A stretch of DNA of 64,000 nucleotides from Salinirubrum litoreum (GTDB taxonomy: Archaea; Halobacteriota; Halobacteria; Halobacteriales; Haloferacaceae). Each line of letters starts with the position of its first letter. The stretch's first letter is position 1. Shown one piece after another: positions 1-64,000 of this stretch. Under the pieces are notes generated by a model that had not been told where the DNA came from, did no database searches, and saw nothing but the letters and a program-made list of their open reading frames with translations. The stretch is taken from the NCBI RefSeq assembly GCF_020567425.1, contig NZ_JAJCVJ010000001.1:496001-560000 (forward strand), read 5' to 3'. Made by a program: the position numbers and the translations under genes.

Positions 1-462
1 CTGCAGGTCCGCCGGCGAGTCCCGGTCCATCAGCACCTTGCCGAGTCGGCCCCGGATACCCATCTCGCGGGCGGCCTCGAAGGCCTGTTCCGCGTGCGCG
101 ACCGAGAGGTGGTCGATCACGGTCGTGACGCCGGACTCGAGCAGTTCGAGGTAGCCGAGTTCGGCGGCGACCCGCATCTCGTCGGCCGAGAGGCTGGCCT
201 CCATCGGGAGCACGTGGTCGAACAGCCAATCGAGGAGCGTCGCGTCGTCGGCGATACCCCGCCCGAGGCTCTGGACCGAGTGAACGTGCGCCCCGACCAT
301 CCCCGGCGCGAGGAGGTCGTACGACTCCTCGACGTGGTCCGGATACTGCTCGCGGAGGGTGTCTGCGTCGCCGACCGCCGCGATCACCTCGTCGCGCACG
401 ACGATCGCACCGTCCTCGACGACGGTCTCCGCGTCGGCGACGACGGTTCCGGTGAGTAACAT
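1..462 (-). CDS. Amidohydrolase (AtzA/SsnA/MtaD-like), C-terminus beyond the window
   Basis: The first 154 residues of a metal-dependent amidohydrolase are present; the frame runs off the left edge. It begins MLLTGTVVADAE, a beta-sandwich start typical of cytosine deaminase/chlorohydrolase-type enzymes. A metal-binding HxH pair (H59, H61) follows the 'LAPGMVGAH' strand, and the 'SLGRGIADDATLLDWL' stretch is typical of S-adenosylhomocysteine/5'-methylthioadenosine deaminase and guanine deaminase relatives. The family hydrolyses C-N bonds of purines, triazines or nucleosides in the cytosol. The substrate cannot be decided without the missing catalytic half. The gene is transcribed away from hisD's end, with a 156-bp gap that shows nothing notable. 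Confidence 0.85.
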   Translation of the reverse strand, partial: MLLTGTVVADAETVVEDGAIVVRDEVIAAVGDADTLREQYPDHVEESYDLLAPGMVGAHVHSVQSLGRGIADDATLLDWLFDHVLPMEASLSADEMRVAAELGYLELLESGVTTVIDHLSVAHAEQAFEAAREMGIRGRLGKVLMDRDSPADLQ

Positions 463-618
463 TCCCGCCCGCACTGTGTGACGCCGGGATAAGAAAGATG
501 CGATGCAGTCGTCGGTGCGGGAGTCCGGGTGTCACAGCCGTCACCGGACGACCGATCACCACACCGGGCCAGCGACGGAAGCCACGACGCCGGCGGTCGC
601 CTCAGCAGGCACGGTCGA

Positions 619-1917
619 TCAGTCTTCGTCTTGGTCCTCGCCCTCGAATCGTTTCCGGACGCTCTCGGCGTGGCCCTCCAGCCCTTCGGCCTCCGCCAGC
701 GTCGTGATCGTCGCCGAGAGGTCGGAGAGGCCCTCGCGGTCCAGTCGCTGGACCGTCGTGGAGCGCACGAACTCGTCGACCGACAGGCCGCCGTACACCT
801 TCGCCCCGCCGTTCGTCGGCAGGACGTGGTTCGTCCCCGAGGCGTAGTCGCCGGCCGCGACCGGCGTGTGCGGGCCGAGGAAGACGCTCCCGGCGTTCGA
901 GATGCGATCCAGCAGGGCCTCGTCGTCGTCGGCCACGATGGAGAGATGTTCGGCGGCGTACTCCTCGGCGAACAGCACCGCCTCCGACATCGACCGCGCG
1001 AGGAAGACGCCCGACGCGTCGTTCGCCAGCGCCGACTCGACGATGTCGGCCCGCGCTCGCTCGGGTGCCTGCGCCTCGACTTCCGCGGCGATGGCTTCCG
1101 CAGTGGCCTCGTCGTCGGTCACCGCGACGACCGACGCCTCCGGGTCGTGTTCGGCCTGCGCCACCAGATCACTGGCGACGAGCCGCGCATCGGCGGTCTC
1201 GTCGGCGATCACCAGCACCTCGGAGGGACCGGCGAGGAAGTCGATCTCCACGGTGCCGCGCACCTCGGCTTTCGCCGCCGTCACCCACTTGTTACCGGGG
1301 CCGACGATCTTCTGCACACCCTTCACCGTCTCGGTGCCGTACGCCAGCGCCGCGACCGCCTGCGCACCGCCGGCGGCGTACACCGCGTCCGCACCCGCCT
1401 CGTGGATCGCGGCGAGCGTCACCGGGTTCATCTCGTCGGCCGGGGGCGTGGCGACCGCGACGTGGTCCACGCCGGCGACCTTCGCCGGGACGACGCCCAT
1501 CAGCACGCTGGAGGGGTACGCGGCGGTGCCGCCGGGCGCGTAGACGCCGACCCGGTCGAGCGGCCTGAACCGGCGACCCAACTCGCGGACGCCGGCCGAA
1601 TCGAACGACTCGCGCCAGTCGTCGGGCACCTGTCGCTCGTGGAACTCGCGGACGTTGTCGGCCGCCTCGCGGATCGCGGCCAGCACGTCGTCGTCCACCG
1701 ACTCGTGGGCACGGGCAACGTCGTCGGTGATGTCGATGTTGCCGACCTCGACGTCGTCGAACTCGCGGGCGAAGTCGCGGAGGGCGACGTCCCCCTCTGC
1801 GCGGACGCGCTCGGTGATCTCGCGCACGTCGCTCCGGACCGCGTCGATCCCGGCGTCCCGGTCGAACAGGGCGCTCCGGGCGTCGGGACCGAGATCCGCG
1901 ATAGCGTGTACGTCCAT
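619..1917 (-). CDS. hisD: Histidinol dehydrogenase
   Basis: This 432-residue protein is full length for HisD, which oxidises L-histidinol to L-histidine in two NAD-dependent steps using zinc. Visible family blocks are 'GVYAPGGTAAYPSSVLM' (about residues 112-128), 'KIVGPGNKWVTAAK' (about 190-203), the catalytic Glu-His in 'EEYAAEHLSI' and the substrate/zinc block 'SGTNHVLPTNGGAK'. The start MDVHAIADLG at 1917 is chosen because family homology begins there; the open frame extends much further upstream but only as antisense to the next gene. The gene is monocistronic here, divergent from the oxidoreductase, and not in a his operon, which is common in haloarchaea. Confidence 0.96.
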   Translation of the reverse strand: MDVHAIADLGPDARSALFDRDAGIDAVRSDVREITERVRAEGDVALRDFAREFDDVEVGNIDITDDVARAHESVDDDVLAAIREAADNVREFHERQVPDDWRESFDSAGVRELGRRFRPLDRVGVYAPGGTAAYPSSVLMGVVPAKVAGVDHVAVATPPADEMNPVTLAAIHEAGADAVYAAGGAQAVAALAYGTETVKGVQKIVGPGNKWVTAAKAEVRGTVEIDFLAGPSEVLVIADETADARLVASDLVAQAEHDPEASVVAVTDDEATAEAIAAEVEAQAPERARADIVESALANDASGVFLARSMSEAVLFAEEYAAEHLSIVADDDEALLDRISNAGSVFLGPHTPVAAGDYASGTNHVLPTNGGAKVYGGLSVDEFVRSTTVQRLDREGLSDLSATITTLAEAEGLEGHAESVRKRFEGEDQDED

Positions 1918-2055
1918 ACCGGATCGTGGGGTGGCTCGTGAAAAGACGTTCCGGAAGCGGTCGCGGTCGTGGTCTGTCCCGGAGACGCCACCATCTCGCA
2001 GAGGCTCCGACTGCCGACCGGCGACGTTATCAGAATCGCAGACGCAGGACCGGGC

Positions 2056-3078
2056 ATGACACCACTGCGCGTCGCCGGGATCGGACTCGGGGACCTCGGT
2101 CGGACAGAACTCCACGTGCTCGCCGGGCTCAGAGACGTCGAGATCGTCGCCGGTGCCGACGTCTCCGAACAGGCCCGCGAGCAGTTCGCACAGGACTTCG
2201 ACGCGCCGACCTACACGGACTACGAGGAGTTGCTCGACACCGAAGATGTGGACCTCGTGAACGTCGTCACGCCGCATACGCTCCACTACGAACAGGCGAG
2301 AGCGGCGCTCGACCGGGGTGTCCACGTCCACCTGGAGAAGCCGATGGTCACAGAGATCGAACACGCCGAGGACCTGATCGCCCGCGCCGACCGAGCGAAC
2401 CTCGTGCTGGCGGTCGGCTACCAGCGCCACTTCGACGACCGGTTCCGCGAGATCCGCCGACTCCTCGACGCGGGCCGGATCGGGACGCCCCACATGGCGA
2501 CCTGTCACCTCGAACAGATCTGGATCGAGTGGGCGGTCCGCCAGTGGCGCGGCAAGCCCGACCTCTCCGGCGGCGGCCAGTTGTACGACTCCGGGTCGCA
2601 CCTGCTCGACGCCCTGCTGTGGACGACTCGCGCCGACCCCGAGTCGGTCGCGGCGAGCATCGACTACCGGGGCGAGGCGGTCGACGTGAACAGCGCGCTG
2701 GCGATCACGCTGGACCGCGACGGCGACCGGATCACCGGCACCGTCGGCGTCACGGGCGCGGGCCAGTCGACGCCGGCACCCGGCGAACGACTGGACGTCT
2801 GGGGCACCGAGGGCCACCTCTCCTTCGACGGCGATGAGATCACGATCACCGAAGCCGGGACGACCTACCGGGCGACGCCGCACGAACCGGACTTCGAGAC
2901 GCTCACGCGTCGGAAACTCGGCAACGTCGTGGACGCGATCCGCGACGGTGCCGACCTCCAGATTCCGGCCGAAGACGCCCTGCGCGTCACCGCGCTGACC
3001 GAGGCGGCCTACCGCGCCGACGAGACCGGCGAGCGCGTGGCTGTCAGCGACCTGCTCTCTGACGGCTTCGGCGAGTAG
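2056..3078 (+). CDS. Gfo/Idh/MocA-family NAD(P)-dependent oxidoreductase
   Basis: The 340-residue protein has an N-terminal Rossmann fold (GIGLGDLGR, residues 7-15, then the acidic beta-2 end 'VAGADV') and the family signature 'HLEKPMV' near residue 95, whose lysine is catalytic in this family. The C-terminal alpha/beta domain carries 'GGGQLYDSGSHLLDALLW', where the His is the usual active-site residue. These enzymes oxidise or reduce sugars, inositols and related polyols in the cytosol. The specific substrate is unknown. The start ATG at 2056 leaves almost no leader before the homologous region; an in-frame GTG-type extension from 1969 lacks homology. Convergent with the next gene. Confidence 0.88.
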   Translation: MTPLRVAGIGLGDLGRTELHVLAGLRDVEIVAGADVSEQAREQFAQDFDAPTYTDYEELLDTEDVDLVNVVTPHTLHYEQARAALDRGVHVHLEKPMVTEIEHAEDLIARADRANLVLAVGYQRHFDDRFREIRRLLDAGRIGTPHMATCHLEQIWIEWAVRQWRGKPDLSGGGQLYDSGSHLLDALLWTTRADPESVAASIDYRGEAVDVNSALAITLDRDGDRITGTVGVTGAGQSTPAPGERLDVWGTEGHLSFDGDEITITEAGTTYRATPHEPDFETLTRRKLGNVVDAIRDGADLQIPAEDALRVTALTEAAYRADETGERVAVSDLLSDGFGE

Positions 3079-3111
3079 TCGTCGGTCCAGAGACAGCCGA
3101 TCGGTCGCGTC

Positions 3112-3624
3112 TCAGTCGGCGCTCGCCTCCGGTTCCACCGACTCGACGCCGTCGCTCACGTGCTCTCCGAGATCGGCGTCGGCGTCGGCGATCTCGCCGG
3201 TCTCGACGTCCTCGTCGCCGGTCACCGAGGAGCCAGTCTTCCGACCGCACAGAGGGTTTCGGCGCTCGATCTCACAGTCGAAGGCGGGATGTTCCGCGAC
3301 GTGCCGGATCAGCATGTGCCGGCGGGAACCGGTGATCCCCGCGCGACCCACGTCCTCCGCGTCGAAGCTGTCCGGCAGGCGGTCGAACAGGCGGCGCAGG
3401 GCCTCGAAGCTCTCGAAGACCTTCGCGTTGCCCGTCGAGTCTGCGCCCCGACGCGAGACGACGTAACTGCCGTCGTCGCGGTACTCGCCCGCAGTTCGGA
3501 AGAACTCCCGTCTGTCGGTCACGGCGTCGCCGATGGCCGCCTGCAGATCGACGGCCTCGGCTCTGGACAGGGTACAGGAACGCTCGCCGATACGGACGCG
3601 GATGGTCTCACCCTCTGCCGTCAC
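3112..3624 (-). CDS. Conserved haloarchaeal hypothetical protein (DUF7528-like)
   Basis: The 170-residue acidic soluble protein has no signal peptide or membrane segment. The N-terminal half (about 1-90) is compact with 'IGERSCTLSRAEAVDLQAAIGDAVTDRREFF' character; a second block 'GRAGITGSRRHMLIRHVAEHPAFDCEIERRNPL' (about 92-127) resembles a conserved haloarchaeal module that I associate, without being able to check, with DUF7528. The last 35 residues are an acidic low-complexity tail. There is no recognisable catalytic motif. The gene stands alone, convergent with the Gfo/Idh gene. Confidence 0.7.
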   Translation of the reverse strand: MTAEGETIRVRIGERSCTLSRAEAVDLQAAIGDAVTDRREFFRTAGEYRDDGSYVVSRRGADSTGNAKVFESFEALRRLFDRLPDSFDAEDVGRAGITGSRRHMLIRHVAEHPAFDCEIERRNPLCGRKTGSSVTGDEDVETGEIADADADLGEHVSDGVESVEPEASAD

Positions 3625-3808
3625 CGAGACGGCGGTCTCATCACCCGAGAAGAACGCGATCAGGAGTCTGGGTACTCCGTGTCATCACCCTCCTGTGGTC
3701 GCTCCCACCGCAAAAACCTACCGGCGTGTGCAGGTGTTACACACGACGGGACGGTCGAACGCGACGAGAGGCGAACGAAACCCGGCGACAGCGGGATAGT
3801 CGCCGGAC

Positions 3809-5047
3809 TCAGAACAGGCCGCCGTCGTCGGTGGTCGTCGTCCCACTCGTCTCGTTCGTCGGGGTGTCGGTCGGCGTCGGTGCGCTGGTCGTCTCGGACC
3901 CCTCTGTCGTCGTCCCCTCCGAGGTCGTCGTGTCGTCGAGCAGGCCGCCGTCGTCGGTCGTCGTCGTGTCCGATCCGGCGTCGGTGGCAGTGCCGTCGGC
4001 AGTCGAGTCCCCCGGCGTCTCGGTCGGGCGCGGGGTCGCCGTGGAATCGTCGTCGCCCGACTCACCGCCGGCGTCACCCGACCCGCCTGCTTCGTTGCCG
4101 AAGATGTCGGTCTCGATGGTCTCCGTGTAGGTCAGCGACCGGAGCGGGACCCGGATGGTCTCGCCGTCGGTCACCTCCAGTCGGGCGTAGAACTCGATCC
4201 GGAGATCCGTCACCTGATCGCGTTCGAGGTGGGTGACCCACCACTCGTCGAGTTCGGTGTTGTCGATCAAGGTCGTCGTCTCGACGGTCTCCGCAGACTC
4301 CGGCCCGACGGTGTACCCCTGCTCTGTCGTCCCCTCGCCGACCGGCACGTCGTTCATCGTGATCTCGTAGCCGATCTCCGAGACGCCGACCGGGTACGGC
4401 TTGGGGTTGTAGACGCGGAAGTCGAGGTTCAAGGGCGTCCGCGACTCGTTCACTTCGCCCCACTGCGCGCTGGTCTCGTTGACGTACAGAATCGGATCGG
4501 AGACGAGTGGCTGACTCGCGTTCACCGGGCGCGTCTCGGTCGAGTTGAACTGCGAGAGCATGTCGGTCTCGATACTGCGCTCGACCTTCGGCGCGCCGAA
4601 GGACTGCCCGACCGTCGAGGAGTGGATACTGGCGTCCACGGTCAGCGTCGTCTGTTCGCCGTTCGAGACGTGGCTCACCCACCACTCGGGGATGCGGTCG
4701 TTCGCCATGTACGTCGTGAACGGGAGCGTCGAGTTCCCCTGCGCCACCTCGACGCCGGACTTGGTGCCCTCCGCCATCCGGATACCGTTCATGTCGATGG
4801 CGTAGTCGACCGTCAACCCGCCGAGATTCGCCCCGATGGGGTTCGGGTTCCGGACCCGGAGATCGCTCTGGATCGTCGTCTGCGTCTCGTCGACGCCCGC
4901 GAACTCGTTGTCGACGCCCGTGACCGTGGGCGCACCGAGGACTCCGAGTGCGAACGCGCCGCCGACCGACGCGCCGAGGAGGAGCACCGCGACCCCGGCG
5001 ATCCGGAGTTTACTGCCCAGTAACACCGATTCGAGCGTCGAGAGCAT
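3809..5047 (-). CDS. Membrane-anchored double WHy/LEA14-type protein
   Basis: The 412-residue protein starts with a single membrane anchor (about residues 15-37, IAGVAVLLLGASVGGAFAL) and then has two LEA-2/WHy (water stress and hypersensitive response) domains, at roughly 45-150 and 190-305. Each contains the typical 'RVxNPNP/NPKPYPVGV' strand and a 'WWVSHV/WWVTHL' motif, indicating internal duplication. The last 100 residues are Thr/Gly/Asp-rich and carry the repeated end motif 'TTTTDDGGLLDD' and 'TTTTDDGGLF'. WHy proteins stabilise other proteins under desiccation or osmotic stress; an extracytoplasmic location fits the anchor and Thr-rich stalk, which could be glycosylated. Function here is inferred. 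Confidence 0.85.
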   Translation of the reverse strand: MLSTLESVLLGSKLRIAGVAVLLLGASVGGAFALGVLGAPTVTGVDNEFAGVDETQTTIQSDLRVRNPNPIGANLGGLTVDYAIDMNGIRMAEGTKSGVEVAQGNSTLPFTTYMANDRIPEWWVSHVSNGEQTTLTVDASIHSSTVGQSFGAPKVERSIETDMLSQFNSTETRPVNASQPLVSDPILYVNETSAQWGEVNESRTPLNLDFRVYNPKPYPVGVSEIGYEITMNDVPVGEGTTEQGYTVGPESAETVETTTLIDNTELDEWWVTHLERDQVTDLRIEFYARLEVTDGETIRVPLRSLTYTETIETDIFGNEAGGSGDAGGESGDDDSTATPRPTETPGDSTADGTATDAGSDTTTTDDGGLLDDTTTSEGTTTEGSETTSAPTPTDTPTNETSGTTTTDDGGLF

Positions 5048-5144
5048 ACCACCTCGTTATCAAGGGTCACTTTAATCGCTGACGGCCACGAGCGACCGTG
5101 GGAGAAGTGTACACGGAGTCCACGACGGACTGGTTCCCCGCGAA

Positions 5145-6830
5145 TCACATCGCCGCGCCGGGTTGGTACTCGCCGAACTCGTCGCGGAGCGTGTTGCAGA
5201 TCTCCCCGACCGTGGCGTAGGCCTTCACCGCGTCGACGATGGGCGGCAGGAGGTTCCCGTCGCCCCGTGCTGTGTCCCGAAGCGCCGCGAGGGCGTCTTC
5301 GACCGCCTCGTCGTCGCGGTCGGCCCGCACCGACTCCAGCGACTCGACCTGCCGGCGCTCGTCCTCCTCGGTCACCTCCTCCACGTCCATCTGTGGCTCG
5401 TCGTCCTCGACGGTGTACTCGTTGACCCCGACGATGACGCATTCGCCCTGCTCGATCTCGCGCTGTCGGTCGTAGGCAGTGTCCTGGATCTGCCGCTGGA
5501 CCCACTGGTTCTGTACTGCCGGGAGCATCCCGCCCTTCCCGTCGATCTCGTCGATGATCTCGAACGCCTCCGCTTCGATGTCGTCGGTCAACGACTCGAC
5601 GTAGTAACTGCCCGCGAGGGGGTCGATGGTGTCGGCCGCACCGGACTCGTGAGCCAGAATCTGCTGGGTCCGCAGGGCGGTCCGGACGGACTTCTCTGTC
5701 GGCAGCGAGAGGGCTTCGTCCTTCCCGTTGGTGTGGAGCGACTGGGTCCCGCCGAGCACGGCGGAGAGCGCCTGGTACGCGACCCGGACGACGTTGTTCT
5801 CGATCTGCTGGGCGGTCAAGGTGGAGCCGCCGGTCTGGGTGTGGAACTTCAGTTGTTTCGACTTGGGGTTCTCGGCACCGAACCGCTCCTCCATGATCTG
5901 GGCCCACATCCGGCGGGCCGCCCGGAACTTCGCGGCCTCCTCGAAGATGTTGTTGTGGGCGTTGAAGAAGAACGAGAGCTGTGGGGCGAAGTCGTCGACG
6001 TCCTGCCCGGCGTCCAGTGCGGCTTCCACGTACTCGATCCCGTTGGCGAGGGTGAACGCGATCTCCTGGGCCGCCGTCGAACCGGCCTCGCGGATGTGGT
6101 AGCCCGAGATGGAGATGGTGTTGAAGTTCGGCGTCTCGTCGGCACAGAACTCGAAGATGTCCGTGATGAGTCGCATCGACGGCTCCGGCGGGTAGATGTA
6201 GAGGTTGCGGGCGATGTACTCCTTCATGATGTCGTTCTGGATCGTCCCGCGCAGTTGCTCGCGGTCCACGCCCTGCTGATCGCCGACGGCGACGTACATC
6301 GCCAGCAGGACGGCGGCGGGCGCGTTGATCGTCATCGAGGTGGACACCTCGTCCAGCGGGATGCCGTCGAAGACGGTCTCCATGTCGGCCAGCGTGTCGA
6401 TGGCGACCCCGCTCTTCCCGACTTCGCCGGCGGCCATCTCGGCGTCGGAGTCGTAGCCCATCTGCGTCGGCAGGTCGAAGGCGAGCGACAGGCCCGAGGA
6501 GCCGTTGTCGATCAGGTACTGGAAGCGTTCGTTGGTCTCGGCGGCGGTGCCGAAGCCGGCGTACTGGCGCATCGTCCAGAGTCGCCCCCGGTGCATCGTC
6601 GGGTAGACGCCGCGCGTGTACGGTTCCTCGCCGGGGAAGCCGAGGTCTGCGTCGTACTCTAAGTCGGCCACGTCGTCGGGGGTGTAGAGCCGGTCCACCT
6701 CCTGTCCGCCGGTGTCGGTGGTGAACGTCTCCTCGCGCTCGCCGAATCGGTCGAGCGTCGGCCCGAGCGTCTCCGCTTCCCACTCCTCCCGCGCGGAGCG
6801 AATCTCCGCCAGGTCGTCGGGATCGAACAT
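5145..6830 (-). CDS. mcmA1: Methylmalonyl-CoA mutase, large (catalytic) subunit
   Basis: The 561-residue protein is the substrate-binding TIM-barrel half of adenosylcobalamin-dependent methylmalonyl-CoA mutase. Length matches the split archaeal form, whose cobalamin domain is a separate small gene; that gene is not in this window. 'WTMRQYAGF' contains R88 and Y90, equivalent to the Arg and Tyr that select methylmalonyl-CoA over isobutyryl- or 2-hydroxyisobutyryl-CoA, and 'SGYHIREAG' carries the radical-controlling Tyr-His pair. It interconverts methylmalonyl-CoA and succinyl-CoA in propionate and odd-chain/methylaspartate-cycle metabolism. The TATA box CTTAAG is 26 nt from the ATG, so the transcript is probably leaderless. 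Confidence 0.96.
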
Positions 6831-6855
6831 TGTCGATGGTGACGGTCGGCCCGGA

Positions 6856-6861
6856 CTTAAG
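6856..6861 (-). promoter_or_regulatory. TATA box of the methylmalonyl-CoA mutase gene, with duplicated upstream element
   Basis: CTTAAG lies about 26 nt before the start codon at 6830. The 13-bp word around its upstream flank (AAGCGTGGGTACG on the + strand) occurs at 6859-6871 and again at 6878-6890, so part of the promoter is duplicated with a 19-bp period. Confidence 0.6.
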
Positions 6862-6903
6862 CGTGGGTACGTTGGTGAAGCGTGGGTACGCCCGTGGTCT
6901 CGC

Positions 6904-6937
6904 GGAGTGGTCGGCCGAGTGGAGTGGTCGGCCGAGT
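6904..6937. repeat. Perfect 17-bp tandem duplication upstream of the mutase gene
   Basis: GGAGTGGTCGGCCGAGT at 6904-6920 is repeated without a gap at 6921-6937. It lies about 45 bp upstream of the mutase TATA box. It could be a duplicated regulator site or a neutral duplication. Confidence 0.8.
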
Positions 6938-6979
6938 TCGCCGACGTGACGATGCGGTGTCGTCGCTCGTCGGGTGAAA

Positions 6980-7437
6980 ATCGTAGAAACACGACGGACG
7001 GCTTGGGCCTGAACGGGGGACGTTTTCCCCGGCCCGTACGACCGTAAACCACTACTACGCTGGCTTTATCCGGGCTTTCACCGGCTGTTACCGTGTCCGA
7101 GACTGTCGCCTCGGTGTCCGGGTCCGATCCCCCTTCCGGGTTCTCGGGTCCGGTCCGACACTTTCGCGCCGGTCGGCGTTAGTCGGGCTCGCACCGACAG
7201 TTGCCTGCTTCGCGGCTCTGTTTCCCGAACACCACTTACGCGGTGTCCGGTACTCGGTCTTGACGCCCACCGCCATGGCGGCCAGGTGGTGGGCCGGTTC
7301 GGTTCTCCTTCGGAGCGTTGTCCTCGTTTCCCTGTGACGGGAAGTTCGGTTGTTGCCCCTCACACCCTGCTTTTCGATTCCGTCGAACCGATCAGCAACG
7401 TGTCGTTCAGTGTGCCCCCGTACGTCGTGGGCAACAC
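6980..7437 (-). ncRNA. Predicted structured non-coding RNA, about 460 nt, family not recognised
   Basis: This gap has no acidic, haloarchaea-like reading frame; the longest frame is strongly basic, typical of non-coding DNA here. On the minus strand a TATA box (7459-7466) predicts a start near 7437, exactly where an 8-bp stem begins (7436-7429 pairs with 7358-7351). Further hairpins: a TTCGA/TCGAA stem inside it, TTCCC/GGGAA, CTCC/GGAG, GCCCACC/GGTGGGC, an ACACC/GGTGT stem with CCG/CGG extension, a 7-bp stem capped by a GAAA loop (7172-7155), a CCGA-GAA-CCC arm capped by GGAA (7147-7124), CCGAG/CTCGG (7114-7097) and a terminal hairpin 7035-7005 before T tracts. It lacks the RNase P core words and the SRP helix 8 motif. 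An untranslated role is inferred. Confidence 0.55.
7005..7035 (-). terminator. Hairpin and T tracts ending the predicted RNA
   Basis: On the minus strand GGGCC-GGGG pairs with CCCC-(6 nt)-GGCCC, followed by T-rich DNA at 6989-6987 and 6980-6977. This is the best candidate for the 3' end of the structured RNA and separates it from the mutase promoter. Confidence 0.45.
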
Positions 7438-7458
7438 TACAGTAGGACGCGATAGTAG

Positions 7459-7466
7459 AAATACTT
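7459..7466 (-). promoter_or_regulatory. TATA box for the structured RNA
   Basis: AAGTATTT on the minus strand is the only A/T-rich octamer in the area and lies 26 nt upstream of the first paired base of the predicted RNA. No open reading frame with haloarchaeal composition starts downstream. Confidence 0.5.
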
Positions 7467-7634
7467 GCCGGTTGTTCTCGTATCGTGTGTCTCGGTAACG
7501 TTACACGTAGACGAACGGTCGCCCGAGAACACGTCAGTCGGATAGGGGTGATACGTTGCCGGCATCCGCAGGTTCCGGCCAATCCTGCGGAGAAGGTGTG
7601 AGGTTTACGTCGGGATACACGAGTAAGGTGCAGT

Positions 7635-9290
7635 ATGGACCGGTCAGACTACAGTCCGTCCCGCAGACAACTACTCGGCACGGTCGGCACCGCAGGCGTC
7701 GTCGGCCTCGCCGGGTGTGTCGGCGGCGACGACGAAACAGAGACGCCCGCTGACGACGGTACGACGGGTGACAGCGACACGTCGACAGACAGCGAGACGC
7801 CGGAGCGTTCCGGCGGCACGTTCAACTTCGCACAGACGAAGTCGCCGCTTGACTTCGACCCACTGCAGGCGAACGACGTGCCCTCGCTGCAGGTCGTCGA
7901 GCGCATCTTCGACTCGCTGTACACCTACGAGGAGGGGACGACGCTCACGCCCGAACTGGCAGACGGCGACCCGGAGGTCAGCCGCGAGGGGACCCGGTAC
8001 GTGGTCTCGCTGAAAGACGGCGTGACGTTCCACAACGGCGACCCGATCACTGCCGAGGACGTCCGCTACTCCTACATCGCGCCCGAGGAGGAGGAGACCG
8101 AGAACGGGTCGGAGTTCACGATGATCGACACCATCGAGGTCGTGGACGAACAGACCCTGCAGTTCGACCTGAAGTTCCCCTTCGGCCCCTTCCGGCACAA
8201 ACTCGCGTGGCAACCGGTCCCGAAGTCGGTGCGCGAGAACGACAAGGAGGCGTTCAACACGAGTGCGCCGGTCGGCTCCGGTCCCTTCGAGTTCGTCGAC
8301 TGGCAGGAGGGCGACTTCGTCGAACTCCAGCGGTACGACGACTACTGGGGCGAGCCGAAGCCGAACGTGGAGACGCTGCGGTTCGAACCGGTCGAGGAGC
8401 CGACGACCCGCGTCACGACGCTCCGGAACGGCGAGAACCACCTCATCCAGACGGTCCCGCCGAAGCTCTACTCGACGGTCGAGGGCATCGAGAGCGCGTC
8501 GATCCAGGAGCGGCCCGGACTCGGCTACTACTACCTCGCGTTCAACTGTAACGAGGGGCCGACGGCCTCGAAGACGGTCCGGGAAGCGATCGACTACGCC
8601 GTCTCGATGGACGACGCCGTCTCCAACTTCGTCGAACCCGCCGGCAACCGGCTCAACCAGCCGCTCCCGAACTCGCTGGTCGAGTCGTGGGACTTCCCCG
8701 GCGAGGAGTGGGCGGACATCGGCCACGAGAAGGACCTGGAGCAGGCACAGGCGCTGATGGAGGAGGCCGACGTGCCGATGGACTACGAGTGGACCATCAT
8801 CGTCCCGCCGGACGACAAGCGCGAACAGATCGGCATCACGGTGTCGAACGCGCTGAAGGAGATCGGCTTCTCCAACGTCTCTGTCCAGCGACTCGACTGG
8901 GGCGCGTTCCTCGACAAGTACTCGACCGGCGACGAGGACGACTACAACATGTACACCCTCGGCTGGGTGGACGAGGTCGACCCCGACGGCTACCTCTACT
9001 TCATGTTCCACGAGTCCGAGGAGGGCTCCACGAACGGCTGTTACTACAGCAACGACGAGGTGATGGACAAGCTGGATCAGGCCCGCGAGTCACCGGACCG
9101 CGCGGAGCGCAAACAGCTCTACACCGAGGTCGTGACGTCGATTCTGGAGGACCGCCCCCACCTCCCGGCGTACAACCTCAAGAACAGCTTCGGCGTCCGC
9201 GAGGAGGTCGAGGGCTTCCGACCGCACACCATCGCGGGCATCAACCCGCGCTTCGCCGGCCCACTCGGCACCGTCTCGCTGAACGACTGA
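7635..9290 (+). CDS. ABC transporter substrate-binding lipoprotein, peptide/nickel (SBP_bac_5) type
   Basis: This 551-residue protein has a twin-arginine signal (SRRQLLGTVG, residues 9-18), an h-region and a lipobox 'LAGC' with lipidated Cys near residue 28, then an acidic Thr/Asp linker and an SBP_bac_5 fold. Family features include 'LTPELADGDPEVSREGTRYVVSLKDGVTFHNGDPITAEDV' character at about 95-140 and 'YDDYWGEPKPNVETLRF' near 235. It should bind oligopeptides or similar ligands at the outer membrane face. No permease or ATPase gene is adjacent, so it must use a distant transporter. A TATA-like GGTTTACG at 7602-7609 precedes it. Confidence 0.92.
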   Translation: MDRSDYSPSRRQLLGTVGTAGVVGLAGCVGGDDETETPADDGTTGDSDTSTDSETPERSGGTFNFAQTKSPLDFDPLQANDVPSLQVVERIFDSLYTYEEGTTLTPELADGDPEVSREGTRYVVSLKDGVTFHNGDPITAEDVRYSYIAPEEEETENGSEFTMIDTIEVVDEQTLQFDLKFPFGPFRHKLAWQPVPKSVRENDKEAFNTSAPVGSGPFEFVDWQEGDFVELQRYDDYWGEPKPNVETLRFEPVEEPTTRVTTLRNGENHLIQTVPPKLYSTVEGIESASIQERPGLGYYYLAFNCNEGPTASKTVREAIDYAVSMDDAVSNFVEPAGNRLNQPLPNSLVESWDFPGEEWADIGHEKDLEQAQALMEEADVPMDYEWTIIVPPDDKREQIGITVSNALKEIGFSNVSVQRLDWGAFLDKYSTGDEDDYNMYTLGWVDEVDPDGYLYFMFHESEEGSTNGCYYSNDEVMDKLDQARESPDRAERKQLYTEVVTSILEDRPHLPAYNLKNSFGVREEVEGFRPHTIAGINPRFAGPLGTVSLND

Positions 9291-9537
9291 GGCGGCGGCG
9301 GAGCCCCCGTCTCCGAGGGGACGTCGGTCTGTGCGTCTCCATCGTCGGTGGACACGACCGGCGCGTCGGACGCCCGCGACGGACACCGCGACCGTCGGTG
9401 AGTCCGACAGTCTGGATCGACGAAGACCGCCGAGGCGGGATCGTTTACACGGCAGCGAGTTACGATTCTCGAGATCACCCGTCTCAGCCGCCGAATCGGT
9501 GACGTGTCGGATTTCGGACGACGAGTCGCCGACAGAC

Positions 9538-9548
9538 GTTAATAAAAG
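9538..9548 (+). promoter_or_regulatory. TATA box of the small zinc-finger gene
   Basis: GTTAATAAAAG is the only A/T-rich element in the 294 bp between the binding-protein gene and the small gene at 9585. It predicts a short leader of about 15 nt. The rest of that gap shows no other gene. Confidence 0.55.
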
Positions 9549-9584
9549 AACATCGTATTGCCGACGGGGTCAGACAGACTACCG

Positions 9585-9704
9585 ATGTCAACCCTGAGCC
9601 ACGTTCACTGTGACGGCTGTGGATGGACAGGCACGGAATCGGACCTCGACAACTCGCAGGGTGGTCCGGCTTGCCCCGACTGCGGTGCGAACGTCCGCAT
9701 CTGA
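9585..9704 (+). CDS. Small two-CPxCG zinc-finger protein (39 aa)
   Basis: A 39-residue frame starting MSTLSHVH encodes two zinc-knuckle pairs, C-D-G-C-G near residues 9-13 and C-P-D-C-G near residues 30-34, giving one four-Cys zinc site. Such one-domain CPxCG zinc-finger microproteins are widespread in haloarchaea, where some affect motility, biofilm or stress phenotypes, but the role of this one is unknown. It has its own promoter and lies between two transporter lipoprotein genes in opposite orientations. Its acidic composition and Cys spacing make it convincing despite its size. Confidence 0.8.
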   Translation: MSTLSHVHCDGCGWTGTESDLDNSQGGPACPDCGANVRI

Positions 9705-9767
9705 GTCGGCTGGCTGGACACCCCCGAGGTCTTTTCACCGGTGGTCGACCGCCCCCGACGAGCGTTC

Positions 9768-11675
9768 TCAGTCGCGCGGGCCGACACGCACGTCTGCCAG
9801 CGTCCGCCTCGCGAATCCGGTCGCGCCGGTCGCCGAGAGATCGACGTAGTCGTAGCTGACGACCTCGGACAGCGGGTGAACGACCGGCAGACAGACGACG
9901 TCTTGCCAGTTGGCTTCTTCGACGTCCCGGACCGCCTCGGCGCGGACCTGTCGGTCCGTCTCGGTGTCGCGCTGGTGACGCTGGAACCGCGTCCACGCCT
10001 CGCGGGCACGCTCGGCGCTGTCGGCGTCCGCACCGCCGGCGTGCCAGTCGACGATGCCGGCGTCGGTCCCCGGTGCGAACAGTCGGAGCACCTGTTCGGC
10101 GGTCGGCGCGGTGAACTCGTGGTTGGCCCAGTACAGATCGAGTTCGCCCGTGCGTCGGCGACGTCGGAGCGCCGCAGGTGTCACGGTCTCGACCGAGAGG
10201 TCGACGGGGAGTCCGCGAACCGTGTCACGCAGTCGGTTCGCGGTGCGGACCGCCGTCTCGCCCCCGTCGGTGGTGAAGGTCACGGACACCGTGTTCGCCG
10301 GGTTGTAGCCCGCCGACTCCATCTCCTTGCGCGCGTCGTCCATCCGCGACTCGCTGACGTCGAACGGGTACGACTCGCCGTGGTCGATGGCGGCGTCACG
10401 GCCGCTGGGGAACAGCGCCGGTGGCGTCAGGTGGACTGCCGGCGCTGCGCGTTCCCGGTGAACCTCGGTGGCGTGGGCAGTCGGGTTCACGGCGTACGCG
10501 AGCGCCCGCCGGACCGGCTTCGGCACGCGGGTGGGGTTCAGTCCGACGTAGCCGGTGGCGAGCAGACAGACTTGCTGGTAGTCGAGTGGTTCGCCGACCG
10601 GGTCGACCGGGCCGTACTTCCCGGTCTTTCGCCCCCGGTCGTCTATCGTCACGACCGTCACGTCGTCCGGATCGTACTCCGCGTCGGGGACGCGAAACGC
10701 GTCTGCGTCACCGGCGACCGCGCGCTCGTAGCCGGTCTCGGCGTCCGGCACGCGAGTCCACCGGACGCCACCGACCGCCGGCGTCTCGCCGTGATACGAC
10801 TCGCGGGCGACGACCCGGAACTCGTCGTCCGGCGTGTCCGGATCGAACCGGAAGGGCCCGGTGCCGACCGGCGACTGGGTGGCGAACGTCTCGTACGAGA
10901 GTTCGCCGGTGTGACCCGACAGGTCGCCGACGATCCCCGCCGGTACGACGCCGAACGCGGGGTGTGCGAGGATCGACGCGGCCGCGTGACAGGGTTCGAC
11001 GAGTTCCAGTTCGACCGTACGGTCGCCGACCGCCTCGACCGCCAGACTGCCCTGGACGTACCCGTCGGCCACGCCAGTCGCGGTCGTGGCTTCGGCCTCG
11101 GCAGTAGTGTCGTCGGCCGAACCACTGGCGTCTGACGCGCTGGTCCCGACTCGTTCGTGGACGACACCGAGGTCGTCGAGCAGGAGCGACCGGTGGGCCG
11201 AGTGCTCGCTCGCGGCGAGACGCTCGAAGCTGTAGACCACGTCCTCGGCCGTCAGTTCCCTGTCGACTGGTTCGTGGAACCGCACGCCGTCGCGGAGTGC
11301 GATCTGGTAGGTTCGTCCGGCGTCGGTCACGTCGATCTGTTCGGCGAGGAGTGGTTCCGGATCGGGGACACCGGCCGGGAAGGTCGTCAGCCCCTCGTAG
11401 AGTTTGCTGACGACCGCGACCGACGCGGGGTCGCTCGCGGCGACCGGATCGAGTGTCCGGTAGCCGGTGGAGACCAGTCGGAGGTCGCGGCCGGGCGATT
11501 CGTCGTCTGGCTCGTCGGTGTCCGACGAGCCCGGACCGTGGGTCGCCGGTGGCGTGGTCCGGTCGTCGGTGTCCGGCGAGTCGTCGTCGCCGAAACAGCC
11601 GGCGAGACCGCTGGCGAGCGCGACTGTGCCGGCGGTCTGGAGGAACCGTCGTCGTGAGTGTGGCGGGGTGGGCAT
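9768..11675 (-). CDS. ABC transporter substrate-binding lipoprotein, peptide/nickel type (second copy)
   Basis: The 635-residue protein begins MPTPPHSRRRFLQTAGTV with a twin-arginine signal and lipobox 'LAGC' (Cys near residue 27), followed by a roughly 35-residue Asp/Thr/Pro linker and an SBP_bac_5-type fold ('YQIALRDGVRFHEPVDRELTAEDVVYSFERLA', about 115-145). Start 11675 is chosen because the Tat signal begins there; the open frame extends upstream without homology. It is longer than its neighbour at 7635 and not a close tandem copy. No permease or ATPase is nearby. Ligand unknown; a peptide or related solute is inferred. Confidence 0.88.
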   Translation of the reverse strand: MPTPPHSRRRFLQTAGTVALASGLAGCFGDDDSPDTDDRTTPPATHGPGSSDTDEPDDESPGRDLRLVSTGYRTLDPVAASDPASVAVVSKLYEGLTTFPAGVPDPEPLLAEQIDVTDAGRTYQIALRDGVRFHEPVDRELTAEDVVYSFERLAASEHSAHRSLLLDDLGVVHERVGTSASDASGSADDTTAEAEATTATGVADGYVQGSLAVEAVGDRTVELELVEPCHAAASILAHPAFGVVPAGIVGDLSGHTGELSYETFATQSPVGTGPFRFDPDTPDDEFRVVARESYHGETPAVGGVRWTRVPDAETGYERAVAGDADAFRVPDAEYDPDDVTVVTIDDRGRKTGKYGPVDPVGEPLDYQQVCLLATGYVGLNPTRVPKPVRRALAYAVNPTAHATEVHRERAAPAVHLTPPALFPSGRDAAIDHGESYPFDVSESRMDDARKEMESAGYNPANTVSVTFTTDGGETAVRTANRLRDTVRGLPVDLSVETVTPAALRRRRRTGELDLYWANHEFTAPTAEQVLRLFAPGTDAGIVDWHAGGADADSAERAREAWTRFQRHQRDTETDRQVRAEAVRDVEEANWQDVVCLPVVHPLSEVVSYDYVDLSATGATGFARRTLADVRVGPRD

Positions 11676-11859
11676 CTCGTGAGGGGCACGATGGTCGGGA
11701 GGGGGATCGACCGTTGGTCGCCGCGGAGTGGACGACTGGACTGGCGTCTGTGGGGCGACCGTCGGAGGGCTGTTCGTCGGTTCCTGTGATGGGAGAGAGT
11801 AAAAAAGTCGTGGTCGAGTACTCGACAGGTTAGCCGTGTTCGTGGCGGTCAACCACGGC

Positions 11860-12063
11860 TCACCCGCCCGTCCGGAGTTCGATCACCGCCCGGAACGTCC
11901 GCGGACCGAGAATCGCCGCCAGTCCGATCACGACCAGCGAGACGCCGAGACCGTCGCCGAGACTGACGCCGCCGACCCCGGCGAGTCCTGCGAGTGCGAC
12001 GACAACGACCAGCGCACCGACGACGTCTGCGGGTCCGAGTGGCCCCGGCATCAGCTCCGACAT
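11860..12063 (-). CDS. Small two-helix membrane protein (67 aa)
   Basis: The 67-residue protein MSELMPGPLG has two predicted membrane helices, about 14-34 and 38-54, joined by a short Gly/Asp turn, and a short basic C-terminus. This resembles small haloarchaeal membrane proteins of unknown function. There is no cofactor or catalytic motif. It lies upstream of and divergent from the next small membrane protein and downstream of the Tat lipoprotein gene, with its own gap on each side. Confidence 0.6.
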   Translation of the reverse strand: MSELMPGPLGPADVVGALVVVVALAGLAGVGGVSLGDGLGVSLVVIGLAAILGPRTFRAVIELRTGG

Positions 12064-12288
12064 GGAGTTAGTTTATCGATCGACGTAGATGAACGTTTGG
12101 CCTCCGGAGTGAGAGTGACCGTCGTCGGGGTGGCACAGATCGTCAGCGGTACCGGATGCCGACTCCGGGCGCACAGCCGTCTGCCTCGGGTCTGCACGCG
12201 GACGACGACGCGGAGGTCGTGGCGGTCGAACCGGCGTGAGTCGGCCTCGGGACAGGGAGTTATCAGCGTGGGCCGAGTGATCGGCCGT

Positions 12289-12483
12289 GTGTCCCGCAGT
12301 CGTGCCCTCACGTTGTACGTGATCGTGCCGTGTACGCTCTTCGGCGTGCTGTTCGTCGGCCTGTTCGCGGTCGACCCCGCGCTGGTCCAGTCGCCGTGGT
12401 TCCGGGTCCTCTTTTCGGCCTTCGCGCTGGCGTTCGCGGGGGTGTTGTACTGGAAACGCGAGGAACTGCGACCGCCAGAGTGA
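12289..12483 (+). CDS. Small two-helix membrane protein (64 aa)
   Basis: From a GTG at 12289 the frame encodes 64 residues (SRSRALTLYVIVPCTLF...) with two membrane helices, about 7-28 and 37-55, ending in 'YWKREELRPPE'. An in-frame GTG at 12277 is an equally possible start. The reading frame continues far upstream but only in composition unlike haloarchaeal protein. Function unknown. The 225 bp before it (12064-12288) hold nothing else I can support. Confidence 0.55.
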   Translation: MSRSRALTLYVIVPCTLFGVLFVGLFAVDPALVQSPWFRVLFSAFALAFAGVLYWKREELRPPE

Positions 12484-12505
12484 CTTCCGGGTCGGCAGAA
12501 AGCAC

Positions 12506-12751
12506 TTGGCGACCGCGGGCGCGAACAGAATCGTGGTCCTGCTCTGTGCCCTCTTCGCCGGGTTCGCCTTCACCGTCGCCGGACTGAGCTTCTTCCGGCC
12601 GCACCTGCTGTTTCGGCTTCGCCACCCCCTGTCGGTGACGCCCGAGTCGGGATTGAGCGACATCGGTGTCGGCCTGTATCGCGTGGGTGCGATCGTGCCT
12701 GCGTTGGTCGGCCTGTGGATTCTGACGAGTTGGTGTCCATCGCTCGGGTGA
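12506..12751 (+). CDS. Small membrane protein (81 aa), unknown function
   Basis: The frame from a TTG at 12506 encodes ATAGANRIVVLLCALFAGFAF and related hydrophobic sequence: helix one about 9-29 and helix two about 57-75, separated by a soluble loop with 'HPLSVTPESGLSDIG'. A GTG at 12533 is an alternative start. It follows the previous small membrane protein by 22 bp on the same strand and may be co-transcribed. Similar two-helix proteins with a Pro/Ser loop occur in haloarchaea without known role. Confidence 0.6.
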   Translation: MATAGANRIVVLLCALFAGFAFTVAGLSFFRPHLLFRLRHPLSVTPESGLSDIGVGLYRVGAIVPALVGLWILTSWCPSLG

Positions 12752-12795
12752 AAACAGACCGCCAGTCGTGGGTACGAGGGTGAGTACTCGGCGCG

Positions 12796-13512
12796 TCACT
12801 CGCCGACCGCAACAGGTTCAGACTCGGCAGGCCCGGCCAGCAGGTACCCACCGAAGGCCAGCAACCACAGGACGACCGGGTAGGCGACGAACCGCTCGAC
12901 GCCGCCGAGTCCTAGCGGAGCCATCGGATGTGTGATCCCGGCGATGCCGAACCCCATCACACTCGCCAACAGCAGGAGGACGAACCCACCCACCGCCAGC
13001 GAGGCGTACCGGAAGGTCCGGGGGACGACCCGCGAGGCGACCAGCGCCGCCAATCCGCCGGTCGTGAACGTCAGGAGCGCGAACAGGCCGTGCATCGGGA
13101 CCTCGCTCCCGTCGAAGACGCCGACGCCGAGCAGACCCACCGACAGCAGGGCGAAGACGGCGGTCAGCGGGCGGTCACGGTACGCTCGGTGCAGGAAGTA
13201 CGTCGCCCCCAGCACCAGCAGGCCGGCGACGAGCATCGTCGTGTTGAAGATGGTCGCCGAGGGCTGGAGGATGACGCTGTTCGGCGGCACGGTCGCGCCG
13301 AGGTCGCTGATCTCCTGCACGCCGGCGTTGTAACCGGGGTAGAACGCCTCGGCGGTGATGATCCCCATGATCGTCACCAGTCCGAAGGCGAACAGGAGGA
13401 GGCCGGCCCGCACGCGTTGGCGGACCGACTCGACCGCCTCCGCGACCGCCGTGTCGGTTCGTGGTGTCTCGTCGGTTCGAGTCGTCGTCTGTGTCTCGGT
13501 CGTGGTCTCCAT
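12796..13512 (-). CDS. DUF998 family integral membrane protein
   Basis: The 238-residue protein has a Thr-rich soluble N-terminus (about 1-33) and six predicted membrane helices. The first helix and loop read 'AGLLLFAFGLVTIMGIITAEAFYPGYNAGVQEISDLG', where 'YPGYN...ISDLG' is a hallmark of DUF998 proteins; the fold is a six-helix bundle of unknown function in the cytoplasmic membrane. The ATG at 13512 starts just before the Thr-rich segment. Upstream extension of the frame lacks homology. It converges on the small membrane protein at 12506. Confidence 0.85.
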   Translation of the reverse strand: METTTETQTTTRTDETPRTDTAVAEAVESVRQRVRAGLLLFAFGLVTIMGIITAEAFYPGYNAGVQEISDLGATVPPNSVILQPSATIFNTTMLVAGLLVLGATYFLHRAYRDRPLTAVFALLSVGLLGVGVFDGSEVPMHGLFALLTFTTGGLAALVASRVVPRTFRYASLAVGGFVLLLLASVMGFGIAGITHPMAPLGLGGVERFVAYPVVLWLLAFGGYLLAGPAESEPVAVGE

Positions 13513-13601
13513 AACGTCTAGAGAGACGACGAACGGGGCGATAACCCCGACCGCTCCTTCTCGCGGGGTGAGAACCGCGAGTGGGGAGCACCGACGACCG
13601 A

Positions 13602-14663
13602 TCACTCCAGCTCGCGGGACTCGGTCCTCTCCGCCAGCGTCCGCAGTCGCTCGATCCGACTCGCGGTCGGCGGGTGCGTCCGGAGCGGTCGCCGGAGTCG
13701 TGCCCGAAGTCCCGCGAACCACCCGGGCCCGGACTCCAGGCCCGTCGCTCCACCCACTCCAGTCTCTGCGTCTGCTGTCACCCCGCCCGCTCCCGAGGGT
13801 TCGACGATGGCGAGTGCCGCCACCTCGACGTGCCGGAGGTCGGTGGTCGGTCGGTCGGCCAGTCCGGTCTCGATGGCGTCGAGCGCCGACGCCAGCGCGA
13901 AGGGGTCGCCGGTGATCGCCGCCGCACCACGGTCGGCGGCGTACTCTCGGCTCCGGGAGAGCGATGCGGTCAGGAGGAGCGAACAGGCCCACACCGGGAA
14001 CGCGAGCAGCAACCCGGCCGTGAGAAGCGTGTCGGCGTAACTCGCGCGACTCACCTGCCCGTAGCGCAGGCCCGGCGTCGTCCCGCGAAAGAGCCTGACG
14101 ACGCGCCCGGCTGCCGCGACCGGGAAGGCGGCCGCCGTCAGGACACCGGTGTCGCGGTTCTTCACGTGGGCGAGTTCGTGGGCGACGACCGCCCGCAGTT
14201 CTGGCGAGTCGAGTCGCGCCACCAGTCCGGTCGAGACCACCAGTCGCGCGTCACTGGCGGTGAAGCCGGTCGTCAGCGCCAGCGGCGTCTCGGTCTCGAC
14301 GACGTACACCGCCGGCACCGGCACGTCGGCCTGTCGCGCGACCGACTCGACCGCCGCCGACAGTTCGGGATGCTCGTCGGGCGTGACCGCCGTCGCGCCG
14401 AGTGAGGCGACGGTGTGGGCCGGGGCCGACCGCTCGCCACGGAGTACGACCGCGACGACACCCAGCGCCGAGACCGCGACGACGCCGTAGGCGACGGGGT
14501 CGGTTCGAACCGTCGCCGGATCGACCGCGAAGGTGACGAGGAAGCCGAGGCCGAGGGCGACGACGACGCCGGTGGCGACCGCCGCCGCGACCACGGTCAG
14601 TCCGAGCAGTGTGAGCGTGACGATCATCCGCAGTTGGAGGGTGCGATCAGGAGACCAGTCCAC
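13602..14663 (-). CDS. htpX: M48-family (HtpX-like) membrane zinc metalloprotease
   Basis: The 353-residue protein has two N-terminal membrane helices (about 12-47 and 59-76), the zinc-binding motif HELAH in 'VVAHELAHVKNRDTG' (about residues 162-176), a second hydrophobic pair (about 178-225) and the third zinc ligand glutamate in 'SREYAADRGAAAITGDPFALASAL', as in HtpX/Ste24 proteases. It should degrade damaged or misfolded membrane proteins at the cytoplasmic side. The C-terminus 'THPPTASRIERLRTL' is also typical of the family. It stands alone between DUF998 and the aldehyde dehydrogenase, divergent from the latter. Confidence 0.92.
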   Translation of the reverse strand: MDWSPDRTLQLRMIVTLTLLGLTVVAAAVATGVVVALGLGFLVTFAVDPATVRTDPVAYGVVAVSALGVVAVVLRGERSAPAHTVASLGATAVTPDEHPELSAAVESVARQADVPVPAVYVVETETPLALTTGFTASDARLVVSTGLVARLDSPELRAVVAHELAHVKNRDTGVLTAAAFPVAAAGRVVRLFRGTTPGLRYGQVSRASYADTLLTAGLLLAFPVWACSLLLTASLSRSREYAADRGAAAITGDPFALASALDAIETGLADRPTTDLRHVEVAALAIVEPSGAGGVTADAETGVGGATGLESGPGWFAGLRARLRRPLRTHPPTASRIERLRTLAERTESRELE

Positions 14664-14789
14664 ACCTCACCGTCTCCCGACACGAACAAAACGCTACTGC
14701 TCTCTGTGCCCCGCCGCCCCCGGAGCAACTGCAATCACTTACTCTGTCGGGCCGAGTTCCCGAGATGTAACCACAAGAACCTACGCATC

Positions 14790-14804
14790 TCGCAAGAATT
14801 GCGA
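14790..14804. promoter_or_regulatory. Palindromic operator candidate before the aldehyde dehydrogenase
   Basis: TCGCAA-GAA-TTGCGA is a perfect 6-bp inverted repeat with a 3-nt centre, 38 bp upstream of the start at 14842, at the expected position of core promoter elements. A dimeric repressor or activator site is inferred; no regulator gene is adjacent. Confidence 0.5.
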
Positions 14805-14841
14805 AAGCCTTTCACTCGACAGCCGTGAGTCGTGCACACGA

Positions 14842-16359
14842 ATGTCGAGCCAGTCCGACTCCGACACCCCGACACGCACCGCCATCCGCGACCGGCACCG
14901 CGAGACCGCAGCGGCAGTCCTCCCCGAGCACACCGACCTCTACGTCGGCGGCGAGTTCGTCACGCCCGACGCCGGCGGCACCTTCGACACCGTCGACCCG
15001 ACGACCGGGGAGGTGCTCGCGTCGGTCGCTCGCGGCCGAGAGAGCGACGTGGACCGGGCGGTCGACGCGGCGTGGGACGCGTTCGAGAAGACGTGGTCCG
15101 GCTACTCGGCCGGGCGTCGGCAACGTGTCCTGACCACCATCGCGGACACCATCGAGGAGCACACCGACGAACTGGCGAGACTGGAGACGCTGGACAACGG
15201 CAAGCCGGTCTCGGAGGCGAAGATCGACGTACGCGGGGCGGCCGAACAGTTCCGGTACTTCGCCGGTATCGTCCGGGAGAACCCCGGCGAGACGATGACC
15301 GCGGGGTCGCGCTACGGCCAGGTGGTCTCGGAACCGTACGGCGTCGTCGGCCAGATCATCCCGTGGAACTTCCCCCTGTTGATGGCCTCGTGGAAACTCG
15401 CCCCCGCGCTGGCCGCCGGCAACTGCACCGTCCTCAAGCCCGCCGAGCAGACCCCGCTGTCGGCGCTCCGCCTCGCGGAACTGATCGACGACATCGTGCC
15501 GACTGGGGTCGTCAACGTCGTCACCGGGTACGGCGAGGAGGCCGGAAGCGCACTGACGAGCAACCCCGACGTGCGGAAACTCGCGTTCACCGGGTCGACG
15601 GCGGTCGGCAAGCAGGTGATGAAGTCCGCCGCCGACAGCGTGACCGACGTGACGCTCGAACTCGGGGGCAAGAGTCCGGTCGTCGTCTTCCCGGACGTGA
15701 GCGTCCGGAAGGCGGTCGCGCTCGTCGAGTCGGCCATCTTCTACAACACCGGCGAGTGCTGTGAGGCCGGCTCTCGGCTGTTCGTCCACGACGACGTGGC
15801 CGACGAGGTACTGGATGGGCTGATCGCGGCGGTCGAAGACACGACGATCGGCGATCCACTGGACGAGGCGACCGACCTCGGGCCGAAGGTCTCCCGCGAA
15901 CAGGTCGAGCGTACGACCGACTACCTCGACAGCGCACGCGAGCAGGGTGGGCAGTTCCTCGTCGGCGGCGACCGACCCGACGACGAACACCTCGCGGACG
16001 GCTGTTTCGTCGAACCGACACTGATCGAGGGACTGGCTCACGACGCCGACGCCGTGCAAGCGGAGATCTTCGGCCCGGTGCTCACGGTCTTCCGGTGGGA
16101 CGACTACGACGAGATGATCGACCTGGCGAACGACGTGGACTACGGACTGGCCGGCGGCGTGATCACCGACGACATCACGCGGGCGAACAGGACCGCCCGC
16201 GACATCGAAGCCGGCTACGTCTGGATCAACAGCTACCACGACCTCGTGCCGGGACTTCCCTTCGGCGGCTACAAGCAGTCCGGTATCGGCCGGGAACTGT
16301 CGGCCGACACGCTCGACCACTACCGCCAGACGAAGACGATCAACCTCTCGCTCCGGTAG
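14842..16359 (+). CDS. NAD(P)-dependent aldehyde dehydrogenase
   Basis: The 505-residue protein is full length for the ALDH superfamily. 'IIPWNFPLLMASWKLAPALAAGNCTVLKPAEQTPLSAL' (about 168-208) is the cofactor block; 'LELGGKSP' (about 273) supplies the general-base Glu; 'NTGECCEAGSR' places the nucleophilic Cys at 307. The C-terminal 'PFGGYKQSGIGRE' oligomerisation motif is intact. It oxidises an aldehyde to its acid in the cytosol, and its sequence type is that of betaine/aromatic or general aldehyde dehydrogenases. ATG 14842 leaves the usual roughly 35-residue lead before the first family block; longer upstream frames lack homology. Confidence 0.94.
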   Translation: MSSQSDSDTPTRTAIRDRHRETAAAVLPEHTDLYVGGEFVTPDAGGTFDTVDPTTGEVLASVARGRESDVDRAVDAAWDAFEKTWSGYSAGRRQRVLTTIADTIEEHTDELARLETLDNGKPVSEAKIDVRGAAEQFRYFAGIVRENPGETMTAGSRYGQVVSEPYGVVGQIIPWNFPLLMASWKLAPALAAGNCTVLKPAEQTPLSALRLAELIDDIVPTGVVNVVTGYGEEAGSALTSNPDVRKLAFTGSTAVGKQVMKSAADSVTDVTLELGGKSPVVVFPDVSVRKAVALVESAIFYNTGECCEAGSRLFVHDDVADEVLDGLIAAVEDTTIGDPLDEATDLGPKVSREQVERTTDYLDSAREQGGQFLVGGDRPDDEHLADGCFVEPTLIEGLAHDADAVQAEIFGPVLTVFRWDDYDEMIDLANDVDYGLAGGVITDDITRANRTARDIEAGYVWINSYHDLVPGLPFGGYKQSGIGRELSADTLDHYRQTKTINLSLR

Positions 16360-16392
16360 GCTGTCACGCCGTCTGCACCGGACCGACCGGTG

Positions 16393-17955
16393 TCAGTACG
16401 CGAACAGCGTCCAGAGCCACTCGCCGGCCGACCGTGCTCCGACCGCAGGGGGGCGCTCCACGTCGATACCGGTCTCGAACTCGTGGACGACGTGGGCATC
16501 GAACGACAGTGTCTCGTCGTCGGTCTCGTCGACGATCTCGCCGGCGAAGCGATACTCGGCCCGTTCGACGACCCGGCGCTCGCGGTCGATCCGCACCGTG
16601 ATCCTGCTCTCGGTGACGTTGGTCACCGGCGGGCTGTCCCGCGCGTAGGCGGCGTCCAACACCGCAGTCGGATCGGTCAGTTCGAGGACGAGCGTCTCGT
16701 CGGTCCGCGCTGTGACCTGCCAGCCGGTCGCGTCCGGCGAGGGTGGCGAGAACCCGCCGTCAGACAGCAGGCTGTACTCGGCACTCCAGCGGGCGTAGCC
16801 GGGCGAGGCGCGGACCGTTCTGTCGTCCGGCCCGACCGTGCGACCACCGAGCGAGAAGAGATCGAACCCTCGGAGCGGCGGTGATTCGGTCCCGCTGTCG
16901 GCGTACATCGGTGTCCCGGTGGCACGCCGTCGTGGCTCGGCACGGTACTGACGGTCGGTGCGGTCGATCCACCGGACGAAGACGAACGGCTCGTCGCTGT
17001 CCGGGTCGACCGCGACCCGGTATCGGTGGTCGGCGCGCTCGGTGTTCACGAGCGCGGTGTGGTACGCGCCCTGCGGGTCGTCCGGAAGCGGCGCGGCGGC
17101 GGTGTCGGTCGGCCGCGTGTCGGTGACCCGCACCGCTCCCGCGCCGGCGACCGCCGCGACGACGAGCAGGAGAACTACGCCGACGACTCGCAGTCGGCCG
17201 GCGGGAACCGGCGACGACGCCGGCACGTCTCGACCGGTCCGGTGGGCGACCGCGAGTCCGACGAACAGGGCGGTGACCGCCAGCACACCGGCGACGGCGA
17301 CTCCGAGAAACACCGGGAGCGCGTTCCGGGACTCGACGAGACTCCCCAGCCACCCACCGGCGACGACCGCGCCGACGAGTCCGACGACACCCAGCAGGTG
17401 CACACCCGCGAGACGACCGACGCCTCGCGGGTCGGTGAGTAGTGTCCGGAGGGCGGTTCGACAGGACTCGACACCGGACCGACCACCGAGGCGAGCGAGG
17501 ACCGCGCGGGCCGGGACCACCCACGCGAGCACGGTGCCGATGCCGACACCGACCAGTGGCGAGAGGGCGACGACCACCGGTGTCAACAGGTCGCCGTAGT
17601 CGAGGGCGTACAGACCGACTCGAATCGGCGTGTCAACGAGGAGAAACAGCCCACTGCCGACGAGGAGCGCGACTGCGTGCCCGCCGACCGTGAGACCGGC
17701 GACCGACGCGAGCAACCGGGGGAGCGTGTCGGGTTCGTCTGTATTCGACCGACTGCGGGCGAGGACCGCGAGACCGGCGACCGCGACGACCGGCGGGGTG
17801 ACGACGAACAGTACCGGCGAGACGAGCCACGAGAGCAGGGCGCGGAGACCGAGTTCGAGGACGGCACAGAGCCACGCGACTGCGAGTAGCCGACCGTCGC
17901 GGAGCCTCGGGACCCACGACGCTGTCGACGCGTCGGTCTGCTGACTGGAGGGCAT
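16393..17955 (-). CDS. Polytopic membrane protein with C-terminal soluble domain, unknown
   Basis: The 520-residue protein has about seven membrane helices in the first 285 residues (for example 27-70, 86-108, 122-152, 188-214, 224-246, 257-282) and then a soluble beta-rich domain of about 220 residues beginning with 'YHTALVNTERADHRYRVAVDPDSDEPFVFVRW'. The tail resembles haloarchaeal lipoprotein-type domains that follow a signal, with paired 'RYxWSAEYS' and 'ITVRIDRERRVVERAEYRF' strands, but I cannot name the family. TATA AATAAATCC at 17980-17988 lies 25-30 nt from the ATG at 17955, implying a leaderless transcript. Confidence 0.75.
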   Translation of the reverse strand: MPSSQQTDASTASWVPRLRDGRLLAVAWLCAVLELGLRALLSWLVSPVLFVVTPPVVAVAGLAVLARSRSNTDEPDTLPRLLASVAGLTVGGHAVALLVGSGLFLLVDTPIRVGLYALDYGDLLTPVVVALSPLVGVGIGTVLAWVVPARAVLARLGGRSGVESCRTALRTLLTDPRGVGRLAGVHLLGVVGLVGAVVAGGWLGSLVESRNALPVFLGVAVAGVLAVTALFVGLAVAHRTGRDVPASSPVPAGRLRVVGVVLLLVVAAVAGAGAVRVTDTRPTDTAAAPLPDDPQGAYHTALVNTERADHRYRVAVDPDSDEPFVFVRWIDRTDRQYRAEPRRRATGTPMYADSGTESPPLRGFDLFSLGGRTVGPDDRTVRASPGYARWSAEYSLLSDGGFSPPSPDATGWQVTARTDETLVLELTDPTAVLDAAYARDSPPVTNVTESRITVRIDRERRVVERAEYRFAGEIVDETDDETLSFDAHVVHEFETGIDVERPPAVGARSAGEWLWTLFAY

Positions 17956-17979
17956 CGTCCGGTGGTCGGCCGGAGCGGG

Positions 17980-17988
17980 AATAAATCC
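17980..17988 (-). promoter_or_regulatory. TATA box of the polytopic membrane protein gene
   Basis: On the minus strand GGATTTATT sits 26-33 nt upstream of the start at 17955, the canonical archaeal distance for a leaderless transcript. Confidence 0.5.
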
Positions 17989-18179
17989 GGGCGATTCCGA
18001 CAGCCGAGAGGAGGGCGAGAAAGCCACGACGACACACGACCGGGGGAGCCACACCGTCGGAATCAGCCGTGTCTCCGAGTCGGCGCGAACCGGGCCGCAG
18101 AGCACTCGCTGTTCTCACCGTGTTCGCTGTCAGCCCGCGACGGACGGAGACTTTTGCCGGTAGCCGACGACGGGCACAT

Positions 18180-18974
18180 ATGGAGTCACGACCACCGAAC
18201 AGACTTCGAGAACGCTTCGAGACCGGTGAGGTCGCGCTCTCGGTACTCGACAACACGTACAGTCCGACGCTCGTGGAGTTCTACGGCGACCTCGGCGTCG
18301 ATGCCGTCTGGCTGGATTTAGAACACGGCGGGCCGAGTCCGCTCGACGGACCGACGATGGAGCACCTCCTGCTTGCGGCCGAACGCACCGGGACCGAACT
18401 CCTCGTGCGCCTGCCGAACACCGACCCGACGCTCCTCCGGAAGGCACTCGATCTGGGCGTCCGGAACGTCTTCCTCCCGCGCGTCGAGTCCGCAGAGGAA
18501 GTCGAACGGGCCGTCAGGTCGGCCCGGTTCGACTACGACGGCGACCCCGGTGACCGCGGACTGGCCGCCCCGCGCGCCCGGCGCTGGGGTCTCGCCGACG
18601 ACTACCTGACCACTGCCGACCGCGAGGTGCTGGTCGGCACGACCGTCGAGACGCCGGCCGCAGTCGAGAACATCGACGACATCCTCGCGGTGCCCGACCT
18701 CGGCTTCGTGTTCGCCGGTCCCTTCGACCTCTCGGTCGGTGTCGGTCGCCCCGACGAGATCGACCACCCCGACGTGACCGACGGTATCGAGACGATCCGG
18801 CGGGCGGCGGTCGAGGCCGGCGTCCCACTCGGCGGTCTCGGCTTCGGGATGGACGACGTGAACGAGAAGGCCGAGGCGGGCTACCGACTGCTGAACCTCG
18901 GAAGCACGACCGGCGCGCTCCGAGGTGTCGTCGAGGGTTGGCTCGGCGACTTCGAGGGTGAGCGGTCGGCCTAA
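18180..18974 (+). CDS. HpcH/HpaI aldolase / citrate lyase family protein
   Basis: The 264-residue protein is a class II pyruvate-type aldolase barrel. 'LGVDAVWLDLEHGGPSPLD' (about 38-56) holds the Glu-His-Gly segment that binds metal and pyruvate; 'GVRNVFLPRVESAEEVERAV' (about 95-114) and 'VGTTVETPAAVENIDDILAVPDLGFVFAGPFDLSVGVGRP' (about 155-195) are the remaining metal-ligand and substrate blocks. It cleaves or forms 2-keto-3-deoxy or related 2-oxo acids; the substrate is not known here. The ATG follows 'GACGGGCACAT'. A GAGACTTTTGCC promoter-like stretch at about 18147 lies about 30 nt upstream. Confidence 0.88.
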   Translation: MESRPPNRLRERFETGEVALSVLDNTYSPTLVEFYGDLGVDAVWLDLEHGGPSPLDGPTMEHLLLAAERTGTELLVRLPNTDPTLLRKALDLGVRNVFLPRVESAEEVERAVRSARFDYDGDPGDRGLAAPRARRWGLADDYLTTADREVLVGTTVETPAAVENIDDILAVPDLGFVFAGPFDLSVGVGRPDEIDHPDVTDGIETIRRAAVEAGVPLGGLGFGMDDVNEKAEAGYRLLNLGSTTGALRGVVEGWLGDFEGERSA

Positions 18975-18981
18975 CGGGTAG

Positions 18982-19140
18982 AGTCGGTCGACGGAGCGGG
19001 CAGAGTCGGTCGGCGTCGGACTGCTGTGCGTCCCGGTCGCCTACTGGACGCCCGTCGTCGTCGCCGGCGTGCTGTTCGTGCCGATTCCCGCGCTCCTCGG
19101 CCGCCTCTCGCGGGATCGACTCTCCGGGACCGGGACGTGA
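18982..19140 (+). pseudogene. Membrane-protein C-terminal remnant without a start codon
   Basis: From the stop at 18979 to the TGA at 19138 one frame encodes a convincing hydrophobic C-terminus (GVGLLCVPVAYWTPVVVAGV..., ending LSRDRLSGTGT) with two helix-like stretches, but no ATG, GTG or TTG lies upstream of the first helix. It may be the tail of a gene whose 5' part was deleted, or chance. It lies between the HpcH gene and the convergent amidotransferase gene. Confidence 0.35.
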
Positions 19141-19227
19141 GTTCGGCTCCGGACCGGCGCGTCCGCCGGTGTGAAGACGACGGGTCCGGACCAGATTGTC
19201 TTGTGAAGAACGAGAACTACTACCTGC

Positions 19228-19938
19228 TCAGTGCGCTCGCCGAACCGGTTGGTGTGTCTCGACGAGCGACCGGAAGTTGTCGAAGACGCGCTTCGCGGAC
19301 TCGCTTTCGGCGACCGACTCGTCGGTGATGCTCGCCAGTGCCGACTCGATCCGATCCTCGGAGAGGTCCTTCCCGCGGATCACCCACTCGGCGGTCTCAC
19401 GGTCGTACTCCGGGTGGAACTGTACGCCATAGGTCACGCCGACCCGGAACGCCTGCACGCCGTAGTCGTTCCGCGCGAGGGTGTGTGCGCCCGGCGGGAG
19501 TTCGGCCACGCGGTCGGAGTGCGTCTCGAAACTGGTGAAGGCCCGTGGCAGGCCGGCGAACAGTGGGTCGTCGCCGACGCGACTGATCTGTCGGTAGCCG
19601 AGTTCGTACTCGCCCATGTCGACGACTCGCCCGCCGAGTGCCTGCGCGAGGAACTGGTGCCCCCAGCAGACGCCGAGAATCGGAACGTCGGCGGCGTGCA
19701 CCCGTCGAACCCACTCGGTCGCCTCGTGGATCCAGTCGTGATCGTCGTACACCGAGGTCTGTGAGCCACTGATCACCACGCCGTCGTAACGCCAGGCCGA
19801 ACTGGAGACGGAGGGTGGGAACTCGCCCTCGCCGAGTTTGAACACGGCGACGTCCACCTCGGCGGCGAGTTCGCGTCTGAAGTTGCGTTCTGCGGGCGTC
19901 TCGCCGACCGACGCGTCGAGGAGTGCGAGTGTCGTCAT
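19228..19938 (-). CDS. Type 1 (class I) glutamine amidotransferase
   Basis: The 236-residue protein carries the nucleophile elbow 'GVCWGHQFLAQALGG' (Cys near 92), and the catalytic His-Glu in 'VQFHPEYD' (about 173-180), the triad of GMP-synthase-type glutamine amidotransferases. It matches stand-alone GATase-like proteins that transfer glutamine ammonia to an unidentified acceptor or have gamma-glutamyl hydrolase-like activity. It is not beside a guaA synthetase or other known partner, so the acceptor is unknown. It diverges from the flavoprotein gene across a 285-bp gap that contains an inverted repeat. Confidence 0.9.
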   Translation of the reverse strand: MTTLALLDASVGETPAERNFRRELAAEVDVAVFKLGEGEFPPSVSSSAWRYDGVVISGSQTSVYDDHDWIHEATEWVRRVHAADVPILGVCWGHQFLAQALGGRVVDMGEYELGYRQISRVGDDPLFAGLPRAFTSFETHSDRVAELPPGAHTLARNDYGVQAFRVGVTYGVQFHPEYDRETAEWVIRGKDLSEDRIESALASITDESVAESESAKRVFDNFRSLVETHQPVRRAH

Positions 19939-19972
19939 CGTGTGTCTCTACAGGCTCGGCCACCTTAGAGTT

Positions 19973-19989
19973 TTGTGTGATTTTCACAA
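19973..19989. promoter_or_regulatory. TTGTG...CACAA inverted repeat
   Basis: TTGTG-TGATTTT-CACAA lies 35-51 bp before the amidotransferase start (19938), overlapping its A/T-rich promoter region. A regulator site is possible, but a 5-bp arm is weak evidence. The rest of the 19939-20223 gap shows nothing else I can name. Confidence 0.3.
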
Positions 19990-20223
19990 TACAGTCTCGT
20001 CGGGGTGGCTGCTCACGGGCGACGCGGCCCGCACCAGTGAGTGCCGGCCGGCCTCGTCGATCACGCCGGTTCACGACGGGGGTTCGAACGTCGCGGGAGC
20101 ACGTCACTCGGGTCAAAATTCACTGTCGTTCACGACGAATTCTGCACGCTAAGCGTCGGTACCGTCCGTACACTGCACACACGACCGCGACGGGTTCAAG
20201 TCCGTCCAGTCCTTACTCTCTGT

Positions 20224-22050
20224 ATGGACGAAATCGACCGACGAGACGGCGGTACGTCGCGCGGTGCGGACTACGAGACGGTCGACCTCGGCGTGCTGGT
20301 GATCGGTGCCGGGGCGGCCGGCGCGCGGACGGCCATCGAACTCGTCGACCGGGGCGTCGACGCCGCCGAGATGCTCGTCGTCGGCAAGCGGAGCCACGGC
20401 GACGCCCACACGACCTGGGCTCGCGGCGGTGTCAACGGCGCACTCGGCACACACGACCCCGAGGACGACTGGACGATCCACGCGGCGGACACCCTGAAGG
20501 AGGGCCACTTCCTCAACGATCCGGCGAAGGTCGAGGCGGTGACGCGCCGGATGCCCGACCTGCTCCAGGAACTCGACGACTGGGGGATGGCCTACTCCCG
20601 GACACCCGACGGCGAGATCGACCAGCGCTACTTCGGCGCGCAGTCGTTCCGCCGGACCGCCTTCGCGGGTGACCACACCGGCGAGTCGATGCTGGACACC
20701 CTCGTCGCCCAGGCGCAGGCCCGCTCCATCCCGTACCGCGAGAACGTCTTCGTCACCCGTCTCGTCACCGACACCGGTGAGGACGGCGACCGCGTCCTCG
20801 GGGCCGTCGGCGTCGACCTCGACACCGGCGAGTTCGTCGTCTTCGACGCCGACGTGGTCGTCCTCGCGGCCGGCGGCTACACCAGCCTCTACGAGCGCCA
20901 CTCCTCGCGGGACGACGAGAACACCGGCGACGGGCCCGCGCTGGCGTACCAGGCCGGTGCCCGAATCCTCGACACCGAGTTCGTCCAGTTCCACCCGACC
21001 GGGATGGTCGGCGCACGCTACGGCGAGGAGTGGGACGGCCGCCTCGTCACCGAGGCGGTGCGCGGCGAGGGCGGCCGCCTCTACAACAGCGACGGCGAGC
21101 GCTTCATGGAGCGCTACTCGCCAGACCAGATGGAACTCGACGCCCGTGACGTGGTGGCCCGCGCCATCGCCCGGGAGATTGCCGAGGGGCGCGGCACCGA
21201 ACACGGCGGCGTCTACCTCGACATCTCCCACCGCGAGCGCGAGTTCATTCGAGAGCGGCTCCCCCGGATGTACGAGCGGTTCGCGGACCTCGGGGTCGAC
21301 ATGGCCGAGGAACCGGTCGAGGTCGCCCCGACGGCCCACTACGGGATGGGCGGCGTCCGCGTGGACGACGACGGCCAGACCGACGTGGACGGCCTCTACG
21401 CCATCGGCGAGACGATGGGCGGCGTCCACGGCGCGAACCGGCTCGGCGGCAACTCGCTGGCCGAGACGCTCGCGTTCGGCCAACTCACCGGCGAGGCCAT
21501 CGCCGAGCGACTCGCCGGAGCGGCGGACCGAGACCGTCCCGCCGACGCCCGTGACGCACGGGTCCTCCGGGACCGCGCCGAGCGACACCTGACCGACCTC
21601 GGACGACTCGCCGACGGTGACGGGACGTACGACCCGGAGACGCTGTTCGACGACCTGCGCGCACTGCTGTGGGAGCACGCCGGTATCCTCCGCGACGAGC
21701 AGTCACTCACCGCCGGCCTCGATCGACTCGCGGTCCTGCGGGAGCGGGCCAGCGACCTCGCGGTCGGCGGGCCGACGAGTCGGTCGTTCGAGTTCGCGCT
21801 GAACCTCGGGTTCGCGCTGGACGTGGCCGAAACCATCCTCCGTGGCGCGCTCCGACGCACCGAGTCGCGCGGCGCACACGCCCGAACCGACTACCCGGAG
21901 CAGGACTCCGACCTCCGGCGGAACATCGTCGTACGACGGGACAGCGTCGGGGGGATGCAACTCGACACGCTCCGGATCGGGGAGCCGAGCGAGGCGGTCC
22001 AGGACGCGCTGGACGCCGGCTACGAACTCGACTACCATCAACTGGAGTGA
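20224..22050 (+). CDS. Fumarate reductase/succinate dehydrogenase-type flavoprotein (stand-alone)
   Basis: The 608-residue protein has the FAD dinucleotide fold (GVLVIGAGAAGARTAIEL, about 22-39), 'GDAHTTWARGGVNGAL' (about 60-75) with a His where SdhA attaches FAD covalently, 'FVQFHPTGM' (about 255-263), and 'GANRLGGNSLAETLAFGQ' near 403. The C-terminal helical domain and 'RRDSVGGMQL' tail are like SdhA/FrdA and L-aspartate oxidase. No iron-sulfur or membrane-anchor subunit is adjacent, so it is not the respiratory complex; an oxidase or fumarate-reductase-like enzyme, or an aspartate-oxidase-type enzyme, is possible. Start ATG 20224 directly follows a TTACTCTCTGT stretch. Confidence 0.85.
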   Translation: MDEIDRRDGGTSRGADYETVDLGVLVIGAGAAGARTAIELVDRGVDAAEMLVVGKRSHGDAHTTWARGGVNGALGTHDPEDDWTIHAADTLKEGHFLNDPAKVEAVTRRMPDLLQELDDWGMAYSRTPDGEIDQRYFGAQSFRRTAFAGDHTGESMLDTLVAQAQARSIPYRENVFVTRLVTDTGEDGDRVLGAVGVDLDTGEFVVFDADVVVLAAGGYTSLYERHSSRDDENTGDGPALAYQAGARILDTEFVQFHPTGMVGARYGEEWDGRLVTEAVRGEGGRLYNSDGERFMERYSPDQMELDARDVVARAIAREIAEGRGTEHGGVYLDISHREREFIRERLPRMYERFADLGVDMAEEPVEVAPTAHYGMGGVRVDDDGQTDVDGLYAIGETMGGVHGANRLGGNSLAETLAFGQLTGEAIAERLAGAADRDRPADARDARVLRDRAERHLTDLGRLADGDGTYDPETLFDDLRALLWEHAGILRDEQSLTAGLDRLAVLRERASDLAVGGPTSRSFEFALNLGFALDVAETILRGALRRTESRGAHARTDYPEQDSDLRRNIVVRRDSVGGMQLDTLRIGEPSEAVQDALDAGYELDYHQLE

Positions 22051-22134
22051 GGTCGGACGAGACGGACCCGCCGGTCGGTCTCACCGGACACACCTCCGGG
22101 ATAGAGGTTTGCCGCTCCGGCGAGAGAGGCCGGT

Positions 22135-23604
22135 ATGACCGAACCGTTCGTCGTCGTCGGCGGTGACGCCGGGGGGCTGAGTGCCGCGAGCAAGTTCGTC
22201 CGCGAGTCCGCCGGCGACTCCGACGACCACGTGCCAGCCACCGAGCGCGAGGTGATCGTCTTCGAACGCGGCCAGTGGGTCTCCTACGCCCACTGCGGGA
22301 CGCCGTACTTCGTGAAAGGCGAGATCGACCACCTGAGCGACCTGCTCTCGCTCTCGCCCGACGACGTCGAGTCGCGCGGGATCGACCTCCGGCGCGGTCA
22401 CGAGGTCGTGGGGATCGACACCGACGCCGAGACTGTCACCGTCGCCGGACCGTCCGGTGATCGTCACACCCAGTCCTACGGCGATCTCCTGCTCGCGACC
22501 GGCGCGCGGGCGATCACCGACCCGATCCCCGGCACCGACGCGGACGCCGCCTTCACGATCCACGGACTCGACTCGGCGGCCGGACTCCGTGCCCTGCTGA
22601 CCCCGGTAGACGACTTCTCGGTCGCGGATCTCGGCGGCGGTGACGCTCTCGACAGCGAGGAGGCGGCGCGATACGGCGCGATGGACCCGCCCGAGACGGT
22701 CGCGGTCGTCGGCGGCGGCTACGTCGGTATCGAGATGTGCGAGGCACTGGCGGCGTGGGACGTGGACGTGCATCTGTTCCAGCGAGCCGACCACGTGCTG
22801 CCAGCCTTCGGCGAGGCGGTCGCCGAGGTCGTCGAGGAACACCTCCGCGAGCAGGGGATCACGCTCCACCTCGGCGAGGCGGTCGACCACCTCGAACAAG
22901 ACGAGACCGGGCGCGTCTCGAGACTGGTCTGCACCGGCGGGACCGAACTCGCAGTCGGGGCCGCGGTGGTCGGCGTCGGTGTCCGACCGAACGTCGAACT
23001 CGCCGAGGGGACCGACATCGAACTGGGCGAGTCGGGAGCCATCGCCACAGACGAGTTCGGCCGCACGTCGGTCGCGGGGGTCTACGCGGTCGGCGACTGT
23101 GCTGAGATGCACCACGTGGTCACCGGCGATCCGGCGTGGGTGCCGCTCGGGTTGACCGCGAACCGCGCGGGACGCGCAGTCGGGCAGACGGTCGCCGGCG
23201 ACCGGACCGAAGTCGGCGGCATCGCGGGCACGGCGGTCCTGAAGGCCTTCGAGCAGGAGTGCGGTCGGTCGGGGATCACCGACCTGGCGGAGGCCCGTGA
23301 GGCCGGCTTCGATCCGGTGGCGAAGACGATCACGGCCGGGTCGCGGTCGGGCTACTACCCCGGGAGCGAGGAGACCACGGTCCGCCTCGTCGCTGACCGT
23401 GAGACCGGGCGACTGCTCGGCGGGAGCATCGTCGGACGCGACCGCGCCGCCATCCGGATCGACACGGTCGCCACCGCGCTGGAAGCCGGCATGACGGTCG
23501 GCGAGGTCGAGCGACTCGACCTGGCCTACGCCCCGCCGTTCAGCCCGGTCTGGGACCCGGTGTTGGTCTGTGCGAAGGTCTTGGCTGGCGCTCTCTCGGA
23601 GTGA
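22135..23604 (+). CDS. FAD-dependent pyridine nucleotide-disulfide oxidoreductase, CoA disulfide reductase/NADH oxidase type
   Basis: The 489-residue protein has FAD and NAD(P) binding motifs (VVVGGDAGGLSAASK near 6-20; VAVVGGGYVGIEMCEAL near 190-206) and 'SYAHCGTPYF' near 50-59, whose single redox Cys is the hallmark of CoA disulfide reductase and Nox-type enzymes. 'VYAVGDCAEMHHV' near 315 is the second FAD loop, and the C-terminal dimerisation domain is present. It should reduce CoA disulfide, polysulfide or oxygen with NAD(P)H. It has a 40-residue N-terminal insertion (SAGDSDDHVPATE) typical of halophiles. It follows the previous flavoprotein by 84 bp on the same strand; co-transcription is possible. 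Confidence 0.86.
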   Translation: MTEPFVVVGGDAGGLSAASKFVRESAGDSDDHVPATEREVIVFERGQWVSYAHCGTPYFVKGEIDHLSDLLSLSPDDVESRGIDLRRGHEVVGIDTDAETVTVAGPSGDRHTQSYGDLLLATGARAITDPIPGTDADAAFTIHGLDSAAGLRALLTPVDDFSVADLGGGDALDSEEAARYGAMDPPETVAVVGGGYVGIEMCEALAAWDVDVHLFQRADHVLPAFGEAVAEVVEEHLREQGITLHLGEAVDHLEQDETGRVSRLVCTGGTELAVGAAVVGVGVRPNVELAEGTDIELGESGAIATDEFGRTSVAGVYAVGDCAEMHHVVTGDPAWVPLGLTANRAGRAVGQTVAGDRTEVGGIAGTAVLKAFEQECGRSGITDLAEAREAGFDPVAKTITAGSRSGYYPGSEETTVRLVADRETGRLLGGSIVGRDRAAIRIDTVATALEAGMTVGEVERLDLAYAPPFSPVWDPVLVCAKVLAGALSE

Positions 23605-23653
23605 GTTCCGGATCGACCACTTACTTACCGCGTCGTTCCACAGCCAGAGATAC

Positions 23654-24097
23654 ATGGTCGCACTCGGGCAAGTCGTCAACTCGATCCACCTCGTCGTCGC
23701 CGGTCTCTGGGCCGGCGCAGTCCTGTACGCCACCGTCGGCCTCCTCCCACTCGCGCGGGCCGGCGAGATCAACGCCGGTCCCGCCGCGACGCTCCTCGAC
23801 CGACTCACGTGGCTCTCGCGGGGCAGTTCCCTCGTGCTCCTGCTGACCGGTGCGCACCTCGCGCTGACGCGATACCCCGGCGACGCCTTGCTGGGGACCG
23901 GCGACGGGCATCTCGTCGTGACGATGGTCGTCCTCTGGATCGCGCTCTCGGGACTCGTGGAGGTCGGGGGGAGCAAGTTCGGCGACGCACTCGACCAGCA
24001 GAAGGTCCGCACCGGTGCCGACGACGCCCGACCCTTCTTCGGACTCGCCTCGGTCGTCGCGGTCGTGCTCCTCCTCCTCGGCGGTTGGCTGGTCTGA
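23654..24097 (+). CDS. Four-helix membrane protein, CopD-like
   Basis: The 147-residue protein has four hydrophobic helices (about 8-30, 45-66, 80-103 and 125-146) separated by short loops. The N-terminus 'VVNSIHLVVAGLWAGAVLYATVGLLPLARAG' has the His near helix one and the pattern of the CopD/transporter-type family, whose members handle copper or other ions. No catalytic motif; the name is a family guess. It follows the CoA-disulfide-reductase-type gene by 50 bp and precedes an O-methyltransferase, all on the same strand. Confidence 0.7.
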   Translation: MVALGQVVNSIHLVVAGLWAGAVLYATVGLLPLARAGEINAGPAATLLDRLTWLSRGSSLVLLLTGAHLALTRYPGDALLGTGDGHLVVTMVVLWIALSGLVEVGGSKFGDALDQQKVRTGADDARPFFGLASVVAVVLLLLGGWLV

Positions 24098-24179
24098 GAC
24101 GACGCGGGCCTGCCGTGAGTGCCGGCGCGTGGTCCCGACCGACGAAGCGTTTACCTCCGACCCGCGTGACCCCGGAGAC

Positions 24180-24839
24180 ATGACGCTCCCCGACGACCTC
24201 GCGCGGTTCGTCCGAGCGACCGGACCCGATCACGACCCGATCCAGCAGGAGATGGCCGACTACGCCGACGAGCACGGCTTCCCGACCATCGGCCCCGGTC
24301 CGGGCGCAGTGCTCCGACTCCTCGCGCGTCTCACGGCAGCCGAGTCGGTCTTCGAGTTCGGCTCCGGCTACGGCTACTCCGCCTCGTGGTTCGCTCGCGG
24401 GATGGACGCCGGAGAGATCGTCCTCACCGAGTTCGACGCAGACGAACTCGACATGGGCCGGGACTTCCTCGCGCGCGGCGACTACGCGCCCGACTTCGCG
24501 TTCGTCCACGGCGACGCGGTCGCCGCTGTCGACGACTACGACGGCCCCTTCGATCTCGTGTTGATCGACCACCAGAAGGAGCGCTACGCCGAGGCCTTCG
24601 GGAAGGTCCGCGAGAAGGTTCGGCCGGGCGGTGTCGTCGTCGCCGACAACGTCGTCGCCGGACCGATCGACTTCCCGGCGCTCGTGGACTACGTCGCGGA
24701 GGGGACCGGCCTCCCGGAAGACGACGACGAGACGGCCGGCATCGCCCATTATCTCGACACCGTGCGGGGAGACGACGCCTTCGAGACGACCGTGCTCCCG
24801 GTCGGTGAGGGGATCGCGGTCAGCAACCGCATCGAGTGA
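24180..24839 (+). CDS. SAM-dependent O-methyltransferase (class I, catechol-OMT-like)
   Basis: The 219-residue protein has the SAM-binding motif 'VFEFGSGYGYSASWFARG' (about 58-75), acidic motif II 'VLTEFDADELDMG' and motif IV 'FDLVLIDHQKERYAEAFGKVREKVRPGGVVVADNVV' (about 123-158), the arrangement of metal-dependent OMTs such as caffeoyl-CoA and catechol methyltransferases. Substrate unknown. ATG 24180 gives the family's usual N-terminal helix start. It follows the four-helix membrane protein by 82 bp on the same strand. Confidence 0.86.
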   Translation: MTLPDDLARFVRATGPDHDPIQQEMADYADEHGFPTIGPGPGAVLRLLARLTAAESVFEFGSGYGYSASWFARGMDAGEIVLTEFDADELDMGRDFLARGDYAPDFAFVHGDAVAAVDDYDGPFDLVLIDHQKERYAEAFGKVREKVRPGGVVVADNVVAGPIDFPALVDYVAEGTGLPEDDDETAGIAHYLDTVRGDDAFETTVLPVGEGIAVSNRIE

Positions 24840-24865
24840 GTCGGGTGCGGGCAGACAGCAGGCGA

Positions 24866-25666
24866 CTACCGCCGACTGCCGGGCTGTGGGTCGACGTGGC
24901 CTGCCGGCAGCAACTCGGCGAACTCCCGGGCGTCGAGCCACTCCAGTAGCTTCACCAACTGCTCGGTCGCGGCCTCGAACAGTTCTTCTCCCTTCTCGGC
25001 GGTCGCGTCGGTCTGGTCGCCGAAGACGCCGTTGTCGGAGTTCTCGCGGGCGTCGTAGAACGTCCGGGCACCGTGGACGAAGTTGTCGTCGCGGATGGCG
25101 CTCATGTCCTTCACGCCGCCGTCACGGGCGTCCGCGAGTCGGTCCTCGCGGACGAGTTCGGGCGCGATGTGCTGGATCATCGCGGTCTCCTTCGGCCCAC
25201 CGTGGGGCCCGTTGAACTCCGAGAGGTCGTCGATCAGGTCGGGGATGGACTCGTCCCACATCCACTCGACGGCGTAGGCCGTCTCGTCTTCGTGGAGTCT
25301 GCGGCCGACTTCCCGGAGGTGCTGGACGTTGCCGCCGTGAGCGTTCACGTAGACGAGGCGGTCGATGCCGTGGTAGGTGAGGTTCCGGGTGAAGCTCTCG
25401 ACGTAGTCGCGGAACTCCGGCGGGTCGACCCACATCGTCCCGTGGAACTGCCGGTGGTGCGGGCTGACGCCGACGTTGATCGTCGGCGTGCAGAGGAAGC
25501 CGGTGCGCTCTGCGGCCTCGCGGGCCAGCGCCTCCGCGATCAGGTGGTCGGTGGCGAGTGGGAGATGCGGACCGTGCTGTTCGGTCGAGCCGAGCGGGAC
25601 GACGGCGACTGACTCCTCGGCGACGTAGTCTCCGAGTTCCGGCCACGTGTGGTCGGCGATGTACAT
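24866..25666 (-). CDS. Creatininase-family hydrolase (possible ArfB formamide hydrolase)
   Basis: The 266-residue protein has the family's Asp/His/Glu metal set: 'VVPLGSTEQHGPHLPLATDHLIAEAL' (about 22-47) with Glu and His, 'VYVNAHGGNVQHLREV' (about 103-118) and 'HGGPKETAMIQHI' (about 153-165). Members include creatininase, and archaeal ArfB (2-amino-5-formylamino-6-ribosylaminopyrimidinone 5'-phosphate deformylase) of riboflavin and coenzyme F420 synthesis. Haloarchaea need an ArfB-like step, so that is the leading guess, but creatinine-type amide hydrolysis cannot be excluded. The gene faces the O-methyltransferase tail to tail. Confidence 0.88.
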   Translation of the reverse strand: MYIADHTWPELGDYVAEESVAVVPLGSTEQHGPHLPLATDHLIAEALAREAAERTGFLCTPTINVGVSPHHRQFHGTMWVDPPEFRDYVESFTRNLTYHGIDRLVYVNAHGGNVQHLREVGRRLHEDETAYAVEWMWDESIPDLIDDLSEFNGPHGGPKETAMIQHIAPELVREDRLADARDGGVKDMSAIRDDNFVHGARTFYDARENSDNGVFGDQTDATAEKGEELFEAATEQLVKLLEWLDAREFAELLPAGHVDPQPGSRR

Positions 25667-25809
25667 GGACAGCAGTGCGAACGCGGGTGGTATGAAGGTA
25701 GGTGAATCGTCTCGACGTGCCGCCGAACCGTCCGAACCCGCCCGTCTCGGTCTCCCGTCACCCCGGCCCGGAGCCTGCCGGCCTGCGCAGGACCCGTTCG
25801 GTCCGACTC

Positions 25810-25817
25810 TTTTTAAG
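25810..25817 (+). promoter_or_regulatory. TATA box of the rpa1 operon
   Basis: TTTTTAAG lies about 27 nt upstream of the rpa1 ATG at 25841, so the transcript is probably leaderless. The 175 bp upstream contain no other gene. Confidence 0.65.
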
Positions 25818-25840
25818 CGGTCACGCCCAACTCCGACGCG

Positions 25841-27112
25841 ATGCAGTTAGACGATCATGCCGAGGAACTCGCCTCCGACCTCGGCGTAGACAAAGAGGAG
25901 GTCACACAGGACCTAGAGAATCTCGTCAAGTACAGCGTCCCCATCGAGGAGGCCAAACAGAGCCTCCGGCGGAAGTACGGCGGCGGCGACGGCGGGTCGG
26001 CGACACCCTCGTCGAAGAACGTCGCCGACGTGACGCCCGACTCCGGCAACGTCACCGTCACCGTGCGCGTCCTGACGAAGGGCACCCGCTCCATCCGGTA
26101 TCAGGGCGACGACCAGACCATCCGCGAGGGCGAACTCGCCGACGAGACCGGCAAGATCTCGTACACCGCGTGGACCGAGTTCGGCTTCGAACCCGGCGAC
26201 ACCGTCACCATCGGCAACGCCGGCGTCCGCGAGTGGGACGGCAAACCCGAACTGAACCTCGGCGAGTCGACCACGGTCGCACTCGAATCCGAGACGCTCG
26301 ACGTGCCCTACGACATCGGCGGCGACGCCGACCTCATCGACATCGAGTCCGGCCAGCGCGGGATGAACGTCGAGGTCGAGGTCGTCGAACTCGAAGAGCG
26401 CACGATCAACGGCCGGGACGGCGAGACGACCATCCTCTCCGGCGTCGTCGCCGACGAGACGACCCGCCTGCTCGTCACCGACTGGAATCCCCGTCCGGAA
26501 CTCGCCGAGGGCGCGACCCTCCGACTGGAGGACGTCTACATCCGGGAGTTCCGTGGCTCGCCGTCGATCAACCTCACCGAGTTCACGACCACAAAACCGC
26601 TCGACCGCGAGGTGGAGGTGCGGGAGGACGCCCCTCAACTGCCCATCGCGGAGGCGGTCGGCTCCGGCGGACTGTTCGACGTGGCCGTCGTCGGCAACGT
26701 CGTCGCCGTCAGAGACGGCTCCGGGCTGATCCAGCGTTGTCCCGAGTGTAACCGCGTCATCCAGAAGGGTCAGTGCCGGAGTCACGGCCAGGTCGACGGC
26801 GTCGACGACCTGCGCGTGAAGGCCATCCTCGACGACGGGAGCGACGCGGTGACGGTCGTGCTCGACCGCGACATCACCGAGGAGATCTACGGCGGGACGA
26901 TGGACGACGCGATGGAGGCGGCCCGCGAGGCGATGGACCAGGAGGTCGTCGCCGACCGCATCCGGGAGCGCATCGTCGGGCGGGAGTACCGCGCCCGGGG
27001 GACACTCTCGGTCGACGAGTACGGCGCGAACCTCGACGCGACCGAGTTCGACGAGACCGACGACGACCCGGCGAGTCGTGCCAGCGACCTCCTCCGGGAG
27101 GTGCGCGCATGA
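25841..27112 (+). CDS. rpa1: Replication protein A, Rpa1 type (single-stranded DNA-binding)
   Basis: The 423-residue protein starts with a helical region (about 1-50) and then has serial OB folds, about 63-165, 167-275 and 280-400, with 'ADETGKISYTAWTEFGFEPGDTVTIGNAGVREWDGKPELNLG' and a second similar block ending 'REFRGSPSINLTEF'. A zinc finger lies at C300-x2-C303-x8-C312-x2-H315. It coats single-stranded DNA in replication and repair. The gene's TGA overlaps the rpap1 ATG by 4 nt (ATGA), and the phosphoesterase follows, the haloarchaeal rpa1-rpap1-rpe operon order. Length and architecture match Rpa1 rather than Rpa3 (about 310 aa). Confidence 0.93.
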   Translation: MQLDDHAEELASDLGVDKEEVTQDLENLVKYSVPIEEAKQSLRRKYGGGDGGSATPSSKNVADVTPDSGNVTVTVRVLTKGTRSIRYQGDDQTIREGELADETGKISYTAWTEFGFEPGDTVTIGNAGVREWDGKPELNLGESTTVALESETLDVPYDIGGDADLIDIESGQRGMNVEVEVVELEERTINGRDGETTILSGVVADETTRLLVTDWNPRPELAEGATLRLEDVYIREFRGSPSINLTEFTTTKPLDREVEVREDAPQLPIAEAVGSGGLFDVAVVGNVVAVRDGSGLIQRCPECNRVIQKGQCRSHGQVDGVDDLRVKAILDDGSDAVTVVLDRDITEEIYGGTMDDAMEAAREAMDQEVVADRIRERIVGREYRARGTLSVDEYGANLDATEFDETDDDPASRASDLLREVRA

Positions 27113-28824
27113 GCGCCACCGACGACGACGGAGACGGCGACGGCGGGCCGGGCCGACGCGAGGTCGCCCACCGCATCTTCGCGGCGGAGTTCGACGACGC
27201 CTCGCTCTCCTACTCCGAGAGCGACGAGGAACGCGCGCCGAACTACGTCGTCACGCCGACCGGCGCGCGGGTCAACCGCCTGTTCGCGGTCGGCGTCCTG
27301 ACGGCGGTCGAGGCGGTCAACGAGGAGACGCTCCGGGCACGCATCGCGGACCCGACCGGCGCGTTCGTCAGCTACGCCGGGCAGTACCAACCGGACGAGA
27401 TGGCGTTTCTCGACCGCACCACGCCGCCGGCGTTCCTCGCGCTGACCGGCAAGGCCAGAACCTTCGAACCGGAGGACTCCGACCGCGTGTTCACCTCGGT
27501 CCGCCCGGAGAGCATCAACGAGGTCGACGCCGACACCCGCGACCGGTGGGTGGTGGAGACGGCCCGCGCGACTCTCGACCGCGTCCGCGTCTTCCGCGAC
27601 GCACTCGACACGGGCCTGACCGGCGACGACCTCCGGACACACCTCGAGTCGCAGGGCGTCCCGGCGGCTCTCGCCGAGGGCATCCCACTCGCTATCGACC
27701 ACTACGGGACGACGACCGCGTACCTCGAAGCGGTTCGGACGCTCGCCGTCGAGACGCTGGAGGTCGTCGCCGACGAGCGCGACGAGGCGACCGCACTCGA
27801 CCTCGCGCCCGACGAAGGCGGCGACGTCGACGTCGGGCCACTTCCGGCGGGCGACACCGACCTCTCGGTCGACGTCGAGGTGTCGGCCGAGACGACCGAC
27901 TCCGACGAGTCGCTGGCCGAGACTGACGCTTCGTCGCCGACCGAATCGGACGTGACGACGACGGCCGACTCCGGCGCAGAGACAGAGACTGCGGCCGACG
28001 ACGTCGTCTCGGCGTCGGACACCGGGTCCACGTCGACGAGCGACGAGTCGACCGGCGGTGCGTCCACGGAGCCAGCGGACACAACAGAGCCGGACGACTC
28101 CGCGGAGACGGCGGCGACCACCGCCAACAGCGCGGAGTCGCAGACCACCGCCGACGCCGAAGCATCGACGACCACCGAAACCGGAGCCTCGGACGACCTC
28201 GGGGACTTCGACGCCGAGGAGGAGACGCCCGCAGAGACCGGCGCGGACGACCTCGGCGACTTCGACACCGGCGGGACGAGTAGCGACGAGGCGTCGGAGA
28301 GCACCGACGACTCCGACGTCGAGTCCCCGGAGGACCTGGACGACGTGTTGGACGACGAGACGCGGGAAGCGGTCAAGTCCGAACACGGCGTCGGTTTCTC
28401 GACCGGCAACGAGGTCGACGACCCCGGCGAGGCCGGTATCGACGTCCCGGACGCCGACGAGTTAGAGGAGATGGCCGCCGAAGCCGACGGGAGTGCCGAC
28501 CCGAGTGAGTCGGAATCGGCCGACAAGACGTCGCCGGCGGCCGACGAGACGGCCGAGGAGTCCGCGACGAGCGAAACGGCGAGCGACGATGAAGCGGCGA
28601 GCGACGAGGCGGCGACCGCCGATCCGGAAGACGTCGACCTCGAGTCGGCCGTGCTCGACGCGATGAAGACCGAAGACGGCGGCAACGGTGCGCCGCGCGA
28701 GGACGTGGTCTCGGCGGTCGTCGCGGAGTACGGCGTCCCCGAAGACGCGGTCGAAGACGCGATCCAGGAGGCGCTGATGTCCGGGCTCTGCTACGAGGCC
28801 GGCGACGGCCTGAAGCCGATCTGA
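27109..28824 (+). CDS. rpap1: RPA-associated protein Rpap1
   Basis: The 571-residue protein has an N-terminal OB-type domain (about 18-215; 'RVNRLFAVGVLTAVEAVNEETLRARIADPTGAF' near 50-82), a 270-residue Ser/Thr/Asp/Glu linker (about 225-500) and a C-terminal winged-helix-like segment (about 515-571: 'DVVSAVVAEYGVPEDAVEDAIQEALMSGLCYEAGDGLKPI'). The linker contains 'DDLGDFD' at 28192-28212 and again at 28246-28266. Haloarchaeal Rpap proteins bind their cognate RPA; this pairing is inferred from gene order. ATG 27109 overlaps rpa1 and its TGA overlaps the next ATG by 1 nt (TGATG). Confidence 0.9.
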   Translation: MSATDDDGDGDGGPGRREVAHRIFAAEFDDASLSYSESDEERAPNYVVTPTGARVNRLFAVGVLTAVEAVNEETLRARIADPTGAFVSYAGQYQPDEMAFLDRTTPPAFLALTGKARTFEPEDSDRVFTSVRPESINEVDADTRDRWVVETARATLDRVRVFRDALDTGLTGDDLRTHLESQGVPAALAEGIPLAIDHYGTTTAYLEAVRTLAVETLEVVADERDEATALDLAPDEGGDVDVGPLPAGDTDLSVDVEVSAETTDSDESLAETDASSPTESDVTTTADSGAETETAADDVVSASDTGSTSTSDESTGGASTEPADTTEPDDSAETAATTANSAESQTTADAEASTTTETGASDDLGDFDAEEETPAETGADDLGDFDTGGTSSDEASESTDDSDVESPEDLDDVLDDETREAVKSEHGVGFSTGNEVDDPGEAGIDVPDADELEEMAAEADGSADPSESESADKTSPAADETAEESATSETASDDEAASDEAATADPEDVDLESAVLDAMKTEDGGNGAPREDVVSAVVAEYGVPEDAVEDAIQEALMSGLCYEAGDGLKPI

Positions 28825-29597
28825 TGGCCCACGTCGAACCGATCCCCGGCGAACCAGCCGCGACCGCCGACCTCGGCAGGGACCGGGCACTGCTCGTCGC
28901 CGACTACCACGCCGGCATCGAGGCCGCACTCCGCTACGAACGCGGCGTCGAACTCGCCGATCACGGTGACCGACGCCGCGAGCGACTGTGCCGACTGCTC
29001 GACGCGACAGACGCGGACAGACTGGTCGTGCTCGGCGATCTGGCCCACGGCATCGGCGAACCCGAAGGTGCCGAACGCGAGGAACTCGACGCGCTGTTCG
29101 ACACACTCGACGCGATGGAGGTGTCGATCACGCTCGCACCCGGAAACCACGACGGCGGTGTCACGGAGACCTACGCCGAGCGACTGGACGTGCTGCCCGG
29201 CGAGGGCGCTCGGTTCGGACCCGTCGGACTCCTGCACGGCCACACGTGGCCCGCCCACGACCTGCTGTCGGCCGACGTGCTCTGCATCGGCCACGAGCAC
29301 CCGACCGTCAGACTGGAAGACAGCGTCGGCGGCAGTCGTGCCGAGAAGGCGTGGCTCCGGGGGCCGCTGCGGCCCGACCCGTTCGCCGAGCAGGTGGGTC
29401 GTGCAGTCGCAGAACTCGGCTGGGACGCATCGGCCCCCGAGTTGATCGTCTTCCCCACGTTCACCGAGCGGTCGGGCGGGACGTGGATCAACGTCGAGGG
29501 ACAGGGATTCTTGAGTCCGTTCCTCCCCGAGGGGTTGGCGTCGGGCGATGCGTACCTCTTGGACGGGACGCGACTCGGTGCGTACCGGTCGGTCTGA
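28824..29597 (+). CDS. rpe: Metallophosphoesterase (Rpe, rpa1-operon phosphoesterase)
   Basis: The 257-residue protein is a calcineurin-like phosphoesterase: 'LLVADYHAGIEAAL' (about 22-35), 'DRLVVLGDLAHGIGEP' (about 67-82) with the GD-x-H block, 'ITLAPGNHDGG' (about 103-113) and 'LLHGHTWPAHDLL' plus 'CIGHEHPTVRL' (about 135-160), giving the two-metal centre. It should hydrolyse a phosphodiester; a role in nucleotide or DNA-end processing with Rpa1 is suggested by the 1-nt overlap with rpap1 and operon order, not proven. The neighbours and length match the gene called rpe in Haloferax. Confidence 0.9.
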   Translation: MAHVEPIPGEPAATADLGRDRALLVADYHAGIEAALRYERGVELADHGDRRRERLCRLLDATDADRLVVLGDLAHGIGEPEGAEREELDALFDTLDAMEVSITLAPGNHDGGVTETYAERLDVLPGEGARFGPVGLLHGHTWPAHDLLSADVLCIGHEHPTVRLEDSVGGSRAEKAWLRGPLRPDPFAEQVGRAVAELGWDASAPELIVFPTFTERSGGTWINVEGQGFLSPFLPEGLASGDAYLLDGTRLGAYRSV

Positions 29598-29607
29598 CCG
29601 GCGGCGC

Positions 29608-29877
29608 TCAGCCGAGATACCGGACTGTCAGTCCGAGCAGGTAGAGTCCGGTGCCGGCCGCCGCGACAATCGCGAGCCAGTGGCGACCCGTCACCTCGAA
29701 CGGGTCGTCGCCCCGGTAGAGTGCGACCGCCGCCGGGACCGTGATGAGCAGGCCGGCACCGAAGACGATCACCTCGATCAGCGCGACCCCGTCGGTCGTC
29801 AACCGGACGAGTGCGTCCCCGACCGCAGCCAGTCCGAAGACGAACAGACTCCCGTTGAACAGGAGGGCGTAGTTCAC
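29608..29877 (-). CDS. Small three-helix membrane protein (89 aa)
   Basis: From a GTG at 29877 the frame encodes NYALLFNGSLFVFGLAAVGDAL..., with three hydrophobic helices (about 2-22, 31-50 and 68-87) and a charged loop 'YRGDDPFEVTGRHW'. The open frame extends further upstream but becomes basic and overlaps the helicase promoter, so the GTG is preferred. Function unknown. It converges on the phosphoesterase gene. Confidence 0.6.
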   Translation of the reverse strand: MNYALLFNGSLFVFGLAAVGDALVRLTTDGVALIEVIVFGAGLLITVPAAVALYRGDDPFEVTGRHWLAIVAAAGTGLYLLGLTVRYLG

Positions 29878-30001
29878 GGTCGACGTGACGACGGCCGGGG
29901 TGTTGAGTGTTCGGCGTCCGGACGCACGCTCCCGTGTTCGACGCCGGTCGCGACCGCCGAGAACGGTGTGCTTAATCCCGTCGCGCCCCACGCTTCGACC
30001 G

Positions 30002-32833
30002 ATGCAACGGGGCGACGGCGCGGACGCCTTCACACACCTCGGCCCGGCGGTCAGACGCGCACTCTCCGAGCGCGGCTTCGACACCCCGACCGAGCCACAG
30101 CGTCGGGCCATCCCGCCACTCGCAGAAGGGGAGAACGCACTCGTCATCGCACCGACCGGGACCGGCAAGACCGAGACCGCGATGCTCCCGGTGTTCGACG
30201 CCATCGCCGAGGCCGACCCGCGATTCGGGATCTCCGCGCTGTACGTCACACCCCTCCGCGCGCTGAACCGCGACATGCGCGAGCGTCTCGACTGGTGGGG
30301 CGAGTACCTCGATCTGGACGTGGACGTCCGGCACGGGGACACCACCGACTACCAGCGACAGAAACAGGCGAACGACCCGCCGGACGTGCTGGTGACGACC
30401 CCCGAGACCCTGCAGGCGATGCTCACCGGGTCGAAGTTGCGGAAAGCGCTGTCGGACGTCCACCACGTCGTCGTCGACGAGGTGCACGAACTGGCCGCCT
30501 CGAAGCGCGGCGCGCAGTTGACGGTCGGGATGGAGCGACTGCGCGAACTGGCGGGCGGGTTCCAGCGGATCGGACTGTCGGCGACAGTCGGTTCTCCCGA
30601 CGAAGTCGGCAAGTTCCTCACCGGCGACCGGCCCTTCGAGATCGTCGAGGTCGACGTGCAGAGCAAGGTCGACTTCGAGGTCGTCGAACCCGAGATCACC
30701 GACGCGGACACCCGCTTGGCGGGGAAACTGGCGACCGACGAGTCGATCGCCAGCCACGTCCGGGCGATCCGTGAGATCGTGGCGTCCCACGAGTCGACAC
30801 TGGTGTTCGTCAACACCCGACAGACGGCGGAGGCGCTCGGCTCCCGGTTCAAGGAACTGGGCGACCCCATCGAGGTCCACCACGGGTCGCTGTCGAAGGA
30901 AGCCAGAATCGAGGTCGAAGATCAGTTCAAGGCCGGCGAGATCGACGCGCTCATCTGCACCTCTTCGATGGAACTCGGCATCGACGTGGGGCGCGTGGAT
31001 CACGTCGTCCAGTACGGCAGTCCACGCGAGGTCGCGCGCTTGCTCCAGCGTGTCGGTCGCGCGGGCCACCGATCCGAACTCGTCTCCGAGGGGACCGTGA
31101 TCGTCGGGCACCCGGACGACGCGATGGAGGCGCTGGCGATCGCCCGGCGCGCAGAGCAGGGCGAGGTCGAGGACGCGAACATCCACCACGGGAGTCTCGA
31201 CGTGGTGGCGAACCAGATCGTCGGGATCGTGATGGACCACGGCGACGTGAGTGCGAGACGGGCTTACGAGACGATCACGGCGGCGTACCCCTTCCGCGAC
31301 CTCGGTGAAGCGCAGTTCCGCGAGATCGTCCGAGAGATCGCCGGTAACCGACTCCTGTGGTTAGAGGAGGAGAAGGACGTGCTGGAGAAGTCCAGCGGGA
31401 CGTGGCAGTACTTCTACGCGAACCTCTCGATGATCCCCGACGAGGAGACCTACGAGGTGTACGACATCTCCTCCCGACGGGGGATCGGCACGTTGGACGA
31501 GCGGTTCGTCGTCAACTTCGCCGACCCCGGCGAGACGTTCATCCAGCGCGGCGAGATGTGGCGCATCACCGACATCGACGAGGAGGAGTCGCAGGTGAAC
31601 GTCTCGCCGATCGAGGACCCCGCCGGCGAGGTGCCCTCGTGGGTCGGCCAGGAGATTCCAGTTCCCGCCGAGGTCGCGGGGGAAGTCGGTGAGATGCGTG
31701 CCGTCGCGGAACCGCAGTTCGCCGGCGGTGCCGACCCGACCGCAGTCGCCCGCGAGTTCACCGCCCGCTATCCGACCGACCAGTACACCGCGAGTCGGGC
31801 GCTCGACCCCATCGGTAAACAGGTCGAGGCCGATCAGCCGATGCCGACCGACGACCGTCTCGTCGTCGAGGGACAGGGACGCTCTGTCGTGCTCAACTCC
31901 TGTCGCGGCCACAAGATCAACGAGACGCTCGGCAGACTCGTCTCGGCGCTGCTCGGCCAGCGCACCGGGTCGTCGGTCGGGATGGAGGTCGATCCCTACC
32001 GCGTGGAGTTCGAGTTGCCCTCGGGACTCGGCACTTCGGACGTGGTCGAGGTGCTGGAGTCGACCGACCCCGCGCACGTCGAAGCCCTGTTGGAACTCGC
32101 AGTCAAGAACTCCGACTCGCTGAAGTTCACGCTCAGCCACGTCGCGGCCAGTTTCGGCGCGCTGAAGCGGTATCAGGGGTCGAGTCGGTTCGGCGCAGAT
32201 CGCCTGGTCGCCGCGCTGGAGGAGACGCCGGTCTACGACGAGGCGGTCCGGGAGGTGTTCCACACCGATCTGGCGGTCCCGGAGACGGCCGATCTGCTGG
32301 CGGACGTGCAGTCGGGTCGCGTGGCGGTCGTCACCGCACAGGGCCACACCGCCATCGGGACCAGTGGCCAGTCCAGCGGTCGGGAGTTCCTCGTGCCGGA
32401 GAACGCCGACGCGAGCGTCATCGAGACGATCCGCGAGCGCATCCGGAACGACCGCGTGATCCTGCTGTGCTGTCACTGCACCGAGTGGGACCACCAGACG
32501 AAGGTGCGGCGCGTCCGCGAGGAACCGGAATGTCCCGAGTGCGGGTCGACCCGGGTCGCCGCGCTCAATCCGTGGGACGAGGAGACCGTCTCGGCGGTCC
32601 GCAGTCGGGAGAAAGACGAGGAGCAGGAGCGACTGACGAAGCGCGCCTACCGCTCGGCGAACCTCGTCCAGAGCCACGGCAAGCAGGCCGTGATCGCGCT
32701 GGCGGCCAGAGGGGTCGGGCCGCACAACGCCGCCCGGATCATCGCCAAACTCCGCGAGAACGAGGACGACTTCTACCGCGACATCCTCGAACAGGAGCGC
32801 CAGTACGCCCGAACGCAGTCGTTCTGGGACTGA
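30002..32833 (+). CDS. lhr: Lhr-family ATP-dependent superfamily 2 helicase
   Basis: The 943-residue protein has the Q/ motif I region 'TEPQRRAIPPLAEGENALVIAPTGTGKTETAMLPVF' (about 30-66), a DEVH box in 'VVVDEVHELAASKRG', motif III 'GLSATVGSPDEVGKF', motif IV-VI 'STLVFVNTRQTAEAL', 'SSMELGIDVGRVDHVVQYGSPREVARLLQRVGRAGHR', then Lhr winged-helix and Lhr-core domains. A C-terminal cysteine set (CCHC... CPECGS, near 830-855) matches the zinc-containing Lhr1 type. Lhr helicases unwind DNA or RNA-DNA hybrids in repair and recombination. ATG 30002 fits the family N-terminus; the longer frame upstream does not. Confidence 0.92.
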   Translation: MQRGDGADAFTHLGPAVRRALSERGFDTPTEPQRRAIPPLAEGENALVIAPTGTGKTETAMLPVFDAIAEADPRFGISALYVTPLRALNRDMRERLDWWGEYLDLDVDVRHGDTTDYQRQKQANDPPDVLVTTPETLQAMLTGSKLRKALSDVHHVVVDEVHELAASKRGAQLTVGMERLRELAGGFQRIGLSATVGSPDEVGKFLTGDRPFEIVEVDVQSKVDFEVVEPEITDADTRLAGKLATDESIASHVRAIREIVASHESTLVFVNTRQTAEALGSRFKELGDPIEVHHGSLSKEARIEVEDQFKAGEIDALICTSSMELGIDVGRVDHVVQYGSPREVARLLQRVGRAGHRSELVSEGTVIVGHPDDAMEALAIARRAEQGEVEDANIHHGSLDVVANQIVGIVMDHGDVSARRAYETITAAYPFRDLGEAQFREIVREIAGNRLLWLEEEKDVLEKSSGTWQYFYANLSMIPDEETYEVYDISSRRGIGTLDERFVVNFADPGETFIQRGEMWRITDIDEEESQVNVSPIEDPAGEVPSWVGQEIPVPAEVAGEVGEMRAVAEPQFAGGADPTAVAREFTARYPTDQYTASRALDPIGKQVEADQPMPTDDRLVVEGQGRSVVLNSCRGHKINETLGRLVSALLGQRTGSSVGMEVDPYRVEFELPSGLGTSDVVEVLESTDPAHVEALLELAVKNSDSLKFTLSHVAASFGALKRYQGSSRFGADRLVAALEETPVYDEAVREVFHTDLAVPETADLLADVQSGRVAVVTAQGHTAIGTSGQSSGREFLVPENADASVIETIRERIRNDRVILLCCHCTEWDHQTKVRRVREEPECPECGSTRVAALNPWDEETVSAVRSREKDEEQERLTKRAYRSANLVQSHGKQAVIALAARGVGPHNAARIIAKLRENEDDFYRDILEQERQYARTQSFWD

Positions 32834-32913
32834 CGCGACCTTCGACCGTCTCACGCTGCTCGACACTCACGCTCGCCGATACGTTCATGGCCGATGCCGT
32901 CGCCAGTGGAGGT

Positions 32914-33993
32914 ATGCGACGTCTGCTCGTCTCGTTCGGCAGTGCCGTCCTCCTGTTGGCGGGCTTCGTCGCCCTGCTGAACCCGGCGCGACTGGCGGCC
33001 CAACTCGCGGACGCCTCGCTCTCGACGTTTCTCCTCGGCCCGGTCGCGATTCTCGGCGCGATGGTCTGCTGGAGCGAGGCGAGCCGACTCCTCTTCGCCT
33101 CGTCGGACTCCCGCATCTCCTCGTGGCGGGCCTTCCGCGCCTACGGCGCAGGTGCGTTCGGCAAACTCGTCCTCCCGATGGGCAACGCCGGCGGGCCGGC
33201 GGTGATGGCCTACGCCTTCGAGCGCGAGGTGGACGTCGGGTACAGTCGGTCGCTGGCGGTCATCGCGGTCGCCGAGTTTCTCTCGCTGCTCGCCTCGATA
33301 CTCCTCGCACTGGTGGGCGTGACCGTCCTGTTCGCGGTCGGGGTGACGACGCCGGTCGTCCGCCTGCTGGGTGTCGCGGCACTGGTCGTCGCCGTCGCAC
33401 TCGCGGCGCTCGGTGTCGTCGTCTGGTATCGCCGGACTGCGGTCTCGGGCGCGCTGGTGACGGTGACCCGGGTCGTGGAGCCGGCGGTTCGCCGGGTCTC
33501 TCCGGGTCTCGCCGCGAAACTCGCCCCCGACCGCGTGACCGCCGGCCTCGAACGCTACTACGAGACCTTCGAGACGGTCGTCGCCGACCGCCGGACGGTC
33601 GTCGTGGCGTTCCTCGTCACGCAACTCGGCTGGCTGCTCTTCGCGCTCCCGCTGTTCACCAGCGCACTGGCGCTGGGGACGCCGGTGCCGGTCGCGCTGG
33701 CGCTCTTTCTCGTGCCGGCGGTCGGCGTGGCGACCGTGGTCCCCCTGCCGGGCGGACTCGGTGGGATCGAGTTCGCCCTGGTCGGCCTGTTGACGACGCT
33801 CGCGACGTTCGACCTGACCGGCGCTGGCGCGGTGGTCGTCCTCTACCGACTCTGCTCGTTCTGGTTCTTCGTCCTCGTCGGCGCAGTCGCGGCGTGGACC
33901 GCGACCGTCGGGATTCGGGAACTCCCGGCGTCACTGGACGAACCGGCGGTCGCACTGGAGACACCCGCCGGAGTCGACGCGGACGACGACTGA
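32914..33993 (+). CDS. Lysylphosphatidylglycerol synthase-TM / flippase-like (UPF0104) membrane protein
   Basis: The 359-residue protein has eight or nine membrane helices spread over its length, with 'GAFGKLVLPMGNAGGPAVMAYAFEREVDVGYSRSLAVIAVAEF' (about 76-118) and 'VVPLPGGLGGIEFALVGLL' (about 275-293), the two conserved Gly-rich hairpins of the UPF0104/lysylphosphatidylglycerol-flippase family. It likely moves a lipid or acts as a flippase in the cytoplasmic membrane; substrate unknown. An in-frame ATG at 32887 gives a possible 9-residue longer protein. It follows the helicase by 80 bp on the same strand. Confidence 0.85.
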   Translation: MRRLLVSFGSAVLLLAGFVALLNPARLAAQLADASLSTFLLGPVAILGAMVCWSEASRLLFASSDSRISSWRAFRAYGAGAFGKLVLPMGNAGGPAVMAYAFEREVDVGYSRSLAVIAVAEFLSLLASILLALVGVTVLFAVGVTTPVVRLLGVAALVVAVALAALGVVVWYRRTAVSGALVTVTRVVEPAVRRVSPGLAAKLAPDRVTAGLERYYETFETVVADRRTVVVAFLVTQLGWLLFALPLFTSALALGTPVPVALALFLVPAVGVATVVPLPGGLGGIEFALVGLLTTLATFDLTGAGAVVVLYRLCSFWFFVLVGAVAAWTATVGIRELPASLDEPAVALETPAGVDADDD

Positions 33994-34136
33994 CGGTCGC
34001 GGAGTGACCCCGGAGACCGACGACTGTCGGGGGAATCGACGCGCACGACAGACGACGGTGACGACGTCGACGACCGAGTCTCGTTGCTCGGTAGCGAGTG
34101 TCACGAAGCGTGAAGTGCCGGTCGGACGACGACCTG

Positions 34137-34868
34137 ATGATGCCAGTGTCCAGCGACGGCCCGGACCCACTCGGACGCGCGATGCTCGACTACGCCCGCG
34201 AGGAGTACGACGAGAACTGCGTCTACCGCGACGGCGACGCGGTGCAGGACGCCGCGATCCGCGAGTTCTACTTCCTCCCGGAGTCCGAATGGTCAGAACG
34301 GGAGCGTCGGGACGTCGACTCCCTGTCGGGACCGGTGCTGGACCTCGGGTGTGGTGCTGGTCGGCACACCCTCGCGTTACAGGACCGAGGCGTCGAGGTG
34401 CTGGCGACCGACGTGAGTCCGCACGCGGTACAGGCCGCGAGCGAACGCGGCGTGACGCACGCAGTCCAGATGGACATGTTCGATCTGCGACTGCCGGACG
34501 ACGCCTACCGGTCGGTGCTGGCGCTCGGGACCCAGGTCACGGTCGCCGGGTCGCTGGGACGACTCGCGGATTTCTTCGCCGAAGTAGATCGAGTGACGAC
34601 CGACGACGCCACGGTCCTCGTGGACGGCTACGACCCGACCGACCCGACGTGTGCCGACCTGCTCGGCTACCGGGCCGATCCTCGCGAGGGACTCGCCCGG
34701 CGGAGTTTCCGGTTCCAGTACGGCGACGAGTTCGGCGACCCCATCGAGATGCTGTTGTTCTCCCCGGAGCGGCTACGGGACGCACTCGCCGGGACCGCGT
34801 GGCGGGTGGCCGACCTGCTGGACGCGGACGACTTCGCGCACTTCCGGGCGGTCCTGGAGAAGGCCTGA
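34137..34868 (+). CDS. Class I SAM-dependent methyltransferase
   Basis: The 243-residue protein has the SAM motif 'VLDLGCGAGRHTLALQDRGVEVLATDVSPHAVQAA' (about 67-101) and post-I acidic Asp, followed by 'YRSVLALGTQVTVAGSLGRLADFFAEVDRVTTDDATVLVDGYDP' of the motif IV/post-IV type. N-terminal 60 residues form a helical cap including 'LDYAREEYDENCVYRDG'. Substrate unknown. There are two adjacent ATGs (34137 and 34140); an upstream GTG at 34098 lacks supporting sequence. The following Pol IV gene begins 78 bp downstream on the same strand. Confidence 0.86.
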   Translation: MMPVSSDGPDPLGRAMLDYAREEYDENCVYRDGDAVQDAAIREFYFLPESEWSERERRDVDSLSGPVLDLGCGAGRHTLALQDRGVEVLATDVSPHAVQAASERGVTHAVQMDMFDLRLPDDAYRSVLALGTQVTVAGSLGRLADFFAEVDRVTTDDATVLVDGYDPTDPTCADLLGYRADPREGLARRSFRFQYGDEFGDPIEMLLFSPERLRDALAGTAWRVADLLDADDFAHFRAVLEKA

Positions 34869-34945
34869 ACCCGGGCCACTCCCGGTCGACTCCACTTTCG
34901 CCGTGGAAGCCGAAGCTTGACAGCCCCGCACCGCGAAGCAGGAGT

Positions 34946-36424
34946 ATGGCCGGCGGGACCCTCCCCGGAACAGAGCGGGACGCCCCCGACCGGATCGTCC
35001 TCCACGTCGACATGGACTGCTTCTACGCCTCGTGTGAGCGGCGGAAAGACCCCTCCCTCGCCGGCGAACCGGTCGTCGTCGGCATGGGTTACGAAGCCGG
35101 CGAGACTCACGGCGCGGTGGCGACCGCCAGCTACGAGGCCCGCGAGTACGGCGTCGAGTCGGCCCAGCCCATCTCGCAGGCACTGGAGAACCTCCCCCGG
35201 ATGGCCGCGGCGACCGGCGCGGGCGACGTCGAGCGGGACCCCGATCTCGACCCCGCGGAGTGCGGCTACTACCGCCCGGTGGACATGGACTACTACCAGT
35301 CGGTCAGCGAGGAAGTGAAGGAGATTCTCCACGACTGCGCCGAGACGGTCCGGGAAGTCAGCATCGACGAGGCGTACCTCGACGTGACCGACCGGACCTC
35401 GTGGGCGCGGACGCCCGACGGCTCTCGGACCCTCGCGGAGGGGTTCGCCCGGCACGTCAAGACCCGGATCGACGACGAGGTCGGCGTCCCCGCCAGCGTC
35501 GGGGTCGCGCCGAACATGTCCACCGCGAAGGTCGCCAGCGACCACGACAAACCGGACGGCCTGACCGTGGTCGAACCGGGCTCTGTTCGGGACTTTCTCG
35601 CGCCGCTCCCGGTCGAGACGGTCCACGGCGTCGGCCCGGTGACGGCCCGCCGACTCGCGGCGATGGACGTCGAGACGGCCGGTGACCTCGCGGCGGCCGA
35701 CCCGGCCGAACTCGGTGCCGAGTTCGGCGAACGCGGCCGGGAACTGTACGCCCGCGCTCGCGGCGAGGACGACCGAGCCGTGGAGCCCACCGGCCGACCC
35801 AAGAGCCTCTCGCGGGAGTCGGCGTTCACCGAGGCCACCGCCGACGAGGACGCGAAACGGGAGAAGGTCCGGAAGCTGTCGGCGGACGTGGCCGACCGCG
35901 CCCGGCGCAAGGGGGCGCTCTACCGGACCATCGGGGTCAAGGTCGTCGAACCGCCCTTCGACGTGAACACCCGCGCTTCCTCCCTGCCGGGGCCCGTTGA
36001 CGACCCCGACCTCGTGGCGGAGGTGGCGCTGGACCTGCTCGAGGAGTTCGCCGGCCGTGAGGTCCGGAAGGTGGGCGTCCGGGTCTCGAAACTCGACTTC
36101 GGGGAGACGGACCAGTCGAGTCTCGACGGCTGGGCCGGCGCAGGCGACGACGAGTCCGAGAGTGAGTTTCCGGCGTCCGCGTCGACAGGGCCGACTTCGG
36201 CGGGGTCGACGGCCGCGGACCCGCCGGACGACACGGCGACACTCGCGGAGTGGGCCAGTGAGGCCGAGGTGGAACCGGACGACCCCGAGACGTTGGCCGA
36301 CTGGGCCGAAGTCGCCGGTGGTGACGGGCCCTCGAACGCCGACGACCCCGGCGGCGGACGCGGCCACGAGCGTCACCGAGAGGGACAGGCGTCGCTGGGC
36401 GATTTCGACGGGGAGTCGGAGTGA
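34946..36424 (+). CDS. dinB: DNA polymerase IV (Y-family)
   Basis: The 492-residue protein has the Y-family core: 'LHVDMDCFYASCE' (about 19-31) with the first metal Asp, 'VSIDEAYLDVTD' (about 138-149) with the second, thumb HhH 'VHGVGPVTARRLAAM' (about 227-241) and a little-finger domain to about 400. The final 90 residues are an acidic linker ending 'QASLGDFDGESE', a PIP-box-like motif; an earlier 'DQSSLDGW' sits near residue 393, and a TLAEWA/TLADWA repeat near 430 and 450. It bypasses lesions during translesion synthesis. ATG 34946 is 78 bp after the methyltransferase gene, same strand. Confidence 0.95.
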   Translation: MAGGTLPGTERDAPDRIVLHVDMDCFYASCERRKDPSLAGEPVVVGMGYEAGETHGAVATASYEAREYGVESAQPISQALENLPRMAAATGAGDVERDPDLDPAECGYYRPVDMDYYQSVSEEVKEILHDCAETVREVSIDEAYLDVTDRTSWARTPDGSRTLAEGFARHVKTRIDDEVGVPASVGVAPNMSTAKVASDHDKPDGLTVVEPGSVRDFLAPLPVETVHGVGPVTARRLAAMDVETAGDLAAADPAELGAEFGERGRELYARARGEDDRAVEPTGRPKSLSRESAFTEATADEDAKREKVRKLSADVADRARRKGALYRTIGVKVVEPPFDVNTRASSLPGPVDDPDLVAEVALDLLEEFAGREVRKVGVRVSKLDFGETDQSSLDGWAGAGDDESESEFPASASTGPTSAGSTAADPPDDTATLAEWASEAEVEPDDPETLADWAEVAGGDGPSNADDPGGGRGHERHREGQASLGDFDGESE

Positions 36425-36446
36425 GGGCGGTCGAACGCGGGACGCG

Positions 36447-36764
36447 TCAGTCGTCGGACCGCGTGCGGACCGCGTCGTCGCGCCAGTCGGCGTACACCGG
36501 GAGCACGTCGGTCTCGTCGAAGCGTTCGACGCAGGGCACGTCGTAGGGGTGCAGGTCACGGACACGAGCGACCAGGTCGTCGTATGCCTCGTCGGTCGTC
36601 TTCACCAGCAGGATGCGCTCCTCGTCGTCGTGAATCTCGTCCTCCCAGCGGTAGATGGAGTCACAAGCGAGGCGGTTCACGCAGGCGGCGAGGCGCTCCT
36701 CGACCAGTGTGCGAGCGAGTTCGTCGGCGGACTCGGGGGGCGCGGTGACGAAGACGGTCGGCAT
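36447..36764 (-). CDS. cutA: Divalent-cation tolerance protein CutA
   Basis: The 105-residue protein matches CutA1: 'MPTVFVTAPPESADELARTLVEERLAACVNRL' at the N-terminus (family start), 'SIYRWEDEIHDDEERILLVKTTDEAYDDLVARVRDLHPYDVPCV' in the middle, with the conserved Cys, Trp and HPY residues. CutA forms a trimeric copper/cation-binding alpha-beta protein of the cytosol; its cellular role is not settled. Its ATG overlaps the stop of the HEWD gene by 1 nt (TGATG), so the two are translationally coupled. It converges on Pol IV. Confidence 0.93.
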   Translation of the reverse strand: MPTVFVTAPPESADELARTLVEERLAACVNRLACDSIYRWEDEIHDDEERILLVKTTDEAYDDLVARVRDLHPYDVPCVERFDETDVLPVYADWRDDAVRTRSDD

Positions 36765-36946
36765 CAGTCGAAGGGCGCGAAGGTACCGTTGATGTCCCAC
36801 TCGTGGATACAGTAGATGCTCCCGACACGGCGCTCGCCGTCTTCGACCGCGACGCGCCAGCTCTCCTCGTCAGCGTTCCAGACCTCCGACCGGCCGCAGA
36901 CCTCGCACGTTCTGGCGGTCGGCGTCTGGAGTTTCGATGCGGGCAT
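36764..36946 (-). CDS. HEWD-family small protein (60 aa)
   Basis: The 60-residue protein has a two-Cys motif C-E-V-C-G near residues 14-18 and a C-terminal 'IYCIHEWDINGTFAPFD' block; the H-E-W-D word names a haloarchaeal family I recognise. The four Cys/His positions (C14, C17, C46, H48) could bind one zinc. It is directly upstream of cutA, overlapping it by one base, on the same strand, so the two proteins are made together. Molecular role unknown. Confidence 0.8.
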   Translation of the reverse strand: MPASKLQTPTARTCEVCGRSEVWNADEESWRVAVEDGERRVGSIYCIHEWDINGTFAPFD

Positions 36947-37467
36947 ACCAGAGTGGGCGACGGCGAGGGAGTTAACGCTGTCCCCGGCGGCAGATGTGCG
37001 GTCCCCGCAGGCAGGGTCTGTGGTCCCGAAGCCACGAGGACTCCCGAGACCGGGACCACTTCGATCGAGAACACCCGAGTTGCAACGATACCGTTCCGAG
37101 TCGTGTCAACCGGTGTCGACGGTAGGACAAGACGTCGCGGCGGTGTCGGGACCGAGACGGTAATCGCTCCCCGCCGGCACGTCAGTTCGGAACGACATCA
37201 CCGGTGCTCTCGGACGACAGCGCCGGCAGCCCGGACCCCCGACAGGCTGCGATCTGCTGGCGACCGACACCGAGCAGTGTCCGAGCGACAGCGAGGACCT
37301 GCGCGCAGTCCGCGTCGCCAGCAGTCGGGGAGGAGTGGTGGACTACCAGCGAACCGGGGTCCGACCACTGCGACGATTGACGACGTGGCGACCGACTCGA
37401 CGAGAGACCCGGTACGAGATTCGGCGGCGGTTCCGGTACGAGATTCGTCGACAGCGTACTACTTTCG
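36947..37467. other. 520-bp gap with no gene seen; contains a 15-bp direct repeat
   Basis: No frame here has the acidic composition or homology of a haloarchaeal gene. The only structure I find is the word CCGGTACGAGATTCG at 37407-37421 and again at 37431-37445 (24-bp period). The region upstream of the HEWD start has a TTAACG-like A/T patch near 36970 that may be its promoter. Confidence 0.5.
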
Positions 37468-38034
37468 TTACGACTCGGTCCACGCGCGCCCGGCACGCGC
37501 CGCCAGCCGAGCCACCCGGATCGGCTCCGGACGACCACCCTCCGGGGTGAACCCACGCACCACGTCGAACGTCTCCGCCGTCCCGAGGCCGACACTCCTG
37601 ACGAACACCGTCTCAGCGTCGTCTCCCGATCCGAGCGCGACCTGCTCTCGGTCCGGTAACGACCCGTAGATGGAGAGCCGCTGATCCAGCGCGACGTCGG
37701 CGAACTCCCGGCGGAGCGCCGGTTCCAGCCCCGCACTCGACTCGAAGGAGACCGACACCACTGGGCGGTTCACCACCTCGTGGATCCGGCGGAGGTCGAA
37801 CAGATTGAACCACGCGGGCGCGACACCCGACAACAGGAGGTAGCGAACGTCCGGCCTGTCGAGGCGGCGAAAACAGTCGAGGAGTGTGTCGGTGGCGTCC
37901 AGTCCTCCGACCGCGCACGTCCCGAAGACGAGACCGTCCACGACCCGGTCGGCGCGGACGACCGCCCCCGCGAGGGTGCTGGTGGACTCGCCGTCCGAGC
38001 AGGCCACCCCCAGCGCGCGGGTCCCGGACTTCAC
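37468..38034 (-). CDS. DUF99 family protein, endonuclease dU-like
   Basis: The 188-residue protein begins with GTG at 38034 (KSGTRALGVACSDG) and has the DUF99 pattern 'DRVVDGLVFGTCAVGGLDATDTLLDCFRRLDRPDVRYLLLSGVAPAWFNLFDLRRIHEVVNRPVVSVSFESS', with 'DGLVFGTC' at about 38-45. DUF99 proteins are related to endonuclease V and are thought to cut DNA at deoxyuridine. The GTG overlaps the DUF5786 stop by 4 nt (GTGA), so the pair is co-translated. Activity here is inferred from family knowledge. Confidence 0.85.
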   Translation of the reverse strand: MKSGTRALGVACSDGESTSTLAGAVVRADRVVDGLVFGTCAVGGLDATDTLLDCFRRLDRPDVRYLLLSGVAPAWFNLFDLRRIHEVVNRPVVSVSFESSAGLEPALRREFADVALDQRLSIYGSLPDREQVALGSGDDAETVFVRSVGLGTAETFDVVRGFTPEGGRPEPIRVARLAARAGRAWTES

Positions 38035-38207
38035 TCGTCTTTGATCTGCTGGAGTCGGTCGAGCAGTTCGTCGTTCGATGCGCCGATCTCGAAGTCGACG
38101 TCGCCCTGATGGTCCGTCTGGCGCGCCGCGACCGCCTCGTCCTCGTCGAGATCGGTGTCGTACTCCTGGTTCTCCTGTTCCGACTCGTCGTAGCTCCCGA
38201 AGCCCAT
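38031..38207 (-). CDS. DUF5786 family acidic small protein (58 aa)
   Basis: A 58-residue frame, MGFGSYDESEQENQEYDTD..., is extremely acidic and ends 'DELLDRLQQIKDE'. The opening 'MGFGSYDESEQENQ' is a family word I associate with haloarchaeal DUF5786. It has no hydrophobic segment and probably acts in a complex or as a regulator. Its stop overlaps the GTG of the DUF99 gene by 4 nt, strongly supporting it as real. An A/T-rich stretch at about 38217-38240 includes its promoter. Confidence 0.85.
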   Translation of the reverse strand: MGFGSYDESEQENQEYDTDLDEDEAVAARQTDHQGDVDFEIGASNDELLDRLQQIKDE

Positions 38208-38406
38208 ACAGTCGATAGTAATGAATTGTCATACAAAAACCACACGCCGATATACCTCGAAATCGACACGTCGTCGGTCCTCGGTGTCGATGAGCGGTCG
38301 ACTGTGACCATCCGGAGTCTCCCCACGGTCACGGAATCCTCCCACGACGGTCACAGGTATCTACCGCGACGACCGCGCTTTTTACGCGGGAGCGTCAGAG
38401 ACGGGT

Positions 38407-39030
38407 ATGGACGTTCACACCGTGACCGCCGACGCGGACCAGTTCACCTGTAACGCGTATCTCGTGGTCGGGGCCGAGACGACGCTGGTGGACGCCGGGA
38501 CGATGCCCGGTGTCGAGGACGTGATCGCCGAGTACACCGACGACCTGGACCGCGTCGTCCTCACCCACCAGCACCACGACCACGTCGGGCAACTCGACGC
38601 CGTACTCGACGCCTTCGACGCCGAGTTGTACGCCTACGGCGACCACCCGCGCCGGGACCACGAACTCGTCGACGGCGACGAGGTACAGATCGGTGACGAG
38701 GCCTGCGAAGTCGTCTACACGCCGGGCCACGCCGCCGACCACGTCGCGTTCGTCGGGGAGACGGTGCTGTTCAGCGGCGACGTGGTGGTCTACAACGACG
38801 GCGCGTTCGACGACGGGAGCTTCGGCCGGACGGACATGTCCGGGCAGTCCCGCGAACGCCTGATCGAGAGTCTCTCGACGCTGCTCGACCGCCTCCCCGA
38901 CTCCGTGACCGCGATGTACGCCGGCCACGGCGACGTGTTCGAGGCGACCGACGACGAGTCGGTTCGGGACGTGATCGAACGCGCACTGACCCGTGCAGAA
39001 CGCCGGGAACCGAAGTACCCAGAAGAGTGA
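38407..39030 (+). CDS. MBL-fold metallo-hydrolase
   Basis: The 207-residue protein has the HxHxDH motif 'THQHHDHVGQLDAVL' (about 54-68), a third His in 'YTPGHAADHVAFV' (about 106-118), 'LFSGDVVVYNDGAF' (about 123-136) and a final 'YAGHGDVF'. This is a compact glyoxalase II/MBL fold hydrolysing a thioester or related substrate with two metals; substrate unknown. A TTTTTACG-type promoter at about 38383 predicts a nearly leaderless start at 38407. Confidence 0.87.
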   Translation: MDVHTVTADADQFTCNAYLVVGAETTLVDAGTMPGVEDVIAEYTDDLDRVVLTHQHHDHVGQLDAVLDAFDAELYAYGDHPRRDHELVDGDEVQIGDEACEVVYTPGHAADHVAFVGETVLFSGDVVVYNDGAFDDGSFGRTDMSGQSRERLIESLSTLLDRLPDSVTAMYAGHGDVFEATDDESVRDVIERALTRAERREPKYPEE

Positions 39031-39115
39031 GTCACCGACTCGCGTCGCTGTCGGTCGTGTCCGGGTGACGCACCCGTCACGTGGTATTAACTATCACCCG
39101 GCCGAAGGGTGTGGT

Positions 39116-39508
39116 ATGGCAACAGCAACCGATAGCCGGGTCGCCACCGAATCGCTCAGTGGACTCCACTGGGCCGGCGCGGCGCTGGCAGTCGTCTCGG
39201 GGGTCATCCACCTCGTCCTCGGTGCCGTCAGTCTGTTGGGTGGAGACGTCGGGTTCGGCGTCGCGTTCCTGCTCGCCGGCATCGCCTTTCTCGTCGCGGT
39301 CGGCCTCCTCGTGATCGACTACCGGCGGCCGGTGCTGTACGCCGTGGGCGTTCCCTTCACCGCAGTCCAGATACTCGCGTGGTACTGGCTGAACTACGGA
39401 TCGACCGGTCGGTCACTCGGATCCGTCGGTGGGATCGAGATCGCCGACAAACTGGCGCAGGTGCTGCTGATCGTCGTGCTGGTCGTGCTGTACAGGAGAG
39501 AAGCGTAG
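39116..39508 (+). CDS. Four-helix membrane protein, unknown (DUF7475-like)
   Basis: The 130-residue protein has four predicted helices, about 19-39, 45-65, 69-90 and 112-127, with the loop 'YWLNYGSTGRSLGSVGGIEIADK' before helix four. I cannot assign it with confidence; the helix pattern resembles small haloarchaeal membrane proteins. It starts after GTATTAACTATC (about 39084-39095), an acceptable TATA region, about 25-30 nt before the ATG at 39116. Confidence 0.65.
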   Translation: MATATDSRVATESLSGLHWAGAALAVVSGVIHLVLGAVSLLGGDVGFGVAFLLAGIAFLVAVGLLVIDYRRPVLYAVGVPFTAVQILAWYWLNYGSTGRSLGSVGGIEIADKLAQVLLIVVLVVLYRREA

Positions 39509-39510
39509 AC

Positions 39511-39660
39511 TTACGCGCTCCGGCGCTCTTTCGCCTTCGGCCGGAGGTTCTTGTAGCCGCACTTCCGGCACTTGTCGGCCTGCGCAGGGTTGCGGGCGTT
39601 ACAGCGCATACAGATCTGCTTGTCGAGGTCTCGCTTCTCGGCGGCGTCGAACTTGGCCAT
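39511..39660 (-). CDS. rpl40e: 50S ribosomal protein L40e
   Basis: The 49-residue protein [25 protein letters not shown]... has a four-Cys zinc ribbon (C17, C20, C31, C34) followed by '[15 protein letters not shown]', matching archaeal L40e. It is part of the large ribosomal subunit. Length and sequence are standard for the family. A TATA box (GTTTAATC on the complementary strand at 39684-39691) lies 25-30 nt from the ATG, so the transcript is leaderless. It converges on the four-helix membrane protein gene, with only 2 bp between stops. Confidence 0.95.
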
Positions 39661-39683
39661 GTCCGGCCGTTGTAGGGGGACCG

Positions 39684-39691
39684 GTTTAATC
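39684..39691 (-). promoter_or_regulatory. TATA box of rpl40e
   Basis: GATTAAAC on the minus strand lies 24-31 nt upstream of the rpl40e ATG at 39660, a canonical archaeal core promoter for a leaderless transcript. Confidence 0.6.
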
Positions 39692-39800
39692 GTTGCGAGA
39701 CTCTGCGGTGCGAGTCGGTCGACCGGTGCTGGGGCGTGCAGTGACCGTGCAGGGCTGCCGCGACCCTGTGCTTTAGGACGTGAGGCATCCACTCGGGACC

Positions 39801-40961
39801 ATGCTCGTCATTCGCAACGGAACAGTCGTGGACGCAGAGCGGACCGTCGAGACCGACGTGGGGGTGGAGGAGGGTGAGATCGTCGCCCTCGGCGAGGTCG
39901 ACGCACCCGAGGACGCCGACGAGATCGACGCGGACGGCCAGTTCGTCGCGCCCGGCTTGATCGACTCGCACGTCCACGTGATGATGGACGGTCGACCGGA
40001 CGTGGCGACAGCCACGTCGGAGAGCGCCTACCTCTCCTCGTACCGCGCGACCGGGAACCTCCGCGACGCCCTCGGGGCCGGCGTGACGACACTGCGGGAC
40101 CTCGGCTCCCGCGAGACGCTCGCACTCGACGCCGACGTCGCCGTCTCCGAGGACGTGATCGCCGGCCCGCGCGTGCTCGCCTGCGGCCAGAACGTCATCA
40201 TGACCGGTGGACACGGCCACTGGTTCGGCCGCGAAGCCGACGGCCCACACGAGGTCCGCAAGGCGGCCCGCGAGCAACTGAAACGCGGTGCAGACGTGGT
40301 GAAGTGCATGGCCACCGGCGGCGTCCTCACCGAGGGCGCGGTCACCGGCGCGCCGGAACTCACCCCCGAGGAACTGGAGGCCCTGGTCGAGGCCGCAGAG
40401 ACCAAGGGCGTCCCGACTGCCGCGCACGCCCACGGTGCGGAGGGGATCAAGAACGCGGTCCGGGCCGGCATCAGCAGTGTCGAACACGGGACGTTCATGG
40501 ACCGCGAGGCGGCCGAACTGATGGTCGAACACGGCACCTACTGGGTCCCGACCGCGAGCGCGCTCCACGGCATCGTCGAGAACGGCGTCGAGGCGGGCAT
40601 CCCCGAGGAGGCGGTGGCGAAAGCCGAGGAGGCGGCCGACCACTTCGACGACGCCTTCGACCACGCGCTCGAACTGGGTGTGAACGTCGCGATGGGCACC
40701 GACGCCGGGACGCCGTTCAACTTCTTCGCCGACATCCCGCAGGAACTGCAGTACATGGTCGACCACGGGATGGACCCGGCCCACGCGCTGGAGGCCGCGA
40801 CCGTGAACGCCGCCGACCTCCTGGGACTGGACGACACCGGACTCGTCTCGGAGGGCTACCGCGCCGACCTGGTCGTCCTCCCGACCGACCCGAGCGAAGA
40901 CGCCAGTGCGTGGCAGGACCCGACGCACGTCGTCGCAGACGGCGAGGTCGTCGACGCCTGA
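39801..40961 (+). CDS. Amidohydrolase (prolidase/imidazolonepropionase-like)
   Basis: The 386-residue protein has a complete amidohydrolase barrel: HxH in '[12 protein letters not shown]' (about 53-64), a metal-bridging Lys in 'VVKCMATGG' (about 170-178), '[12 protein letters not shown]' (about 210-221), 'VEHGTFMD' (about 233-240) and the final Asp in 'MGTDAGTPF' (about 295-303). This set is typical of peptidase M38/prolidase-type enzymes that hydrolyse dipeptides and of cyclic-amide hydrolases. Substrate unknown. The ATG at 39801 is the first family start; 9 bp upstream is out of frame composition. Confidence 0.9.
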
Positions 40962-41111
40962 GTCGGAAGCGTCCGCCGCCACCCGGAGACGCGCGGTGAC
41001 GACCGAGGACTCACGACAGAGCTATCTCCCGAGTGGTCTGTCATCGAACCCCGCGCTGTGTTGCGGTTTCGAGGAAAAGCACGTATTCGAGTCGTCTGTC
41101 GACCTGATCCC

Positions 41112-41255
41112 GTGCGGCGACGAACCCTGCTCGCGAGAACGAGTACCCTCCTCGTCGCCGGTTGTGCCGGACTCCCCTCCGGATGGAACGGGACCGACAC
41201 CACCGAGACGGTCACCGTCCGGAGCGACGACGAGACCGAGACCGTCGAGGGCTGA
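41112..41255 (+). CDS. Very short lipoprotein-like ORF (47 aa)
   Basis: From a GTG at 41112 the frame encodes RRRTLLARTSTLLVAGCAG, i.e. twin-arginine/basic start, short hydrophobic core and lipobox 'VAGC' with Cys near residue 17, then about 30 polar Thr/Asp/Glu residues. Many haloarchaeal lipoproteins start this way but are longer, so it could be a genuine mini-lipoprotein or the remains of a truncated gene. It is the only thing I can support in the 417-bp stretch 40962-41378. Confidence 0.4.
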   Translation: MRRRTLLARTSTLLVAGCAGLPSGWNGTDTTETVTVRSDDETETVEG

Positions 41256-41349
41256 ACCCCACGAGTCCGTGCTCGATACGCCACAGAACCAGCCGTAAAC
41301 TGTCCGGAGATGGACAGCAGCCGCCGGATCGACGGCGTGTCACAAACTC

Positions 41350-41358
41350 TTTTTAATA
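41350..41358 (+). promoter_or_regulatory. TATA box of the membrane-anchored HTH gene
   Basis: TTTTTAATA lies 25-30 nt before the ATG at 41379, giving a leaderless transcript. Confidence 0.55.
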
Positions 41359-41378
41359 GCCGTGTGATTCACTACCCG

Positions 41379-42857
41379 ATGGATCGGTCGGTCCTCCTCG
41401 TGGTGTTGGTCCTGATCGTCTCGGCGACGGTCGGAACGGCACTCCCCGCCACGGCGCTCAGCGACGCACCCGACCAACGCGTCGCCACCGCCGGCCCCGT
41501 CCCCGCCAGCAGCGACTCCGAGGGCCTCCGCGGTCCCGGACCGTTCGCCGACGCCGAGCAGTCCGACGGTGCCGGGCAGTTCGATCCCGCCGGACAGAAC
41601 GTGACGGCCGCAACCGCACTCCAGCAACAGGAGTTCGACCGGACGCAGTACATCATCACCGTCAGGGAAGATACGTCGGCCCGGTGGACGTTCCGGTTCG
41701 AGCGACCGCTGACGAACGAGACCGAGCGACAGGAGTTCCGGGCGTTCGCGGAGGAGTTCAACAGTACCGAGACGCAACTCTACACGAACTTCCAGCGTGA
41801 CGCGCGGGGGTTGGTCGCCGAGGGGGCGAACTTCACCGGGCGGGAGATGACGGCGAGCGACTTCAGTAGAGACGCCCGGATCGAGTCCGGTCTGAACACG
41901 GTCGGCGTCGTAGAGATGTCGTTCACGTGGAGTGCCTTCGCCGTCGAGGACGGCGACCGGGTCGTCGTCGGCGACGTGTTCGAGGACGGACTCTACATCT
42001 ATCGCGACCAGTCGCTGGTGATGCGCGCCGGTTCAGGGCTCGTCTTCGACTCGGTCACGCCGAACGGGACGCTCTCGAATCCCGACTCGGTGTCCGAGAG
42101 CGACTCGGTGACGTGGCAGGGCGAGAAGCAGTTCACCGACAACCGCCCGCAGGTCGCGTTCGTGCCCGCCTCGTCGGTGACGCCGACCGCGACACCGACC
42201 GCGACGCCGGGACCGGGCGACTCGCCGACGCAGACACCGGGGCCGGGTGACGGCCCGACGGACTCGGGTCTCCCGCTTCCGCTCGTGGTCGGTGTCCTCG
42301 CGCTCGTCGGTCTGCTGGTGGGCGGCATCTGGTATCGCCAGCGTGGCGGCGGTGGTCCCTCCGACTCCGGCGGTTCGCCCGGCGGTACCGGAGGCGGCAG
42401 TACCGGCAGTTCCACCGGCTCTGGCGGTTCCCGTAGTGGAATCGGTGACTCGGGTGGGGCGAGTGGCTCCGGTGCCGGCAGCGGCGCTGGCGCTGGTGGG
42501 ACCAGCGACGGCCAGACGACACACGGTGCCGCCGCAGGCGCGAGTGGCGCGGCCGGGGCGGGTGCGGTCGCCGGGGCCGACGACGACGAACCGATGCCGG
42601 AACCCTCGGTGCCGGACGAGGAACTGCTGGCCGACGACGACCGGGTCGTCCGGATGCTGAGACAACACGGCGGCCGGATGAAGCAGGTGAAGATCGTCGA
42701 CGAGACCGGGTGGTCGAAGTCGAAGGTCAGCATGCTCCTCTCGGACATGGAAGAAGAGGGTACCATCTCGAAGCTCCGAGTCGGTCGGGAGAACGTCATC
42801 TCGCTGGCCGGCCACGAACCGGAGGCCGCCGGGTCACCGTTCGACGACGAGGAGTAG
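41379..42857 (+). CDS. Membrane-anchored protein with C-terminal winged helix (DUF7345/DUF7343-type)
   Basis: The 492-residue protein has a signal/N-terminal hydrophobic stretch (about 4-27), an extracytoplasmic domain (about 80-260: 'TQYIITVREDTSARWTFRFERPL...'), a Pro/Thr stalk (TPTATPTATPGPG, about 273-290), one membrane helix (about 300-320), a Gly/Ser linker of about 90 residues and a winged helix at the end (about 420-480: 'RVVRMLRQHGGRMKQVKIVDETGWSKSKVSMLLSDMEEEGTISKLRVGRENVIS'). That arrangement puts a sensor outside and DNA-binding inside, like haloarchaeal membrane regulators. Targets and signal are unknown. Confidence 0.85.
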   Translation: MDRSVLLVVLVLIVSATVGTALPATALSDAPDQRVATAGPVPASSDSEGLRGPGPFADAEQSDGAGQFDPAGQNVTAATALQQQEFDRTQYIITVREDTSARWTFRFERPLTNETERQEFRAFAEEFNSTETQLYTNFQRDARGLVAEGANFTGREMTASDFSRDARIESGLNTVGVVEMSFTWSAFAVEDGDRVVVGDVFEDGLYIYRDQSLVMRAGSGLVFDSVTPNGTLSNPDSVSESDSVTWQGEKQFTDNRPQVAFVPASSVTPTATPTATPGPGDSPTQTPGPGDGPTDSGLPLPLVVGVLALVGLLVGGIWYRQRGGGGPSDSGGSPGGTGGGSTGSSTGSGGSRSGIGDSGGASGSGAGSGAGAGGTSDGQTTHGAAAGASGAAGAGAVAGADDDEPMPEPSVPDEELLADDDRVVRMLRQHGGRMKQVKIVDETGWSKSKVSMLLSDMEEEGTISKLRVGRENVISLAGHEPEAAGSPFDDEE

Positions 42858-42889
42858 ACGACTGGCCCCGACGACTGCTGCGCGTCGAC

Positions 42890-43372
42890 TCAGACCGACA
42901 GTTCGGTGCCACACTCGGGACACGCCAGTCGCATCTCCCCGTCGTCGCCGAACCCGACCGCGAGCGTCTCGCTGTCCCCACACTCGGCGCAGGCGGTCGG
43001 CACCCGCACGTCGGTAGAGGGAGTCGGCGCACCCAGCGCCAGCGCGGTGACGCGCTCGTCGGACTCGTTGCGACCCTGCTGGAACTCGCCTGCCGCGAAC
43101 CGGATCGCCTCCTGTGGCCCGACCTCGACCGTCTCGGACTCGGCGGTCGGGTCGCTCATCGTCTCGAAGGTGGCGGTGCCCTCCATCACGTAGAACACCT
43201 CCTCCTGGTCGTAGTGAGCGTGCATCCCGCCGGAGAAGGCGTCGCCCGGATCGAGCGCGTAGTAGTTGACGGCGAGGTCGTCGGCGTCGAGTGCGTCGGT
43301 GAGTCCGCGACGGTCCACGTCGCCGCCGGCGGGGTGGGACGATTCGAGGGACTCGATGGCAACTCGCTCCAT
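42890..43372 (-). CDS. Cupin-domain protein with C-terminal zinc ribbon
   Basis: The 160-residue protein has a cupin fold: 'LAVNYYALDPGDAFSGGMHAHYDQEEVFYVMEGTATFET' (about 31-69) with the H-x-H-x(5)-E metal set, then 'GPQEAIRFAAGEFQQGRNES', and a C-terminal four-Cys ribbon (CAEC...CPEC, about 123-158). Cupins bind metals or sugars; the ribbon may bind zinc or nucleic acid. The fusion of cupin and zinc ribbon is unusual but clear. Substrate unknown. It converges on the HTH membrane gene. Confidence 0.85.
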   Translation of the reverse strand: MERVAIESLESSHPAGGDVDRRGLTDALDADDLAVNYYALDPGDAFSGGMHAHYDQEEVFYVMEGTATFETMSDPTAESETVEVGPQEAIRFAAGEFQQGRNESDERVTALALGAPTPSTDVRVPTACAECGDSETLAVGFGDDGEMRLACPECGTELSV

Positions 43373-43546
43373 ACACTCGTCTCGGACGCCCGATGGAAAA
43401 CACTGGGGCAAGCGGTCGGGTCGGCCGGAACCCCGCAGTCGGTCGGTCGCCGAGTCGGAGAGTCGGAGACTGCACGGTCGCCGACCACCGCCGCGAGTGA
43501 CCGGTTCACGTGCGATTTCGCCACACGGCGGCCGGAAAGCGCAACT

Positions 43547-43554
43547 GTTTTATT
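43547..43554 (+). promoter_or_regulatory. TATA box of tRNA-Glu
   Basis: GTTTTATT lies 25-32 nt upstream of the tRNA 5' end at 43579, a canonical archaeal tRNA promoter position. Confidence 0.6.
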
Positions 43555-43578
43555 CCTCTCTGCGATACGTTAGGATGC

Positions 43579-43653
43579 GCTCTGGTGGTGTAGTCCGGCC
43601 AATCATATCACCCTCTCACGGTGATGACCAGGGTTCAAATCCCTGCCGGAGCA
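43579..43653 (+). tRNA. tRNA-Glu (anticodon CTC)
   Basis: The acceptor stem GCTCTGG (43579-43585) pairs with CCGGAGC (43646-43652, one G-U pair) and the discriminator is A (43653). The anticodon arm TCACC/GGTGA encloses the loop CTCTCAC with anticodon CTC, reading Glu GAG. The T arm GGG-TTCAAAT-CCC is canonical and the D arm has the archaeal GTGTAGTCCGGCCAA word. No intron and no encoded CCA. It is preceded by a TATA box and lies between the cupin and the lipoprotein gene. Confidence 0.97.
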
Positions 43654-43776
43654 TTCTCGCGTCTTCACCTCTTCTAGCCGTGTCTCCGGCCGTCTCGACG
43701 GCTCGCAGGCTCGAAGACACAAGCGAGATTTTGACTCTCAGTCGGGGTTAAGTTTCGAGCCGACGTTCTCACTTGT

Positions 43777-44448
43777 ATGTCCCCGACACGACGCGATCTG
43801 CTCCGAACTCTGGCCGTGGGCACGACTGCGGTCGTCGCCGGCTGTCTCTCGAACGGGAGTCCGGCCGGGTCGCCGACGAACTCGCCGACCGACACGCCGA
43901 CCGACGACCTCCCGACAGACGGGACCGACACCGACGACTCGGGAAGCACACGCCCGACCGGTACCGGCGGGCCCGGCGTGAGCATCGTCGGGACCGACGA
44001 GGCTCCGTCCCTCCCGATCCGACCCGACGTCGCGGTCGTCACCGAGGCCGCGACCGAGGAGACCCCGCCACAGCTTCGCGTGACCGTCACGAACGAAGCC
44101 GACGAGACGCTCAACATCGGCGAGGGTCGGGACGTAGTCTTCGCTTACGTCGAAGACGACGACGGGATGTTGATCCTGCTGCCCGCCGGCGAGGAGTATC
44201 CCGCCGAACCCGGCTGTTGGCGGCTCAGCGAGGGCATCGCCGTCACCGAGGAGTACCGGACGATCGAACTCGACCCCGGCGAGTCCACGTCACAACTGCT
44301 CGATCTGTACGCGCTACCCGGCGAGGACGCCTGTCTCCCGGTCGGGAACTTCCGGTTCACGGCGACCTACAGCGTCGCGCGAGGGCCGGACCGGATCGCG
44401 ACCGAAGGTGAATCGGCCGAGTGGGGCTTTAGTATCACGTTAGAGTGA
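43777..44448 (+). CDS. Tat lipoprotein with Ig-like domain, unknown
   Basis: The 223-residue protein has a twin-arginine start (SPTRRDLLRTLAVG), lipobox 'VAGC' with Cys near residue 23, a Thr/Pro/Asp linker (about 25-65) and a beta-rich domain (about 70-223) with 'QLRVTVTNEADETLNIGEGRDVVFAYVEDDDGMLILLP' and 'FRFTATYSVARG', which looks like an Ig/BsuPI-type fold. It should be anchored on the outer membrane face. Partner and role are unknown. Confidence 0.78.
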   Translation: MSPTRRDLLRTLAVGTTAVVAGCLSNGSPAGSPTNSPTDTPTDDLPTDGTDTDDSGSTRPTGTGGPGVSIVGTDEAPSLPIRPDVAVVTEAATEETPPQLRVTVTNEADETLNIGEGRDVVFAYVEDDDGMLILLPAGEEYPAEPGCWRLSEGIAVTEEYRTIELDPGESTSQLLDLYALPGEDACLPVGNFRFTATYSVARGPDRIATEGESAEWGFSITLE

Positions 44449-44512
44449 GTTAGCCTCGGTCACGAGAACTCCGAATACGGCCGTCTGTAGGGAGCATTGC
44501 GTTAACGACTGA

Positions 44513-44520
44513 ATACTTAT
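44513..44520 (+). promoter_or_regulatory. TATA box of the GT61-type gene
   Basis: ATACTTAT lies about 27-34 nt upstream of the ATG at 44547, a leaderless arrangement. Confidence 0.5.
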
Positions 44521-44546
44521 CCGCGTCTCACCGGTCGGCGGGGACG

Positions 44547-45761
44547 ATGCTCTCCACTGTCCGACAGTCCTTTCGTCAGCGAGGGTTGGTCGACGGAGTT
44601 CGCTGGAACCTCTGGAACGTGTTCAGAGGGAAGTACAAACCGCTCGCCGAGGGGACCGTTCAGTACGCGCCGTTTCTGTTCTTGGACACCGACGAACTGA
44701 AACAGCACTGCCGGCGACACGGCGAGTGCTGGTTCTACGGTGACGCCAAACGCTACACCTTCGACGCGCCTGACCACGCCCTCCCCGAGGTTCGTGCCCT
44801 CGACGGCGAGTACGTGATTCCACAGCCGTTCGTGGGTGTCGCGGAAGACGCGCGGCTGGTCGGACCCTATCCCTTTGCGCTCCTCGACGGCAAGATCAGC
44901 CTCGACGCCACGGTCACTGCCACCGTGACCGCACTGAACCTCTTCTACACCCTGCGAGACACGGTCGAGGACGGTCCCCGTGCGACGCTCGGCGGCGGCC
45001 GCCGTGAGTTCGACCGCGCCGTCCTGCTCTACAACTGCTGGAACAGCGGCTACTACCACTGGGTCACGGAGACACTCACACGGCTCGAAGGCGTGGAAGC
45101 CTACAGCGAACGAACCGGAGAGACACCCACCCTCGTCGTCGGTCCCGACTTCGGCGGCTTCCAGCGGGAGACGCTGGAACTGCTCGGATACGGTCCCGAG
45201 GACTGGGTGGAGTGGGACTGCGCGGTCGCCGACGTCGACGAACTCGTGATCCCTTCGGTACGGCGACAGATCAATCGGGGCGCGATCTCGCCGGTCGCGG
45301 TCGACTGGCTCCGTGAACGGATGCGGCCGGCGGTTCGGGAGCGCGTCGATCCGGACCAGTTCTCGGAACGCGTCTACATCTCACGGAACGACGCCACGCG
45401 CCGGAGCGTGAGCAACGAAGACGAACTGTTCGCCGAGTTGGAAGCACGCGGGTTCGAGCGGTACTGTCTCGCGGAGATGCCGACCGCAGAGACCATCGCG
45501 CTGATGATGCAAGCCGAGATCGTGGTCGGTCCTCACGGTGCGGGGTTGACGGACATCCTCTACGCCGACGACGCGGCGGTGATCGAACTCTGTCGGGGAG
45601 AAAAGCACAGCCGTGCCTACTACACCCTGTCGAGCCAGGTCGGTCTCCGGCATCGGAGTATCCCTGGAGAGATCGACGGTGCCGACATGCGTGCCGACGT
45701 GGACGCGGTCGTCGAAGCTGTCGAGACGGAACTCGATCAGGACCAACTCAAGGCGGCCTGA
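44547..45761 (+). CDS. Glycosyltransferase family 61 (DUF563) protein
   Basis: The 404-residue protein has the GT61 pattern: 'RAVLLYNCWNSGYYHWVTETLTRLEGVEAY' (about 152-181), 'PTLVVGPDFGGFQRETLELLGY' (about 190-211), 'ERVYISRNDATRRSVSNEDELFAELEARGF' (about 272-301) and 'IVVGPHGAGLTDILYADDAAVIEL' (about 325-348) with the donor-binding G-H-G-A. GT61 enzymes transfer xylose, GlcNAc or similar sugars in cell-surface glycan or glycoprotein synthesis. No membrane segment; cytosolic or peripheral. It converges on the sulfatase-fold gene, only 6 bp between stops, which suggests a shared glycan locus. Confidence 0.88.
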   Translation: MLSTVRQSFRQRGLVDGVRWNLWNVFRGKYKPLAEGTVQYAPFLFLDTDELKQHCRRHGECWFYGDAKRYTFDAPDHALPEVRALDGEYVIPQPFVGVAEDARLVGPYPFALLDGKISLDATVTATVTALNLFYTLRDTVEDGPRATLGGGRREFDRAVLLYNCWNSGYYHWVTETLTRLEGVEAYSERTGETPTLVVGPDFGGFQRETLELLGYGPEDWVEWDCAVADVDELVIPSVRRQINRGAISPVAVDWLRERMRPAVRERVDPDQFSERVYISRNDATRRSVSNEDELFAELEARGFERYCLAEMPTAETIALMMQAEIVVGPHGAGLTDILYADDAAVIELCRGEKHSRAYYTLSSQVGLRHRSIPGEIDGADMRADVDAVVEAVETELDQDQLKAA

Positions 45762-45767
45762 GAGGGC

Positions 45768-46988
45768 TCAGACGTAACCGAGGTCTTCGAGGTCGCGGCG
45801 AGTCTCCTCGTCGATGTCGGTCTTGCGGGCACTGACGTCACCGGATCGAACCGTCTCGATCAGCTCTGTCGCCTCCGAACGCGAGAACTCCGGCGTGCCG
45901 AAGGTTTGGGTCCGGGGTCCGTAGACACGTGCGCTCCGGACGAGGCGGCCAACGGGGTTCCGGTCGGCGTTGAACGCGGCGGTGTAGTTCGACCGGAGTG
46001 CCTCGTACCAGATCAGCGCGCTCCGGCGAACGGGACCGGTTTTTCCGACGACACGGCCGCCGGACAGACTCCAGACGCTCGGGGCGTCGTAGATCGGATC
46101 GAGCATCGATCCTCTGAACTTCGGGGTCGCCCGGACCAGCGCGTGCGTGTAGGTCAGGCGAGTACGTGGTAGATCGGAGAACAGCGAGACGCCGTCCATC
46201 GCCTCCGTCGGCAGACCGGTGTCGGTCGTGAGAGCGTCGGCGATCGTCGGGACGAAATCGACGTGCGAGACGTGTTTGGAGCGCCGTTCTCCCGCCGGTA
46301 GGCCCTCGTGAATGGCGACCGTCGGCACGTGGACGACTTCCGGCGCGACCGGCAGTTGGTGGCCGACGAAGCCGCCGTGCTCGCCGAGCAGTTCGCCGTG
46401 ATCGGAGGTGAACAGGACGAGCGTCTCGTCGAGCAGTCCACGGTCGTCGAGGACCGCCATCCGGTCGTGGAAGCGTTCGACGCTCGCCGCGACACCCTCG
46501 CGGTACCGCCGGCGGAGTTCGTCGGTGTCGCCGATACGCCCGAGGAGGTCGGCGGTCGTCCGTTCCATGTCGCCGGGATACGGCGTGTGGCCGCCGTGGT
46601 CGTGTTCGACGGCGACGAACGGCGGGTCGACCGACGACAGGTCGACCCTCGGCGGGTCGTCCAGCACGTTCCGGACGGAACTACCCTTCCAGACGAGTTC
46701 GTCGTAGCCCACCGAGAGACCGTTCGAGTCGCCGGTGTCGGCGTCGAACAGTGTCGGTACGTCCGGCGACAGCACCTCGTCGAACCAGTCGACACCGTGG
46801 TTCGGAGGGTAGAGGCCGGTGAGGATGGTCGGCATCGACTGCGGCGTACAGAGCGCGTTCGCCAGCGTCGGCACGGTGACGCCGAGGTCGGCGACCGACT
46901 CGGGGAGTTCGTCCCTGCGCAAGGCGTCACAGACGAAGACGTAGACGTTCTCGACGGAGCCTGCAGTCATCGGCGCGAGGACGGACAT
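45768..46988 (-). CDS. Sulfatase-fold / alkaline-phosphatase superfamily hydrolase
   Basis: The 406-residue protein has the superfamily metal sites 'VYVFVCDALRRDELPES' (about 15-31), 'VLFTSDHGELLGEHGGFVGHQLPV' (about 205-228) and 'KHVSHVDFVPTIADAL' (about 250-265). At the nucleophile the sequence is C47-T-P-Q-S, so the Arg of the sulfatase C-x-P-x-R motif is missing; a phosphoglycerol-transferase-like or other phosphodiester activity is possible. Start ATG 46988 is the second of three candidates (GTG 46994 and ATG 46970). It has no signal or membrane helix. It faces the GT61 gene tail to tail. Confidence 0.83.
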   Translation of the reverse strand: MSVLAPMTAGSVENVYVFVCDALRRDELPESVADLGVTVPTLANALCTPQSMPTILTGLYPPNHGVDWFDEVLSPDVPTLFDADTGDSNGLSVGYDELVWKGSSVRNVLDDPPRVDLSSVDPPFVAVEHDHGGHTPYPGDMERTTADLLGRIGDTDELRRRYREGVAASVERFHDRMAVLDDRGLLDETLVLFTSDHGELLGEHGGFVGHQLPVAPEVVHVPTVAIHEGLPAGERRSKHVSHVDFVPTIADALTTDTGLPTEAMDGVSLFSDLPRTRLTYTHALVRATPKFRGSMLDPIYDAPSVWSLSGGRVVGKTGPVRRSALIWYEALRSNYTAAFNADRNPVGRLVRSARVYGPRTQTFGTPEFSRSEATELIETVRSGDVSARKTDIDEETRRDLEDLGYV

Positions 46989-47034
46989 ATCCACACGGCT
47001 CTCGGCGACTACTTAGCTACTCACTCGGTACTTC

Positions 47035-47055
47035 GGTGTAAGGTCGTCTTACACC
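47035..47055. promoter_or_regulatory. 8-bp inverted repeat between the sulfatase-fold gene and the next gene
   Basis: GGTGTAAG-GTCGT-CTTACACC is a perfect 8-bp palindrome with a 5-nt centre, 47 bp upstream of the sulfatase-fold start and upstream of its AGCTAAGT-like TATA. It may be a repressor/activator site or an RNA hairpin. Nothing else is seen in the 220-bp gap. Confidence 0.45.
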
Positions 47056-47208
47056 CGGACGACTCGGGTTCGGACCTGTCGAGTGAGACAGCCGTCGAGA
47101 CGGCCGGAGAGAAGTCGGTCGAGCCTGTCGCAGTGCCAGACACAGACAGCGCGTCACGACGTCCCTCGCGGGACACGTTCAAGCCGTCTCGGCCCTACGG
47201 ACGACACG

Positions 47209-48078
47209 ATGTCACTCGCGCCAGTGCCGCCGACCGACGCCGTAGTCGCCGACCTCGCGAACCGGGGCTACCGACTGGACCACCCAGAGGGCTGGAACAC
47301 ACCCGCCGCGGTCGCCACACCCGAGGGAGAGACGACCCCGGTGACGACCGCGCCGGGCGAGACCACCGAGGCTCCCCTGGCGGTCGAACCACTCGCCTCG
47401 GCCGATCCGCTGACACTCGTGGCGCGACTGGCGGACGCGGCCGACGCTGGCCGGCGTGTGCTGTTCGTCGCCGATCCGGAGACCGCCAGCGAGGTAGTCG
47501 AGACGCTGGGCGACCCCTTCCTCCTCCGGGCCGACACCGACGCAGGCAGGCAGTTCTACACCATCCCGGATCGCATCCTGCTGACCGACGACAGCTACGC
47601 CTGTGTGCGCACCGACGCCGACCTCGCGTGGCGCGAGGAACGCTCCGACGAGGCCGCCGGACCCGAAGCCACCGCCCGGCTCGTCCTCGACGCGGGCGAA
47701 GAGACGGTCGCGGTGCTGGACTCGGTCGACGGGCTCACCTGCCCCGGACCGACTCCCGAGACCTTCCGGCATCGTTACAGGCGGGGCGACGACAAGCGCA
47801 TCCACGTCTTCGACCGCGACGGCCCCGTCGGTCGCTACGCCGGCATCTCGGCGATGAAGGCCAACGCCTACCGGCCAGTTCCCCTGCCGCTGGTGCCCGA
47901 ACACCATCTGCGCGAGAACCCACGCTTGGCCCGTGCGTGGAGTCTCGCGGTCGTGGACCCTGACGGCGAGTTCCTCGAACGTGGCGAATCCGAAGCCGGG
48001 GGACGCTATCTCGACGCCGACACTACCGAGGTCGCCACGACCGACGAGAGCGACGACACCAGCAACCGACCGGCCTGA
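47209..48078 (+). CDS. Conserved haloarchaeal protein of unknown function (289 aa)
   Basis: The 289-residue soluble acidic protein has no membrane segment. Visible features: 'DLANRGYRLDHPEGWNTPAAVATPEGETTPVTTAPG' at the N-terminus, a middle 'GRRVLFVADPETASEVVETLGDPFLLRADTDAGRQFYTIPDRILLTDDSYACVRTDADLAWREE' (about 80-145) and a C-terminal 'DDKRIHVFDRDGPVGRYAGISAMKANAYRPVPLPLVPEHHL'. I cannot assign it. It is followed after 2 bp by the CPCC gene on the same strand, so the pair is probably one operon. Confidence 0.75.
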   Translation: MSLAPVPPTDAVVADLANRGYRLDHPEGWNTPAAVATPEGETTPVTTAPGETTEAPLAVEPLASADPLTLVARLADAADAGRRVLFVADPETASEVVETLGDPFLLRADTDAGRQFYTIPDRILLTDDSYACVRTDADLAWREERSDEAAGPEATARLVLDAGEETVAVLDSVDGLTCPGPTPETFRHRYRRGDDKRIHVFDRDGPVGRYAGISAMKANAYRPVPLPLVPEHHLRENPRLARAWSLAVVDPDGEFLERGESEAGGRYLDADTTEVATTDESDDTSNRPA

Positions 48079-48080
48079 GG

Positions 48081-48386
48081 ATGCCCCGCGAGAACCCCGT
48101 CTCGCGCGAACGCGGTCACTGTCCCTGCTGTGGATACCGCACGCTCCCGCCCGGCAGTCCCGGTTCCTACGAGGTCTGTCCGGTCTGCTACTGGCTGGAC
48201 GACCTCCTCGGCTTTTACTACCCGGAGTCGCCGAACGACTACAACCACGTCTCGCTGGCGACCGCCCGCGAGAACGTCCGGGCGTACGGGGCGTGTTCTC
48301 CCGACGTGGTCGACCGGACTCGGGAGCCACGAGAGAACGAGGCACGCGACCCGAACTGGCCCTACGACGAACGCTCCCGCGATTGA
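48081..48386 (+). CDS. CPCC-family cysteine-rich protein (101 aa)
   Basis: The 101-residue protein has a CPCCGYRTLP motif near residues 14-23 and 'EVCPVCYWLDD' near 31-41, together a four-to-five-Cys zinc knuckle typical of CPCC proteins, followed by 'PNDYNHVSLATARENVRAYGACS'. The family is widespread and probably binds zinc; its job is unknown. It begins 2 bp after the previous gene, so translation may be coupled. Confidence 0.8.
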   Translation: MPRENPVSRERGHCPCCGYRTLPPGSPGSYEVCPVCYWLDDLLGFYYPESPNDYNHVSLATARENVRAYGACSPDVVDRTREPRENEARDPNWPYDERSRD

Positions 48387-48402
48387 CCGCGCCTGTGCCG
48401 AC

Positions 48403-49656
48403 CTACACCTCGACCGTCTCGCCGAACTCTGGCGCACTCGCCTCGTACCCGTCCGCCCGCAACTCCTCGGCGAACGCGCCGCACCGGTCACCGTGGTTCA
48501 CCAGCACCTCGCTCTCTCGGTAACTGTCGAGGAAGGCCAGTAGGCCCTCGCGGTCCGCGTGCGCCGAGAAGTCGTAGCTCTCGACCTGCGCCGAGACCGG
48601 CATCCGGCGACCGTCTATCTCCGCACTGCCGGTGTCCAGGAGGTCCCGGCCGGGCGTGCCCTCGACCTGGTAGCCAGTCATCGTGATCTTGTTCGTCGGT
48701 CGCCCGCGAATCTCCGGGATGTAGGTCATCGCGGGACCACCGGAGAGCATCCCGCTTGTCGTGACGATCACCGTGTTCTGATCGGCGATGCGCTTGCGCT
48801 GGCCGTCTCGCCCGGTGACGAACCGGGCGTTCGACTTCGCCCGGCGCAGGGCCTCTGGATCACGGACGTAGTCGGGGTAGTTCCGGAACAGGTTCGTCAC
48901 GCGCTTGCCCATCCCGTCCACGTAGCAGTCGATGTCGTGCGCCTCGCAGACGAGCATGACCTCCTGCGTCCGCCCGATGGCGAACGCCGGGACGACGACC
49001 GTGCCACCCTCCCAGACCGTGGTCCGGAGGCTCTCGGCGAACCGGCGTTCGATCTCTCTCCGGTCGTCGTGGAGCACGTCCGAGTAGGTCGATTCGCAGA
49101 TGACCACGTCCGCGTCGGGCCTGTCGGTCGTCCCCGACAGGAGTCGCTGGTCGTCGGTGTGGAAGTCGGCGGTGTACAGCAGGCGGGTGTCGCCGTCCGA
49201 CACGAGGACGTGCGCACTGCCGGGGATGTGGCCCGCCGGGTAGAACGTCACCTCGTACCCGGCCGCCTCGAACGTCTCGCGGTAGCCGTGTCGGACCGAC
49301 ACCTCCGACAGACGGCGGATCTCCTCCTCGGTGAACGGACAGTCGTAGCTCCCGCCGTGGAGTTTGAGGGTGTCACGGGCCAGCAGTCGCGTCAGTTCGG
49401 CAGTGGGCGGCGTCCAGTGGATCGGCGGCCGACGGTCGCCGGAGAGCAGAGAGGGGACCGCGCCGACGTGGTCGAGGTGGCCGTGGGAGACGACGACCGC
49501 GTCGGGGTCGACGCCGATCCCACCCCCGCCGGACAGCCCCGCCGGGAACTGCGGGCGCGTCCCGGTCAGCAGGCCGAAGTCCAAGAGCAGGGAGTCGTCC
49601 ACGGCGATGGCACTCCGCCCGACCTCGCCCGCCCCGCCGAGGAACTGAATCTCCAT
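48403..49656 (-). CDS. MBL-fold/beta-CASP ribonuclease, aCPSF2-like
   Basis: The 417-residue protein has the MBL motifs 'SHGHLDHVGAVPSLL' (about 58-72) and 'FYPAGHIPGSAHVLVS' (about 143-158), 'LLYTADFHTDDQ', and the beta-CASP blocks 'VVVPAFAIGRTQEVML' (about 225-240), 'VIVTTSGMLSGGPAMTYI' (about 314-331) and 'VNHGDRCGAFAEEL' at the C-terminus. It lacks the N-terminal KH domains of aCPSF1 and so matches aCPSF2, an RNA-processing ribonuclease of the CPSF/RNase J type. It converges on the CPCC gene. Confidence 0.88.
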   Translation of the reverse strand: MEIQFLGGAGEVGRSAIAVDDSLLLDFGLLTGTRPQFPAGLSGGGGIGVDPDAVVVSHGHLDHVGAVPSLLSGDRRPPIHWTPPTAELTRLLARDTLKLHGGSYDCPFTEEEIRRLSEVSVRHGYRETFEAAGYEVTFYPAGHIPGSAHVLVSDGDTRLLYTADFHTDDQRLLSGTTDRPDADVVICESTYSDVLHDDRREIERRFAESLRTTVWEGGTVVVPAFAIGRTQEVMLVCEAHDIDCYVDGMGKRVTNLFRNYPDYVRDPEALRRAKSNARFVTGRDGQRKRIADQNTVIVTTSGMLSGGPAMTYIPEIRGRPTNKITMTGYQVEGTPGRDLLDTGSAEIDGRRMPVSAQVESYDFSAHADREGLLAFLDSYRESEVLVNHGDRCGAFAEELRADGYEASAPEFGETVEV

Positions 49657-49747
49657 CGAGCAACGGTAGTGGGAGCGAGGGTTTGGATTCGTCGCTTTCG
49701 ACCGGATCGGCGGTGGCCGGCGACCACGACAAGCGGTCGGGTGTCTG

Positions 49748-50593
49748 TCAGACCGCGACCGGTTCGGATCGCTCGCGGTACGACTCGTAGACACGCTCGG
49801 CCCACTGTCGGGCGATCTCGGAGTCGGTATCGACCAGCACCCGGATCGCACCGGTCTCCTCGTCGTACCCCGCGATCGCCACCCGGTCGTCGAACACTGC
49901 GAGTCCGTAGGGGAGCGCCTCACGGGTCCGAAGCGTCAGGTGGCCGGTCTCGCTGGCGCGCTGGACACGCTCGGGGAAGCGTTCCCGGAGGTGTTCGACC
50001 GTGTCCGGCAAGGAGATGACCTCCACCTCGGTCTCGGCGAACAGTCGGTCGTACGCCCCGGTCAGTCCCGGTGGGACGATGTGTGTCGTGTTGAACGCCC
50101 GGAGCGTCTCGGTTCCAGCGAGCAACGAGAGGAACCGCGAGAGCGGCGCGTGCGGGTCGTCGGGTGTCGCGGTCGTGACGGTCGCGTCCGCGAAGGGCGC
50201 GACGACGAACTCCCGATGGTCCGGACAGATAGCGTCGAGCAGTGGGCCGAGTCGCCGTGTCGTCCGCACCCCGCGCTCGAATCTGACGACCTCCTCCGCG
50301 AGCGCGACGCCCTCGCCGGTGAGGTGGAAGGTCCCGTCCCGCCGCTCTGCCAACCCGTGATCGAGGAGCCAGCGCGTGAACCGGTGGCTCGTCGCCCGCG
50401 AGACGTCGAGACGCGATTCGAGTCCGGTCCTGTCCAGCGGTTCGTCGTAGAGTGCCTCCAGTAGCTCACGGTGCCGAAGCACCTCCAGGAGGTCGTCGGT
50501 CGACAGTCGCTCTGCGGTCTGCCAGTCGTCGGCGACGACCGACGCCAGTTCCTCGGTGGTCCGGAGGAGTTCGTCGAAGAGTGGGTTCGACAT
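49748..50593 (-). CDS. HTH transcription regulator, FilR1-type (DUF1724)
   Basis: The 281-residue protein has an N-terminal winged helix (about 35-105: 'RHRELLEALYDEPLDRTGLESRLDVSRATSHRFTRWLLDHGLAERRDGTFHLTGEGVALAEEV') and a C-terminal FilR1-type domain ('LRAFNTTHIVPPGLTGAYDRLFAETEVEVISLP', about 160-193; 'GLAVFDDRVAIAGYDEETGAIRVLVDTDS', about 233-261). Such regulators respond to unknown ligands in haloarchaea and methanogens. It diverges from a methyltransferase gene, and two palindromes sharing the half-site GTCTC/GAGAC occupy the gap, one beside its own TATA (GTTAAG, 50635-50640): autoregulation is likely. Confidence 0.86.
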   Translation of the reverse strand: MSNPLFDELLRTTEELASVVADDWQTAERLSTDDLLEVLRHRELLEALYDEPLDRTGLESRLDVSRATSHRFTRWLLDHGLAERRDGTFHLTGEGVALAEEVVRFERGVRTTRRLGPLLDAICPDHREFVVAPFADATVTTATPDDPHAPLSRFLSLLAGTETLRAFNTTHIVPPGLTGAYDRLFAETEVEVISLPDTVEHLRERFPERVQRASETGHLTLRTREALPYGLAVFDDRVAIAGYDEETGAIRVLVDTDSEIARQWAERVYESYRERSEPVAV

Positions 50594-50603
50594 GGGCTGG
50601 TCC

Positions 50604-50617
50604 GTCTCTCGTGAGAC
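50604..50617. promoter_or_regulatory. Operator candidate 1 (GTCTC-N4-GAGAC)
   Basis: GTCTC-TCGT-GAGAC, 11 bp upstream of the regulator's start codon, shares its half-site with the palindrome at 50644. It probably overlaps the regulator's transcription start. Confidence 0.5.
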
Positions 50618-50643
50618 AGTTCGACACCATCCGACTTAACCGT

Positions 50644-50660
50644 GTCTCAGGGCCTGAGAC
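50644..50660. promoter_or_regulatory. Operator candidate 2, perfect 8-bp palindrome
   Basis: GTCTCAGG-G-CCTGAGAC, immediately upstream of the regulator's TATA at 50635-50640 and about 35 bp upstream of the methyltransferase TATA. It is the best regulator site in this window and could control both divergent genes. Confidence 0.6.
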
Positions 50661-50694
50661 GGCTCTCACACCGTATCGTCTGGCTCGGCAGATG

Positions 50695-50700
50695 ACTATA
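50695..50700 (+). promoter_or_regulatory. TATA box of the divergent methyltransferase gene
   Basis: ACTATA lies 27-32 nt upstream of the ATG at 50727, the canonical distance for a leaderless haloarchaeal transcript. Confidence 0.5.
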
Positions 50701-50726
50701 GACCGACACAGCACGTCTGGCGAGAT

Positions 50727-51839
50727 ATGAGTTCGACGACCCCGAGCGAGCGAGGTGTACAGACGACAGTTTCGACAGACACCGAGGCGTTCGTGGAGCG
50801 CCTCGTCACGGCTGTCGCGGGTGCCTTCGACGTGTACGCCGTCTACCTCGGCGACCGACTCGGCTTCTACCGCACACTCGCCGACGCGGGGCCCCTGACG
50901 ACGACCGACCTCTCCGAGGCGACCGACTGCCACGAGCGCTACGTCCGGGAGTGGTGTGAACAGCAGGCCGTGACAGGCGTGTTGACCGTGGACGACCCGT
51001 CTCTCCCGGCTACGGACCGACGGTTCGACCTCCCGGACGCCTTCGTGGAGGTGTTGACCGACGAGGAGAGCCTCCAGTTCCTCGCACCACTCGCGCAGGT
51101 GTTCGTCGGTGCGGTCCACCCGATACCCCAGGTCGCCGAGGCGTACCGAACCGGTGAGGGCGTCCCCTTCTCCGCGTTCGGTCACGACATGCACGAGGGA
51201 CAGGGGCGGATGAATCGCCCCGCCTTCCGGCATCTGCTCGGGACGGAGTGGCTTCCCTCGCTCCCGGACGTGGACGAACGACTCCGCCGACCCGGTGCGC
51301 GTGTCGCCGACATCGGTCTCGGACACGCCCACTCGGCGATCGGTATCGCCGAGGCGTACCCGACCGTGAGAGTCGACGGCTACGATCTGGACGCCGAATC
51401 GGTGCGTTCCGCCCGCCAGCACGTCGCCGAGGCCGGACTCGCCGATCGGATCACGGTCGAACTGCGTGACGCGGCAGGGGTGTCGGCGACCGAGACTTAC
51501 GACCTCGTGACGGCCTTCGAGTGTGTCCACGACACGAGCGACCCGGTGTCGGTTCTCCGGACGATGCGGGAGTTGGCGGGCGACGAGGGCACCGTCCTCG
51601 TGATGGACGAGCGCGTCGGTGACGCCTTCGGCGAGGAAGCCGAGTTCGACTGGTTGATGTACGGCTGGAGTATCCTCCACTGTCTCCCGGTCGGGCTGGT
51701 CGAGGAGCCAGCAGTCGGCACTGGGACCGTGATGCGCGCCGACACGCTCCGGGAGTACGCCGAGCGAGCCGGGTTCTCGGCGGTCGAGATCCTGCCGATA
51801 GAGACCGACTTCTTCCGGTTCTACCGGTTGACGCCCTGA
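50727..51839 (+). CDS. Class I SAM-dependent methyltransferase with N-terminal winged helix (Rv2258c-like)
   Basis: The 370-residue protein has an N-terminal helical/winged-helix dimerisation domain (about 20-110: 'FYRTLADAGPLTTTDLSEATDCHERYVREWCEQQAVTGVL') and a Rossmann-like SAM domain whose motif I is 'VADIGLGHAHSAIGIAEAYP' (about 193-212), acidic 'VDGYDLD', and 'YDLVTAFECVHDTSDPVSVLRTMRELAGDEGTVLVMDERV' (about 258-297). This is like O-/S-methyltransferases of the Rv2258c group. It is divergently transcribed from the FilR1-type regulator with two palindromes between, so it is probably induced by that regulator's ligand. Substrate unknown. Confidence 0.87.
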   Translation: MSSTTPSERGVQTTVSTDTEAFVERLVTAVAGAFDVYAVYLGDRLGFYRTLADAGPLTTTDLSEATDCHERYVREWCEQQAVTGVLTVDDPSLPATDRRFDLPDAFVEVLTDEESLQFLAPLAQVFVGAVHPIPQVAEAYRTGEGVPFSAFGHDMHEGQGRMNRPAFRHLLGTEWLPSLPDVDERLRRPGARVADIGLGHAHSAIGIAEAYPTVRVDGYDLDAESVRSARQHVAEAGLADRITVELRDAAGVSATETYDLVTAFECVHDTSDPVSVLRTMRELAGDEGTVLVMDERVGDAFGEEAEFDWLMYGWSILHCLPVGLVEEPAVGTGTVMRADTLREYAERAGFSAVEILPIETDFFRFYRLTP

Positions 51840-51985
51840 GAGTCGGGAGCTGATACCGCGAAGACGAGGGCCGGATGTGACCCAAGCACGACCGAGACCC
51901 GGCGCGTGCGCGACTCCGACGCGCACGCGAGGGAGGCGGGGGTGGGCGGTGCGGAGAACCCCCGCCGAGGCTGGGGAGGACCGAG

Positions 51986-52077
51986 GTGCGGTTGCTGTGC
52001 TGTCGGCAGTTGCGGTGTTGTACTGTCGGCAGTTGCGGTGTTGTGCTGTCGGCAGTTGCGGTGCTGTGCTGTCGCGA
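51986..52077. repeat. 23-bp minisatellite, about four units
   Basis: Units beginning GTTGCGGTGTTG at 52009, 52032 and 52055 (the last diverging near its end), with a more degenerate unit from 51986, recur every 23 bp; each contains CTGTCGGCA. A period of 23 is not a multiple of three and no frame looks protein-coding, so it is non-coding DNA between the methyltransferase and the CBS-HEPN gene. It fits no CRISPR pattern (no spacers). Confidence 0.75.
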
Positions 52078-52113
52078 TGCTGTAGAGTTGCGGTCACAGC
52101 TACAGTCGTGACA

Positions 52114-52142
52114 CTCCCGAGCCGAGACCACGGTCTCGGGAG
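52114..52142. repeat. Nested inverted repeats before the CBS-HEPN gene
   Basis: CCGAGACC-AC-GGTCTCGG (52122-52139) lies inside CTCCCGAG (52114-52121) paired with CTCGGGAG (52135-52142), giving two alternative hairpins. It may terminate the upstream transcript or be a regulator site; its GAGAC/GTCTC core recalls the operator words at 50604 and 50644. Confidence 0.5.
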
Positions 52143-52274
52143 ACCGGGCCACCGGAGACGACCGCCTCGAAGACGGCGACCAAGAAGACGACCACCTCGT
52201 TCCAGTCAACCCGCCGTCGGCAGTTTCTCGCCCGGCCGGAACGCCTTTGCGACAACCGACCGCACCACTGGTCA

Positions 52275-53144
52275 ATGTTCGGCGACCAGGAGCGGGTGAC
52301 GGTCCGAGAACTGATGACCGACGACATCGAACGCGTCTCGGCGGGGGCGTCGGTCGGCGAGGTCCACGAGTGGCTGACCGAGAACGGGTACACCGCCGCT
52401 CCGGTCGCGCGTGACGACCCGCCGCACCTCTACGTCACGCGTGCGGACCTCGACGAGGCACTGCCCGGTGCGACCGACGACCCGGTCTACAAACACGCCG
52501 AACGCGTCGGCCTGGAAGATCTGGTCGCACCCGACGCGGAGTTCGGCGAGTTGCTCGCCGAGTTGGAGGAGCGCCCGGTCTACTTCGTCGGCTGGCACGG
52601 CGAGGTCGTCGGCGTCGTCTCGCGCTCCGATCTGAACAAACCCGCCGCCCACGCCTTTCTCTACACCCGCGTCGGCGAACTGGAGATGCGCCTCCGTGAT
52701 CTGGTGGACGCCGAAGCCGACTGGGAGGGCACCCTCGCCACCGAACCGGCCCGTGACCACGACGGCTGTGAGACCGAGTACGACGCCGTCCTGCAGTCCT
52801 ACGAGTCCTACGAGGACGCCGACATCCAACTTCGGCCGATCGACTACACGACCTTCTACCAACTCCAGAAGTGCCTCCGGGCCAGCCCCGAGGCGGTCGA
52901 AGAACTCCCGTTCGCCGACACTGACGAGGCCGACGACGCAGTCGACGCCATCCGAAACCTCCGCAATCATGTCGCACACTACGGCAACGTCGTCCACAAC
53001 GTCGACGAGACGTACCTGAACTCGGGCCGGAACGTCCACGAACTCTCCGAGTTGTACGCGACGATGACGGAGACGCTGGAAGCGCTCCGCGACTGGTCGG
53101 ATCGGGAGACCGGCGAGCGCCCGGTGGGTCAGGCGAGCGACTGA
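52275..53144 (+). CDS. CBS-domain protein fused to a HEPN-like RNase domain
   Basis: The 289-residue protein has two N-terminal CBS motifs (about 5-115; 'VRELMTDDIERVSAGASVGEVHEWLTENGYTAAPV' then 'PVYFVGWHGEVVGVVSRSDLNKP'), a family of nucleotide-sensing modules, and a C-terminal helical domain (about 130-285) with the HEPN Rx4-6H motif R230-N-H-V-A-H235 in 'IRNLRNHVAHYG'. HEPN domains often act as RNases in defence, stress and RNA-maturation systems. CBS ligands (adenine nucleotides or similar) might control the activity. The association is inferred from motifs only. Confidence 0.72.
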   Translation: MFGDQERVTVRELMTDDIERVSAGASVGEVHEWLTENGYTAAPVARDDPPHLYVTRADLDEALPGATDDPVYKHAERVGLEDLVAPDAEFGELLAELEERPVYFVGWHGEVVGVVSRSDLNKPAAHAFLYTRVGELEMRLRDLVDAEADWEGTLATEPARDHDGCETEYDAVLQSYESYEDADIQLRPIDYTTFYQLQKCLRASPEAVEELPFADTDEADDAVDAIRNLRNHVAHYGNVVHNVDETYLNSGRNVHELSELYATMTETLEALRDWSDRETGERPVGQASD

Positions 53145-53243
53145 GCCGGCGTCCGCTCGGTCGTCCACTACCGCCGCGAGACGTCCGAGACTGTGCAGGT
53201 CGTCATCGAAACTACCGTACCTCCGGTGTCCGAAGGACGGTCA

Positions 53244-53498
53244 ATGCCAACCGACTCCGGGAGTAGCAAGTCCGACCGTCGGCGTCGGAGCGTCCGCCAA
53301 CTGCTGTTCGTCATCGCCGGCTCACACACCGGGGCGTTCATCGGCTCGACCGTCCCGACCTTCGGCCTGCCGGGTGACGTGTTCTCGGTCCTCCTCTTGG
53401 GGTTCCTGTTCGTCCTGCCGTTCGCCGTGGACTCGAACTGGGAGTGGATCGAGGGGAAGTACTTCGCGCTGTTCCCGGTCGAACCCGACGGCGAGTAG
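53244..53498 (+). CDS. Small membrane protein (84 aa), unknown
   Basis: From the ATG at 53244 the 84-residue protein has a basic N-terminus (SKSDRRRRSVRQ) and two hydrophobic segments (about 19-40 and 45-65) with 'VDSNWEWIEGKYFALFPVEPDGE' at the C-terminus. A GTG upstream at 53193 gives a longer version without support. Function unknown. It lies between the CBS-HEPN gene and the ABC exporter gene. Confidence 0.55.
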   Translation: MPTDSGSSKSDRRRRSVRQLLFVIAGSHTGAFIGSTVPTFGLPGDVFSVLLLGFLFVLPFAVDSNWEWIEGKYFALFPVEPDGE

Positions 53499-53564
53499 CT
53501 GAGTGACCGCACAGCGTTCGCCCGACGACCAGCTACTTCCGGGTGACCGCCGCCCGCTCGACGG

Positions 53565-55457
53565 CTACTGTCCCGCGTCGTCCAACATCGCCAGGGCGTC
53601 TCGGTCGGACTCGCCGGCCTGGATCGCCCACAGGGTCGCGTACAATCCGCCTGCCGCCACCAACTCGTCGTGGGTCCCGCGTTCGACGATCCGTCCGCCG
53701 TCCAGTACCACGATCAGGTCGGCCGACCGGACCGTCGAGAGTCGGTGTGCGATGACGACCGTCGTTCGATCGGCAGTGAGGTCGGTCAGCGCACGCTGGA
53801 TGTACGCCTCGGTCTCGGTGTCGACCGCCGAGGTCGCCTCGTCCAACACGAGGATCGCCGGGTCACGCAGCATCGCCCGCGCGAGCGAGAGTCGCTGGCG
53901 CTGGCCGCCGGAGAGCTTCACCCCGCGTTCGCCGATCCGGGTGTCGTAGCCGTCGGGGAGCGACCGGACGAACGCGTCGGCCTCGGCGGCTTCGGCGGCC
54001 GCGATCATCTCCGCTTCTGTCGCGTCGAACCGCCCGTACAGCAGGTTCTCACGAACCGTGCCGTCGAAGAGGAAGGTGTCCTGTGAGACGTAGCCGATGG
54101 CGTCCCGGAGACTGTCGAGCGTCACGTCCCGCACGTCGTGTCCGTCCACGCGGACCGCCCCCTCATCGACGTCGTACAGGCGGAGCAGGAGTTTCGCGGC
54201 AGTAGACTTCCCGGCGCCGGTCGGGCCGACGAACGCGACCGTCCGGCCGGGATCGACCGAGAACGAGACGTTCCGCAGGACTGGCTCGTCGCCGTAGCCG
54301 AAGGTCACGTCGTCGTACTCGACTTCGCCGCGCACCGCGTCGAGTGCCACGGCGTCCTCGCGGTCGGCGATGCGGGCTGGCTGGTCCTGCAGCGCGAAGA
54401 TGCGCTCGCCGGAGGCGCGGGCGTTCTCGTAGCTGTTGACGATCCTCCCCATGCCGGCGAGGGGGTCGACGAATCGCTGGCTCATGAACAGGAACGTGAC
54501 GAACTCGCCGACCAGCAGGTCGCCCGAGAACCCTGGCGGCGCGCCGACGACGAGCCAGTAGCCGCCGAGGGCGAACGTCGCGGCGAAGGAGACGCCCGCC
54601 AGCAGGTCCATCCCCGGTTGGTAGAGGTACTCCAGTTTGACGACGGCCCACGTCCGGAGGTACGACTCCCAGGAGGCGTCCTCGACGCGGTCGGTCTCGT
54701 AGTCGCCGGTGTTGGCGGTCTTGATGACCTCCATCCCGCCGACGTTCGCCTCGATGCGCCCGGTCAGGTCGCCGATGCTCGCTCGCAGGGCGCGGTAGAG
54801 CGGCCGGACCGTCCGCGTGAACCAGACCGTGAACGTCGCCAGCAAGGGGACCGCGACCAGCGTGACGAGGGCGAGTTGCCAGTTGAGGTAGAAGAGGAGG
54901 GCGGCGATACCGACGACCGTGACGACCAACTGGAGCGCGCCGGAGACGGTCCCGTTCAGAAAGGACTTCAGGTTCCGCACGTCGTCACCGAGCACCGCGA
55001 GCAGTTGGCCGGTCTGCTTGTCGTCGAAGAATGCCATGTCGAGCGACTGCATCGCGCGGTAGGTGTCACTGCGGACACGGTGCTGGACCCGGTTCGAGAA
55101 CAGCGATAGCGAGACGCCCTGCGTCCAGCCGAAGACGACCGAGAGCAGAAACGCCCCGACGATGAGGCCGACGGAGAGCCACAACTGCGCGACCGGTTCC
55201 GTGGGAAGCCACGCCGTCGGCACCAGTGGAAGTCGGTACGCGGCCCCGTTTCCGAACGTCGCGTCGATGGCGACACCCAGGACGAGCGGCGGGACGAGTC
55301 CCGCGAAGCGCGAGAGGATGCTGGTCACGACACCGAGCGTGAACAGGTGGACGTCCCGGCGACCGTAGATCGAGAAGAGTCGGGCCATCGGATCGGGGGC
55401 GTCACTGTCGGGGGCGAGGAAGCCGTCGGCCAGTTCTACTCGTCGGCTACGTGCCAC
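53565..55457 (-). CDS. ABC-type exporter, fused permease-ATPase
   Basis: The 630-residue protein has a six-helix type I ABC exporter membrane domain (about 35-325) and a complete ATPase: Walker A 'GPTGAGKST' (about 413-421), Q-loop 'YVSQDTFLF', signature 'LSGGQRQRLSLARAM' (about 517-531), Walker B 'ILVLDEATSAVD' (about 538-549) and His switch 'IAHRLS'. It should export a hydrophobic or peptide-like compound; partner unknown and none adjacent. The GTG at 55457 gives a 23-residue N-terminal extension before M in 'MARLFSIYGRRD' (55388), which is an alternative start. Confidence 0.93.
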   Translation of the reverse strand: MARSRRVELADGFLAPDSDAPDPMARLFSIYGRRDVHLFTLGVVTSILSRFAGLVPPLVLGVAIDATFGNGAAYRLPLVPTAWLPTEPVAQLWLSVGLIVGAFLLSVVFGWTQGVSLSLFSNRVQHRVRSDTYRAMQSLDMAFFDDKQTGQLLAVLGDDVRNLKSFLNGTVSGALQLVVTVVGIAALLFYLNWQLALVTLVAVPLLATFTVWFTRTVRPLYRALRASIGDLTGRIEANVGGMEVIKTANTGDYETDRVEDASWESYLRTWAVVKLEYLYQPGMDLLAGVSFAATFALGGYWLVVGAPPGFSGDLLVGEFVTFLFMSQRFVDPLAGMGRIVNSYENARASGERIFALQDQPARIADREDAVALDAVRGEVEYDDVTFGYGDEPVLRNVSFSVDPGRTVAFVGPTGAGKSTAAKLLLRLYDVDEGAVRVDGHDVRDVTLDSLRDAIGYVSQDTFLFDGTVRENLLYGRFDATEAEMIAAAEAAEADAFVRSLPDGYDTRIGERGVKLSGGQRQRLSLARAMLRDPAILVLDEATSAVDTETEAYIQRALTDLTADRTTVVIAHRLSTVRSADLIVVLDGGRIVERGTHDELVAAGGLYATLWAIQAGESDRDALAMLDDAGQ

Positions 55458-55736
55458 GCGGTGTCGCCTCCCTCGGCAGGTGTGCGCCCACGTCGGCCGC
55501 GTGCTGGCGGACTGCGATGGTGGTGCGAGCCGGCGTGGTCGGTCTGTCGCTAGTCGGTGTATCTGTCGGCTGAATCACGGCGAGCCTCCCGGAGCGAAAC
55601 TGCTCCGTGGACACTAACCGGAGGTAAGCGCCCAGCGGTATATCACGCTCGCGGTGGTCGGCGGCGCGGCTGTCACATCGGCGGACGCCCGCGACCCACC
55701 TGAAAACACTTGTACCGGACGCCGGAAGCGAGTCGT

Positions 55737-56711
55737 ATGTCCCCGACAGAGTCGACTCTCTCTCCTCGATCACGACGCGCCCTCCTCGCCGCAGTCGGCA
55801 CCGCGACGTTCGGCGGCCTCGCCGGCTGTCTGGACGAGGTCGGCAAGTCGGCAGACCGCGACGGGCCACCCCCGTCGGACGCCGACATCGGTTCGTCGTC
55901 CGCGAACTCGTCGCCGGATGAGAGCGCCGGACGCACCGACGACGACTCGCCGACACAGTTCCAGTTGACCCACGTCGAACCCGCAGACGTAGACGCCCCG
56001 GTCGTCGTCTACCCGACACAGCTTCGGACGTGGCTCCGCGACGCGGCCGGAAGCGAGGAGCCGATCCGAGTCCACGCGAGCGCGCCGGTGTACGCGCCGA
56101 CGCCGATGCTCACGGCGCTGTCGGCGGTCGAACTTCCAGCGGACGAAGCCGGCGAAGGAGCCAGACAGACGTACGAAATCCGGGGCGAGGGCGGGACGCG
56201 CTACGACCTCCTCGTCGGCGCGAAACCGGTCGAGTCGGTGCCGGACGACGCCGACCCCACGCCGGTGGCAGACCTCTCCGAGGGACGTCGGGACCTCGTT
56301 CGCGGGGCGATCAGCGACCAGTCGCGGGCGAGGGTCGTGCCGGAGACCCGACTCGGCGAGTGGGTCCGGACCGACTTTTTCGACGGCTACGTCGAACGCC
56401 AGGGAACCGTCTACCGTGGTCACGAGATCCAGCAGACAGACGCGGCGTTCTTCTCGAAGGAGTTCTGGCTGGTGGTCTCGCTCGTGCCGGTCCCGGCGTC
56501 GGAGACTCCGACACCGACGCTCGGCCTCGCGTTTCCCGAGGTCCCCGAGGCGGTGCGGTCTGCGGTCGATCCGGTGCTCTCGGAGTCGAAGCAGTCGACG
56601 TCGGTGACGACCGCGACCGTCGAGGATGACAGCATACTCCGCGAGTTCGCCGAGGAGTACGACTACCTGCTGACCCACACCGCGTTGTTCGAGATCGGGA
56701 GGGAGACGTGA
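55737..56711 (+). CDS. Tat lipoprotein, unknown function (324 aa)
   Basis: The 324-residue protein has a Tat signal (SPRSRRALLAAVGTATFGG, residues 9-27) and lipobox 'LAGC' with Cys near 31, then a polar linker (about 40-70) and a soluble domain with 'TQFQLTHVEPADVDAPVVVYPTQLRTWLRDAAGSEEPIRVHASAPVYAPTPMLTALSAVELPADEAG' (about 73-140). I do not recognise the family. The preceding 279-bp gap (55458-55736) holds only a GGTATATCACGC promoter-like element near 55650. Confidence 0.72.
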   Translation: MSPTESTLSPRSRRALLAAVGTATFGGLAGCLDEVGKSADRDGPPPSDADIGSSSANSSPDESAGRTDDDSPTQFQLTHVEPADVDAPVVVYPTQLRTWLRDAAGSEEPIRVHASAPVYAPTPMLTALSAVELPADEAGEGARQTYEIRGEGGTRYDLLVGAKPVESVPDDADPTPVADLSEGRRDLVRGAISDQSRARVVPETRLGEWVRTDFFDGYVERQGTVYRGHEIQQTDAAFFSKEFWLVVSLVPVPASETPTPTLGLAFPEVPEAVRSAVDPVLSESKQSTSVTTATVEDDSILREFAEEYDYLLTHTALFEIGRET

Positions 56712-56736
56712 TCGAACGCGGTCGAGGGGGAGAGGC

Positions 56737-57072
56737 GTGACAGCTATCGGTGCGCTGAAGCGTGTCGCCGACTCACCCGCCGTGGACGCCGTCGGGACGG
56801 TCGCGGTCGCGGCGCTGGTCGCCTCGCTCGGCGTCCAGAACCCGGTCCAACCGGCGATACTCGTCGCGCTGTGGCTGTCGTTCGTCGTCGAACGACGAGT
56901 TCCGGTCGAACGGTGGGCGGCGAGAGCGGTGCTCGGTCTCGGTCCGCTGGTCGCGGGAGCCTACTCGCTGTCGGTCGGCGACGATCCGTTCACGGTCGGA
57001 CTCTGGTTCGGCGGTGCAGGGGTCGTCTTCGGGCTCTCACTGCTCGAACGTCGGTCGCAGAACCGGGGGTGA
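56737..57072 (+). CDS. Small membrane protein (111 aa), unknown
   Basis: Starting with GTG at 56737, the protein has three hydrophobic segments (about 19-48, 62-80 and 86-104) linked by 'ERRVPVERWAARAVLGLG', with a short C-terminal basic tail 'LLERRSQNRG'. Its GTG lies 25 bp after the lipoprotein stop on the same strand, so an operon is possible. No function can be assigned. Confidence 0.6.
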   Translation: MTAIGALKRVADSPAVDAVGTVAVAALVASLGVQNPVQPAILVALWLSFVVERRVPVERWAARAVLGLGPLVAGAYSLSVGDDPFTVGLWFGGAGVVFGLSLLERRSQNRG

Positions 57073-57081
57073 CACACCGCG

Positions 57082-57372
57082 TCAGGACTTCTCGACGGCC
57101 TGCACCTGGAACTCGGCGTAGCCGCCGTAGGCGACCTCCAGGGCACCGAGCCACCAGTTCCACCGACTCGCCAGTGAGTCTCCCTCGGGCGCGTCTGCGA
57201 GGTTGTCGAGGATCTCCTGGGTCGTCAGCGGCGTGTCTCGGTCGCGGTCGACCGTCCCGGAGTCGGCCAGATCGCGGGCCTGCCGGACGACCACCCGGCG
57301 CTCCGCGTCGGTCCCGCCGAACCGTTCGGCCAGTGCCGCGTCGAGTTCCGCCGGGTCGAGTGTGTCGGTCAC
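57082..57372 (-). CDS. Small acidic protein, unknown (96 aa)
   Basis: From a GTG at 57372 (VTDTLDPAELDAALAERFGG) the protein is 96 residues, acidic and soluble, with 'RRVVVRQARDLADSGTVDRDRDTPLTTQEILDNLADAPEGDSLASRWNWWLGALEVAYGGYAEFQVQAVEKS'. The 'ASRWNWWLGALEVAYGGYAEFQV' end is distinctive but I cannot place it. It converges on the small membrane protein (9 bp between stops) and may be co-transcribed with the next minus-strand gene. Confidence 0.55.
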   Translation of the reverse strand: MTDTLDPAELDAALAERFGGTDAERRVVVRQARDLADSGTVDRDRDTPLTTQEILDNLADAPEGDSLASRWNWWLGALEVAYGGYAEFQVQAVEKS

Positions 57373-57446
57373 GACGGGTCGTAGGCGACCGACCGGCAAG
57401 AGTGCAGCGTCGACTGCGTCGACAGGTCACTCACCGACTGTCGGAC

Positions 57447-58430
57447 TCAGCCGAACAGCGCCGCCGCGACCATCACCGCACCGAGGAGACCCAGTGTCGT
57501 CCCGGCGTAGAACAGTATCACGGGCTCGCCGTCGGTGACGAGCGCGAACAGCCCGACCGAACCGAAGAAGAGCACGCCGAGTACGCCGAGGACGAGTCGG
57601 ACGTCGCGGTCCAGGCCACCGCTCGGCTCCCAGTCTGTCGACGTCGTGATCCGCGCCAGCACCGACTCGACACTGCTGCTGGCTTCGGCGGGTACGACGA
57701 GCAGCGTGGGCCGGTTCCCGAGCAAGTCGCGGTCGTGGTATCGGAGTCGGACGACGACGTAGCTCCCGATCCGGTAACTGTCGGTGCCGGCGAGCGACGA
57801 GAGGTCGCCAGCCCGGCGGTTCCGGTCGGCGGTGTCGAACGTCGGCACCGCCATCTCGTCGGCGACCGCAGGGTGCGACTCGGCGTACTCCCGCGCCAGT
57901 TTCCCGGTGTAGAACTCGACGGTTCGCTCCTCGGGGTCGATCCGACCGACCGTGTACCGTGAGTCGACCGACGAGACGAGGAAGGCCAGTCCGAAGGGGA
58001 GAAACAGGACCACGATCGGACCGAAGACCGCGCCGAGTCCGGCGAGGAGGCCCGCACCCGCGACGAGGCCCGGCAGGAGCCACCGGAGTCGGAGCCACGA
58101 GAGGTCGGGCGAGAACAGCGCACGCTCGCGCTCGGACCCGGCGTCGGCGGCGATCAGGACGTAGATCAGCGAGAACGGCCCGCCGACGAGTGCGAGGACG
58201 ACGACCACCAGCAGCGCGTCGGTACTCGGGCCGAGCGCCGACCGGGCGAGGAGGAACGCGCCGAACCCCCCGACGACGAGCAGGAAGACACCGACCACTC
58301 CTGCGAGCAGGTGGCGAACCGCGAGAAAGTACGGGTCCGACTGGTGGTCGGGGAGTGCGACCCACGAGACGACGCCGGTGTCGGACGACTCGTCTGCGGA
58401 GGACGAATGACCGGCAGGGGCGGAGGGCAT
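57447..58430 (-). CDS. Polytopic membrane protein, unknown (327 aa)
   Basis: The protein has four to six hydrophobic segments (about 42-62, 70-92, 113-145, 285-325) with a central soluble part (about 150-280) including 'ERTVEFYTGKLAREYAESHPAVADEMAVPTFDTADRNRRAG' and 'YRIGSYVVVRLRYHDRDLLG'. No family recognised. ATG 58430 (MPSAPAG) is preferred; GTG 58445 gives five extra residues. It may share a promoter with the small acidic protein gene downstream. Confidence 0.6.
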   Translation of the reverse strand: MPSAPAGHSSSADESSDTGVVSWVALPDHQSDPYFLAVRHLLAGVVGVFLLVVGGFGAFLLARSALGPSTDALLVVVVLALVGGPFSLIYVLIAADAGSERERALFSPDLSWLRLRWLLPGLVAGAGLLAGLGAVFGPIVVLFLPFGLAFLVSSVDSRYTVGRIDPEERTVEFYTGKLAREYAESHPAVADEMAVPTFDTADRNRRAGDLSSLAGTDSYRIGSYVVVRLRYHDRDLLGNRPTLLVVPAEASSSVESVLARITTSTDWEPSGGLDRDVRLVLGVLGVLFFGSVGLFALVTDGEPVILFYAGTTLGLLGAVMVAAALFG

Positions 58431-58478
58431 CGGCTCGGACTTCACTCCGCGACGGAAAGAGTGTTCGTGTCTGTCGGC

Positions 58479-59525
58479 TCAGCGCCACCACTCGCTCCGG
58501 CGCTCCTCGTAGCTCGCGTCGCGGAACGGCGCCGGTTTGTCGGCGTCATCCTCCGCGCCGAGTGCGTACGCCAGCCAGTAGCCGACGTGCCAGCCGACCG
58601 CGTCGGTGTCGAGGTTCACGAGCGTGATCCGGGTGCGTTCGTACCGCTCGATGGCACCGTCGCCGTCGGGGTCGGTGCCACGCGTCCCGACACAGGACCC
58701 GGCCTCGTCGTCGGGACCGCACGGCGAGGTGTCCGAGAAGTCGACGACGATCTCGGCGGCTTCGGGGTCGTCGACGCGCCGGAAGGTGAGGTTGTCGGGC
58801 ATCCCCGGCGCGCCCTCGGCGTAGTAGTCCAGCGCGTGGCCCACCTGCTCGCTCGCACGGGCCGGGTCAGAGGCGTTCGCGGTGTCGACGTAGACGGTGA
58901 ACTCGCCGTCGGCCCACGGGTACGCGCGCTCGGTCGCGTTCGGCTTCGGCTGGGTGTAGATGACCGACCGGGCGGCCATCACGTCTGCTGGCGCGTCCTC
59001 GTGACCCAGACCGAGCGTGTGGCCGAGTTCGTGCGTCACGACGAGGACGCTGGACTGGTCGGACAGCCCGCCCTGTATCCAGATCGTCTCGGGGCGCTCG
59101 ATCTGTCGGGCGTCGGTGATCAACGGCGCACAGCCCACCGCGTCGGTCACGGTGCCACACTCCGGAACGGTCTCGGTGAACTCGACTCGGAGGTCGGGCG
59201 CTTCGGCGTCGGGGACGACGCGGTAGTCGATCGGGTAACCGGCGTAGCGTTCGGCGTTCGCCTCCCAGTAAGCGGTCGCCTCCCGGACGAGTGGCGTGAC
59301 GTTCCGACTGGGGTCGGCGCTGTTCGCGACCGCGACGACGACTGGCTCCTCGCCCCACGGACTGACGCCCGGCGGGGCTGCCGTAGCGATGGGCGTCGAG
59401 TCGGCGGTCGGCGAGACGGTCGGGCGTGTCGTCGTCGCGGGATCGGACGGGCGTGTCTCTACCGGGCCGATGCACCCGGCCACGAGGAGACAACAGACCA
59501 GCGAGAGCACCAGGAGGCGGGTCAC
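58479..59525 (-). CDS. Secreted/lipoprotein metalloprotease, matrixin-like
   Basis: The 348-residue protein begins with GTG at 59525 and a short signal with lipobox 'VAGC' (Cys near 18), a Thr/Pro linker (about 25-50) and a metzincin domain with the zinc motif 'HELGHTLGLGHED' (about 170-182) and the following 'PADVMAARS' methionine-turn-like stretch. Family members are matrixin/archaemetzincin-type peptidases acting outside the cell. The C-terminal 'WHVGYWLAYALGAEDDADKPAPFRDASYEERRSEWW' region is distinctive. A short gap (59526-59713) separates it from the divergent metalloregulator gene. Confidence 0.86.
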   Translation of the reverse strand: MTRLLVLSLVCCLLVAGCIGPVETRPSDPATTTRPTVSPTADSTPIATAAPPGVSPWGEEPVVVAVANSADPSRNVTPLVREATAYWEANAERYAGYPIDYRVVPDAEAPDLRVEFTETVPECGTVTDAVGCAPLITDARQIERPETIWIQGGLSDQSSVLVVTHELGHTLGLGHEDAPADVMAARSVIYTQPKPNATERAYPWADGEFTVYVDTANASDPARASEQVGHALDYYAEGAPGMPDNLTFRRVDDPEAAEIVVDFSDTSPCGPDDEAGSCVGTRGTDPDGDGAIERYERTRITLVNLDTDAVGWHVGYWLAYALGAEDDADKPAPFRDASYEERRSEWWR

Positions 59526-59683
59526 GTTCGATGCGACGGCTGGGAGCGAAATGAGCGTTCGGGCTGGGTTTCGGAGTGGGATCGGCGTGAGTATCCTGGC
59601 GGGTCGGCCACGTCGCCGAGTCTCCGAACCCACCGACAGCGGTCGAATTCACCGGACAAACCGTGTGAGTTTGCTCCGTCAGA

Positions 59684-59689
59684 GTTAAC
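59684..59689 (+). promoter_or_regulatory. TATA box of the SirR/GDT1 operon
   Basis: GTTAAC lies 25-30 nt upstream of the ATG at 59714, with the operator candidate at 59692-59705 directly downstream. A leaderless transcript is expected. Confidence 0.5.
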
Positions 59690-59691
59690 CC

Positions 59692-59705
59692 TTAGATACG
59701 TCTAA
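59692..59705. promoter_or_regulatory. DtxR/SirR-type operator candidate over the transcription start
   Basis: TTAGA-TACG-TCTAA is a 5-bp palindrome with a 4-nt centre, between the TATA (59684-59689) and the ATG at 59714. It recalls the TTAGG...CCTAA-type motif reported for haloarchaeal iron/metal DtxR-family regulators. Autoregulation of the metal-regulator gene is likely. Confidence 0.6.
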
Positions 59706-59713
59706 ATCCGACC

Positions 59714-60418
59714 ATGTTGAGCGACGTGATGGAGGACTACCTGAAGGCCATCTACATCCTGCAGGCCGAGCAGGGACCCCCGGTGTCGACCTCCGACATC
59801 GCCGACTACCTCGACAAGACCTCGCCGACCGTCACCAGCATGATCGGCAAACTCGCCGACCGTGGCCTGGTCGAACGCGAGAAGTACAAGGGCGTCGAGT
59901 TGACCGACGAGGGCGAGACGGTCGCCCTGGAGGTCCTCCGGCACCACCGCCTGCTGGAGGCGTACCTCGCCGAGCATCTCGACTACGACTGGAGCGAGGT
60001 CCACGACGAGGCCGACGCGCTGGAACACCACATCAGCGAGGAGTTCGAGCGCAGAGTCGCCGAGGCACTGGGCGACCCCGAGGTCGACCCCCACGGCGAT
60101 CCGATCCCCAGCGCGGACCTCAGTCCACTGGAGGAGGACGACGCCGAACGCCTCTCGGACCACGGCGTCGGCGACCGAGTGGTCGTCTCGCGCGTCTCCG
60201 ACCGTGACGAGGACGAACTGGCGTACCTCGCCGAGGCGGGGGTCACACCCGGCACCGAACTGACCGTCCGGGACGTCGCGCCCTTCGGGATGGTGACGGT
60301 GCTTGTCGGCGACACCGGGAACGAGCAGAGCCTGCCCGAGTCGGTCGCCCGCTCGATTCGCGTCCGCAGTGCGACCGATCCGAGCGACACCGCCAACACG
60401 GAGGCCGGCCAGCCGTGA
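59714..60418 (+). CDS. sirR: Metal-dependent transcriptional regulator, DtxR/SirR/Idr family
   Basis: The 234-residue protein has an N-terminal winged helix (about 1-65: 'MEDYLKAIYILQAEQGPPVSTSDIADYLDKTSPTVTSMIGKLADRGLVEREKYKGVELTDEGETVA'), a dimerisation/metal-binding domain with 'VLRHHRLLEAYLAEHLDYDWSEVHDEADALEHHISEEFERRV' (about 77-120) containing the His/Glu/Asp metal ligands, and a C-terminal FeoA-like SH3 domain (about 145-215). DtxR-family proteins repress iron- or manganese-uptake genes when metal-loaded. The next gene (GDT1-type) overlaps its stop by 4 nt (GTGA), so the regulon includes metal export or uptake. Confidence 0.92.
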   Translation: MLSDVMEDYLKAIYILQAEQGPPVSTSDIADYLDKTSPTVTSMIGKLADRGLVEREKYKGVELTDEGETVALEVLRHHRLLEAYLAEHLDYDWSEVHDEADALEHHISEEFERRVAEALGDPEVDPHGDPIPSADLSPLEEDDAERLSDHGVGDRVVVSRVSDRDEDELAYLAEAGVTPGTELTVRDVAPFGMVTVLVGDTGNEQSLPESVARSIRVRSATDPSDTANTEAGQP

Positions 60419-61104
60419 CCGGCTGGGTCGAGATCCTCACCGTCGCGTTCGTCGCGCAACTCGTCGTCCTGCCGGGCGAGAAGGTCCAGTTCATCATCGC
60501 CGGGCTGTCGACGCGCTACAACCCGGCCGTGGTCGTCGCCGCCGCCGGCTCCGCCTTCGCGGGCTGGACCGCCCTGGAGATCGCCTTCGGCGCGGCCCTC
60601 CAGCGCGCGCTCTCGCCGCTCGTCCTCGACGCGCTGACCGGCGGACTGTTCCTGCTGTTCGCCGTCCTGCTCTACCGGTCTGCGCCGGAACCGGGCGAGA
60701 CCTCGCTCCCGGAGACCGACGGCGGGAACGTCGCGGCCGACGTTACCGTCTTCGGGCGAGAGGTGCCGGACGCACTCGGCGGGTTCCTCCCGATCTTCGC
60801 CATGATGGCCTTCGGCGAGTTCGGCGACAAGACCCAACTCGTCACCATCGGGCTGGCGGCCCAGTACGGCGCGAGTCCCGCGATCTGGGCCGGCGAGATG
60901 CTGGCCATCATCCCGGTCAGCGTCGCCAACGCGGTGTTCTTCCACCGCTTCTCACACCGGTTCGACGTCCGGAAGGCACACCTCGGGGCGGCCGCGCTGT
61001 TCGGCTTCTTCGCCCTCGACACCGCGCTCGCGATCGCCACCGGTTTCTCGGTCTGGGAGACGGTCGTCACGACCATCTCCGACGCGGTCCTCGCGGCGGT
61101 CTGA
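60415..61104 (+). CDS. TMEM165/GDT1-family (UPF0016) membrane transporter
   Basis: The 229-residue protein has six membrane helices in two similar halves. The second half has the signature 'AFGEFGDKTQL' with E135-x-G-D138-K-T140, while the first half has 'LPGEKVQF' (about 19-26) instead of the usual E-x-G-D-K/R-T, so one of the two ion-site motifs is degenerate. GDT1 proteins are thought to move Mn2+ or Ca2+ across membranes. The GTG start overlaps the metal-regulator stop by 4 nt, suggesting Mn-linked regulation. A T-rich terminator-like stretch follows at about 61160. Confidence 0.88.
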   Translation: MTGWVEILTVAFVAQLVVLPGEKVQFIIAGLSTRYNPAVVVAAAGSAFAGWTALEIAFGAALQRALSPLVLDALTGGLFLLFAVLLYRSAPEPGETSLPETDGGNVAADVTVFGREVPDALGGFLPIFAMMAFGEFGDKTQLVTIGLAAQYGASPAIWAGEMLAIIPVSVANAVFFHRFSHRFDVRKAHLGAAALFGFFALDTALAIATGFSVWETVVTTISDAVLAAV

Positions 61105-61154
61105 CTCGTCTTCGTCTCGTCGTCCACAGAGCGCCGACGAGGTGACGCAGAATC

Positions 61155-61172
61155 CGCATCTTTTTTCGCAGT
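61155..61172 (+). terminator. T-rich terminator-like stretch after the GDT1 gene
   Basis: GCATCTTTTTTCGCAG at 61156-61171 contains a T6 run 50-70 bp after the GDT1 stop and before the LysE start at 61192, a typical archaeal transcription-termination signal. Confidence 0.5.
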
Positions 61173-61191
61173 TTCACCCGTCTCACAGCCT

Positions 61192-61920
61192 GTGTCGCTC
61201 GCTGCACCCCTCCTCGACTCGGTCGTGACCGCACTCCTCGGCATCGTCTTCGGACTGGCGCTCGCCGCGCCGCCGGGGCCGATGAACGCGATCATCGCCG
61301 AGGAGAGCGTCGTCCGTGGCTGGCAGTCGGGGTTCACGGCCGGACTGGGTGCGGCGTCTGCGGACGCCATCTTCTTCGTGCTCGCGTATCTCGGTGTCGT
61401 CGCCTTCGTCGAGCAGTTCCCGACGCTCCGGGCCGTGATGGTCGGCATCGGCGGCCTGCTGATGGTCTACTTCGCCTACGGGGCCGGACAGGAGGCGCTC
61501 GCCGGGTCGTTCCTCGGGAGCGACGTTGCTGTCGGAGACGCCCCGGAGACCGACGGCGGGGTCGACTCGACCGGCTTCCGGAAGGCGTTCGTCCTCGCGT
61601 TGACGAACCCCTACCAGATCCTGTTCTGGCTCACCATCGGCGTCGGCCTGCTGGAACCCGGCACCCTGGACGTGTTCGCCGAGATGCCGTACCTCGGCGA
61701 GTATCTCGCGGGCCTGCTCGTCGTCCAGACCGGAAGCGCCGCCCTGGTCGTCGGCTTCTTCGGCGGCATCGGCGTCTGGATCACCGGGTTCCCGGCCGCA
61801 CTGGTGACCGCGAAGCGCCGCGTCGAGTCGCTCGCGCCGGTCGTCGCCGGGGTGAGTGCTCTGGTGCTCCTCGGCTTCGGCGTGACGTTCGTCGTGGACG
61901 CGGTTCGGTCGCTGCTGTGA
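61192..61920 (+). CDS. LysE-family translocator
   Basis: The 242-residue protein from GTG at 61192 has six membrane helices and the LysE start 'IVFGLALAAPPGPMNAIIAEESVVRGWQSGFTAGLGAASADAIFFVLAYLG' (about 16-66), where 'PPGPxN' is the family motif. LysE/RhtB proteins export amino acids or related solutes. Substrate unknown. The following gap up to 61990 is short. Confidence 0.9.
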   Translation: MSLAAPLLDSVVTALLGIVFGLALAAPPGPMNAIIAEESVVRGWQSGFTAGLGAASADAIFFVLAYLGVVAFVEQFPTLRAVMVGIGGLLMVYFAYGAGQEALAGSFLGSDVAVGDAPETDGGVDSTGFRKAFVLALTNPYQILFWLTIGVGLLEPGTLDVFAEMPYLGEYLAGLLVVQTGSAALVVGFFGGIGVWITGFPAALVTAKRRVESLAPVVAGVSALVLLGFGVTFVVDAVRSLL

Positions 61921-61989
61921 GGCGCGACGGGCCGACGCTCCCTGACGGCCAGCAACACTGATGGCTCGAGGTCACCTCCGGAGAGTCGA

Positions 61990-62892
61990 ATGACGAGCGA
62001 TCCGATCTACGTGGTGGACGTGTTCGCCCAGCGCCGGTACGCCGGCAACCAACTCGCGGTCGTCCTCGATAGCGGCGACCGGACAGACGAGGAGCGGTTG
62101 GCACTGACACGCGAGACGAAGTTCTCGGAGGCGACGTTCGTCACCGACAGCGATCCGGCGACAGATCGCTACGACGTCCGCATCTTCGATCCGATCGAGG
62201 AGATCCCGTTCGCGGGTCACCCGACGCTCGGGACCGCCTTCGTCCTCCGGGAGCACGTCGCACCCGACCGGCCGGACGAACTGACGCTGACCCTCGGAGT
62301 CGGGGAGGTGCCCGTCTGGATCGAGACCGACGAGACTGGCGTGGAGACCTACTGGATGCGCCAGCCGGCCCCGACGTTCGGCGAGCGAGCCGACCCCGAC
62401 AGCCTCGCCCGGATACTCGGACTGTCCACCGACGACATCGACTCGGCGTCTCCGATCCAACTGGTCTCGACCGGGCTACCGACACTGATCGTCCCACTCA
62501 CCTCGCGCGACGCACTCCAGCGCGCAGCGACCCGACAGCCGGCCTACGATCGCGAGTTCCTCGACGGGTTCGGTCACACGAACCTCCTCGTCTTCGCGCC
62601 GGAGGGATACGAGGAGGCCGATCTGAGTGTCCGCGTGTTCGCCGACTACGCCGGTGTACCGGAAGACCCCGCCACTGGCTCGTCGAACGGCTGTCTCGCC
62701 GCGTACCTCGTCGAACACGACTACTTCGAGACCGACGAGATCGACTGTACGGTCGAACAGGGGGACGAGATCGACCGCCCGTCTCGGCTTCACCTCCGGG
62801 CCGCACGCACTGCTCCCGACGGAGATCACGGGAGTATCGACGTTCGTGTCGGCGGCCGCGTCGTCCCGGTTCTGCACGGCCACCTTCACTGA
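61990..62892 (+). CDS. PhzF-family protein (isomerase/epimerase fold)
   Basis: The 300-residue protein has the DapF/PhzF two-domain fold: 'VVDVFAQRRYAGNQLAVVLDSG' (about 8-29), the catalytic Glu in 'TKFSEATFV' (about 43-51), 'IPFAGHPTLGTAFVL' (about 73-87) with the His, and 'EDPATGSSNGCLAAYLVEHDYF' (about 222-243) with D-P-A-T-G-S. PhzF in phenazine synthesis isomerises dihydro-hydroxyanthranilic acid, but most genomic members act on other substrates. It converges on the kynureninase gene, so a link to tryptophan/kynurenine metabolism is possible but unproven. Confidence 0.9.
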   Translation: MTSDPIYVVDVFAQRRYAGNQLAVVLDSGDRTDEERLALTRETKFSEATFVTDSDPATDRYDVRIFDPIEEIPFAGHPTLGTAFVLREHVAPDRPDELTLTLGVGEVPVWIETDETGVETYWMRQPAPTFGERADPDSLARILGLSTDDIDSASPIQLVSTGLPTLIVPLTSRDALQRAATRQPAYDREFLDGFGHTNLLVFAPEGYEEADLSVRVFADYAGVPEDPATGSSNGCLAAYLVEHDYFETDEIDCTVEQGDEIDRPSRLHLRAARTAPDGDHGSIDVRVGGRVVPVLHGHLH

Positions 62893-62949
62893 CTCGGAGG
62901 GTCGCTCCTCGTCGTTCTCTCGGCACCGTCCTCTCGGGTCACCGTCTTC

Positions 62950-64000
62950 TCACGTCACGCCGCCACTGCTCGTCTCGTACTCCGCGAGTGCCCCCTCGGC
63001 AAGCACCGACCGTGCGATCTCCACCACATCCCACACGTCGGCGAACCCGGTGTAGAGCGGCGCGGGACAGAGCCGAACGACGTTCGGTGGCCGAAAGTCG
63101 ACGACGACACCACGATCCTTCAGCGCCTCGGCGAGTTTCTGCCCCTCGGGGTGTTCGACTGCGACGTGCCCGCCTCGCCGGTCCGCATCGCGCGGTGTGC
63201 CGACCGAACAGCCGAACTCGGCGAGTCGCTCGTCCACGAGGGCGATCAGGTAGTCGGTCAGTGCGACCGACTTCTCGCGGATCGTGTCGATCCCCGCGTC
63301 TCGAATGATCGACAGCGAGCCCTCCAGTGGCGCGAGGCTGAGGAGGTGCGGCGTCCCGATCTGCCACGCGCCGGCCGAGTCTGCCGGCGTGAACTCGAGG
63401 TTCATGTCGAACTGCGTGGACTTGTCGTGGCCCCACCAGCCCGCGAGTGCGGGCGTCGTCCCGAAGTGATCACGGTTCACGTACAGTCCCGCCAGCGCGC
63501 CGGGGCCCGCGTTGAGATACTTGTACGAACACCAGACCGCGAAGTCCACGCCGATGTCGGCGAGGTCGTGCGGGACGACGCCGACCGAGTGTGCGAGGTC
63601 GAATCCGGCCAGCGCGCCGTGATCGTGGGCGATCTCGGTCAGACGCTCGACGTCCAGCAGTTGGCCGCTCCGGTAGAACACCGAGGGCATGAACACCACC
63701 ACCACGTCGTCGTGCGATTCGAGCGCGTCGGCGACGTCGCGCTCCGCCAGCGTCCGGCCGTCCTCACTCTCGACGACGACCAGTCCTTCGTCGGGGTCGA
63801 TGCCGCGCTGGCGGAACTGCGCCCGGATGGCGTAGTGGTCGGTCGGGAAGTCGAGGTCGTTGACGACGACCTTCGTCCCGTCGGCCTCGTCGAGGAACGT
63901 GCCGATCAGGGTGTGGATGTTGACGGTCGTCGAGTTCGCCAACACGACCTCCTCGGCGTCCGCACCGAGGAGCGGCGCGAGGTCGTCGCCCAGTTCCTCG
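62950..64000 (-). CDS. kynU: Kynureninase, N-terminus beyond the window
   Basis: About 350 residues of kynureninase are present. PLP lysine lies in 'AVWCSYKYLNAGPGALAGLYV', the 'GFDLAHSVGVVPHDL' aspartate supports the cofactor ring, 'SSVFYRSGQLLDV'-like and 'GWWGHDKSTQFDMNLEFTPADSAGAWQIGTPH' blocks follow, and the C-terminal domain is complete. The frame continues past position 64000 with 'EEVVLANSTTVNIHTLIG', so only the first few tens of residues are missing. It cleaves kynurenine or hydroxykynurenine to anthranilate and alanine. Its neighbours in the full genome are unknown. Confidence 0.95.
   Translation of the reverse strand, partial: EELGDDLAPLLGADAEEVVLANSTTVNIHTLIGTFLDEADGTKVVVNDLDFPTDHYAIRAQFRQRGIDPDEGLVVVESEDGRTLAERDVADALESHDDVVVVFMPSVFYRSGQLLDVERLTEIAHDHGALAGFDLAHSVGVVPHDLADIGVDFAVWCSYKYLNAGPGALAGLYVNRDHFGTTPALAGWWGHDKSTQFDMNLEFTPADSAGAWQIGTPHLLSLAPLEGSLSIIRDAGIDTIREKSVALTDYLIALVDERLAEFGCSVGTPRDADRRGGHVAVEHPEGQKLAEALKDRGVVVDFRPPNVVRLCPAPLYTGFADVWDVVEIARSVLAEGALAEYETSSGGVT

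Follow-up and report, generated by a model that had tools for sequence, protein, structure and literature searches.

An uncatalogued structured RNA of extremely halophilic archaea that accompanies the RNA-free RNase P HARP

A stretch of about 460 nt in the 64,000-nt window analysed here (the whole stretch of Salinirubrum litoreum DNA shown above) represents a family of structured RNAs found in extremely halophilic archaea and not catalogued before, and this family is very probably linked in function to HARP, an RNA-free RNase P. That the stretch is a real structured RNA is practically beyond doubt. The link between the RNA and HARP is strong, and from it we infer a mechanism, of which we favour, with some reserve, a form in which the RNA works as a partner that binds and controls HARP, be it as antidote, scaffold or dedicated substrate.

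Fold and conservation of the RNA

The structure was drawn by hand on alignment A1, in which 13 homologues were aligned by sequence after their longer variable inserts had been shortened. In it 95.5% of cells pair and both sides vary in 22 of the 39 pairs; 500 shuffles gave nothing as good, and slid versions pair at 30-44%. Alignment A4 holds 27 sequences, 26 of them absent from A1. Here 32 of the 40 pairs of the original helices have changes on both sides. With helices P1, P1b and Px added the count rises to 44 of 53 (matched by 0/500 shuffles), and 87.9% of cells are paired, as against 77.2% in shuffled and 27-47% in slid versions; this test is not independent for the three added helices, whose recognition drew in part on the sequences tested. 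Conservation across Halobacteria and covariation this strong on nearly all-new sequences bear out the earlier note, which had proposed a long folded non-coding RNA from the letters of the window. Energy folding of the 460-nt strand beats 100 of 100 shuffles (z = -4.4), and from the window copy alone it yields P1, P1b, P2, P3, P4, P5 and P9.

The features, in window coordinates and in the direction of transcription, are as follows.

7455..7466, minus strand: TATA-like promoter element AAGTATTTCTAC, from its sequence and an A+T peak at the same upstream distance in 48 homologues
6978..7437, minus strand: whole RNA, about 460 nt, ends predicted, from conservation, covariation and folding (z = -4.4)
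7418..7429, minus strand: P1 5' strand, pairing with 6990-7001 (11 bp and one mismatch) and closing the whole RNA
7414..7417, minus strand: P1b 5' strand, pairing with 7005-7008, changes on both sides in 4/4 pairs
7404..7410, minus strand: P2 5' strand, pairing with 7009-7015, changes on both sides in 7/7 pairs
7362..7403, minus strand: P3 hairpin, 98% of cells paired in A1, more poorly aligned in A4 (67%)
7312..7359, minus strand: P4 stem enclosing P5, with the conserved GUAANA hexaloop and the GAGGUCAACG strand
7305..7308, minus strand: Px 5' strand GGAG, pairing with 7016-7019, one A.C mismatch in the window copy
7291..7296, minus strand: P6 5' strand, pairing with 7030-7035, changes on both sides in 5/6 pairs
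7266..7289, minus strand: P7, variable hairpin, a hairpin of different sequence standing at the equivalent place in homologues
7226..7259, minus strand: P8 5' strand (7256-7259, pairing with 7040-7043), AGUA/GAA loop-E-like flank and P9 hairpin with a GUAA loop
7044..7222, minus strand: variable insert, long in the window copy, short or absent in many relatives
7183..7197, minus strand: T-arm-like hairpin UCGG[UGCGAGC]CCGA, from a motif count of 22 versus 0.29 expected
7070..7084, minus strand: T-arm-like hairpin CCGG[UGAAAGC]CCGG, from the same motif search
7016..7029, minus strand: conserved GGGAAAACGUCCCC strand, including the Px 3' strand (7016-7019)
7009..7015, minus strand: P2 3' strand, pairing with 7404-7410
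7005..7008, minus strand: P1b 3' strand, pairing with 7414-7417
6990..7001, minus strand: P1 3' strand, pairing with 7418-7429
6978..6989, minus strand: T-rich presumed terminator, from the peak of T content just past the 3' end in homologues

In the core, P1, P1b and P2 close a junction that holds P3, P4/P5 and the Px-P6-P8-P9 domain. All five aligned P1 pairs change on both sides in A4, and the two ends of an RNA form a more stable pairing (mean -23.1 kcal/mol) than ends swapped between RNAs (-16.0). P4 is paired in 100% of cells in A1, and P5 changes on both sides in 4/4 pairs in A4; Px occurs among homologues as GGAG/CUCC, AGAG/CUCU, GAAG/CUUC and GGAA/UUCC; P9 and P8 are paired in 96% and 88% of cells in A4, with GUA and GAA nearly invariant, as is GAAAACGU in most Halobacteria copies. 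In relatives, inserts of very different length join two conserved blocks. The 8-bp stem with which the earlier note had closed a 79-nt domain (about 7435-7427 with 7359-7351) is present in the window copy but competes with the conserved P1 and P4, and the true closing stem of the RNA is P1 (7429-7418 with 7001-6990). Likewise, the hairpins with GAAA (7165-7162) and GGAA (7137-7134) loops, which that note had singled out, lie outside the conserved core, within the variable insert (7222-7044).

The predicted transcription unit and the family

Transcription is predicted to start near 7437, from the TATA-like box at 7466-7455. In 48 homologues A+T content reaches its maximum (0.70) between 50 and 41 nt ahead of the model start, and a TATA-like word lies within the 60-nt upstream window in 25 of them, compared with 3 of 48 in the next window farther up; T content is highest 14-23 nt past the model end. 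Judged from these base compositions, the two peaks fit a single independent gene, a predicted transcription unit, and agree with the promoter and the T-tract terminator originally proposed for the window copy, the box being correctly placed and the A+T peak at the matching distance.

The RNA lies between two divergent genes: one on the plus strand, from 7635 onward, codes for a solute-binding protein (so named from its own sequence alone), the other on the minus strand for methylmalonyl-CoA mutase, whose ATG is at 6830. A position upstream of the mutase is thus correct, but homologues stand beside other genes and the adjacency is incidental. The chance that the RNA is a 5' regulatory element of the mutase, for example a cobalamin riboswitch, is negligible: it does end about 150 nt before the start codon, and its T-loop hairpins recall a motif of that riboswitch, but it ends independently and is closed by its own stem, matches no riboswitch in Rfam, lacks T-loops in its short forms and adjoins HARP or other genes in relatives. 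These genomic contexts refute a mutase riboswitch, and cobalamin riboswitches were also rejected as a class, there being no Rfam match and the relatives lying beside other genes. Two further candidates were set aside. As a protein-coding region, the ORFs across the window RNA leave the paired changes unexplained, and a mobile element is at odds with the many family f1 copies that remain at one conserved locus.

At the gathering thresholds of Rfam 15 nothing matched in the window RNA, the only match in the window being a tRNA at 43579, and a permissive scan (up to E = 10) gave the RNA chance-level matches only; among about 20 homologues none reached threshold, and only tRNAs outside the RNA matched. 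The absence of a known family, as first suspected, thus extends from the window copy to these homologues. Archaeal RNase P RNA (RF00373) was rejected at both levels of the window search, and archaeal SRP RNA by the lack of a model match in window or homologues, in line with the exclusion of both from sequence words in the earlier note. The genome's true RNase P RNA lies elsewhere (G000:C2:608145, 161 bits). The new RNA resembles RF00373 in being a long folded archaeal RNA tied, through HARP, to RNase P activity, but gives no covariance match to it. ROOL, GOLLD and OLE are likewise long, intricately folded RNAs of modular domains; the halophile RNA differs in lineage, in having no Rfam match and in that a protein partner is indicated. 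A literature search of partial coverage found no description of the family, which may have been described elsewhere.

In a blastn search of 60 relatives, 13 (one being the window's own genome) held pieces of the RNA, for the most part query 118-259 and 436-483, which confirmed its conservation. R1, a covariance model built from the 13 homologues, detects the RNA at E <= 0.001 in 111 genomes out of 391 from the class Halobacteria; these carriers come from 44 of the 86 genera sampled. We counted 107 genomes as firm carriers, among them one (G384) for which the class scan gave no better than E = 5e-7 and which was accepted on a fuller search at 76.7 bits. On the window copy the R1 match stops at 7183, because of the long insert; the 3' half was positioned manually, and this placement was verified. 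Among the named carriers are Haloprofundus marisrubri, Halegenticoccus soli, Halorarius litoreus, Halorussus species and Halosimplex carlsbadense. The only other carriers in the phylum draws belong to a second class, in which 3/3 sampled genomes have both the RNA and HARP; McrA in one of the three is why this class may be Methanonatronarchaeia, which is a guess. In two of its loci (L115, 8240-8570; L116, 9890-10220) P4 and Px are separated by an additional hairpin, which is absent from the aligned Halobacteria copies.

The window's genome holds a second copy (G000:C1:588852-589140; L050, 9853-10141) that scores higher than the window copy; its HARP gene maps to G000:C1:725096, its gene for the RNA ligase Rnl3, the known companion of HARP, is on contig C4, and neither RNA copy is beside HARP. 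Elsewhere, G021 carries two complete tandem copies (L059, 9751-10005 and 10195-10448), each preceded by an A+T-rich promoter-like stretch. In two genomes of genus g27 the RNA reaches about 900 nt (G026, L081, 9415-10280; G363, L082, 9810-10674), enlarged by several tandem copies of the inner P8-P9 domain in one RNA.

Association with HARP and the ligase

Clustering of neighbouring ORFs at 61 loci revealed that in different families the RNA has a PIN-domain protein, about 220 aa long, as its neighbour. This neighbour is HARP, as seen both from the PIN_5/RNA_lig_partner profiles (TIGR03875, 262 bits; PF08745, 266 bits) and from similarity to a solved RNA-free RNase P (PDB 7e8j, E = 9e-40). In about ten genera its gene is separated from the RNA core by about 40-170 nt, in convergent orientation in some and in divergent orientation in others (L051, L052, L056, L058, L062, L083, L102, L106, L107, L120, L126, L127 and L129; L106 and L130 are one species), while the chance of such adjacency is about 1e-4 per genome for one gene. 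In G338 the gene order is HARP, ligase, RNA, and on two Halorussus megaplasmids the RNA occupies an unannotated gap between genes for an 'RNA ligase partner protein' and HalOD1.

Of the same 391 genomes, 161 encode HARP (scored above the cut-off) and 121 encode the ligase (TIGR01209). The RNA and HARP occur together in 101 genomes, the RNA without HARP in 6, HARP without the RNA in 60 and neither in 224, an association (101/107 RNA genomes) with Fisher p = 9e-43 when genomes are treated as independent. By genus, in counts tallied by hand from the result tables and made with no species tree, HARP is present in 39/40 RNA genera versus 18/46 others (p = 2e-9). Presence and absence of the two also largely coincide within genera g24 and g6, the exception being G362 (g6), which has HARP and the ligase without the RNA.

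The ligase never occurs without HARP (121/121 ligase genomes have it), which repeats the finding of Seshadri and Gopalan 2025 (PMC12153264). Of the 40 HARP genomes without the ligase, 39 have the RNA and a single one, the 85%-complete draft G376, does not, and HARP without either partner is essentially absent from the 391-genome sample. Where HARP and the ligase are both present, about half the genomes (59/121) have no RNA.

Two sets of genomes count against reading the RNA as a HARP partner. One is the 60 of 161 HARP genomes without the RNA; a rescan of these with a wider model returned only two marginal matches (G391:C15:48516 and G343:C43:40450), possibly divergent copies. The other is the RNA genomes without HARP, of which G093 and G219 are 99% complete and were rechecked, the other four being 82-89% complete. 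Both G093 (L091) and G219 (L093) keep the RNA without HARP and without the ligase, and the G093 RNA appears to share downstream sequence with its relative G338, as if HARP and the ligase had been lost.

Could certain lineages or salt regimes simply retain both genes, with no joint action? Both are patchy, the RNA is found in two classes only and genomes of one genus are not independent, but the closeness of the two genes in about ten genera (up to about 170 nt apart, in two orientations), at a chance of about 1e-4 per genome, together with the largely coincident presence and absence within g24 and g6, makes such an indirect association very improbable.

Possible roles of the RNA beside HARP

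Direct binding of HARP by the RNA is putative but rather likely. The T-loop of tRNA has the form UNNRANY. A search for insert hairpins NNNG[UGNRANY]CNNN with full 4-bp stems found 22 in 16/57 RNAs, as against 0.29 expected from flanks; the search required pairing, and the stems vary yet remain paired. On this motif, the insert hairpins have the form of a tRNA T-arm, and the T-psi-C loop of tRNA is what PbHARP grips (PMC9051087). They are found in long forms, the window copy among them, while short forms have no T-loops, and since they occur in only 16/57 RNAs they cannot be the sole binding feature; their presence showed no association with that of the ligase (p = 0.36).

In the mechanism we propose, the RNA would bind the HARP oligomer, partly by mimicry of the tRNA elbow, and once bound would occupy the tRNA-binding surface of HARP and restrain or redirect the nuclease. 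HARP would need company, whether the RNA (as decoy or scaffold), the ligase (able to reseal cuts) or both. HARP forms a dodecamer (PMC8266387), and the repeated inner domains of G026 and G363 would suit such an oligomeric partner. The RNA occurs without HARP and HARP hardly ever without either partner, which is the pattern expected of an antidote; deletion of HARP in Haloferax volcanii, which gave no growth phenotype (PMC12153264), counts against an antidote-type partner. Inhibition of HARP by the RNA is put forward as putative and somewhat doubtful.

In type III antitoxins the RNA consists of short tandem repeats, which precede the toxin gene and are transcribed together with it. Like type III toxin-antitoxin systems of the ToxIN kind, the present system sets a structured RNA beside the gene of a nuclease that is rarely without a partner; unlike them, it has one large fold with its own predicted promoter, and HARP is on the opposite strand where adjacent. 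The repeat form of those antitoxins was looked for and rejected, most members read being a single fold of about 270-460 nt, and G026 and G363 alone repeat a domain of about 120 nt several times.

Should the RNA instead be a cofactor, it and HARP would form an RNP in which the RNA positions substrates or joins HARP dimers, giving HARP a task beyond its reach alone. The same genetic linkage would follow, the core is large and intricately conserved beyond a decoy's needs, and the repeated inner domains fit a multivalent scaffold; published work has HARP acting alone on pre-tRNA in several species, however, and 59/121 HARP and ligase genomes manage without the RNA, so that we regard a cofactor as unlikely. 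Less likely still is a dedicated substrate, trimmed by HARP like pre-tRNA, with the ligase perhaps circularising ends held by P1. P1 does bring the ends together, the T-arm-like hairpins resemble the HARP recognition site and the ligase has a known circularising activity on RNAs (PMC12153264), but the predicted start, only a few nucleotides before P1, leaves hardly any leader for trimming, the RNA often occurs where the ligase is missing (39 genomes with HARP and RNA), and its near-constant presence in ligase-less HARP genomes would go unexplained. By rank, a decoy or restraint, or a redirecting scaffold, fits, and a dedicated substrate fits less well.

We lean slightly towards the broader view that in halophilic archaea the RNA-free RNase P HARP has a dedicated large RNA partner, in which case the enzyme would act there as part of an RNP or under RNA control, and RNA and ligase would be its partners, singly or together. 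The HARP-Rnl3 pair of Seshadri and Gopalan 2025 (PMC12153264) concerns the same enzyme and evidence of the same kind, co-occurrence and adjacency. The main text of that paper names a protein partner only and makes no mention of the RNA. The RNA is here a further partner of HARP, and it is found in nearly all sampled HARP genomes without the ligase.

Recent papers (PMC10941002, PMC12153264) raise the question of which role HARP plays in archaea that possess an RNA-based RNase P as well. An RNA that accompanies HARP, is often its immediate neighbour and is nearly always present where the ligase is missing makes that role experimentally approachable, and the family would give the archaea a further large RNA class, previously uncatalogued.
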